Of a DNA stretch of 40,448 nt, positions 1-40,448 are shown in pieces (positions within the stretch are counted from its first letter, which is position 1; each line of letters starts with the position of its first letter). The notes beneath the pieces are model-generated. The model made no database searches, was not told where the DNA came from, and was given only the letters and a program-made list of their open reading frames with translations. The DNA lies in NCBI GenBank assembly GCA_028277085.1, contig JANQHL010000139.1, positions 1 through 40,448 on the forward strand. The letters run 5' to 3'. This DNA is from Flavobacteriaceae bacterium (GTDB taxonomy: Bacteria; Bacteroidota; Bacteroidia; Flavobacteriales; Flavobacteriaceae). Position numbers and translations under genes: made by a program.

Positions 1-142
1 CATAAGAAGGGGAAGGCACGGTGGCTGCGGCCAAAGTCGGATTCTTTACCGTAGAATTCTTATTTTCTGTACAGCCCATTACAACTGCAGCGAAAATAAA
101 AAGTGGCGATAACCAAGTTACAAGGTGTGAAGGGATCTTCAT
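1..142 (-). CDS. N-terminal fragment of a putative lipoprotein (continues beyond window start)
   Basis: Reverse strand from ATG at 142 reads MKIPSHLVTWLSPLFIFAAVVMGCTENKNSTVKNPTLAAATVPSPSY; hydrophobic segment followed by lipobox-like VMGC; open to window edge. Confidence 0.6.
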   Translation of the reverse strand, partial: MKIPSHLVTWLSPLFIFAAVVMGCTENKNSTVKNPTLAAATVPSPSY

Positions 143-178
143 AATCAAGAAGTTTTTATCAAAATTAACCAACCCTGC

Positions 179-778
179 CTAAGCAACCATAGTCATTAAC
201 GTTTTGTAAACCAAATGGGAAGGTAAGCCTACTACATTGTTGTAAGAACCTTGAATTTCTTCTATGGCTATGGCTCCAAGCCATTCCTGGATGCCATACG
301 CCCCTGCTTTATCAAACGGCTGATAGTTTGTAACATAATACGCTATTTCTTCCTGGGTAAGGTTGCGGAACTTTACACGAGTGATACAGTGTACTGTCTT
401 TTGGTCAGTGACGGTCGTAAAGCAAACCGAAGTGATTACCTGATGCCATTTGCCGGAGAGTTTTTGCAGCATTTCCTCGGCTTCTTTGACAGTTGACGCT
501 TTGGCAAGGGAGGTATTTTCATGCCACACAACGGTATCCGAGGTGATTAGAATTTCATCTGCTTTTAGATCCGAATGCAACGCGGTTGCCTTTAGTTCGG
601 CAAGATAGTCCGAAATCTCAGCCCCTTGGAAGTGATCCGGATAGACCTCATTTACATCAGGGATACGAACTTCAAAAGGAATTCCCATGGCTTCAAAGAA
701 TCTTTTTCTTCGCGGGGATCCCGATGCCAGTATAATACGATGGTTTTCTAATTTTTTGGCCAGCGGGTTTTCAATCAT
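179..778 (-). CDS. maf: Maf-like nucleotide pyrophosphatase / septum formation inhibitor family
   Basis: IILASGSPRRKRFFEAMGIPFEV and ITSDTVVWHE, FDKAGAYGIQEWLGAIAIEEIQGSYNNVVGLP motifs typical of Maf. Confidence 0.95.
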   Translation of the reverse strand: MIENPLAKKLENHRIILASGSPRRKRFFEAMGIPFEVRIPDVNEVYPDHFQGAEISDYLAELKATALHSDLKADEILITSDTVVWHENTSLAKASTVKEAEEMLQKLSGKWHQVITSVCFTTVTDQKTVHCITRVKFRNLTQEEIAYYVTNYQPFDKAGAYGIQEWLGAIAIEEIQGSYNNVVGLPSHLVYKTLMTMVA

Positions 779-1298
779 TTCTCGAACTATAGTTGGTATT
801 CCAATCCCCTCTTACCTTCAATACCTGTTCAATAATATCCCGGACACAGCCTTCTCCACCGTTTTTGTGGCTCACATAATCACAAATAGTTTTTACTTCT
901 GCTACGGCATTCTGCGGGCAACTGGCAAGGGCTACGCTTCTCATAGGAGGAATATCCGGGAGATCGTCCCCCATGTAGATCACCTGCTCCGGAGCGATCT
1001 TGTGGCGCTCCAGATACTCCATAAGCGGTTGCTCTTTATGATGCGCGCCAAGATAAACATCCGTTACCCCTAGTCCTTTTAGGCGGTCCCGTACGCCTTC
1101 ATTACTCCCTCCGGTGATAATACAAATATTGTAGCCCTGTAACAACGCAGTTTTTATGGCATAGCCATCTTTTACATTCATTTTTCGAAGCATTTCGCCG
1201 TTGGTGGTTACCAGAATAGAACCGTCGGTTAACACGCCATCCACATCGAATATAAAAGTGTTGATATTCTTAAGGTATTCTTTATAGTTCTTTTTCAT
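771..1298 (-). CDS. kdsC: KdsC-like HAD phosphatase (3-deoxy-D-manno-octulosonate 8-phosphate phosphatase)
   Basis: FDVDGVLTDGSI, KDGYAIKTALLQGYNICIITGG, YMGDDLPDIPPM motifs. Confidence 0.85.
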   Translation of the reverse strand: MKKNYKEYLKNINTFIFDVDGVLTDGSILVTTNGEMLRKMNVKDGYAIKTALLQGYNICIITGGSNEGVRDRLKGLGVTDVYLGAHHKEQPLMEYLERHKIAPEQVIYMGDDLPDIPPMRSVALASCPQNAVAEVKTICDYVSHKNGGEGCVRDIIEQVLKVRGDWNTNYSSRND

Positions 1299-2043
1299 AG
1301 TGTTCTTGTATTGAATGGCTCATCACTTCATAGATTTTTTGGTGTGCAGGACTTTTGAGCATTTCCAGGTGTTTTGACATCGTAGAGGCATCCTGCCGTC
1401 TTGCCGGCCCCGTTTGTGCCTTTTTAGGCGGCAAAAATCGTATTTTATTGGCAGTTTCCAGGATTAGCGGATGCAATAGTTCAAAATTAATCTCCTGCTC
1501 CTCACAGATTTCCTGCGCCAAGTGATACAGATAGTTGCTGAAATTATTAGCAAAAATGGCCGCAAGATGCAGCTGTAAACGCTGTTCAGAGCCCATACGG
1601 CACACAGTGCGAGATAGGGATGCGGCGAACACTTCCAAAACCTGAAAATCGTTCTCATTGCCTGCTTCAAGACAAATGGGTATGGTAGCAAAATCGACTG
1701 GAATATTCCGTGTAAACGACTGTAACGGATAGAAAACCGCTCTTCTGGGGTTCGGTAAACGCGTCATGGGAACAGTTCCGGAAGTATGTGCAACGAGACC
1801 TTTCTTTTCTTTAATAAGTCCAGCTACCTCAGGGATAGCGTCATCTTTTACCGCAATAAGATAGAGGTCGGCATCAACAATAGTTTCAGGGGATGAGGTG
1901 ACCAAAGTACTGTATTCAAAATCCTTTAATCCTTCATCATTCCTACCGTATACTTGAATTATTCGAGTGGTAGCAGAGGAATGAATAGCCTGGAATAGAT
2001 GATGCGCAACATTTCCGGTCCCTAGTAGTACAATAGTGAGCAT
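1282..2043 (-). CDS. Rossmann-like / DUF2520-domain protein (F420-dependent NADP oxidoreductase-like)
   Basis: MLTIVLLGTGNVAHHLFQAI N-terminal Rossmann; ORF extends to 2073 but the internal Met at 2043 is the better start. Confidence 0.8.
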   Translation of the reverse strand: MLTIVLLGTGNVAHHLFQAIHSSATTRIIQVYGRNDEGLKDFEYSTLVTSSPETIVDADLYLIAVKDDAIPEVAGLIKEKKGLVAHTSGTVPMTRLPNPRRAVFYPLQSFTRNIPVDFATIPICLEAGNENDFQVLEVFAASLSRTVCRMGSEQRLQLHLAAIFANNFSNYLYHLAQEICEEQEINFELLHPLILETANKIRFLPPKKAQTGPARRQDASTMSKHLEMLKSPAHQKIYEVMSHSIQEHYEKEL

Positions 2044-2176
2044 GACCAAAGGTATAAACTTCAACAGATTCATTTTATCAAAGAATTAACAAAATTGTTC
2101 AACCTTTTACATGGAAAACTATCCTTCGAAATCGCTTAAAACACTGTAATTTTGCAAGCCAAACGACCAGAGCATT

Positions 2177-5100
2177 ATGATCGAGGTAATAAAGAAGACC
2201 TTGTTTTCTACTAAACTTATGGCAGCCCTCTTTTTGGTTTTTGCTGCTGCTATGGGAATAGGAACATTCATCGAGAGTTCGTACAGTACGGAAACCGCAA
2301 GAATCTACATTTACAATGCAACCTGGTTTGAGGCCATTATGGTCTTCTTCGTAATCAACTTTATTGGAAACATTTTCCGATACCGGCTGCTACGTTGGAA
2401 AAAGTGGCCCGTCCTCGTGCTCCATCTATCGTGGATCTTAATTATCGTTGGAGCATTTGTCACCCGATACATCAGCTACGAGGGAATGATGCCCATTCGG
2501 GAGGGGAGCTCGGAAAATGTCTTTTATTCGGACAAAACCTATCTGACTGCCTATATCGATGGGGAAATCAATGGTGAAACAAGACGAAAAATCCTTGAGG
2601 ATGATATTTTGGTTACGCCCGAAGGGAAACGATCCAGCCTGCCATGGCGTGACGATTTTGCAGGCATCCCATTTACGATTGAATATGAAGGTTTTATTAA
2701 AGGGGCCAAAGAAGGATTGGTGGCGGATCCAACAGGACAGGAATACTTGAAAATTGTAGAAGCTGGAGATGGACAACGCCATGAACATTATCTGGAAAAT
2801 GGAAAGGTCAGTAGTATTCATAATGTACTGTTCGCCTTAAATCGGGATACCAAGGGCGCTATCAACATCTACACCTCAGGGGAACAGTATGCAATTAAAT
2901 CTCCTTTTGACGGTGGATTCATGCGCATGGCGGATCAATTGCAGGGAGAGGTGATCAAAGATAGTCTGCAGCCCTTGCAATTACGCTCCCTGTATACCGT
3001 GGCGGGAATGCAATTCGTTTTCCCGGAACCGCTTACTCAGGGAGTGTATGATGTGGTGGAAGTCCCAAAAGATCAGATTACGGAGCAGACTCAGGATGCC
3101 TTGGTAGTGGCTGTAACAGTAAACGGGCAAACTATTGAAAAAAAATTGTTGGGAAGCCAGGGCCCATCAGACTTTTCAAATAAATTTTCTTTGGGAGGTC
3201 TTGAGTTTGCCCTACGGTACGGGTCAAAAGTACATGAGCTCCCGTTTCGGGTCCGACTCAATGATTTTATCGCGGAAAAATACCCGGGAACGGAAACCAG
3301 CTATAGTTCCTTCATGAGTAAAATTACGGTTGAAGATCAGCGCCCTTATGATTATGACATTTACATGAATCATATTCTTGACCATAGGGGGTACCGGTTT
3401 TTTCAGTCCAGTTTTCATCCGGATGAAAAAGGAACCGTGCTTTCTGTCAATCACGATCAATGGGGGACTTGGATCACCTATGTGGGGTATTTTCTGTTAT
3501 ACCTGGGACTTATGGGGATCATGTTTTTTGGCAAAACCCGTTTTAAAGAACTCGCCGATGCTTTGGAGAAAGTGAAACGTAAGAAAGCTGCTTTGTCGAC
3601 TATTTTTATCCTGCTTTTATCGGTAAGTGGTTGGGCGCAGCAGGAAAACCAGGAACAGAATCGATTCCCCACTTCGGAAGAAATAGATTCGGTTTTACGG
3701 GCAACTACGGTCAAAAAAGAACATGCTGAAGCATTTGGAGCTCTGGTGATACAGGACGAGGGTGGACGGATGAAACCCATTCATACCTTTTCCTCAGAAC
3801 TCTTACGCAAACTTAGTGGTGCCGATCGTTATAAAGCGCTATCGGCAAACCAGGTATTTCTTTCCATGATGCTAAATCCTCCGCTCTGGTACAATGTGGA
3901 TTTTATTAATGTTGGTAAAACAGAAAACGATAGTATCCGGGAAATTATTGGTGTCGAAGATGGTAAGGAGTTCGTAAAGGCAACGGACCTGTTCGATGCC
4001 ACAGGGATGTATAAGTTAAAGCCTTATTTGGAAGAGGCAACGTCTACCACGAATCCTAATAAATTTCAAAAGGATTTTATTAAAGTCCACGAACGAATTG
4101 GATTATTGAATATGGCCTTAAATGGGAGTATACTGAAGATATTCCCGCTATTGAACGACGAGAACAACAAATGGATATCCGCTTTGGAATTTCGTTCCGG
4201 TCAATACCAGGTACAGGATTCGCTCTACGCGAACTTTATGGCGAATGGCTTGCCGTATTATCTAAACACCTTACAGGGGGCAATTACCACTGGGGACTAT
4301 GCTGCTGCGGATAAACTCCTGGAGGCGTTTAAACAAAACCAAAAAAATCACGGTGAGGAAGTGCTACCCAAGGCGGAAAAAGTAAGAACCGAAATTCTGT
4401 ACAACAAACTGGACCTTTTTAATCGCTTATACAGGTATTATGCTGCAGTGGGGTTATTGCTGTTCATGGTGTTGGTCTTTCGCATTTTTAAGGAGCGGGA
4501 ACTATGGAAAGCAGCGGCCTACTTTTTAAAAGGCGTAATAATTCTCTTTTTTATTTGGCATACGGCAGGTCTGGTACTGCGATGGTACATCTCAGGGCAT
4601 GCCCCCTGGAGTGATGCTTACGAAAGTATTCTTTATGTTTCCTGGGCCACTCTGGCCATGGGCTTGGCCTTTGGTAGAAAAAGTGAGCTCACCATTGCCG
4701 CCAGCGCTTTTGTAGCGTCGATGTTATTATGGATCGCACATCAAAGCTGGGTGGATCCGGCTATCGCTAATCTTGTACCGGTATTAGACAGCTATTGGTT
4801 AATGATCCATGTAGCAGTAATCGTTGGTAGTTACGGTCCGCTTACGGTGGGAATGATCCTGGGAGTTACGGCCTTGTTGCTGATCATCTTAACCACCAAA
4901 AAGAACAAATCTCGAATGGAACTCAATTTAAAGGAGTTAACCATTATCAATGAGTTGGCTTTAACGGTAGGATTGGTGATGCTCACTATTGGAAACTTCC
5001 TAGGGGGGCAGTGGGCCAATGAAAGTTGGGGGCGCTATTGGGGCTGGGATCCCAAGGAAACCTGGGCACTGATCTCAATCATGATCTATGCCTTTGTTTT

Positions 5101-5344
5101 ACACATGCGCCTGGTTCCCGGCTTGAGGGGAAGATGGACGTTTAATTTCATGAGTGTTGTTGCTTTTGGGGCAATTATGATGACGTATTTCGGGGTGAAT
5201 TTTTATCTGGTAGGGCTTCACAGCTATGCGCAATCCGGTTCCGCCGCTATTACACCAGATTACGTAAAGTACATTGTTTTGGGTGTTTTTATTTTCGGAG
5301 GAATCAGTTACTGGAGATATCGTGTGAATTATGTAAAGCCATAG
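2177..5344 (+). CDS. ccsA: Cytochrome c biogenesis protein, ResB-CcsA (CcsBA) fusion
   Basis: 1055 aa; N-terminal ResB-like membrane region, C-terminal CcsA with WWD-type motif GGQWANESWGRYWGWDPKETWALI. Confidence 0.92.
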   Translation: MIEVIKKTLFSTKLMAALFLVFAAAMGIGTFIESSYSTETARIYIYNATWFEAIMVFFVINFIGNIFRYRLLRWKKWPVLVLHLSWILIIVGAFVTRYISYEGMMPIREGSSENVFYSDKTYLTAYIDGEINGETRRKILEDDILVTPEGKRSSLPWRDDFAGIPFTIEYEGFIKGAKEGLVADPTGQEYLKIVEAGDGQRHEHYLENGKVSSIHNVLFALNRDTKGAINIYTSGEQYAIKSPFDGGFMRMADQLQGEVIKDSLQPLQLRSLYTVAGMQFVFPEPLTQGVYDVVEVPKDQITEQTQDALVVAVTVNGQTIEKKLLGSQGPSDFSNKFSLGGLEFALRYGSKVHELPFRVRLNDFIAEKYPGTETSYSSFMSKITVEDQRPYDYDIYMNHILDHRGYRFFQSSFHPDEKGTVLSVNHDQWGTWITYVGYFLLYLGLMGIMFFGKTRFKELADALEKVKRKKAALSTIFILLLSVSGWAQQENQEQNRFPTSEEIDSVLRATTVKKEHAEAFGALVIQDEGGRMKPIHTFSSELLRKLSGADRYKALSANQVFLSMMLNPPLWYNVDFINVGKTENDSIREIIGVEDGKEFVKATDLFDATGMYKLKPYLEEATSTTNPNKFQKDFIKVHERIGLLNMALNGSILKIFPLLNDENNKWISALEFRSGQYQVQDSLYANFMANGLPYYLNTLQGAITTGDYAAADKLLEAFKQNQKNHGEEVLPKAEKVRTEILYNKLDLFNRLYRYYAAVGLLLFMVLVFRIFKERELWKAAAYFLKGVIILFFIWHTAGLVLRWYISGHAPWSDAYESILYVSWATLAMGLAFGRKSELTIAASAFVASMLLWIAHQSWVDPAIANLVPVLDSYWLMIHVAVIVGSYGPLTVGMILGVTALLLIILTTKKNKSRMELNLKELTIINELALTVGLVMLTIGNFLGGQWANESWGRYWGWDPKETWALISIMIYAFVLHMRLVPGLRGRWTFNFMSVVAFGAIMMTYFGVNFYLVGLHSYAQSGSAAITPDYVKYIVLGVFIFGGISYWRYRVNYVKP

Positions 5345-5405
5345 GGGTCGGCTAACGGAAGTTCCGTCCTCGGTAAAGATTGATATTTGACGCATCAATC
5401 ACCAT

Positions 5406-6683
5406 TCACTCCATCAACAACTGCATTAACTCCTCTGCTGCTACCCTTCCTTTTTCCTTAACAAATGAGCGCGGGGTATTGTCGCCGAGTTCAAAAACGA
5501 TGGACGGCATTTGGTATGCAGCAAAGAAATGATTTCTTGAGGTCATAGTGGGATAGAGCTTTTTTGACGCACTTACATTGGCCTTCTTCTGAGGAAGCCT
5601 ATCTTCAATACGTTCTATCCAGTCAAAAACTATTTGACCTTTTGAACCTGTGACCGTAGTATCCAAAGGATAATAAATGTCATCCCAGGTGGAGTGGAAA
5701 TCTGCACCAAAAACAAATTCGTAGCCTTCTTTCTTCTTTTGTTGCAGAAAGTCACGGACAGATTGCGTTTCGGGTTGGTTAAAGTCAGCCCAATCCCTGT
5801 TGAGGTCAATCCCTCCAAAATTATGCCGCCAGTGCCCATTATCTACCCCATCCGGATTCATCAAAGGAACGTTAAAAATGGTAAATTTCCCTCGAAATGC
5901 CTTGGCCTGTTCCGATTCCCCGACAAGGGTCTCCATAAACGATTTCATAGCTAGAAATCCTGTTACTTCCGGAGGATGCTGGAAGGTAAGGATGATTAGC
6001 GCCTTTTTTGAATCCCCTCCGTTAATTTCCATTAGGTTGATGGGTCGCTTTTCCCTGCTTTCCCCAATTGGGTAACTCCTAACGAAAGACTGTAGAGAAA
6101 GGGAATCTACCCACTCTTTTACCCGTTCGGAAGTGTACAGTTCCTGTGCCGTAATCCAGGTTGGTTGTTCATCTATCGGAACGGTAATTTCTGCAAACTC
6201 CGGTGCCGCCTTCAGCCCAAATTGGCCTTCCCCCGGATTGATGGGTTTAAATCGGCTACTGTCTAAGACTTTAAAATGTTGCCCATCTCTACTTATCTTA
6301 GGATAATACCTGCTGCGGCTGTCCTGATAGGTAAACTTTAAAACGACCTCTTGGGACATTGTGCTCCAGATCTTAAATCCATACCAGGGACTAGGGTTAA
6401 CAGGGGTATTTTCTGCGGTAAACCAAAGCGTGTAATGATTCTTGCCATCGTGTACAACTCCATTCAACCGAGCTCCATCAAATTGATTGCTAAAAAAGAC
6501 CGTACTGTCGTTTAGGGGCCAAATCCCTTTCCATTGCTTTTGAACCGGTCGGGTAGTTGTGGAAACTACAGGTGTGGGGCCTTGCCCTTGGTATCCCGAT
6601 TTTTCCGCAATAGGTTCCGCGTTCTTACAAGAACAAAAAAACAGTACTACAGGAAATAAAAGCAGTTTAAAATAGGCCTTCAT
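5406..6683 (-). CDS. M14-family zinc carboxypeptidase-like lipoprotein
   Basis: MKAYFKLLLFPVVLFFCSCKNAEP lipobox; LTFQHPPEVTGFLAMKSFME, NPDGVDNGHWRHNFGGIDLNRDW, FGADFHSTWDDIYYP. ORF track start 6764 is probably too far upstream. Confidence 0.85.
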   Translation of the reverse strand: MKAYFKLLLFPVVLFFCSCKNAEPIAEKSGYQGQGPTPVVSTTTRPVQKQWKGIWPLNDSTVFFSNQFDGARLNGVVHDGKNHYTLWFTAENTPVNPSPWYGFKIWSTMSQEVVLKFTYQDSRSRYYPKISRDGQHFKVLDSSRFKPINPGEGQFGLKAAPEFAEITVPIDEQPTWITAQELYTSERVKEWVDSLSLQSFVRSYPIGESREKRPINLMEINGGDSKKALIILTFQHPPEVTGFLAMKSFMETLVGESEQAKAFRGKFTIFNVPLMNPDGVDNGHWRHNFGGIDLNRDWADFNQPETQSVRDFLQQKKKEGYEFVFGADFHSTWDDIYYPLDTTVTGSKGQIVFDWIERIEDRLPQKKANVSASKKLYPTMTSRNHFFAAYQMPSIVFELGDNTPRSFVKEKGRVAAEELMQLLME

Positions 6684-6776
6684 ACATTTAGAATTAGCTA
6701 CCTGAAAAATATTGAATTTTGTGAAAACAAAAAGTTTTATTCCCAATTCAAAACTTTTATGCATCTTTGCACCATC

Positions 6777-6874
6777 ATGAAGTTATAGGAATTATGTACA
6801 CACTAGCATTTCCGGAGCTGATCCCGACTAAGTAACCGAAAGGGAGTTTTTGGTTACCCGCTAGTTTTCTTCAT
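6777..6874 (+). promoter_or_regulatory. Candidate structured 5' leader RNA of the MATE gene
   Basis: Nested perfect complementary arms: ATGAAG(6777-6782)/CTTCAT(6869-6874), ACTAGC(6802-6807)/GCTAGT(6860-6865), GTAACC(6832-6837)/GGTTAC(6852-6857), plus possible TCCC/GGGA pseudoknot. Confidence 0.5.
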
Positions 6875-6898
6875 TCTACAACGCATAATTTCTTTATC

Positions 6899-8305
6899 AT
6901 GTCATCACAACCATTTTCAATAAAAAAACTATTTAAATACTTCTGGATTGCAGTTTCCGGTAAGGAAACGGAATTTACCACAGGCAGTATTCGCAAAGCT
7001 ATTTTTATGCTTTCCATTCCCATGATCTTGGAGATGTTAATGGAAAGCATTTTTGCCCTGGTAGACATTGCTTACGTTTCACAGGTTAGTGTTAACGCCG
7101 TAGCTACGATTGGGTTGACCGAATCTGTAATCACCTTGGTCTATGCAGTGGCGATAGGATTAAGTATGGCGGCCACCGCGGTGGTCGCCCGAAGGGTAGG
7201 GGAAAAGGATATCCAGGGCGCTCGTGAAGCGGCCGTACAAGCCATATTTTTGGGGATTTTGGTAGCGGTAATTGTTGGGGTAATAGGCTTCCTTTTTAAC
7301 AAAGAGATACTCGCACTGATGGGAGCTGAAGAAGACCTGATCGAAGAAGGGCACGGCTACACAAAATGGTTGATTGGTGGGAATATTACCATAATGTTGC
7401 TTTTTTTGATCAATGCTATCTTTCGTGGAGCCGGAGATGCCAGTATTGCCATGTGGGCACTGGTACTTTCCAATGGGCTAAATATTATTTTAGATCCCAT
7501 ATTTATTTTCGGATTAGGACCTGTTCCGGAGTATGGCGTTACCGGAGCTGCGATAGCCACAAACATCGGTAGGGGAACGGCGGTGCTTTTTCAACTGGGG
7601 ATTTTATTCTTTGGCTGGGGTAAGATTAAACTTATTGTTGCTGATATTGTATTGAAAACCAAGGTAATGCTAAACCTGATCAGGGTATCCCTGGGAGGAA
7701 TAGCACAATTCTTGATTGGAACATCAAGCTGGGTTTTCCTAATGCGGATCATGAGCGAATTTGGAAGTGAAGTACTTGCAGGTTACACCATCGCCATTCG
7801 GGTAATGATGTTTACCCTTATGCCTTCCTGGGGGATGAGCAACGCAGCGGCTACCCTGGTAGGGCAAAACCTTGGGGCAAAACAACCGGATCGGGCGGAG
7901 CAGTCAGTTTGGAAAACAGGCAAATACAATGCCTTCTTTATGGGTTTTGTGTCGTTAATCTATTTGTTATTTGCCAAACAGATCGTAGGATGGTTTAATG
8001 CTACCCCGGCAGTAGTGGAAAATGGGGCGCTTTGTCTCCAGATTATTGCTGCGGGTTACGTTTTTTATGCCTATGGCATGGTGGTAACCCAGGCCTTCAA
8101 TGGTTCCGGAGATACGCAAACCCCAACCAAGATCAATTTGATCTCTTTCTGGACCTATCAGCTTCCCCTGGCGTACTTGTTGGCACTTGTTTTAGATTTT
8201 GGTGCACTAGGAGTATTTATTGCCATCACCACAGCTGAGGTATTATTGGCGATTATTGCAATCGTTTGGTTTAGGAAAGGGAATTGGAAGTTAGTGCAGG
8301 TGTAG
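6899..8305 (+). CDS. MATE family efflux transporter
   Basis: 468 aa; multiple TM segments; SIPMILEMLMESIFALVDIAYVSQ, AMGGNL-type repeats typical of MATE/NorM. Confidence 0.95.
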   Translation: MSSQPFSIKKLFKYFWIAVSGKETEFTTGSIRKAIFMLSIPMILEMLMESIFALVDIAYVSQVSVNAVATIGLTESVITLVYAVAIGLSMAATAVVARRVGEKDIQGAREAAVQAIFLGILVAVIVGVIGFLFNKEILALMGAEEDLIEEGHGYTKWLIGGNITIMLLFLINAIFRGAGDASIAMWALVLSNGLNIILDPIFIFGLGPVPEYGVTGAAIATNIGRGTAVLFQLGILFFGWGKIKLIVADIVLKTKVMLNLIRVSLGGIAQFLIGTSSWVFLMRIMSEFGSEVLAGYTIAIRVMMFTLMPSWGMSNAAATLVGQNLGAKQPDRAEQSVWKTGKYNAFFMGFVSLIYLLFAKQIVGWFNATPAVVENGALCLQIIAAGYVFYAYGMVVTQAFNGSGDTQTPTKINLISFWTYQLPLAYLLALVLDFGALGVFIAITTAEVLLAIIAIVWFRKGNWKLVQV

Positions 8306-8346
8306 GATGCTCTCGATTTTACTATTTTTAGTCGATTAAAAATTTT

Positions 8347-9516
8347 TTGATGAAAACTAAAAAGGGAATCAACACCATATGCGCACATGTAGGTGCGGTC
8401 AAAGATGAGCGCTTCAAAGGAGCGGTATCCCCTTTGTATATGGCCACTTCTTACGCCTTTGATGATATTGATGAAAAGCGGTATCCCAGATATTTTAATA
8501 CGCCTAACCAACAGGCGTTGGCACAAAAGATTGCGGCTTTGGAACATACCGAATCCGGCATGATCTTCGGAAGTGGGATGGCGGCTATTAGCCATACGTT
8601 AATGGCCTTTTTGAAAGCCGGAGACCATATCGTGTTTCAGCAGACATTGTACGGTGGCACCTATAATTTTGCTACTACCCAACTGGAAAAATATGGGATT
8701 TCCTATTCTTTTACTCAGGGATGGCAAGCTGCGGATTTTGAGCGGGAGATTCGACCCAACACCAAGCTGATTTATGTAGAAACGCCTTCAAATCCCTTAT
8801 TGACCATTACCGATTTAGAGGCCGTAGGGTCACTAGCAAAATCGAAGGGAATACTGACCGTGATCGACAATACTTTTGCCAGCCCGGTGAATCAAAATCC
8901 TGCGGATTTTGGAATAGACATCATACTACATAGTGCCACCAAATACATGGGAGGGCATTCCGATATCTGTGCCGGGGCAGTTGCTGCTTCCGAAGAGCAT
9001 ATTGAACGGCTATGGCACTCTTCCATCTGTTTTGGAGGAAGTTTGAGCGATCAAACAGTTTGGCTTTTAGAACGGAGTTTAAAGACCATGGGACTGCGGG
9101 TTAAGGCACAAAGCGATAATGCGTTGGCACTGGCAAAACAGCTGAAAAAGCATGAGGACATTACTGCCGTATACTATCCCGGATTGGAATCCCATCCGGA
9201 ACATGAATTGGCAAAAAAACAGATGCAGGGTTTTGGGGGAATGTTATCGTTTGAATTGCATGCTTCTTTGGACGCGTTACAGTTTATGAAATCATTACAA
9301 CTAATTAAACCTTCTATGAGCCTTGCTGGAGTAGAAAGTACGGTAACTTCTCCGGCAATGACCTCCCACGCTTTGATGGATCCTGAGGATAGAAAAAAAC
9401 AAGGGATCAATGACGGACTAATTCGTTTTTCTGTGGGGATAGAGGAGGAAGAAGACCTAATTAAAGATATCGTTCAGGCAGTTGAGCAGGTTAAATCTAA
9501 ATCGGTAATACTCTAA
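8347..9516 (+). CDS. Trans-sulfuration PLP-dependent enzyme (cystathionine gamma-synthase / methionine gamma-lyase family)
   Basis: YSRYxNP-like RYPRYFNTPNQQALAQKIAALE, SATKYMGGHSD PLP-lysine motif. Confidence 0.93.
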   Translation: MMKTKKGINTICAHVGAVKDERFKGAVSPLYMATSYAFDDIDEKRYPRYFNTPNQQALAQKIAALEHTESGMIFGSGMAAISHTLMAFLKAGDHIVFQQTLYGGTYNFATTQLEKYGISYSFTQGWQAADFEREIRPNTKLIYVETPSNPLLTITDLEAVGSLAKSKGILTVIDNTFASPVNQNPADFGIDIILHSATKYMGGHSDICAGAVAASEEHIERLWHSSICFGGSLSDQTVWLLERSLKTMGLRVKAQSDNALALAKQLKKHEDITAVYYPGLESHPEHELAKKQMQGFGGMLSFELHASLDALQFMKSLQLIKPSMSLAGVESTVTSPAMTSHALMDPEDRKKQGINDGLIRFSVGIEEEEDLIKDIVQAVEQVKSKSVIL

Positions 9517-10238
9517 TGAAGTTGGATCTTTTAGTTTTTGGAGCGCATCCGGACGATGCTGAATTGGGTGCCGGGGCAACTATTGCCAAGGAAGTGGCCC
9601 AGGGAAAAAAAGTAGGAATTATAGATTTAACCCGAGGGGAACTAGGTACCAGAGGTACAGCCGAAATTAGGGATAAGGAAGCCATTAGGGCAGCTGAGGT
9701 GTTAGGGGTACAGGTTCGTGAAAACCTTGAATTTGCAGATGGTTTTTTTGTAAACGATAAGGCCCACCAAATGGAAGTGATCAAAATGGTTCGAAAGTAT
9801 CGTCCGGAAATTGTACTATGTAATGCTGTTTCGGATAGACATATTGACCATGCCAGGGGTGCTGCACTGGTAAGTGACGCCTGTTTTTTAAGCGGATTGG
9901 TTAAAATAGATACTAAAATGGAAGGAGATGATCTATGGCAAGAGCCCTGGCGCCCAAAAAGTGTCTATCACTACATTCAATGGAAAAACCTGGAACCGGA
10001 TTTTGTGGTTGATGTTTCGGACTATATTGAGAAAAAGACTGAGGCCATCCTGGCGTATTCCTCTCAATTCTATGACCCGAATAGTGAAGAACCGGAAACA
10101 CCTATTAGCAGTAAGAATTTCATCGAAAGTGTTAACTACAGGGCTCGGGATCTTGGTAGGCTAGTTGGAGTGGAATATGCTGAAGGGTTTACGGCAGAGC
10201 GCCTTTTGGCGGTTACACAACTGGACGATTTACTCTAG
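9516..10238 (+). CDS. bshB1: Bacillithiol biosynthesis deacetylase BshB1
   Basis: LDLLVFGAHPDDAELGAGATIAKE, RGELGTRGTAEIRDKEA, DRHIDHARGA LmbE/PIG-L family motifs. Confidence 0.92.
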   Translation: MKLDLLVFGAHPDDAELGAGATIAKEVAQGKKVGIIDLTRGELGTRGTAEIRDKEAIRAAEVLGVQVRENLEFADGFFVNDKAHQMEVIKMVRKYRPEIVLCNAVSDRHIDHARGAALVSDACFLSGLVKIDTKMEGDDLWQEPWRPKSVYHYIQWKNLEPDFVVDVSDYIEKKTEAILAYSSQFYDPNSEEPETPISSKNFIESVNYRARDLGRLVGVEYAEGFTAERLLAVTQLDDLL

Positions 10239-10243
10239 TGGCA

Positions 10244-12337
10244 CTAACTGGCCTTCTGATATCGCTTCGTTACTTTCGGAAGGGTGAAATAAAAGGTTGA
10301 TCCTTTTTTAGGGGTACTCTCTACCCATATTCTTCCACGGTTTTTGACCACCATTTCCTGGCAAAGGTAAAGCCCTAGTCCTGTGCCCTTTTCATCGTTA
10401 GTGCCGTAGGTGGTAATATTGGAGTTTTCGCTAAAAATATGTTGCTGGGTGCTCTCGTCCATACCAATCCCAGTGTCCCTTACCTTAATCTTCCAATGTT
10501 CACTGTCTTCTTCTGCCTCCAGGGTGATCAAACCATTTTTCGGAGTAAACTTTATACTATTACTTAATAGATTTCGTAGGACAACATCAATGTGATTCTC
10601 GTCAGCAAAGGCTAAACTGTTTTCTGGTATTTGATCAATAATTTTAATGGATTTTTTATTGGCCATCTCAGACATCAGATTAACATTGCTTGCTACCAGT
10701 TTGTTAATGCTTACCATCTTAGGCCTGGAAACTGTTCCATTCAGTTGGGCATGACCCCAAGACAATAAATTGTTAAGGGTAAAAAGGATATGGTCTACAT
10801 CAGATTTCAATTTTGGAATGAACCTTGAAAAATCTTTTTTGGCAATATCGCCGGATGAAAACAATTTTAGCATCCCCTGTAATGCTCCAATCGGCCCTCG
10901 TAAATCGTGTCCAATTATGGAGAAAAGCTTGTCCTTAGTTTTGTTAATCCCGTCTAATTCTGCTTCCCTATTCCTTAAGTTTTTGGTATTGACTTGTAAT
11001 TCCTTATACAAGCGTTTTAGTTTTTTTTGATTGAAATAAAGCGGAATCGCAGCAGCAAGTAATACGATCAGGACGATAATGGACAGATTAACATAATTCC
11101 GCTGTCGGGCCAATGCTTTTTGATTAGTGGAAATCAACTCCGCCTTTTGCTTGTCGTAATTAATTTGTGTTTTTAAAAGCGTTAGGGTTTTTTTGTTCTC
11201 ATCTTTATACAGGGAGTCTGATAGTGCTTGGAAGATTTCGTGATAGTACAAGGCTTTTTCAAAATCGTTGCCGTTTTTGTTGATACGATACAATGTCTCT
11301 GCACAGTCCCGTTGTCCTTCAAGGGATTTGATTTTTTTTGAAATAGTATATCCCTGCAGGGCGTATCGGGAGGAAATAGTGTCTTCACCAAGACCCAAAT
11401 AAGATGCAGCCAAACCATTTAAAAGATCAATTCTGCTCCGATCATCTTCCAGGTTTTTGTGTAAGAGCTGACTTTGGTCATACCAATGTAATGCCCATCT
11501 GTATTTCTCCTGCGCCAGGTAGATTTCCCCTTTCACGCCATAGGCAAAAGCGAGCCAATCATATATTTCGTTTTTTTCTAAAATGGCGATACTTTTGTTT
11601 ACATACTGCATAGCCAATTGGTGTTGACCTATTTCAGAATACAGCTCACCCAGATTACTAAAGGTTTCTGCCATAATTAGTTCATCGCCAATTGCTTCAT
11701 TAAGTTTTTGTACCTCTTCATAGAATTCCAGCGCTTCTCCATATTCTTTTTGTGAAGAATAAAGGCCTGCAATGTTCTCATTAATGATAGAGAGCATCAG
11801 TTTGTTGTCTATTTCCATGGCGAGATCAATACCCTTCAAATAGCTTTTTAACGCGTCGGCATAGTTTCCGGAATAGGAGTATTCCGCCCCTAAGTCATTA
11901 AGAATACCGGCTTTGATTTCAGCATTTCCCAGAGAATCAGCCAGAATGAAGGATTGTTGGTAATAGCTGATTGATTTTTCGCTTTCGCCTTTATCTGAAT
12001 AGTAATCGCCAATATTGGTCAATGCCTGACACTCTCCAAGTGTATATTGTAGCGCTTTACTCAAGCTCAGTGCTCGGTTGGAAAGATTGTAGAGGCTATC
12101 GAGTTTAACAAAACGATAGGATCTCCCCAACTGGTTGATCAAGTTGATATAGCGTTGACTTTGTAGGGTATCCAGCCCTTTTTTTTCGAATACCCGTATG
12201 GTAAGGGCAAGGCTGTCCCGGGTATCCTGTTGACTATAAACAACATGTGATGGGGATAGGCAAAGTAGTAATACAATGAAAAAGCCCACCACTTTGGGGA
12301 GGCTGATAAATGTAATATTAGCTGCAGCTTGAGGCAT
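10244..12337 (-). CDS. TPR-containing sensor histidine kinase (no adjacent response regulator)
   Basis: TPR repeats, TM, HisKA H-box IGHDLRGPIGALQGML, HATPase motifs NLLSNSIKFTPKNG, DTGIGM, GTGLGLYL. ORF starts at 12382 but Met at 12337 (MPQAAANITFISLPKVVGFFIVLLLC) agrees better with signal peptide and -7 box at 12358-12365. Confidence 0.88.
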   Translation of the reverse strand: MPQAAANITFISLPKVVGFFIVLLLCLSPSHVVYSQQDTRDSLALTIRVFEKKGLDTLQSQRYINLINQLGRSYRFVKLDSLYNLSNRALSLSKALQYTLGECQALTNIGDYYSDKGESEKSISYYQQSFILADSLGNAEIKAGILNDLGAEYSYSGNYADALKSYLKGIDLAMEIDNKLMLSIINENIAGLYSSQKEYGEALEFYEEVQKLNEAIGDELIMAETFSNLGELYSEIGQHQLAMQYVNKSIAILEKNEIYDWLAFAYGVKGEIYLAQEKYRWALHWYDQSQLLHKNLEDDRSRIDLLNGLAASYLGLGEDTISSRYALQGYTISKKIKSLEGQRDCAETLYRINKNGNDFEKALYYHEIFQALSDSLYKDENKKTLTLLKTQINYDKQKAELISTNQKALARQRNYVNLSIIVLIVLLAAAIPLYFNQKKLKRLYKELQVNTKNLRNREAELDGINKTKDKLFSIIGHDLRGPIGALQGMLKLFSSGDIAKKDFSRFIPKLKSDVDHILFTLNNLLSWGHAQLNGTVSRPKMVSINKLVASNVNLMSEMANKKSIKIIDQIPENSLAFADENHIDVVLRNLLSNSIKFTPKNGLITLEAEEDSEHWKIKVRDTGIGMDESTQQHIFSENSNITTYGTNDEKGTGLGLYLCQEMVVKNRGRIWVESTPKKGSTFYFTLPKVTKRYQKAS

Positions 12338-12357
12338 ATCCCTAATCCAATTGGAGC

Positions 12358-12402
12358 TAAACTTATTGTATCCACTAATCACTCCCCAATTAATGTTGTG
12401 AA
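12358..12402 (-). promoter_or_regulatory. Putative promoter with half LytTR-like operator (minus strand)
   Basis: Minus strand TTCACAACATTA beginning at 12402 and TAAGTTTA beginning at 12365: same 37-bp offset as in the 29942-30470 promoters; the 21-bp upstream partner (12423) is weak. Confidence 0.4.
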
Positions 12403-12565
12403 GCGGCTATTTTTGTGTGTTTCGGACTAGCAAATGTGCATTTTGTCGATGATTTAGAGATAAGGGCTCTTGGATATCAAAATAAACCTTGTTGGATAAC
12501 GAAAAATGAAGTCATGTAAATTAGAATGGCTGCATTTTATATTTGAACTATAACCGAAAAAAAAT

Positions 12566-12573
12566 TACCTTTG
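12566..12573 (+). promoter_or_regulatory. Bacteroidetes-type -7 promoter box of tRNA-His
   Basis: TACCTTTG matches TAnnTTTG, ~16 nt upstream of the tRNA. Confidence 0.6.
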
Positions 12574-12589
12574 CCCACGCTAAAAAATG

Positions 12590-12663
12590 GTGGTTGTAGC
12601 TCAGTTGGTTAGAGCGCTGGATTGTGGTTCCAGAGGTCGCCGGTTCGAACCCGGTCTTCCACC
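12590..12663 (+). tRNA. tRNA-His (anticodon GTG at 12624-12626)
   Basis: Cloverleaf: GTGGTTG TA GCTC..., anticodon arm CTGGA-TTGTGGT-TCCAG, T-arm GCCGG-TTCGAAC-CCGGT; G at 12589 can serve as G-1; CCA not encoded. Confidence 0.95.
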
Positions 12664-12666
12664 CCT

Positions 12667-12709
12667 AAAGAATGGAGCGTTCTCTTTTAAAATCGCTCCA
12701 TTCTTTTAT
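12667..12709 (+). terminator. Intrinsic terminator after tRNA-His
   Basis: 13-bp stem AAAGAATGGAGCG / CGCTCCATTCTTT followed by T-rich tract. Confidence 0.85.
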
Positions 12710-13060
12710 TTACAGCACATCGCAAACTTGTCGTAACTCAGTTTTCATTCGTTTTGCTAAAAATGCGTGTCAAATCAATCTAAAATTTCAAAAAATTCAG
12801 GTGTAAATAATTGAAAATCAATATGTAAATAATAGAAGTATAGCTAAGAAGACGCTGGTCTTCTACCCTAGGAATAAACCCAATCCATCGGATTGCACTT
12901 ATTATAGATAAGACACCAGGACACACTTTTGCAGGACAACTTACAGGAACTCTATTGCTAATTCATTCACTAAGAAGTAGAAAGGGCAAAGGGCAAAGAA
13001 TCACTTAGGGATATGATTAACCAGGTAATGAAGAAGCAGGGGGCGAAGGATTGAAACAAA

Positions 13061-13087
13061 AAAAGAGAGCTTAACGGCTCTCTTTTT
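13061..13087. terminator. Intrinsic terminator-like hairpin
   Basis: AAAAGAGAGC-TTAACG-GCTCTCTTTTTT. Confidence 0.75.
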
Positions 13088-13250
13088 TAATTCTTAAGTT
13101 TGAGTTTGAGGTCTAAATTCAAACGATGATGGTTAATTGTTTGACAGACAGAAAAGGCTAACCAATCGTCTCCTCTTCTTCTGTAATTGATGAATTAATA
13201 ATTGTTGTTATCATAGTACAAAAATATAGTTTAAATGTTAATGGCAAAGT

Positions 13251-14234
13251 TTATTTTGTAAAAATTAACCTACAACCTTGCCTTGGTAGGATTAATCCTT
13301 GATACCTTGCTTGGAGTATAGTCGTATCACCATTGTGGTTTTTTGACTCCCTAAATTCCTTTTTAGTTCCCATAGCATAAAATTTTAAATTCAATTCCCT
13401 AGGAAAGGTTACCATTAGTTTAAAATTTTTAATAAGCTGATTTGCTCGGATACTCTTGTTATTTTCCACAATTAAGCTATAACACTTTTCTTCTTCCCTT
13501 TCGATTAAATAACTAGTTGTCCCCTTTAATTCTTTATTATGTTTCACAGAAATCGTGCCATTCCTCTTCCTAATTGTGGGCTTGTTCTCTGGCTTATCCA
13601 AATCCACTTCAGATTCATTTATCTTTAGGCTGATAAGTTCGTAGCCTGATCTTTCGTGGTCAGTTTTTGGGTGTTTAAAAGTAGAGGAGGTTTTAAAATG
13701 AATAGGTTGTGAACCCATTGCTTTTATTGTAAATTCTTCCTTCTCATTCAGAATTATATATTGCTTTTCATCATCAAGAAATGAAATATGAATTTCATAG
13801 TTAAAATTGTCATAATACCATTTAGCGTCTGTTGGAACATAGCCAAGAAGTGCCTCAGAGATATCTCTAGTAAGCTCAGGAAAACGAGATTGATATAATT
13901 GTTTAGTTACATTTTCCCAAATAGTGTTTATATCACTCCTAACACTTAAATGTTCATCACAATATACCACCTTACGCAATTGGTCCCTAAAAATGTCGGT
14001 AAAGAACTTAGATTTTACGATAGCTGAAAAAACACCACTAGCAACTATAATTGATCCCAACGTTCTTAACAAATCTTTCACCCAATCCTTATGTATGAAT
14101 ACTGCAAAAGAAAGCAGTAGTAAAATGATTCCAATTGTTAGACTATAGGTAAGGATATTCTGTTGATACTGGATTTTTACATATCTCCACTTCATATTAA
14201 AAGAACGTTTTTGGTTGGTATATGGTTTGTTCAT
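13251..14234 (-). CDS. Hypothetical membrane-anchored protein (two N-terminal TM segments, soluble C-terminal domain)
   Basis: 327-aa ORF; hydrophobic ILTYSLTIGIILLLLSFAVFI and LGSIIVASGVFSAIV; AT-rich accessory-like region beside tRNA. Confidence 0.75.
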   Translation of the reverse strand: MNKPYTNQKRSFNMKWRYVKIQYQQNILTYSLTIGIILLLLSFAVFIHKDWVKDLLRTLGSIIVASGVFSAIVKSKFFTDIFRDQLRKVVYCDEHLSVRSDINTIWENVTKQLYQSRFPELTRDISEALLGYVPTDAKWYYDNFNYEIHISFLDDEKQYIILNEKEEFTIKAMGSQPIHFKTSSTFKHPKTDHERSGYELISLKINESEVDLDKPENKPTIRKRNGTISVKHNKELKGTTSYLIEREEEKCYSLIVENNKSIRANQLIKNFKLMVTFPRELNLKFYAMGTKKEFRESKNHNGDTTILQARYQGLILPRQGCRLIFTK

Positions 14235-14272
14235 TAAAACTGAATAATCCCGGAATCCCGTTGCTCATCATC

Positions 14273-14494
14273 CTAAAGCTTCAGTCTTAATTTTATTTTT
14301 CCTCTAATAGCATTGTATTTGGTTGTTTCCAAGCGGTTTTCAATAATTGAATCCATGATCTCTTTGCGTAGGTTTTCGTAGAGGTCCCCTCGAAATGGCT
14401 CAAGCTTATCTTTTGGTGGGGCTTGATCAAAACCATCATTACCGCTAAAAAGGCAACACCAAGGCCAATTTAAAAAACTACTCAAAGACTCCAT
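14273..14494 (-). CDS. Hypothetical short protein (73 aa)
   Basis: ORF only; no recognisable domain, protein-like C-terminal composition. Confidence 0.35.
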   Translation of the reverse strand: MESLSSFLNWPWCCLFSGNDGFDQAPPKDKLEPFRGDLYENLRKEIMDSIIENRLETTKYNAIRGKIKLRLKL

Positions 14495-14740
14495 TGTATT
14501 TTTTCCTGTCTGGAATTTTAAGGTCCATTACTGAAAAATTTTTAAGCTATCACAGAGAGCTTTTAAATGTCGAGGGGGGAGGAAACTATCTAATAGTCGT
14601 TAAACACTATTGCCCCGCAATATAAGAGGTGAAAACCAATTTTCACTAAACGAAAGCCTCCTTTTTTCTATGGTTTACGTTGTTAAAGCGTTATAAGAAA
14701 GATCTTATTAAACTTGATTTTTTCTTTGCAAGCCGATCGC

Positions 14741-16297
14741 TCACTTGGCAACCTTATCAACGACAACCTTATCAGGTCGGTTAGCCACTTCCCACGCAGT
14801 ATGGAAAATCAATTGGGCCCGCTTTTGTAAAAGGTCATAATTAATCTTATCCGGGGTATCTCCCGGTTGATGATAATCGGCATGTGTACCGTTGAAGTAA
14901 AAAATGATGGGGATATTGTTCTTCGCAAAATTGTAGTGGTCGCTTCTGTAGTAAAACCGATTCGGATCATTCTCATCATTAAACGTATAATCCAAAACCA
15001 AATTGGTGTATTTGGCGTTCATCTCCTCGGAAAGCTCGTGTAAATCTGTACTCAGTTTATCGGAACCAATTAAATAAATGTAATTCCGATCACCACCTCT
15101 TTTTGGATCTATTCTCCCAATCATATCAATATTGAGATTGGCTACGGTATTTTCCAAGGGAAAAATAGGATCATAATCCGTGTAGTATTTTGATCCTAAT
15201 AAGCCCTTTTCCTCGCCAGTTACGTGTAAAAAGACAATAGATCGTTGCGGTCCCTTGCCTTCATCTGCGGCCTTCTTAAAAGCCTGTGCGATTTCCAGCA
15301 TGGCCACTGTTCCCGAACCATCGTCGTCCGCGCCATTATTGATTTGACCGCCTGCTGTCACTCCAATGTGGTCCAAATGTGAGGAGATCACAACGTATTC
15401 ATCGGGTTTGGTGGTGCCCTTTAAGACAGCAACCACATTCTCCGAGGCAATTTGTTCATTGGCACTTGCTACTGCCAGCTGCAGTTTTGTCTTCAATACT
15501 TCCGTATTCCTCTTAGTGCTGATACCGGGCAATAAGGAGGTAACGGCACGCTTATTTAGCAGGATCAGGAACTGATCCGAAGTTTCCTCCGCCAATTGCA
15601 TCCTCCCGCTATTGTTATTTTTCATAAAATCAAAATAGCGCCTGTATCGGGAAAAATTTTCGGGATCGTAGTACAAAACGCCTATGGCGCCTTTATCTAT
15701 GGCCAGTTGCCTCTTTTTACCTAAGGCTTCCGACATATTACTCCAAACCGATTTTTCATCAGTTCCTGAAATTACATAGGAACCATCATCGTTCATAGGT
15801 TCACCGGATTTGATTAGCGCCACCTTTCCGGAAATATCACGGTTGTAATCGGAGTAGTTTTCTGCTTCTATACCATAGCCTAGATAAACAATTTCCTCGA
15901 ACTGTCCTTCAGCTCCGGAAAAAGTAAGTACATCATCACCCAGGGTAAACGCTTTTTCCCCAATTTGCAATGTTCCCACCGGAACTTTACCTATTTCCAA
16001 TGGTACGGGTTGAAAATAGTCACCATTTTTTTGTGCTGGCGGAATTCCAAGGGACTCATAGTACGCCTTGAGGTATTCAACGGCCTTTTTTTGACCTGGT
16101 TTTCCCGTCTCCCTACCCTCAAAATCATCAGAAGCATAAACAAACAGGTGGGTCTTTAACTCCTCTTCTGTAATTGTAGAAGCGTACTCCACCGGATCCG
16201 AAGTTATTGCTACTGCTTTTTCGGTATCCGCGATGGGCTTTTGATATGAATTGCATGATAAGACAGTACCGAGTACGATCAATACTAACACTTTCAT
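14741..16297 (-). CDS. M28-family metallopeptidase (aminopeptidase), putative lipoprotein
   Basis: SSHLDHIGV, NGADDDGSGTVAMLEIA, TGEEKGLLGS, NIDMIGR, YRSDHYNFA zinc-ligand motifs; N-terminal VLIVLGTVLSC lipobox. Confidence 0.92.
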   Translation of the reverse strand: MKVLVLIVLGTVLSCNSYQKPIADTEKAVAITSDPVEYASTITEEELKTHLFVYASDDFEGRETGKPGQKKAVEYLKAYYESLGIPPAQKNGDYFQPVPLEIGKVPVGTLQIGEKAFTLGDDVLTFSGAEGQFEEIVYLGYGIEAENYSDYNRDISGKVALIKSGEPMNDDGSYVISGTDEKSVWSNMSEALGKKRQLAIDKGAIGVLYYDPENFSRYRRYFDFMKNNNSGRMQLAEETSDQFLILLNKRAVTSLLPGISTKRNTEVLKTKLQLAVASANEQIASENVVAVLKGTTKPDEYVVISSHLDHIGVTAGGQINNGADDDGSGTVAMLEIAQAFKKAADEGKGPQRSIVFLHVTGEEKGLLGSKYYTDYDPIFPLENTVANLNIDMIGRIDPKRGGDRNYIYLIGSDKLSTDLHELSEEMNAKYTNLVLDYTFNDENDPNRFYYRSDHYNFAKNNIPIIFYFNGTHADYHQPGDTPDKINYDLLQKRAQLIFHTAWEVANRPDKVVVDKVAK

Positions 16298-16383
16298 AGG
16301 AAAAACAATTTATGAAGCCTTAAAATTAGCTAAAAGTGAGGGAATTCGGGTAATTGCGTTTGCATGGTTTTCAAATTGCATTA

Positions 16384-16407
16384 TGTATCTTGTGATGCCA
16401 AGATACA
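16384..16407. promoter_or_regulatory. Inverted repeat / putative operator of hydroxyproline operon
   Basis: TGTATCTTG-TGATGC-CAAGATACA, 9-bp perfect arms, immediately upstream of ATG at 16417. Confidence 0.5.
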
Positions 16408-16416
16408 AGATTACCT

Positions 16417-17322
16417 ATGACAGTAAAATGGAAAGGCGTGATGCCGGCAGTGACGACCAAATTCACGGAAAAAGACACCCTGGATTTGGAATTGTTTGCC
16501 TTAAACATCAGGGCACAATTGGAAGCAGGTGTTAGTGCCATTATCCTTGGCGGAACATTAGGAGAAGCAAGTACACTTACCAAATCAGAGAAGCGAACCT
16601 TATTGGAACATACGGTGGGCCTTGTATCTGGCAAGGTTCCCGTAATTCTGAATATCGCAGAGCAATCAACAAAAGATGCCGTTAAAGCAGCTAACGAAGC
16701 CCAGGAATATGGAGCTGACGGATTAATGATGCTTCCTCCCATGCGTTACAAGGCTACCGACAGTGAAACCATAGCGTATTTCAAAACTGTGGCGCATAAT
16801 ACAGACTTACCCATAATGGTATATAATAATCCGGTAGATTATAAAATTGAGGTGACCCTGGCGATGTTTGAACAATTATTGCAGCTCAATACCATCCAGG
16901 CGGTAAAGGAATCTACGCGTGATATCTCGAACGTTACCCGTATAAAAAATACATTCGGGGAGCGGCTGAAGATCCTGTGTGGGGTGGACACCCTGGCTTT
17001 GGAAAGTCTTTTAATGGGGGCGCATGGATGGGTGGCAGGATTGGTATGTGCCTTTCCTAAAGAAACAGTAACAATTTACAACTTGATTCAGAAGGGTAAG
17101 GTAGAAGAAGCCATTGAGCTATACCGTTGGTTTTTGCCGTTGCTGGAGTTAGACATTAGTCCGCAATTAGTACAAAACATAAAATTGGCAGAAGTCGCCA
17201 CGGGCTTAGGTTCGGAATATGTTCGGCCTCCGAGGCTACCTTTACAAGGCACGGAACGGGAACGTGTACTGGAAATAATCGAATCTGGGATGAGATCGCG
17301 TCCCCAAATACCAGAATACTAA
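16417..17322 (+). CDS. Dihydrodipicolinate synthase-family protein, probable 1-pyrroline-4-hydroxy-2-carboxylate deaminase
   Basis: DapA/NAL fold: GGTLGEASTLTKSEK, MVYNNPVDYKIEVT, AVKESTRDISNV; operon context with hydroxyproline epimerase. Confidence 0.85.
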   Translation: MTVKWKGVMPAVTTKFTEKDTLDLELFALNIRAQLEAGVSAIILGGTLGEASTLTKSEKRTLLEHTVGLVSGKVPVILNIAEQSTKDAVKAANEAQEYGADGLMMLPPMRYKATDSETIAYFKTVAHNTDLPIMVYNNPVDYKIEVTLAMFEQLLQLNTIQAVKESTRDISNVTRIKNTFGERLKILCGVDTLALESLLMGAHGWVAGLVCAFPKETVTIYNLIQKGKVEEAIELYRWFLPLLELDISPQLVQNIKLAEVATGLGSEYVRPPRLPLQGTERERVLEIIESGMRSRPQIPEY

Positions 17323-17327
17323 CGGTT

Positions 17328-18911
17328 ATGATTACTGGAAAAAATTTGATTGGCAACGAATTGTCTACTAAAGACGGAACTGTTTTCACAACCTTTGACC
17401 CGCAGTTGAACAAAGAGAATGCATGGGAGTTTACAGAAGCTTCCCTAAAAGAAATACATGCTTCGGTGGAGTTGGCCGAAAAGGCTTCCAGGGAATACGC
17501 CCTCATTGATGGTACAAAAAAAGCGCGCTTTCTTAGAGAAATTGCCACTCAAATTGAAAACCTGGGGGATGAGCTTATAGCAATTTATTGCAAAGAATCT
17601 GGGTTGCCAGAGGGCAGGGCGAAGGGAGAGCGGGGCCGTACTTGTTTTCAGTTACAAACCTTTGCTGATCTGGTGGCAGAAGGTTCATGGGTAAATGCCA
17701 CAATTGACACCGCACTTCCGGAGCGACTCCCGGTACCAAAACCAGACTTGCGTAAAATGCTTGTTCCAATTGGCCCAATTGCCGTTTTCGGAGCGAGCAA
17801 CTTTCCCCTGGCGTATTCCACTGCTGGCGGGGATACCGCAAGTGCCTTGGCAGCCGGATGTCCTGTAATTGTAAAAAGTCATCCCATGCACGCAGCAACA
17901 GGGGAGTTAGTCGCCCATGCCATAGCAAAGGCTGCGGAACTAACAGGGATGCCAAATGGAGTCTTCTCCAATTTAAACAGTAAGGGAATTGAGGTCGGGC
18001 AAGAACTTGTAAAACACCCTGGAGTCAAGGGAGTAGGTTTTACCGGAAGTGTGAAAGGAGGACGCGCATTGCTGGATCTTGCAGGACAACGTCCGGAGCC
18101 TATTCCAGTTTTTGCTGAAATGGGGAGCGTAAATCCCGTAATCTTCTTACCCGAAGCCCTAAAGCAGCGAGGGGATTTCTGGGCGAAGACCTATGCTGGG
18201 TCTATTACCCTTGGAACTGGCCAGTTTTGTACCAATCCGGGCTTGCTTTTTGGGCTAGCTGGTGATGTGCTTTCTGCTTTTGCAAATAAGTTGTCGGAAG
18301 AAATTTCAGCAATACAACCGGGTTGCATGTTGCATCCTAACATCAAAAGAAACTACGATAGCAATACCTCAACAATGTTGTCACAAAGTGGAATTGAAGT
18401 TGTAGCCAAATCTCAAAATGCAGTTCCTGCCAATTATGCGCAACATACGCTTGTCATGGTTCAGGGAAAGGATTTCTTATCCAACCCAAGACTTCACCAG
18501 GAGGTGTTTGGCCCATTTTCCATGGTAGTAGCGTGCAAAAACATAGATGAACTGGAAGCGATAATTACCAATTTGGAAGGACAGCTCACCGGGGCAATTA
18601 TTGCAGAAAATTCTGAAATTAAGGAATACGGTAATCTTATCGAGATCTTGAAGAATAGGGTAGGGCGATTAATTTATAATGGAGCGCCTACAGGAGTAGA
18701 GGTCTGCCCTGCTATGCAGCATGGAGGGCCCTATCCTGCCTCAACGGATAGTAGGTTTGGCGCTGTGGGAATTCATGCGATACAACGTTGGGTACGGCCA
18801 GTAAGCTATCAGAACTGGCCGGAGGATCTTTTACCGGAGGCTTTAAACGACTCAAATCCCCTTAAAATTTCCCGCTTAGTGAATGGCAGTTTAACGAACA
18901 AACCGCTATAG
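17328..18911 (+). CDS. Aldehyde dehydrogenase, probable alpha-ketoglutarate semialdehyde dehydrogenase
   Basis: GASNFPLAYSTAGGDTASALAAGCPVIVKSHP, GFTGSVKGG, FAEMGSVNP, GTGQFCTNPG; operon context. Confidence 0.9.
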   Translation: MITGKNLIGNELSTKDGTVFTTFDPQLNKENAWEFTEASLKEIHASVELAEKASREYALIDGTKKARFLREIATQIENLGDELIAIYCKESGLPEGRAKGERGRTCFQLQTFADLVAEGSWVNATIDTALPERLPVPKPDLRKMLVPIGPIAVFGASNFPLAYSTAGGDTASALAAGCPVIVKSHPMHAATGELVAHAIAKAAELTGMPNGVFSNLNSKGIEVGQELVKHPGVKGVGFTGSVKGGRALLDLAGQRPEPIPVFAEMGSVNPVIFLPEALKQRGDFWAKTYAGSITLGTGQFCTNPGLLFGLAGDVLSAFANKLSEEISAIQPGCMLHPNIKRNYDSNTSTMLSQSGIEVVAKSQNAVPANYAQHTLVMVQGKDFLSNPRLHQEVFGPFSMVVACKNIDELEAIITNLEGQLTGAIIAENSEIKEYGNLIEILKNRVGRLIYNGAPTGVEVCPAMQHGGPYPASTDSRFGAVGIHAIQRWVRPVSYQNWPEDLLPEALNDSNPLKISRLVNGSLTNKPL

Positions 18912-18916
18912 TTCTT

Positions 18917-19930
18917 ATGCCAAAGCATGTTTTTAATTGTATCGATGCCCATACCTGTGGCAACCCTGTACGATTGGTCAAGACCGGAGGTCCTAATTTG
19001 GTTGGGGACTCGATGAATGCAAAACGGCTACACTTTTTGAAGGAATTTGATTGGATCAGAACAGGTTTGATGTTTGAACCGAGAGGACATGATATGATGA
19101 GCGGTAGCATATTGTATCCGCCACACGATCCACAAAATGATTGTTCCATACTTTTTATAGAGACCAGTGGCTGTTTGCCTATGTGTGGACATGGCACAAT
19201 TGGTACTGTGACCATAGCACTCGAAGAAGGACTTCTGGAGCCCAAAACCCCGGGAAAAATCCATATTGAGGCTCCTGCTGGGTTGGTGGAAGCAGCCTAC
19301 TTTCAGAATAGTTATGGAAAAGTGGAATGGGTAGAATTAACCAACGTAGAAAGCTATCTGGCAGCAAGTGGATTGGAGATTGAATGTGAAGGACTTGGCA
19401 CCGTGGTTTTTGACGTTGCCTACGGTGGAAATTTTTACGCCATTATTGAAGCACAGGAGAGTTACTCAGATGTAAATGACTACGCAGCCAGTGATTTAAT
19501 ACGGCTCTCCAAAATGATAAGGGAACGGATCAATACTAGGTATCCAAATCAGTTCATACACCCGGAGAATACTACGATCCGGGAGGTTTCACATGTTTTA
19601 TGGACGGGAGCCCCTAAGCAAAATGGGAGTACCGCACGGAATGCGGTATTCTATGGAGATAAAGCTATCGATCGTTCTCCCTGCGGCACCGGTACTTCGG
19701 CCCGAATGGCGCAACTTTATGCAAAAGGCCGTTTAAAGGAGGGAGAACCATTTGTTCATGAGAGTATTATCGGGTCCACATTTACAGGGCATGTTAAAAT
19801 GACTACCACCCTGGGACAATACAAGGCAATTGTTCCGGTAATACGGGGATGGGCAAAGGTCTATGGGGTTAATACTATCACCATAGATACCGATGATGAT
19901 CCTTACGCTCACGGTTTTCAAGTAGTTTGA
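18917..19930 (+). CDS. 4-hydroxyproline 2-epimerase (proline racemase family)
   Basis: Both catalytic Cys contexts present: SGCLPMCGHGTIGTVT and DRSPCGTGTSARMA, consistent with epimerase/racemase rather than 3-hydroxyproline dehydratase (Cys->Thr). Confidence 0.92.
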   Translation: MPKHVFNCIDAHTCGNPVRLVKTGGPNLVGDSMNAKRLHFLKEFDWIRTGLMFEPRGHDMMSGSILYPPHDPQNDCSILFIETSGCLPMCGHGTIGTVTIALEEGLLEPKTPGKIHIEAPAGLVEAAYFQNSYGKVEWVELTNVESYLAASGLEIECEGLGTVVFDVAYGGNFYAIIEAQESYSDVNDYAASDLIRLSKMIRERINTRYPNQFIHPENTTIREVSHVLWTGAPKQNGSTARNAVFYGDKAIDRSPCGTGTSARMAQLYAKGRLKEGEPFVHESIIGSTFTGHVKMTTTLGQYKAIVPVIRGWAKVYGVNTITIDTDDDPYAHGFQVV

Positions 19931-19931
19931 G

Positions 19932-21182
19932 ATGGCAAAGAACGTAATCGTAGTAGGTGGCGGCATCATAGGCTTATGTTGCGCTTATTATCTTCAGAAA
20001 GAAGGACATCAAGTTACTATTATTGACAAATCCAAAATGGATTCCGGTGCCTCTTTTGTGAACGCCGGATATCTCGTTCCCAGTCATTTTATACCACTTT
20101 CAGCTCCCGGTATGATTAACCAGGGGATTCGCTATATGTTTAATTCTACTAGTCCCTTTTACATCAAACCCAGATGGGATAGTGACTTTTTAAAATGGGC
20201 CTGGTTTTTTAAAAAATCGTGTACTGCAGCTAAAGTGGAAAGGGCTATTCCGGTTATCCGGGATTTGAATTTGTTCAGTAAACAATTGTTCGAAACCATA
20301 AAAGCTTCGGGAGATCTCGGCAATTTCCATCTAGAAAAGAAAGGACTCCTAATGGTGTATCAAACTAAGAAGTACGAGGAGTTAGAAGGCAAAAATGCGG
20401 AAAGAGCACGGGAATTAGGGCTTGAAGTAACGCAGTTGAGTGCTGAAGCCTTAAAGGAGATCGAGCCCAAAAGGGCTTTAAATGCGCTGGGGGCATATCA
20501 CTATTTATGTGATGCGCAAACCACTCCACCTGAATTTATGAAGGCCATGACCAACTATTTATCTGAAGTACGGGTTCAAATTAGGCAGCAGGAAGGGGTA
20601 GTGGAGCTACAGCATAACGGGGATAAGATACAAGGGGTAACCACGGATAAAAACGCGTACACTGCCGATGAGGTGGTCTTGGCAATGGGTTCCTGGTCTT
20701 CTGGATTCACCAAAAAGTTGGGATGGAATTTACCTATGCAAGCAGGAAAAGGGTACGGTATTAACCTTAGGGACACTACCGGAATTACTATGCCCGCCTT
20801 GTTATGTGAAGCAAAAATTGCAGTTTCCCCAATGCGCGGGTTTACCCGGTTTGCAGGAACAATGGAATTCTCCGGAATAAACCATCATATACGAAGAGAA
20901 CGGGTAGCCGCAATAGCTCAGGGTGTTGCAAAATACTATCCAGGCCTTAGTATTCCTGAAGAGGCGATCAATACTGCTCAATATGGCCTCCGGCCTGTTT
21001 CTCCGGATGGGCTACCCTATATTGGCAGATATAGCAAAATCAAGAATTTAGTGGTTGCCACCGGACATGCCATGATGGGCTGGAGTTTGGGTCCTGCCAC
21101 CGGAAAATTGATCAGTGAAGTGGTTTCAGACAAAAAGCTATCCTTAGAGACCTCATCATTTCACCCTGAAAGAAAGTTTTAA
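19932..21182 (+). CDS. FAD-dependent D-amino acid (D-hydroxyproline) dehydrogenase
   Basis: NVIVVGGGIIGLCCAYYLQKEGHQVTIID dinucleotide-binding; ATGHAMMGWSLGPATGKLISE DadA-like C-terminus. Confidence 0.9.
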   Translation: MAKNVIVVGGGIIGLCCAYYLQKEGHQVTIIDKSKMDSGASFVNAGYLVPSHFIPLSAPGMINQGIRYMFNSTSPFYIKPRWDSDFLKWAWFFKKSCTAAKVERAIPVIRDLNLFSKQLFETIKASGDLGNFHLEKKGLLMVYQTKKYEELEGKNAERARELGLEVTQLSAEALKEIEPKRALNALGAYHYLCDAQTTPPEFMKAMTNYLSEVRVQIRQQEGVVELQHNGDKIQGVTTDKNAYTADEVVLAMGSWSSGFTKKLGWNLPMQAGKGYGINLRDTTGITMPALLCEAKIAVSPMRGFTRFAGTMEFSGINHHIRRERVAAIAQGVAKYYPGLSIPEEAINTAQYGLRPVSPDGLPYIGRYSKIKNLVVATGHAMMGWSLGPATGKLISEVVSDKKLSLETSSFHPERKF

Positions 21183-21263
21183 ACTTACCTAAACTTTGGT
21201 GAATTTTAACGATTGGCATTGCTTTTGTTTTCCCAATCTTTAAGAAGCACTTAATTTTGCAAT

Positions 21264-22196
21264 ATGTCAAAAAACTACCTAACATTTTATTGCTGTCTCT
21301 TTCTATCCGTTTATGGAGCTATTGCCCAGGAAATTGAGCAATTTACAGTAAAGGATTTTGATTTAAGAGGAAGTGTTAAGCAGTGCCAAGTGATCACTGA
21401 TTATGGTAGTGAAGTGTTTGAATTTGATGAACGAGGTAGATTACTAACGGTAACTACTAAGTATAATGAAGAGGATAGGGATTTGACCGTTTACAAATAT
21501 GATAACGGCACTGTGGTCGAAAAAAGGACAGAAAGCTACAAAAATAACACTTTGGACTTATCCAGTTCAATGGCGTATCTCTATACGGTAGACAGCACGG
21601 ATCATAAGATTGTAAAAGAGAAAATCATTTCTTATGACAAAGAATTTCTGGAGACACAAGAGTACCATTTTGACGACAGTAATCAATTAAAACGTATAGT
21701 AATCTCCCATCAAAATGCGGTGGATGAAATTATCATAGAATATACCAGTTACAAAAATGAAACTACCAAAACGTATCTGGAAAATGGGGTGATTCAAAAG
21801 TCGATAAGGGAGTCTTATGGAAAAAGCGCGAGAGGAGAACAGCAGAAAACGATTTTGACCAAAGAATACCTGGATGGGGAATTGGACAAGGCGGTTGAAG
21901 AACGACTTGATTCGAATAACAACTTAATTGTTAAGGAATTATTCCTTTTTGACTCTGCCGAAAAACAGTTCGAAAGTCAGGAAAAACACACTTACCGTTA
22001 CAATGCAGATGGTTTTCTAACTAAAGAAATCACAAAACGGGGAAATGCTGTCGGGGAAAAGGAATATATCTATCAATTTGATAATGCCCCTGAAAAGAAC
22101 TGGGTAAAAAAGATCGTTACTCCGGACAACAGCTATGTTACCCGAAAAATCAACTATCATGTAGCTGCAGAAAACAAGGAGAATCCCCAGAATTAA
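21264..22196 (+). CDS. Secreted hypothetical protein with YD-repeat-like strands
   Basis: Signal peptide MSKNYLTFYCCLFLSVYGAIAQE; EFDERGRLLTVTTKY, YRYNADGFLTKEITKRG. Confidence 0.7.
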   Translation: MSKNYLTFYCCLFLSVYGAIAQEIEQFTVKDFDLRGSVKQCQVITDYGSEVFEFDERGRLLTVTTKYNEEDRDLTVYKYDNGTVVEKRTESYKNNTLDLSSSMAYLYTVDSTDHKIVKEKIISYDKEFLETQEYHFDDSNQLKRIVISHQNAVDEIIIEYTSYKNETTKTYLENGVIQKSIRESYGKSARGEQQKTILTKEYLDGELDKAVEERLDSNNNLIVKELFLFDSAEKQFESQEKHTYRYNADGFLTKEITKRGNAVGEKEYIYQFDNAPEKNWVKKIVTPDNSYVTRKINYHVAAENKENPQN

Positions 22197-22199
22197 ATA

Positions 22200-22847
22200 T
22201 CATTTGGCAATTTCCAGGAGTATTTCCGGGCGTAACTCATGCTCTCCTTTGAACGAAACAATAGTCATGGCTGGTCCAAAAAGAGCCGTCGCTTTTTCCG
22301 TTTCTGTAGCGATACGCCCCGGAGATAGGAAGGGATCATCTTCTCCATAAACTAGTATTACTTCGGTACCAGCTGCGCTTAAAAAGGCAAAATCGTTTTT
22401 GGTAAACTCATTTGGGATACCACCAGCATATAATACCAGTTTTTTACACGGAATTCTTTGTCGAGCGCACCACCGCAGGGCGATCGACACTCCTTGTGAA
22501 AATCCGAAAATTATAGGGTTGTTTATGTTTCCTGCGTTTTCCGTTTCCCAAACCTTATCTACATAATTCAGAACATTGCCAACCTCTTGCACGGTATCTT
22601 CCCGGGTAAGCCAACTGGCCCCAACATTTTTAAAGGCAGTATCAAGGTAATACTTTGAAGGTGCTTGTGGTGCAATTAGATAGTTGTCTTTTTCATCCAG
22701 TACCTGAAAGTGCCTTAAAAAGTAGCGGGCTAAATAGCCCATACCGTGAAAAGTTATCCAAACATTTTTGGTATCCTCGGAAAGCTCGTACAGTGTTTCA
22801 TACGAATTGGTGCTTTGGTAGCTTATAGTTTTAGTTGCTTTTTTCAT
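22200..22847 (-). CDS. Alpha/beta hydrolase (phospholipase/carboxylesterase-like)
   Basis: GFSQGVSIALRW nucleophile elbow, VILVYGEDDPFLSP, GEHELRPEIL. Confidence 0.85.
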   Translation of the reverse strand: MKKATKTISYQSTNSYETLYELSEDTKNVWITFHGMGYLARYFLRHFQVLDEKDNYLIAPQAPSKYYLDTAFKNVGASWLTREDTVQEVGNVLNYVDKVWETENAGNINNPIIFGFSQGVSIALRWCARQRIPCKKLVLYAGGIPNEFTKNDFAFLSAAGTEVILVYGEDDPFLSPGRIATETEKATALFGPAMTIVSFKGEHELRPEILLEIAK

Positions 22848-22893
22848 GTGTTTTGGAAATCGTTACCTAAGGTAGCCGGTTGAATCCGTAATT

Positions 22894-23331
22894 TTGCAAA
22901 AAAACTTGATGCAAGATCACAAAACGAAAATATTGGCGGTATGTAATCAGGTACGCCAGGGAACATTGATGGAAACACTGGATATTGAGTATGTAGATGT
23001 AGGGGAGAATTTTTTAATCGCCAGGATGCCTGTAGGGCCTAAAGTTTTTCAACCGGATGGGGTCCTCCATGGAGGGGCCACAGTGGCACTTGCCGAAAGT
23101 GTGGGAAGTGCAGCTTCTTATATTTTTTTAGATGCCAACAAGTTGGTTGTACGTGGAATTGAAATAGCGGCCAATCATGTTAAAAGTGTCAGAGAAGGCT
23201 TTGTTTATGCCAAAGCTGCCATGATTCATAAGGGCAGAACCACACAGCTTTGGGAAATAAAAGTTACGAATGAAGAAGGAGAACTTATTTCTAATTGCAA
23301 ATTGACGACCATTGCCCTCCCTAAAGCATAG
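22894..23331 (+). CDS. PaaI-like hotdog thioesterase, candidate DHNA-CoA thioesterase
   Basis: QPDGVLHGGATVALAESVGSAAS motif; immediately upstream of isochorismate synthase. Confidence 0.85.
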   Translation: MQKNLMQDHKTKILAVCNQVRQGTLMETLDIEYVDVGENFLIARMPVGPKVFQPDGVLHGGATVALAESVGSAASYIFLDANKLVVRGIEIAANHVKSVREGFVYAKAAMIHKGRTTQLWEIKVTNEEGELISNCKLTTIALPKA

Positions 23332-24364
23332 CGTCCTATTTGACAAAATTAGGGAACGGCTATTCCAGAACCTCCCATTTGCATTGTTCAGAGCACCGGA
23401 ATCCCAAACGATTCATGCGATTTATCAAGAGGATCAAGAGTTAACAGTGTTACAGGACTATAGGCAGTCCGGTTTCCTTTTTGCTCCCTTTGATATGCAA
23501 GACAATATCGTGTTGCTTCGTGCAGATCAAATTGAAGCATACCCCTGGGAAAAATCTGAGTTCCGCAATGCCGACAATGAGCAACTTGTTAGCGACGGTA
23601 GAACGACTCACATCGAGTTACTTAAAAAGGGGATTAAGGCGATCGAGGATGGAGACCTCAAAAAGGTTGTGCTTTCGAGAAAAATTACTACCTCTTATAG
23701 GAAAGCCCCTTTGAACATCTTTGAAACTATACTGTCACGATATGATCAGGCCATGGTGTATTTTTTTCATCATCCTAAGGTAGGAACCTGGTTGGGAGCC
23801 ACCCCTGAACGTTTTTTGGAAATTGGAAAAGGAAGGTTGTCTACAACTTCGCTGGCAGGAACTCTTCCTGTTGAAGGAGGAGTAGCTCCAATGTGGACGT
23901 CAAAAGAATTGAAGGAACAGCAAATAGTAACAGATTTTATCAAAAAAGAGTTGGGTAGCTACGTAGATAATCTGGAATGTTCTGAGACCAAAACTGTGAG
24001 ATCCGGAAAATTATGGCATCTAAAAACCGAAATTTCTGCTATGGGGATTCCGCTTCAAGATTGGGACGCAATTATTAAGGCGTTGCATCCTACCCCTGCG
24101 GTATGTGGACTACCCAAATATGAGGCCTTGGCGTTTATTCAGGAAAACGAATCGTATTCCAGGAAATATTACACAGGGTTCTTAGGGGGCTTAAATTTGG
24201 ATCAAAAAGAGCAGCTTCAACTTTATGTAAACCTTAGGTGCATGCAAATGGAAAAAGAGGCTGTCCATATATTTGTTGGTGGAGGTGTAACCAAAGACTC
24301 TGATCCTGAACAGGAGTGGTTAGAGACACAATATAAAAGTCGAACGATGCTCGACGTACTATAA
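23312..24364 (+). CDS. menF: Isochorismate synthase
   Basis: Chorismate-binding family: KVVLSRKI, GATPERFLEI, TSLAGTLPVEGG, HPTPAVCGLPK, YYTGFLGG. Confidence 0.92.
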   Translation: MPSLKHSVLFDKIRERLFQNLPFALFRAPESQTIHAIYQEDQELTVLQDYRQSGFLFAPFDMQDNIVLLRADQIEAYPWEKSEFRNADNEQLVSDGRTTHIELLKKGIKAIEDGDLKKVVLSRKITTSYRKAPLNIFETILSRYDQAMVYFFHHPKVGTWLGATPERFLEIGKGRLSTTSLAGTLPVEGGVAPMWTSKELKEQQIVTDFIKKELGSYVDNLECSETKTVRSGKLWHLKTEISAMGIPLQDWDAIIKALHPTPAVCGLPKYEALAFIQENESYSRKYYTGFLGGLNLDQKEQLQLYVNLRCMQMEKEAVHIFVGGGVTKDSDPEQEWLETQYKSRTMLDVL

Positions 24365-24400
24365 GGTACAGTTGGTTTATAAACAACAGCCGTCGTACTT

Positions 24401-26158
24401 TTGCGCTTCATGGAATACTCAAACATACCTTCCGCAAGGAATTTAGTGTTAGCCTGCAAAAAAAGGCAAATCAAACATATCGTAATTTCTCCAGGTTCCC
24501 GTAATGCACCCCTTACCTTAAGTTTCGCCAACGATCCTTTTTTTGAGTGCTTTAGCATTGTAGATGAACGAAGCGCGGCTTTTTTCGCCATGGGTATTGC
24601 CCAGCAGAGTCGTAAGCCTGTGGCAGTAGTGTGTACTTCCGGAAGCGCATTGTTAAATTATTATCCGGCTGTCGCAGAGGCCTTTTACAGTGCTATTCCT
24701 ATAGTGGTGATATCTGCAGACCGGCCTCCATATAAAATTGATATCGGTGATGGTCAAACCATTCGACAAGATCATGTATTTCATAGACATATAGGCTATT
24801 CTGCAAACTTAAAATTGGATGTCTCTCATGCTGCTGAGACCATCAGAGAATTTAGCCCAGCACTCTTGACCCATTCTCAACAAGAAGTAGAAGGATTTAA
24901 TCAAAAGGAAGTTGAGAAGGCGATGAGTGTAGCGTTTGAAGAAAAATTACCGGTGCATATTAACATTCCCTTAGAAGAGCCGTTATATGGCAGAATTCCG
25001 TGGAACGAATCTCCAAAAGATATTTCTAGACCCGTTGCTGCAATCGAAAAAGAACCTGTTCAAATTTCTGAAGCCAGGAATTCCTGGAATACAGCGCAGC
25101 GCAAGATGGTTTTGGTTGGAGTGAATAACCCGGAAAGTATCAACCCGGAAGTTCTTAATAGGCTGGCCGAAGACCCTTCTGTTTTGGTTTTTACAGAAAC
25201 GACATCCAATTTGCATCATCCCAACTTTTTTCCCAGTATCGACAGTATCATCTTTCCGGTAGAAAAAGCGCTGGATGCAGATGATCTGTTCAAATCGTTG
25301 CAGCCTGATATTTTACTGACTTTTGGTGGCCTAATTGTATCAAAAAAGGTGAAGGCCTTTTTAAGAAGGTACAGACCAAAACAGCATTGGCATGTGCATG
25401 AATACAAAGCCTATGATACGTACTTAGCACTTTCCAAACATTTTAAGGCAGATGCGAATACCTTCCTAAATAGCTTGCTTTCAGGAACTAAACCGCTAAA
25501 AAGCGAATACGGACCGTTCTGGGAAGTTCATAAAAACAATTATATAAACCGAAGAAAACAGTATTTGAAAAAAATCACTTTTTCAGATTTCAAAGCTTTC
25601 GATGCTATTCTTGGTAGTATCCCTCATGGTTATCACCTCCAGCTTTCCAATAGTTCTACAGTACGATATGCCCAACTCTTTGAGATTCATCCTAGCATAG
25701 CTGTTTTTTGTAACCGGGGAACCAGTGGTATTGACGGTAGTACTTCCACTGCGATTGGAGCTGCATATCATTCGAAAAATCCTACTTTACTAATTACCGG
25801 TGATCTGAGTTTTTTCTATGATAGCAATGCATTTTGGAATAAGTATGTCAGACCAGATTTTCGGGTTATACTGATCAATAATTCAGGGGGAGGAATTTTT
25901 AGAATTTTACCTGGATTTGACAACTCTGAACTTTTTGCAAAATACTTCGAAACCACGCATCAACTAAGTGCTCCTCATCTATGTGAGCAATTCGGATTAT
26001 ACTACGATTCTGCCAGTGATAATCAGGAGTTGGCGAATGCGCTTCAAGATTTTTATCAACCGTCTGATCGGGCAAAAGTGTTGGAAGTTTTTACCCCTAG
26101 AGAAGAGAACAACAAAATTTTGCTTGATTACTTTGATTTCATATCTTCGGACTATTGA
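24401..26158 (+). CDS. menD: 2-succinyl-5-enolpyruvyl-6-hydroxy-3-cyclohexene-1-carboxylate synthase
   Basis: ThDP enzyme: HIVISPGSRNAPLTLSF, DERSAAFFAMGIAQ, ITGDLSFFYDSNAFWN, VILINNSGGGIFRILPG. Confidence 0.95.
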   Translation: MRFMEYSNIPSARNLVLACKKRQIKHIVISPGSRNAPLTLSFANDPFFECFSIVDERSAAFFAMGIAQQSRKPVAVVCTSGSALLNYYPAVAEAFYSAIPIVVISADRPPYKIDIGDGQTIRQDHVFHRHIGYSANLKLDVSHAAETIREFSPALLTHSQQEVEGFNQKEVEKAMSVAFEEKLPVHINIPLEEPLYGRIPWNESPKDISRPVAAIEKEPVQISEARNSWNTAQRKMVLVGVNNPESINPEVLNRLAEDPSVLVFTETTSNLHHPNFFPSIDSIIFPVEKALDADDLFKSLQPDILLTFGGLIVSKKVKAFLRRYRPKQHWHVHEYKAYDTYLALSKHFKADANTFLNSLLSGTKPLKSEYGPFWEVHKNNYINRRKQYLKKITFSDFKAFDAILGSIPHGYHLQLSNSSTVRYAQLFEIHPSIAVFCNRGTSGIDGSTSTAIGAAYHSKNPTLLITGDLSFFYDSNAFWNKYVRPDFRVILINNSGGGIFRILPGFDNSELFAKYFETTHQLSAPHLCEQFGLYYDSASDNQELANALQDFYQPSDRAKVLEVFTPREENNKILLDYFDFISSDY

Positions 26159-26183
26159 TAACTTATAAAGAACACTAACGACC

Positions 26184-26525
26184 ATGAGTAAAAGAGATGA
26201 ATTAATTGAGAAGTATGCGGCGGACATCAAAGAAAAGTTTGGAGAGACTCCGGATATGGATTTTCTTACAAAAGTCGCAATTGGTTTAGGACCGGCTATC
26301 TACAATCTTGATGCTTCTAAAGTTTCCGGGAGCGACGACAAAGAATTAGCAACGGTTAAGAACAATTTCTTGATCAAAAAGCTGGGACTTGCTGATGGCC
26401 CGGAATTGATGGATGCAATAAATAGCGTAATTGATAAATATGGAAGGGGAGATAAAAACAAGCATAGAGCTGTAATCTATTATCAGTTGGCCAAACATTT
26501 TGGTAAAGAATCCGTTTACAATTAA
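26184..26525 (+). CDS. DUF2853-family protein
   Basis: 113 aa, MSKRDELIEKYAADIKEKF...DKNKHRAVIYYQLAKHFGKESVY. Confidence 0.8.
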   Translation: MSKRDELIEKYAADIKEKFGETPDMDFLTKVAIGLGPAIYNLDASKVSGSDDKELATVKNNFLIKKLGLADGPELMDAINSVIDKYGRGDKNKHRAVIYYQLAKHFGKESVYN

Positions 26526-26551
26526 TAGCCTCTGTCAAAATAAGTAAGATA

Positions 26552-26576
26552 AACCGTGCCAAGCACGGTTTTTTGT
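26552..26576 (+). terminator. Intrinsic terminator
   Basis: AACCGTGC-CAA-GCACGGTTTTTTG. Confidence 0.85.
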
Positions 26577-26592
26577 TTTTAATATCCTTGGA

Positions 26593-27432
26593 ATGATTAA
26601 GATTGGCGATTTTAATGAACTAAGCGTGCTTCGAAGCACAAGTGTAGGGGTATTTTTAAGCGACGCTGAAGGAACGGAAATTCTGTTGCCTAACAAATAC
26701 GTTCCCGAAGGAATAAAGCGCGATCAAAAAATTCAGGTGTTTTGTTATCTGGACCACCAGGAAAGACCAGTTGCCACAACAATTACACCTTTGATCAAAA
26801 GAGATGGTTTTGCTTATTTACGCTGTGTTGCCACCAGTGGTATTGGGGCATTTGTAGATTGGGGACTTGAAAAGCAATTATTTGTGCCTTTTAGGGAACA
26901 ACGCGCACGAATGATGGTCGGGAAAGCATACGTTGTGCATTGCTATTTGGATGAGAAAAGCTTCAGATTAACAGCTTCCACCAGAATTGAAAACTATCTC
27001 AGAACTTTTGATCAGAGTTTGTCCAGTAACGAGGAGATAACACTTTTAATTTACCGAAAAACGGAATTAGGTTGGGAGGTAATAATCAATAACGCCTTTA
27101 AAGGGTTGTTGTATTTTGATGATGTTTTTAAAAAGATTGAGGTTGGGGATACCATAAAGGGCTACATAAAAAAGGTAAGAGAAGATGGCAAGGTAGATGT
27201 AACCCTTCAACCCATTGGATTTAAAATGTTAGGGGCAACTGCTCAGTATGTCCTTCAGAAATTAAAAGAAAGCGGTGGCTTTCTTCCACTACATGATAAA
27301 TCCTCTCCCGAAGAGATTAAGGATCAACTCGAACTTAGTAAAAAGTTATTCAAAAAAGCGATTGGAGTACTATACAAAGAACGGAAAATAGTGTTGAAAC
27401 CCGAAGGCATCTATCTGGTGGCTAGGGAATAG
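26593..27432 (+). CDS. CvfB-like S1 RNA-binding protein
   Basis: Tandem S1-like domains and C-terminal winged-helix-like tail GVLYKERKIVLKPEGIYLV. Confidence 0.88.
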   Translation: MIKIGDFNELSVLRSTSVGVFLSDAEGTEILLPNKYVPEGIKRDQKIQVFCYLDHQERPVATTITPLIKRDGFAYLRCVATSGIGAFVDWGLEKQLFVPFREQRARMMVGKAYVVHCYLDEKSFRLTASTRIENYLRTFDQSLSSNEEITLLIYRKTELGWEVIINNAFKGLLYFDDVFKKIEVGDTIKGYIKKVREDGKVDVTLQPIGFKMLGATAQYVLQKLKESGGFLPLHDKSSPEEIKDQLELSKKLFKKAIGVLYKERKIVLKPEGIYLVARE

Positions 27433-27567
27433 GACAAATGGTCGTAGCACCTGGTTTTTTATTATGATTTTTTTCTTTGGTCAAAACCATTACATTTGCA
27501 ATTGTAGGGTTGCCTAAGTAGTTGGTTTTTATCTTCTTACTTCATTAACGATTAAATTTTCTCAAGC

Positions 27568-28158
27568 ATGCCATTCATAGAAGAAAACGATTTGTTGGAT
27601 CTACACAAGGATATCGAAAAGTCCCAAATTATCAACGAAAGATTGCTGGATCAAATAAAGTTCAAGAACAAAGACCTGCGGAAGCTTAAGATTCAGCGTA
27701 ATGTTTTTATAGGAATTACGGCATTGTTATTGGTTAGTGCTTTGGCAATTACTTCTTTTACGGCCGGGGTAAGTACTTCAAAGGGCAATCAAAACGTTTT
27801 GTTTTCTATAGATAGCCTGGAGGCGATAAAAACACGAATGGATAACCTTAAGCAGCAAAATCAGGAATTAAGTTTGGTAAAGGAATTTTATCTGGCGAAA
27901 CAATTTTTGGAAAAAGAAAAGATCTATTCCGTGCAGGTAAAGTCTTTTGTAGATAACAATATTACGTTGGCGTCTGAAGCTTTGACCAACACCTTGTTTG
28001 TTAAGACCAATCCGTATTATGCCTATTCCCTTGGTACCTTTGAAACCTTGGAGGAAGCACAATCCTTCCGATTACAGTTGGTGAGCCTAGGGTTTGATGA
28101 TGCTTTTGTAGCGTCTTACCAGGACGGAAAACGCCTTAAAATTGAATCTGCCGAATAA
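27568..28158 (+). CDS. Single-TM protein with SPOR-like C-terminus
   Basis: TM NVFIGITALLLVSALAITSF; YAYSLGTFETLEEAQSFRLQLVSLGFDDAFV SPOR-like. Confidence 0.6.
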   Translation: MPFIEENDLLDLHKDIEKSQIINERLLDQIKFKNKDLRKLKIQRNVFIGITALLLVSALAITSFTAGVSTSKGNQNVLFSIDSLEAIKTRMDNLKQQNQELSLVKEFYLAKQFLEKEKIYSVQVKSFVDNNITLASEALTNTLFVKTNPYYAYSLGTFETLEEAQSFRLQLVSLGFDDAFVASYQDGKRLKIESAE

Positions 28159-29067
28159 TTGAACAGCGTTAAGACTTGGCTAAGTGCGGCAAGACTTCGC
28201 ACACTTCCCTTATCGGTTTCCGGAGTGGTGGTCGGGACAGCTCTGGCCAATCACGCTACATACCAGGATTGGTTTACATTTTTACTCTGCATTTTAGTCA
28301 CGGTCGGATTTCAGATTACTTCTAATTTTGCCAATGATTATGGTGATGGCGTTAAAGGAACAGATGGGAAAGATCGTATTGGGCCTGTTCGGGCACTTCA
28401 AAGCGGTGCGTTATCTGCCACTGAACTCAAAAGAGGGATTATAGTTAGCACGGTGATCAGTCTTTTACTTGCGACGGTACTTTTAGTGTATGTTTTTGGC
28501 AAGGAACAGCTACCGCTCCTCCTGCTCTTCTTTTTGTTGGGGATCTTCAGTATTTGGGCAGCCATACGATACACGGTAGGCACCAATGCGTATGGATACA
28601 TTGGCTTAGGAGATGTATTTGTATTTCTCTTTTTTGGATTGCTGGCGGTATTGGGAACTAAATTTTTGTATACACAGGAACTGACCTACTGGGATGCGCT
28701 TCCCGCCATAGGCATCGGGGTATTGTGTGTTGGAGTATTGAATCTTAACAATTTAAGAGATGTAGTCTCGGACAAAAAGCATGGTAAAAACACCATGGTC
28801 GTTCGTATGGGTTTTGCCAGTGGAAAAAGGTATCACACTTTTCTGATTGTGATGAGCTTCTTGTGTTTTTTGATGTATAGTGGTGTTCAAATGCCTTCTC
28901 TTTTTGGGTTTGTCCATATGCTATTGTATGTACCTATTTTTCTTCATTTGCGTACGGTGGTCAACACTGAAAATCCCTCTCTATTGGACCCTGAATTAAA
29001 GAAATTAGCCTTAAGCACATTTTTCCTCTCCCTTTGGTTCTACATCTCGATCAATTATTTTTTGTAA
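28159..29067 (+). CDS. menA: 1,4-dihydroxy-2-naphthoate prenyltransferase
   Basis: UbiA-family: TSNFANDYGDGVKGTDG, LNNLRDVVSDKKHGKNTMVVRMG; TTG start. Confidence 0.93.
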   Translation: MNSVKTWLSAARLRTLPLSVSGVVVGTALANHATYQDWFTFLLCILVTVGFQITSNFANDYGDGVKGTDGKDRIGPVRALQSGALSATELKRGIIVSTVISLLLATVLLVYVFGKEQLPLLLLFFLLGIFSIWAAIRYTVGTNAYGYIGLGDVFVFLFFGLLAVLGTKFLYTQELTYWDALPAIGIGVLCVGVLNLNNLRDVVSDKKHGKNTMVVRMGFASGKRYHTFLIVMSFLCFLMYSGVQMPSLFGFVHMLLYVPIFLHLRTVVNTENPSLLDPELKKLALSTFFLSLWFYISINYFL

Positions 29068-29101
29068 TTTTGATTGTTAAAAATTTCTAAATTAAGCCAT
29101 T

Positions 29102-29857
29102 TTGGAACACCCCATCAAAATTCTTATAGTTGAGGATAATGTCATCATAGCCGATGATATGCAGTCTATGCTGGAAGAAATTGGTTATGAAGTGGTTGAC
29201 AATGTAATTGTTTATGAGCAGGCCATAGAGGTGCTCAAAAACAACCATGTAGATCTTGTTTTGATTGACATTATTTTGGCCTCAGATAAAACTGGGATTG
29301 ATTTAGGTAAACATATCCGACAGAACTACAACATTCCGTTCATTTTTGTGACCTCAAACTCAGATAAAGCTACCGTGGAAAATGCAAAAACGGTTAAACC
29401 AGACGGCTATTTGGTAAAACCCTTTGAGCAACAGGATTTGTACACTTCTATTGAAATTGCATTATCCAATTTTAATTATTCCAAGAAAAATGCCAGTACC
29501 GATATCGCGGAAACAGGAGGAGAAAGTTTTACCTCCAATTCCGTCTTAAAGGATTCCATTTTTGTAAAAAAACAGCACTTGTATTATCGCATCCAATTTG
29601 GAGACATTCAATTTATCAAAGCGGATAATGTTTACCTGGAAGTGAATACGGTTGACAAGAAATTCCTGGTACGTTCTCCTTTGAAGGACTACCTGGAGAA
29701 ATTACCAAAGAACAAGTTTTTTAGGGCCCATAAGTCCTACATAGTTAATGTAGATCATATAGATGCCATTAACTCTAAGGATATTATGATAAATAACACG
29801 CTAATCCCAATTTCAAAAGACTTTAAGGAATTTATCATATCCTCTATGAATTCGTAA
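29102..29857 (+). CDS. LytTR-family response regulator
   Basis: REC domain (VEDNVIIADDMQSML, LVLIDIILASDKTGID, VKPFEQQDL) plus LytTR DNA-binding domain (FIKADNVYLEVNTVDKKFLVRSPLKDYLEKLPKNKFFRAHKSYIVNVDHIDAI); TTG start. Confidence 0.95.
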   Translation: MEHPIKILIVEDNVIIADDMQSMLEEIGYEVVDNVIVYEQAIEVLKNNHVDLVLIDIILASDKTGIDLGKHIRQNYNIPFIFVTSNSDKATVENAKTVKPDGYLVKPFEQQDLYTSIEIALSNFNYSKKNASTDIAETGGESFTSNSVLKDSIFVKKQHLYYRIQFGDIQFIKADNVYLEVNTVDKKFLVRSPLKDYLEKLPKNKFFRAHKSYIVNVDHIDAINSKDIMINNTLIPISKDFKEFIISSMNS

Positions 29858-29892
29858 AAAGGGTAGTGCCTAATTAACATCGAAACAAATAG

Positions 29893-29918
29893 GTGCCGTA
29901 ATCACGGCACTTTTTTTT
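29893..29918 (+). terminator. Intrinsic terminator of LytTR regulator gene
   Basis: GTGCCGT-AATC-ACGGCAC followed by T8. Confidence 0.9.
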
Positions 29919-29941
29919 GTCCTCAACTGAAATTCTAAACA

Positions 29942-30007
29942 TTCACCACAATTTAAAGGAGCTTCACAACAATAGTTTCCTTCGGAATAGCTCCATGAGT
30001 AGATTTG
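29942..30007 (+). promoter_or_regulatory. LytTR-type direct-repeat operator plus promoter (P1)
   Basis: TTCACCACAATT (29942) and TTCACAACAATA (29963), 21-bp period; TAGATTTG at 30000 (37 bp after start of second repeat). Confidence 0.75.
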
Positions 30008-30012
30008 AAGTG

Positions 30013-30110
30013 TTTAAAAATGATATTAAATTTTAAAGGGTAATTTTTTCATTTTCATATAGTGTTCTCGTAAAAGGGCCTTGTTTTCGGACAGGGCTCT
30101 TTGTTTTTAA
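30013..30110 (+). ncRNA. Predicted small RNA 1 (~100 nt)
   Basis: Bounded by P1 -7 box and an 11-bp terminator hairpin; no convincing ORF. Confidence 0.6.
30073..30108 (+). terminator. Intrinsic terminator of predicted sRNA 1
   Basis: AAAGGGCCTTG-TTTTCGGA-CAGGGCTCTTT followed by GTTTTT. Confidence 0.8.
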
Positions 30111-30159
30111 ATATCCTACTCCCTAACCCTCTTCCATGAAATGCACAAAACCACGATAA

Positions 30160-30175
30160 AATGCACTTGTGCATT
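30160..30175. promoter_or_regulatory. Perfect palindromic site AATGCAC-TT-GTGCATT
   Basis: 7-bp arms, 2-bp spacer; an additional AATGCAC half lies at 30140-30146. Confidence 0.45.
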
Positions 30176-30188
30176 GGTTACCCCTTAG

Positions 30189-30254
30189 TTCACAACAAAA
30201 AAATACACTTTCACAACAAAACGGCAACTTGCACCCGCTTTCCCTCTATTTTTG
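30189..30254 (+). promoter_or_regulatory. LytTR-type direct-repeat operator plus promoter (P2)
   Basis: TTCACAACAAAA at 30189 and again at 30210 (21-bp period, identical 12-mers); TATTTTTG at 30247 (37 bp after second repeat start). Confidence 0.8.
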
Positions 30255-30259
30255 AATCG

Positions 30260-30338
30260 GACATTGTTGCCCCCCAAATCTTACATCCATATAATGTCTT
30301 AAAAAGACTGTACAAAGATTAAGTGCGGTCTTTTTTTT
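30260..30338 (+). ncRNA. Predicted small RNA 2 (~80 nt) with C-rich loop
   Basis: Starts just after P2; 6-bp stem GACATT(30260-30265)/AATGTC(30293-30298) presents loop GTTGCCCCCCAAATCTTACATCCATAT; ends in 12-bp terminator. Confidence 0.6.
30302..30338 (+). terminator. Intrinsic terminator of predicted sRNA 2
   Basis: AAAAGACTGTAC-AAAGATTAA-GTGCGGTCTTTTTTTT. Confidence 0.85.
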
Positions 30339-30404
30339 AATTGTGGACCATCTTTACGGTAATGAATACATTGCTGTACAGGTAGTTGTAGCATTTTTGC
30401 AATT

Positions 30405-30470
30405 TTCACCACTTAAGCTACTGGATTTACAACAAAAATTGATTACACAGCCAGGAGGATATTAATTTTG
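30405..30470 (+). promoter_or_regulatory. LytTR-type direct-repeat operator plus promoter (P3) of histidine kinase
   Basis: TTCACCACTTAA (30405) and TTTACAACAAAA (30426), 21-bp period; TAATTTTG at 30463 (37 bp after second repeat start). Confidence 0.75.
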
Positions 30471-30532
30471 TAATGACAAGCAGAAAGACTGCATTTTTAA
30501 AATGGATTCGTCCCAAGAAAGGACATGAAGTA

Positions 30533-32497
30533 ATGGTTAGGCCGAAAAGAAAAACGCTGATTTTTTTTGCATTCCTTTTTCTGGGATTAGGGGTGCTACA
30601 GGCGCAATTTGTCCAGGAAGAGGAAGATCCTTTCAAAGCATTTCAGGAAACCAACGGTGCAGCAAATAAATTAGACTTTTTCTACGATACCCCTAACCGA
30701 TATAAAAATAGCTCGGCCTACGATTGGTTAGAAGTGGTGAAAGTATATCTGAATACTGCAGAAAAATCAAAAGACACTTTGGGTATTCAGGCGTACAGAT
30801 TAATGCAAGCACAGCTGTATAATGATATAGCTGATCATTATAAAAGCATAGCCATCGCCAATGAACTTTTCAAGGAGGTAGATAGTTTGGACAGTACTTC
30901 CGTGAAGTTAATCCTGCAGCTTTTAGACCTCAATTACGGAAAGCTTCAAATGTATGACAAGCAAATTGAGATTCGTGAACAAATGCAAGCACTCGGTATT
31001 ACTCAGAGCGTTCCGTTTTATGATATTTATGCAAACATGGGGCTCTACAGGAAGGCGATGGAACAATATATACTTGCGGTAAAGCCCACAATTCCGGATA
31101 ATGATCATTTGGCGTTGGCCAAACACCACAATACGGTAGGCCACTACCTTTACCTGGATAAATCCCCGGAAACCGCTACTAATGAGTTTAAAAAGGCTTT
31201 GGGTTTTCTGGAAGTCTATATCAACGACATTTCCAAACAAAAATCCGATAAAGATATTTTTGAAAGTGAAGCGCTAAAGGCAGAGATTGAAGGAAACATT
31301 GGCAAATGTCATGTGCAACTTAAAGAGTATCCGGAAGCAGTACCTCTTTTGACCAATAGCCTTAGTGTTTTGGAAGAGTTCAATAATGGAAGCTATAAAA
31401 AGCAAATTATTGACAACACTCTGAATCTGGCAGAAGCACATCTCAAACTGGAGAATGACGAAACTGCAAAAGCGCTTTTGGATAACGAATTTGAAAGTAT
31501 AGCCATTAAACAAGAAATCAAGCGAAATAAACTGTTGGCGGACTACTTTGATATACAAGAAAACTTCAGAAGTAGCTCAGGCTTTTACAAGCGGAACGAA
31601 TATATTATGGATTCCTTAAAAGCGAACGAAAGATCTATTTTGCAACAACAGTTGGTAGCTATAGTTGGCACCTCTGATTTAGAAAACTCTAGACGACTTA
31701 TCAACGAACAGAAACTGGCGAACGAAAAAATTAGAAGTGAAATACAGGCAAAAGACGAAAGGATAAATCTGGTTATTATTTCCTTGATTTTCACCTTACT
31801 GGGTTTCATGGGGTTGGTATATGCTTATCTTAAAAGTATCAAGAATCAGCGCCTTATTGCAGAACAAAAATATATTATTGAAAACTCGCTTAAAGAGAAG
31901 GATTCCTTGCTAAAGGAAATTCATCATCGTGTAAAGAACAACCTGCAAATGGTCTCGAGTTTGTTGAGCCTTCAAACCCGAAATACGAAGAGCAAAGCTG
32001 CAATTGAAGCCCTTGAAGAAGGAAAAAGCAGGGTTAAAGCAATGGCCCTGATCCATCAAAAGCTGTATCAAAATGAAGACCTGTCGGTTATTGAGATGCA
32101 AGGATATATAGAAAGTCTGATTAACAGTGTGCAATCCGTTTACAAAAAGGGAGGACACAATATCAGCATTACGGTAGATGCCGAAGGTACAGAACTGGAT
32201 ATCGACAGAGCCATTCCTTTCGGGCTTATTTTGAATGAATTGGTGTCCAATACCTTTAAATATGCATTTCCTGAAAGTGATGATAATGGGAAAATTTACA
32301 TCCATCTAAGGAAAAATGGCGATGAGGGTTATTTTGAGTATTCGGATAACGGAGTAGGCCTACCCGAAGATACCGACGAACGAACCAGTAATTCTATGGG
32401 GCTACGTTTAATCAATCGGCTTGTAAATCAACTACAATCCAAGTTAAATGTTGATCGGGCAAACGAAGGAGTCCGTTTCTGGTTTAATTTTAACTAA
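30533..32497 (+). CDS. TPR-containing sensor histidine kinase, HisKA_2 type
   Basis: EIHHRVKNNLQMVSSLLSLQTR, LILNELVSNTFKYAF, YSDNGVGLP, SMGLRLINRL. ORF begins 30473, but the -7 box at 30463-30470 places the start site at or after that ATG; Met at 30533 (MVRPKRKTLIFFAFLFLGLGVLQAQ signal peptide) is preferred. Confidence 0.9.
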   Translation: MVRPKRKTLIFFAFLFLGLGVLQAQFVQEEEDPFKAFQETNGAANKLDFFYDTPNRYKNSSAYDWLEVVKVYLNTAEKSKDTLGIQAYRLMQAQLYNDIADHYKSIAIANELFKEVDSLDSTSVKLILQLLDLNYGKLQMYDKQIEIREQMQALGITQSVPFYDIYANMGLYRKAMEQYILAVKPTIPDNDHLALAKHHNTVGHYLYLDKSPETATNEFKKALGFLEVYINDISKQKSDKDIFESEALKAEIEGNIGKCHVQLKEYPEAVPLLTNSLSVLEEFNNGSYKKQIIDNTLNLAEAHLKLENDETAKALLDNEFESIAIKQEIKRNKLLADYFDIQENFRSSSGFYKRNEYIMDSLKANERSILQQQLVAIVGTSDLENSRRLINEQKLANEKIRSEIQAKDERINLVIISLIFTLLGFMGLVYAYLKSIKNQRLIAEQKYIIENSLKEKDSLLKEIHHRVKNNLQMVSSLLSLQTRNTKSKAAIEALEEGKSRVKAMALIHQKLYQNEDLSVIEMQGYIESLINSVQSVYKKGGHNISITVDAEGTELDIDRAIPFGLILNELVSNTFKYAFPESDDNGKIYIHLRKNGDEGYFEYSDNGVGLPEDTDERTSNSMGLRLINRLVNQLQSKLNVDRANEGVRFWFNFN

Positions 32498-32598
32498 GCT
32501 GGTCTTTTGTGTTGTGAGACTACACTAAACGTTAACTTTTTTTCACCTTGCACCTCCTGCTGTATACTAAACTGGAATAGTAGTATTTTTGCCGATCA

Positions 32599-33651
32599 AT
32601 GCAAGCGAGCCATTCAAAGCATATTCTCAATTTCAAAAGGCCAAGCGGCACCTCCAGGGGGATCTTAAAACAAAAGGAGACATGGTTTATCATACTTCGG
32701 GATGGGAACCGCTATGGGATAGGAGAATGTGGACTTTTACGGGGTTTAAGCATAGATGACAAACCCGATTATGAAAGGCAATTGTTATGGACCTGCAAGA
32801 ACATCCATTTAGATAAGCAAGAACTTCTGCAGAAATTAGAAGACTTTCCATCTATAAAATTTGGATTAGAACAAGCATTGCTATCTTTTGAAGGCAGCAG
32901 CACCTTTGAACTCTTTCCCTCCCGCTTCACTTCATCAGAAGCAGCTATTCCTATCAATGGCCTTATTTGGATGGGAGAAGAGTCATTTATGTTGGACCAA
33001 ATTCAACAACGTTTGGAACAGGGATTCCGATGTATTAAGATGAAGATCGGAGCCATTGATTTTGCGGTGGAATTGAAACTCCTGAAAAATATTAGAAGGC
33101 AATTCCCCGAAAAAGAGCTGGTGCTACGTGTGGACGCTAATGGCGCTTTTTCCCCTTCAAGAGCCATAGCAGTCCTGAACCAATTGGCAGAACTAGGGAT
33201 ACATTCCATTGTACAGCCTATTGCAAAGATGCAATGAAAGGCAATGGCTGATTTATGCCGGAAAACTCCTGTTCCTATTGCACTGGATGAAGAATTGATT
33301 GGGATTCACAATACCATGGAAAGAAAGGAGTTGCTGCAGATCATTCGTCCGCAATATATCATTTTAAAACCCAGTTTACTAGGAGGATATACCTCTTGCA
33401 AAGAATGGATTACCCTGGCTGAGCAATTTGGAATAGGATGGTGGGTGACCAGTGCGCTGGAAAGTAATGTGGGGTTAAATGCCATAGCGCAATGGACCTT
33501 TACGCTGAACAATACAATGCCACAGGGGCTCGGTACGGGAAGCCTTTTTACCAACAATTTCACAAGCCCGCTCGAAGTGGAGAATGGAAATTTATATTAT
33601 AGAAAACAACTATCTTGGCAGCACGATATAATTCAACAACTATGTACATAG
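32599..33651 (+). pseudogene. menC: o-succinylbenzoate synthase interrupted by in-frame TGA (33235-33237)
   Basis: Two in-frame ORFs (32599..33237 and 33244..33651) together form one enolase-superfamily OSBS: KMKIG, DANGAF, [IVQPI], DEELIG, LKPSLLGGY. Confidence 0.85.
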
Positions 33652-34586
33652 AACAGGGGTATAAAGGCGATATAGGTCTGTGGAAGTTTTTTATCATTCC
33701 TACTTTATTTGTTGGTTATGTGGCCTTTAACGCAGTGGCCATGTATTTATCTCCTATGGACACCACGGCCATGATGAATACCATGATCGAACAACTGGGA
33801 CCTTCGATAACGTTAATTTTTTTACTTCTCCCTTTTGCCGTTGGACTTCTGGTGGTAATCGGTTGGACGTATCTGGTGCATCCTCAGCCACTAACCGCCT
33901 TAACTACCTCTCGGAAAAAAGTAGACTGGAGACGTATTTTTTATGCTTTTTTTCTTTGGGGAGGGATCACTGCAATTTTCACCCTTGGGGATGTCTTTGC
34001 CTCACCTGACGACTATGTATGGAATTTTGATTTGGAGAAGTTTTTGATACTGGCAGTAATAGCCATACTTCTTATCCCACTGCAAACTAGTTTTGAGGAA
34101 TACCTTTTTCGGGGTCATCTTATGCAGGGCCTTGGGTTATTGGCAAAGAACAGATGGGTACCCTTAGTGGTTACCTCAATACTATTTGGACTGTTACATG
34201 TGGCGAATCCCGAAGTGGAAAAGTTGGGCTATGGAATTATGGTGTACTATATTGGCACCGGGTTTTTTTTGGGGATAATGACATTAATGGATGAAGGCCT
34301 GGAACTGGCTTTGGGATTTCATGCAGCAAATAATTTGATCACAGCCTTATTAGTTACCGCAGATTGGACCGCCTTTCAAACAGACTCTATTTATCGAAAT
34401 GTTGCTGAGCCAACTTTAGGTTGGGATGTGATCATCCCCGTATTTGTGGTATTTCCCATCCTGTTGTTCATCTTTAGCAAAAAATACCGTTGGACTAACT
34501 GGAAAGAGCGTTTATCCGGAAAAGTACTGACCAAAGAACAATTTGTTGCTTTGCAAAATGAGGATACACCCGCAGTTCAAACTTAA
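33642..34586 (+). CDS. CPBP-family intramembrane metalloprotease
   Basis: EEYLFRGHLMQGLG, SILFGLLHVANPE, FHAANNLITALL; ORF extends to 33615, Met at 33642 overlaps menC stop and is the likelier start. Confidence 0.88.
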   Translation: MYIEQGYKGDIGLWKFFIIPTLFVGYVAFNAVAMYLSPMDTTAMMNTMIEQLGPSITLIFLLLPFAVGLLVVIGWTYLVHPQPLTALTTSRKKVDWRRIFYAFFLWGGITAIFTLGDVFASPDDYVWNFDLEKFLILAVIAILLIPLQTSFEEYLFRGHLMQGLGLLAKNRWVPLVVTSILFGLLHVANPEVEKLGYGIMVYYIGTGFFLGIMTLMDEGLELALGFHAANNLITALLVTADWTAFQTDSIYRNVAEPTLGWDVIIPVFVVFPILLFIFSKKYRWTNWKERLSGKVLTKEQFVALQNEDTPAVQT

Positions 34587-35628
34587 CGGCTGCTGTTATG
34601 ACAGCGAAACCTTAAAGGAGGTTGCCGCCACCTTATCTAAAAATGGAAAACCTTACGAGAAAGCTGTGGGTGATTTTTTGCAGCATTGGTTCAATGCATC
34701 AAAGACAATTGCAGTAACCACTTCCGGCTCTACAGGGGCACCTAAGAAAATCTCCTTGCAAAAGGAACACATGATCAATTCCGCCTTGGCTACTGGAAGT
34801 TTTTTAAGTACTAAGCCGGGAGATTCCGCCTTGTTATGTCTTTCCGCTGAATTTATAGCTGGAAAGATGATGCTGGTAAGAGCCCTGATACTCGGATTGG
34901 ATTTGGATGTGGTCGCGCCTACTTCTGAACCTTTGCAATCTGTCTCAAAGACTTATGGCTTCTGTGCTATGGTACCCTTACAAGCACGGAACTCCCTTTC
35001 TGAGCTAAATAAAGTCAAGACCCTTATCCTTGGTGGCGCTCCGGTATCCTCCAGACTGGCGCAAGAATTAAAAAACCTAAACACCAATATTTATGAAACC
35101 TATGGGATGACGGAGACCGTTTCCCATGTAGCTGTAAAGCAAATCGCATCAGCGGGGCCACTTGAAAACACTACCTACTTCCAAACGCTTCCTTATGTTA
35201 GTATCACCACTGATACTAGAGGCTGTCTGGTGATAATAGCGCCAAGAATAAGCGATAAAAAAGTTGTGACCAATGATCTGGTAAGGTTAAAGGGTACTAC
35301 CCATTTTAAGTGGTTAGGGAGGTATGATAACATTATCAATTCGGGAGGGATCAAATTGATTCCGGAGGAAATAGAGGCAAAGCTGGCCTCCAGCCTTAAT
35401 TGCCGATTCTTTATCGCCGGAGTACCGGATGCCGACCTGGGCGAAAAAGTAGTCTTGTTTGTAGAAGCACAGCTGGATAAACAGCTGCTATTGGAAAAGT
35501 TGAAAATGAACAAGGAACTCACTCAATTTGAAATTCCTAAAGAGGTGGTGACGGTTGTATCGTTTAAAGAAACCAAAAATGGCAAAGTAGACCGTAAGGC
35601 AACACAGAAATCTTTAGGGAAAACCTAA
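34558..35628 (+). CDS. menE: o-succinylbenzoate-CoA ligase
   Basis: AMP-binding: TTSGSTGAPKKISL, YETYGMTETVSHVA, YDNIINSGGIKLIPEEIE, KNGKVDRKA; ORF opens at 34543, Met at 34558 is plausible. Confidence 0.9.
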   Translation: MRIHPQFKLNGCCYDSETLKEVAATLSKNGKPYEKAVGDFLQHWFNASKTIAVTTSGSTGAPKKISLQKEHMINSALATGSFLSTKPGDSALLCLSAEFIAGKMMLVRALILGLDLDVVAPTSEPLQSVSKTYGFCAMVPLQARNSLSELNKVKTLILGGAPVSSRLAQELKNLNTNIYETYGMTETVSHVAVKQIASAGPLENTTYFQTLPYVSITTDTRGCLVIIAPRISDKKVVTNDLVRLKGTTHFKWLGRYDNIINSGGIKLIPEEIEAKLASSLNCRFFIAGVPDADLGEKVVLFVEAQLDKQLLLEKLKMNKELTQFEIPKEVVTVVSFKETKNGKVDRKATQKSLGKT

Positions 35629-35653
35629 ATTTGAACAACACCATAAATCTTTA

Positions 35654-36997
35654 ATGATGACCATCCGATTATTATTCTTTTTGGTACCGTATTTTGTTTT
35701 TTCACAACAAATCCTTTCAGAACGGGAGCAGGCCAAAGTAATAGACGAGATCCTGGCAGAACGTTTTACAAACCTGTTGCCCCAATTGATGGATGAGGCA
35801 GGTATTGATATGTGGGTGCTGATATCCCGGGAATACAATGAAGATCCGGTGTTGCGCACCATGTTACCTGCAACCTGGTTAAACGCAAGGAGGCGCACAA
35901 TCCTCTTGTTTTACAGGGATAAAGAAAGGGATAGTATCCATAAACTCGCAGTGGCCCGCTATAATGTTGGTAAAAACATTACCTCTGCCTGGGATAAAGA
36001 AAAGGAGCCGGATCAATGGAAACGATTAGTACAGCTTATAGAAGAACGGAGTCCTGATAAGATCGGACTTAACTTTTCCAAGGATCACAATATCGCGGAT
36101 GGATTGGTAAAAACGGATTATTCAGAATTCGTGCAACGCTTACCAAAAAAATACCATAACAAAATCGTTTCTGCGGAGCAATTGGCCGTTCGATGGATAG
36201 AGACCAGAACCGAAAGGGAAATGGTCATTTATGATCAACTGGTCAATATTACGCACAACATTATTGCCGAGGCCTTTTCGGAAAAAGTGATCACTCCCGG
36301 AATAACAACTACCGGAAAAGTGGAATGGTGGATGCGTCAAAAAGTTACGGACTTAGGCTTAAAGACCTGGTTCCATCCTACTGTTGATGTACAACGTACC
36401 AGTGAAAACACGGTAGCAAATCTTTATTCCTTCTCTGACGGGCCCGAGGACGTGGTTATTTTACCAGGAGATCTGGTACATTGCGATGTCGGCATTACCT
36501 ATTTGAGACTGAATACGGACTGTCAGGAGCTAGCTTATGTCTTAAAACCGGAAGAGACAGAAGCCCCGGACTTTTTGGTTAAAGCACTGGAAGCAGGGAA
36601 TAAGGTTCAGGACTTTTTGACAGCTAACATGATTGAGGGTCGAACTGGTAATGAAATATTGGCAAAGTCTTTGGCTGAGGCTAGAGCGGCAGGGTTTAAA
36701 CCTGTGATTTACACCCATCCGTTGGGTTTCTATGGGCATTCAGCAGGGACTACTATCGGCATGTGGGATGCACAGGAAGGGGTAATGAAAGACGATGGGG
36801 AAAGGTATCCATTACGGCCTAACACGGTTTATGCCATCGAATTAAATACCACAGTCACCATTCCCGAATGGAAAAGGGATATTCGGGTGATGTTAGAGGA
36901 AGCCGGCTTTTTTGGGAAGAAGGGATTTCGCTACGTAAACGGACGACAGACGAAGCTTTTGCTTATTCCAAGGGTAAGAAATTACCAGGGGAATTAG
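35654..36997 (+). CDS. M24-family Xaa-Pro peptidase-like secreted protein
   Basis: Signal peptide; WMRQKVTDLGLKTWFHPTVDVQR, GDLVHCDVGITYLRLNTDCQELAYV, THPLGFYGHSAGTTIG, YAIELNTTVTIPEW. Confidence 0.87.
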   Translation: MMTIRLLFFLVPYFVFSQQILSEREQAKVIDEILAERFTNLLPQLMDEAGIDMWVLISREYNEDPVLRTMLPATWLNARRRTILLFYRDKERDSIHKLAVARYNVGKNITSAWDKEKEPDQWKRLVQLIEERSPDKIGLNFSKDHNIADGLVKTDYSEFVQRLPKKYHNKIVSAEQLAVRWIETRTEREMVIYDQLVNITHNIIAEAFSEKVITPGITTTGKVEWWMRQKVTDLGLKTWFHPTVDVQRTSENTVANLYSFSDGPEDVVILPGDLVHCDVGITYLRLNTDCQELAYVLKPEETEAPDFLVKALEAGNKVQDFLTANMIEGRTGNEILAKSLAEARAAGFKPVIYTHPLGFYGHSAGTTIGMWDAQEGVMKDDGERYPLRPNTVYAIELNTTVTIPEWKRDIRVMLEEAGFFGKKGFRYVNGRQTKLLLIPRVRNYQGN

Positions 36998-37052
36998 CCT
37001 TGTTAAAGTTTTCCTTAGGAATTCTTAAATAGGAGTACTTTTTAGTAATTTA

Positions 37053-38816
37053 ATGAAAATTAAAGGATTAGCTATGAAAAAAACAGTACTTCTTTTCTGT
37101 TTCTCTATCTCTTTTTTAGGATTTTCTCAAACGAGTCCCAGGATTATTAGTGGTTTTATTTCCGATGGAGACAATCCTATGCCCAATGTTTCTGTTAGTG
37201 TAACCGGCTCCACTAAAAGCACTTTTTCCGACAGCACTGGGAGATACAATTTAACGGTAAACACTGGGGATGTCGTGAGTTATTCCCACCGGGGTATGAA
37301 AACCTTCAATATTATGATTGAAGATGTTACCCGGATTTTGAACGTAAAAATGGTACCCGATGTGAAGGAATTAGGAGGGGTCACCGTGGTGGGGAATAGG
37401 CTGAAATCTCAAGAAGAGCTTAAGAACGAATATCTATTACGTGACGATATTATAAATACTGCTTTCGGTTATATGGACGCGAAAACTGCGCCTGGTAGGA
37501 TCCGAGTATTAGATGAGAAAGATATTCCCCAAATTTATATCTGCGTTCTCGAATTACTGCGCAGTCGTTTTGCAGGTTTTGCCAGTATGAGAATCGTTGG
37601 GGATTGTCTGAATGGCGGAGCGGTATTTATAAGGGGGGGGAGTAGCGCTTTCACCTTTGGACCTGCTATTTTTGATATAGATGGGGTAGTTGTTACGGAA
37701 GTTCCGCTTTGGTTGGATGTCAGCGTTATCAAACGCATTGCTGTTTTAGGAAGCGTCTCCTCGGCAACTCGCTACGGATCAGTTGGATCAGGGGGTGTTG
37801 TTATTATTAATACATTGTCGAGCTACCCAAAAACGGAGACAATAACCGACACCGCAAGACTTCGTAACAATTTTGCAACCGGAAAGGTATTAAGCTCGGA
37901 AGAAATACTGGAGAATTCCTCCACCTACCTGAAGGAACTGGAAACCAGTAGTTCCTTTGCTGCAGCTAAAAAAGTCTTTGAGCGCTTCGAAATTAGCTTC
38001 TCAAATTCTCCTTACTTTTATTTGGATGCCTATCGGCACTTTTCGGAAAAATGGAACAAGATGGGATATGCAGACGGCATTCTTGAAGAAAATTTTGAGC
38101 AATTTGAAGACAATGCCGTTCTCCTGAAAGCCTTAGCCTACATCTATGAGGCGCAGGGAAGGCTTGAAAAGGCAAATGAGATGTATAAAGAAACGTTCAT
38201 ACTACGTCCAAGTTATGCACAGAGCTACAGAGATATGGCGAATAGTTATAGCAACCTTGACAAAACCAAAAAAGCTGCATCCATGTACGCCCGGTATTAC
38301 CATCTTTTACAAGAAGGCTTTATGGAACTAGATTCTATTGGTTTTGCACCCATACTACGTCAAGAGGTTGATAATTTGCTGCTCACTAATAATACACTAC
38401 CGGGTTACAAAAAGAAACGAAACCGAGCCGGTAAAAAATTAAAACAAACCCGTTTGGTTTTCGAATGGAATGACGGAGAAGCGGAGTTTGAACTACAATT
38501 CGTTAATCCTGATAATCAGTACTACAAATGGAAGCACACCCTGGCGGATAATTCGGAGATAATCCAGCGGGAAAAGGAATATGGCTACAGTGTAATGGAA
38601 CAGGTTATAGACGATAATTTTCCGGGATTGTGGCGTGTAAATGTCAACTATTTTGGAAACAAGAGCCTAACTCCAACATATCTTAAGGCCACTGTATATC
38701 ATAATTTTGGTACCGATTTGCAACAAAAAGAAACCATGGCGTTTAAGCTAAGTTTAAAAAATGTGAACCAGGAACTCTTTACCGTACAGATCAGTGAAAA
38801 TAACGCAACTCGGTAA
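37053..38816 (+). CDS. Carboxypeptidase-regulatory-like + TonB plug-like + TPR protein (no beta-barrel)
   Basis: ISGFISDGDNPMPNVSVSVTGSTKSTFSDSTGRYNL; VFIRGGSSAFTFGPAIFDIDGVVVTEVPLWLDVSVIKRIAVLGSVSSATRYGSVGSGGVVIINT plug-like; TPR-like segment follows. Confidence 0.75.
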   Translation: MKIKGLAMKKTVLLFCFSISFLGFSQTSPRIISGFISDGDNPMPNVSVSVTGSTKSTFSDSTGRYNLTVNTGDVVSYSHRGMKTFNIMIEDVTRILNVKMVPDVKELGGVTVVGNRLKSQEELKNEYLLRDDIINTAFGYMDAKTAPGRIRVLDEKDIPQIYICVLELLRSRFAGFASMRIVGDCLNGGAVFIRGGSSAFTFGPAIFDIDGVVVTEVPLWLDVSVIKRIAVLGSVSSATRYGSVGSGGVVIINTLSSYPKTETITDTARLRNNFATGKVLSSEEILENSSTYLKELETSSSFAAAKKVFERFEISFSNSPYFYLDAYRHFSEKWNKMGYADGILEENFEQFEDNAVLLKALAYIYEAQGRLEKANEMYKETFILRPSYAQSYRDMANSYSNLDKTKKAASMYARYYHLLQEGFMELDSIGFAPILRQEVDNLLLTNNTLPGYKKKRNRAGKKLKQTRLVFEWNDGEAEFELQFVNPDNQYYKWKHTLADNSEIIQREKEYGYSVMEQVIDDNFPGLWRVNVNYFGNKSLTPTYLKATVYHNFGTDLQQKETMAFKLSLKNVNQELFTVQISENNATR

Positions 38817-38823
38817 CAAGACA

Positions 38824-39978
38824 ATGAGATCTTGGCTTTGGGTCATTTTGGCCATCTTCCTGTTTCATATGAATGCATTTGGCCAAAAGGATTACAAGGG
38901 CCAGGTAATTGACACGGAAACGAGGTTGCCTATTCCCTACGTAAATATCGGTATTTTGGAAAAGGGCATAGGGACCGTAAGTGACGAGGAAGGAGAATTT
39001 CACTTGTACATTGCTCCAGATACCCAAAATCCAAATACAGAAGTAGTTTTCTCAGCCCTAGGGTATAAAACGCGTAAGATCCCCTTAAGGGCCATGCCAT
39101 TGGTATATAATGAATACCCGAAGTTCAGAATGGATCCTACTGTGGTAGCATTGGATGAAGTGGTGGTTTCGAATAAGGCCGAGCGATTTATAACGAATTT
39201 TGTAGGCTTTAAGAATTTTGGGGAAAGGACGTTTGGGTATTGGAAAGATAATGTTGCCTTAGGTGGAGAATTAGCGACTTGTATATTAGCCGCGAAAGGC
39301 ATTCGGAGATTAGAACGATTTAATTTCGAAGTAAGGCAAAACCAATCCGATAGCCTTTTATTACGTGTAAATGTTTATGAGGATGATGGCCCCGGAAGTA
39401 AACCCGGAACGAATTTAAATAGGTCCGGGAAGAATGTGTTGGTTACGGTTAAGAAAACGGACAAAATGGTTTGGGTGGACCTTACACCTTTTAACATCTA
39501 TGTGAATGGGGACTTTATTATATCCTTGGAATTACTCAGGGTATACGGTGATCAAAGGTTGGAATTAGTCTTGGCGGCCGCGTCTGAATTCAATCGTTCC
39601 GGATCCTACCGTAAATATGCAAGTCAGGGCAAGTGGGAGCGGGTGGCAGATCAAAGTATGGCCTATTATTTGGAAACTTCCCTTATGGTAACTGAGAAGA
39701 GAGCGGAACGTTATGAGCGCAAAATAGCGCGAAGAAAACTAAAAGCAGAAACCATTTCGGGTTTTGCTATCCTCAAAGGAAAGATGGTAGAGGGGGTGGA
39801 GGTTACGAATAGCCGAACACAAGAAACCGTGACCACAGATGAAAACGGGAGATACCGTATTCCTGCACACAAAAATGATATTCTCCAATTCCGCAAGAAG
39901 GGGTATAAGGTAATGGCTTTAAAGGTATCCGATAAACCTACAGCCAATATTATCATGAAACCCGAGGAAGCGCCTTAA
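38824..39978 (+). CDS. Secreted protein with N- and C-terminal carboxypeptidase-regulatory-like domains
   Basis: YKGQVIDTETRLPIPYVNIGI...VSDEEGEFHL and AILKGKMVEGVEVTNSRTQETVTTDENGRYRIP; ORF opens 38794, Met at 38824 follows the upstream stop and begins a signal peptide. Confidence 0.78.
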   Translation: MRSWLWVILAIFLFHMNAFGQKDYKGQVIDTETRLPIPYVNIGILEKGIGTVSDEEGEFHLYIAPDTQNPNTEVVFSALGYKTRKIPLRAMPLVYNEYPKFRMDPTVVALDEVVVSNKAERFITNFVGFKNFGERTFGYWKDNVALGGELATCILAAKGIRRLERFNFEVRQNQSDSLLLRVNVYEDDGPGSKPGTNLNRSGKNVLVTVKKTDKMVWVDLTPFNIYVNGDFIISLELLRVYGDQRLELVLAAASEFNRSGSYRKYASQGKWERVADQSMAYYLETSLMVTEKRAERYERKIARRKLKAETISGFAILKGKMVEGVEVTNSRTQETVTTDENGRYRIPAHKNDILQFRKKGYKVMALKVSDKPTANIIMKPEEAP

Positions 39979-40448
39979 ACCTGTAAAATGCCCATATTAA
40001 ATTGCCGGGTTATAGGGGCACAATTGGCCGCTTCAATGCCTTTGGAGATCCAATTTCGAGTTGCCAGGGGATCAATGATCGCATCCGTCCAAAGCCGGGC
40101 GGCAGCATAATAGGGTGATATTTGTTGGTCGTAGTTGGTTTTGATCTTTTCAAAAAGCGCCTGCTCTTTTTCTGCATCAAAAGTTTCCCCTTTACTTTCC
40201 AGGGTGGCTTTTTCGATTTGTAAGAGCACCTTGGCAGCCGAATTTCCACTCATTACCGCTAATTCTGCACTGGGCCAGGCAATAATAAAGCGGGGATCAT
40301 ACGCTTTTCCACACATGGCATAGTTACCTGCTCCATAGCTATTCCCAATGACAATGGTAAATTTAGGCACCACAGAATTGCTTACGGCATTCACCATTTT
40401 TGCACCGTCTTTTATAATACCTCCGTGCTCACTTTTGCTACCCACCAT
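39975..40448 (-). CDS. Acyl-CoA carboxylase carboxyltransferase subunit, C-terminal part (continues beyond window)
   Basis: GSKSEHGGIIKDGAKMVNAVSNSVVPKFTIVIGNSYGAGNYAMCGKAYDPRFIIAWPSAELAVMSG. Confidence 0.9.
   Translation of the reverse strand: MVGSKSEHGGIIKDGAKMVNAVSNSVVPKFTIVIGNSYGAGNYAMCGKAYDPRFIIAWPSAELAVMSGNSAAKVLLQIEKATLESKGETFDAEKEQALFEKIKTNYDQQISPYYAAARLWTDAIIDPLATRNWISKGIEAANCAPITRQFNMGILQV

Follow-up and report, generated by a model that had tools for sequence, protein, structure and literature searches.

Paralogous small RNA genes behind LytTR-type operators as a putative output of a two-component system in Flavobacteriaceae

The window, a stretch of 40,448 nucleotides from a Flavobacteriaceae bacterium (assembly GCA_028277085.1, contig JANQHL010000139.1), carries between a menA-like and a menC gene a locus made up of a LytTR response regulator gene, an intergenic region with three promoters and a histidine kinase gene. 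The features of this locus are as follows.

29102..29857, plus strand: LytTR response regulator gene with a TTG start, putative activator (Response_reg 1.7e-21, LytTR 2.7e-18)
29891..29918, plus strand: intrinsic terminator of the regulator gene (terminator scan)
29942..29974, plus strand: operator 1, two repeats with a period of 21 bp (pattern and matrix)
30000..30007, plus strand: -7 box 1, TAGATTTG (expected transcription start site, TSS, ~30012)
30012..30107, plus strand: putative non-coding sRNA1 gene, ~96 nt (80.5 bits with covariance model R1, of which this copy is one row)
30041..30071, plus strand: invariant core of sRNA1, TAATTTTTTCATTTTCATATAGTGTTCTCGT, with the proposed seed AUAGUGUUCUC (65-copy alignment)
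30073..30107, plus strand: intrinsic terminator of sRNA1 (13-pair stem and T run)
30189..30221, plus strand: operator 2 (pattern and matrix)
30247..30254, plus strand: -7 box 2, TATTTTTG (expected TSS ~30259)
30259..30338, plus strand: putative sRNA2 gene, ~80 nt (R1 match of 17.8 bits, E 0.083; fold)
30273-30283, plus strand: sRNA2 core, CCCAAATCTTA (conserved block in homologues)
~30303-30334, plus strand: terminator stem of sRNA2 (fold), with a T run and an end at ~30338
30405..30437, plus strand: operator 3, 9-mer ACCACTTAA followed by ACAACAAAA (pattern and matrix)
30463..30470, plus strand: -7 box 3, TAATTTTG (expected TSS ~30475)
30533..32497, plus strand: histidine kinase gene, putative partner (HisKA_2 6.3e-27, HATPase_c 2.5e-9)

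An earlier, sequence-only reading of this DNA had named the protein next to the intergenic region as a LytTR regulator, and both a receiver and a LytTR DNA-binding domain were found in it. Its TTG start was present in all 69 orthologues compared and was followed by GAA in 67 of them, which is unusually fixed for a non-ATG start. The kinase consists of a signal peptide, TPR-like, HisKA_2 and HATPase domains. Its reading frame is open from 30473, and the probable start is the ATG at 30533, which opens with the signal peptide; the ATG at 30473 would lie outside the kinase transcript, since its TSS is expected near 30475. The menC-like gene (MenC_N, MR_MLE_C; window positions 32599-33651, plus strand) is split by a single in-frame stop into two ORFs in the same frame, representing either real pseudogenisation or an assembly error.

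The repeat pairs and their boxes (29942/29963 with the box at 30000, 30189/30210 with 30247 and 30405/30426 with 30463) were confirmed to the base. They are TTCACMAC pairs with a 21-bp period, and TAnnTTTG, the consensus of the Bacteroidota sigma-A -7 element (PMC9723704), starts exactly 37 bp past the second repeat at all three sites. The TSS estimates place the box at -12 to -5, its position in Flavobacterium psychrophilum (PMC9723704). Two direct repeats of about 9 bp, 12 bp apart and with a 21-bp period, correspond to the LytTR operator geometry (PMC6193735) that the sequence-only reading had recognised. The composite TTYACMAC-N13-TTYACAACAA-N27-TAnnTTTG matched three times in the 3,974,387-base assembly, each time in this intergenic region, and its reversed pattern did not match at all; the arrangement singled out by that reading is thus confined, in strict form, to these places in the assembly. 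Furthermore, the 21/37 geometry, which it had expected to recur in related intergenic regions, is kept in more than 100 related promoters. At the -33 position, where it had seen no consistent TTG, the TTG of Bacteroidota sigma-A promoters is absent and TTT[C/T] is conserved instead.

An operator weight matrix derived from 133 homologous sites elsewhere, with window site 1 counted among them, scored window sites 1, 2 and 3 at 51.6, 19.7 and 18.9, respectively. No score above 10 was obtained in the rest of the 40-kb window, and the maximum in 25 order-1 Markov controls was -3.7. The matrix is composed of a weaker repeat 1 ([T/A]nAC[C/A]ACA), 12 bp, repeat 2 (TTCACAACAATAATTTC) and TACnTTTAC at +37. 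The box was included in the alignment behind the matrix; the +37 spacing was instead counted with the repeats as the only anchors. With repeat 2 as the sole anchor, TAnn[TA]T stood at +37 in 123 of the 133 unique sites of the sRNA1 core (runner-up offset +43, 46/133), and repeat 1 lay at -21 from repeat 2 in 97 of them.

Terminators were found approximately 60-90 nt past boxes 1 and 2, and neither promoter reads into a protein gene. These terminators, and hence the small RNAs, had been overlooked in the sequence-only reading; they predict RNAs of ~96 and ~80 nt and leave only promoter 3 to enter the kinase gene. The sRNA2 hairpin was identified from the fold, its 9-nt loop exceeding the limits of the terminator scan. 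As expected of an sRNA gene, the sRNA1 locus combines its own promoter, an intrinsic terminator, a conserved unpaired seed and no ORF. The 25 central core positions, which are unpaired, were identical in all 65 aligned non-redundant copies, an invariance that is partly built in because the copies were fetched by exact core matching; in a scan with up to 2 mismatches, most copies were exact and variants were rare. The terminator hairpin varied in a compensatory manner across the same 65 copies, with changes on both sides in 9 of 14 consensus pairs.

With one genome per species scanned, the core was detected in at least 119 stretches of DNA from Flavobacteriaceae and related unclassified Bacteroidota. 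Carriers among the matches listed were Maribacter, Allomuricauda/Flagellimonas, Arenibacter, Eudoraea, Cellulophaga, Robiginitalea and Croceivirga, and a few of the listed matches came from metagenome bins whose sole label is Bacteroidia or Bacteroidetes. The 25-nt core is identical over dozens of genera of marine-type bacteria, with 1-6 sites per genome, mostly 2-4. The same operator stands upstream of 133 unique core sites; 43 of these adjoin a regulator orthologue, and the remainder are either dispersed or have too little flanking sequence to tell. In the window's genus and in two other genera, those dispersed copies that were examined had this operator as well. Half of 100 dispersed core loci adjoin menB; given the position of the window locus between menA-like and menC genes, at least two core copies are therefore old and syntenic.

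Orthologous intergenic regions from ten genomes of the genus and from two other genera have the same layout and a diverged sequence. Fixed in these twelve, with exceptions, are a block of 31 nt ahead of the first terminator and the CCCAAATCTTA block in the second RNA. In one of the other genera (L016) the first block is missing between regulator and kinase and occurs in three copies elsewhere; 4 of the 12 showed no recognisable second RNA, and the third operator, at the kinase, was not recognised in several, including ones that keep operators 1 and 2. In eight Allomuricauda-like loci (L035, L044, L045, L046, L056, L061, L096 and L114), a conserved block, approximately AAACTAACGTTCTTTATATACCCCATAC, follows the pre-kinase operator; it may be a leader under conservation or an RNA of a third type. 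An Rfam search over 29700-30700 gave no match above the gathering score; matches retrieved at E up to 10 belonged to unrelated families, all below gathering, and were rejected.

When model R1, built from sRNA1 copies, was run over the 40-kb window, sRNA2 was its sole match besides sRNA1. Homologues of sRNA2 share the same operator, and some retain remnants of core 1, e.g. CATTTTCATATATAGTGTTC (L217). From the R1 match and these remnants, sRNA2 is most likely a diverged paralogue of sRNA1; the sequence-only reading had argued against a recent duplication from the unconserved DNA between repeats and boxes, an argument that does not hold for two paralogous RNAs. RNAs of the sRNA2 type also occur behind more diverged regulators in genomes where core 1 is absent (L238, L239 and L243), which suggests that sRNA2 is the older type. 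In L243 (G122), a diverged regulator is followed by a series of four operator-promoters, each with a terminator-like end, which would form a larger RNA array.

The final 11 nt of core 1 have their complement, GAGAACACTAT, at the start codons of genes for exported proteins and lipoproteins, and this site is kept in orthologues that are only 29-52% identical. In three unrelated genes, perfect core complements of 19-21 nt lie over the start codon in the register TAT-ATG-AAA-ATG. The candidate targets are the following.

L164: gene of a small exported protein, perfect complement at the start
L170: gene of a CAP-domain lipoprotein (CAP E 2.5e-14), perfect complement at the start
L202: gene of a lipoprotein, perfect complement at the start
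L171: gene of a DUF6089 protein, complement with two mismatches upstream

Among eight orthologues of the first target (28-39% identical), GAGAACACTA lies just upstream of the start in five, with identities of 29-39%, and TAGGACACTATATG in a sixth, and two have no site. Of eight full-length orthologues of the L202 protein, six have GAACAC at the start; in a third lipoprotein family it is present in three of four members, the fourth having GAACGC, with a G-U pair retained. The seed 10-mer AGAACACTAT occurred at 14 non-core places in 1.41 Mb of DNA, 9 of them at starts, against one place for the reversed and none for the shuffled 10-mer, although this count is not independent of the orthologue conservation, since several loci had been included as target orthologues. 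Duplex energies fit most members of the first two target families; in the third lipoprotein family they are weak. The conserved complementarity to translation starts was thus observed in relatives of the window genome. In the window's own genome, no strong target was found, and the 3-mismatch sites examined lie mostly within coding regions. The best candidate in the window is a HAD-like gene on the minus strand whose start lies at 1298 (AGAACACTATG); it ranked first among 32 genes with z -3.5 and is a weak candidate. Two broader target signatures were rejected. An 18-nt exact complement was present in only 1 of 400 genomes, so that pairing over the full length is rare and what is conserved is the 11-nt 3' seed. 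Complements with three mismatches numbered 78 non-core sites against 49 for one shuffled pattern in 13 genomes, and were mostly intragenic among the 17 inspected; we regard them as mostly due to chance.

Another possible explanation is that sRNA1 mainly binds a protein or the kinase or regulator mRNA, and that the complements at start codons are few or secondary. We consider this unlikely. An invariant stretch of 25 nt does exceed a usual seed, and the regulator start itself, TTG GAA CA[CAT], is strongly conserved, with GAACAC in 22 of 69 orthologues. However, synonymous variation occurs within the regulator start of these 69 orthologues and is free beyond its TTG GAA, no longer complement is retained, the regulator start is not among the ten best duplexes of the 32 window genes, and three independent target families have conserved start sites. 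The regulator mRNA is a possible further target of sRNA1.

In a survey of 400 genomes of the family (237 genera), the core with up to 2 mismatches was found in 71 genomes and in none of the other 329; the reversed pattern gave no match in the 400. The regulator query matched 82 of the 400 genomes at E <= 1e-60. The 71 core genomes were exactly those with the closest regulator orthologues (82-98% identical; one 78%), and the other 11 regulator-positive genomes, at 58-75% identity, had no core. As judged from these genomes, the association appears strong but partly phylogenetic, the carriers forming one clade of the family. It suggests that the operators are bound by the regulator at 29102-29857 and not by another LytTR paralogue. 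That the RNAs are real and mainly activated by such a paralogue, or from sites shared by several LytTR proteins, is quite improbable in our view. Another LytTR protein could bind, as genomes of the window's genus hold 20-47 regulator-like matches each and unrelated operons, too, have 21/37-type sites next to them, with 206 sites in 13 genomes against 46 for the control; on the other hand, the core and a close regulator orthologue coincide in 71 of 71 genomes, with none in the 329 elsewhere, and about a third of the core sites (43/133) directly adjoin the regulator. Elsewhere, some of the 21/37-like sites stand ahead of polysaccharide genes, of small ORFs and of a further RNA-like unit, so the regulon may be wider, or LytTR paralogues may share the operator code.

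Operator-like sites with the 21/37 spacing also stand ahead of two short conserved ORFs, MISEFNHEPV...KKLFML and MLYDTYGEEYL..., at L287, L288 and L283, where a small ORF follows the site, and at L281 and L290. One of the two ORFs is followed by a terminator, and both are possible small-protein members of the regulon. In L285 and L286, similar sites precede genes for UDP-glucose dehydrogenase-like, nucleotide-sugar epimerase/dehydratase-like and receiver-domain proteins in a polysaccharide cluster, which is possibly under another LytTR protein.

The best reading of the locus is a LytTR two-component system with paralogous antisense RNAs as its main output. It is drawn from sequence, namely from the operators, terminators, RNA family, covariation, copy number, co-occurrence and conserved complementary sites. 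We hold with considerable confidence that the intergenic region comprises two paralogous genes for trans-acting sRNAs and a kinase promoter, all LytTR-activated, and that the sRNA1 seed pairs at the starts of envelope mRNAs. The second repeat of each operator abuts the -33 region of a TAnnTTTG promoter, and the phosphorylated regulator would most likely activate transcription from all three promoters, as well as from the dispersed sRNA1 copies in related genomes. Activation rather than repression is suggested by position, the second repeat being centred at about -42 from the expected start, beside a -33 region lacking TTG. The ~96-nt sRNA1 would be an unpaired leader with the invariant core, followed by the terminator. 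In mRNAs for envelope lipoproteins and exported proteins, its 3' seed AUAGUGUUCUC would pair with GAGAACACUAU at the start codon, most likely blocking translation initiation; repression is suggested by the pairing at start codons, a mode demonstrated by experiment for FopS in Bacteroides (PMC11697453). A feedback loop is likely, since operator 3 serves the kinase. More broadly, we think it likely that in a large clade of Flavobacteriaceae the principal output of a two-component system is a set of paralogous antisense RNAs of two types, acting as a shared start-codon switch of many envelope genes, with the module placed among menaquinone genes.

The model of the sequence-only reading, in which three LytTR-activated promoters jointly drive the kinase operon as one mRNA, appears very unlikely. 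All three promoters do face the kinase and lie between it and the regulator, but terminators stand behind the first two, the intervening segments are kept as RNAs around a fixed core and are present far from any kinase as well, and several orthologues with operators 1 and 2 showed no operator 3 at the kinase. Hardly credible is a conserved core acting as a DNA element (a recombination or protein-binding site) or small-peptide code rather than as a base-pairing RNA, which would suit the extreme 25-nt identity and the several copies per genome, but not the fixed order of promoter, core and terminator with the covarying hairpin, the lack of variation at would-be wobble positions or the complementary sites conserved at start codons.

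Each part of the system has known counterparts (LytTR operators, two-component-controlled sRNAs and multicopy sRNAs); their combination, the RNA family and its occurrence in Bacteroidota have no entry in Rfam and were not met in the literature searched. A literature search for sRNA and LytTR in Flavobacteriaceae returned nothing relevant, and none of the papers searched contained the core string. Little of the post-transcriptional control in Bacteroidota has been mapped and, to our knowledge, circuits leading from a LytTR protein to an sRNA are known only from Firmicutes. If the proposal is true, it provides a widespread RNA family for which the regulator is named, the promoter code is exact, targets are predicted and the seed is swappable, and makes start-codon pairing testable in bacteria largely without Shine-Dalgarno sequences, e.g. 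in cultured Maribacter, Cellulophaga and Arenibacter.

In the agr-RNAIII system of Staphylococcus aureus, a regulatory RNA is likewise activated by a LytTR protein, AgrA, from paired direct repeats in its own intergenic region. RNAIII, which has a length of ~514 nt and encodes a peptide, is single-copy and from another phylum, unlike the multi-copy sRNA1. The promoter-proximal repeats of AgrA are centred at about -60 (PMC4227749), whereas the second repeat here is centred at about -42 of the expected TSS. FasX and VR-RNA control the translation or stability of secreted-protein mRNAs (PMC4691137). FasX and VirRS/VR-RNA of Firmicutes thus resemble the present system in joining a two-component system to an RNA effector, but their RNA sequences are unrelated and, unlike the window RNAs, they form no two-type array. 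FasA and VirR are LytTR-type regulators, and we know of no dispersed copies of FasX. Several near-identical sRNAs under one two-component system are represented by Qrr of Vibrio. The csRNAs of CiaRH and LhrC1-5 of LisRK are arranged in the same way (PMC4691137); these three differ from the window system in regulator family, promoters and phylum.

LytTR regulatory systems (LRS), including LRS-like operons of Bacteroides, have 9-mer direct repeats 12 bp apart, located ~10 bp upstream of -35, and the site 3 9-mer ACCACTTAA is letter-identical to one HdrR repeat (PMC6193735). In them, the partner of the LytTR protein is a membrane inhibitor, whereas the window combines a receiver domain with a kinase, and their repeats lie ~33-34 bp from the -7 box against 25 bp in the window. 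As far as they are described in the parts of the source consulted, FopS/GibS of Bacteroides thetaiotaomicron are multicopy paralogous sRNAs that pair at start codons and repress translation of envelope genes, with experimental proof for FopS (PMC11697453). By that description they resemble the window RNAs as multicopy Bacteroidota sRNAs at envelope-gene starts, and differ in that those parts report no LytTR regulator. Rfp18 of F. psychrophilum, from the same family Flavobacteriaceae, is a conserved sRNA with predicted pairing to secreted-protein mRNAs (PMC9723704); compared by description, it pairs via its third stem-loop, whereas the core in the window is unpaired.
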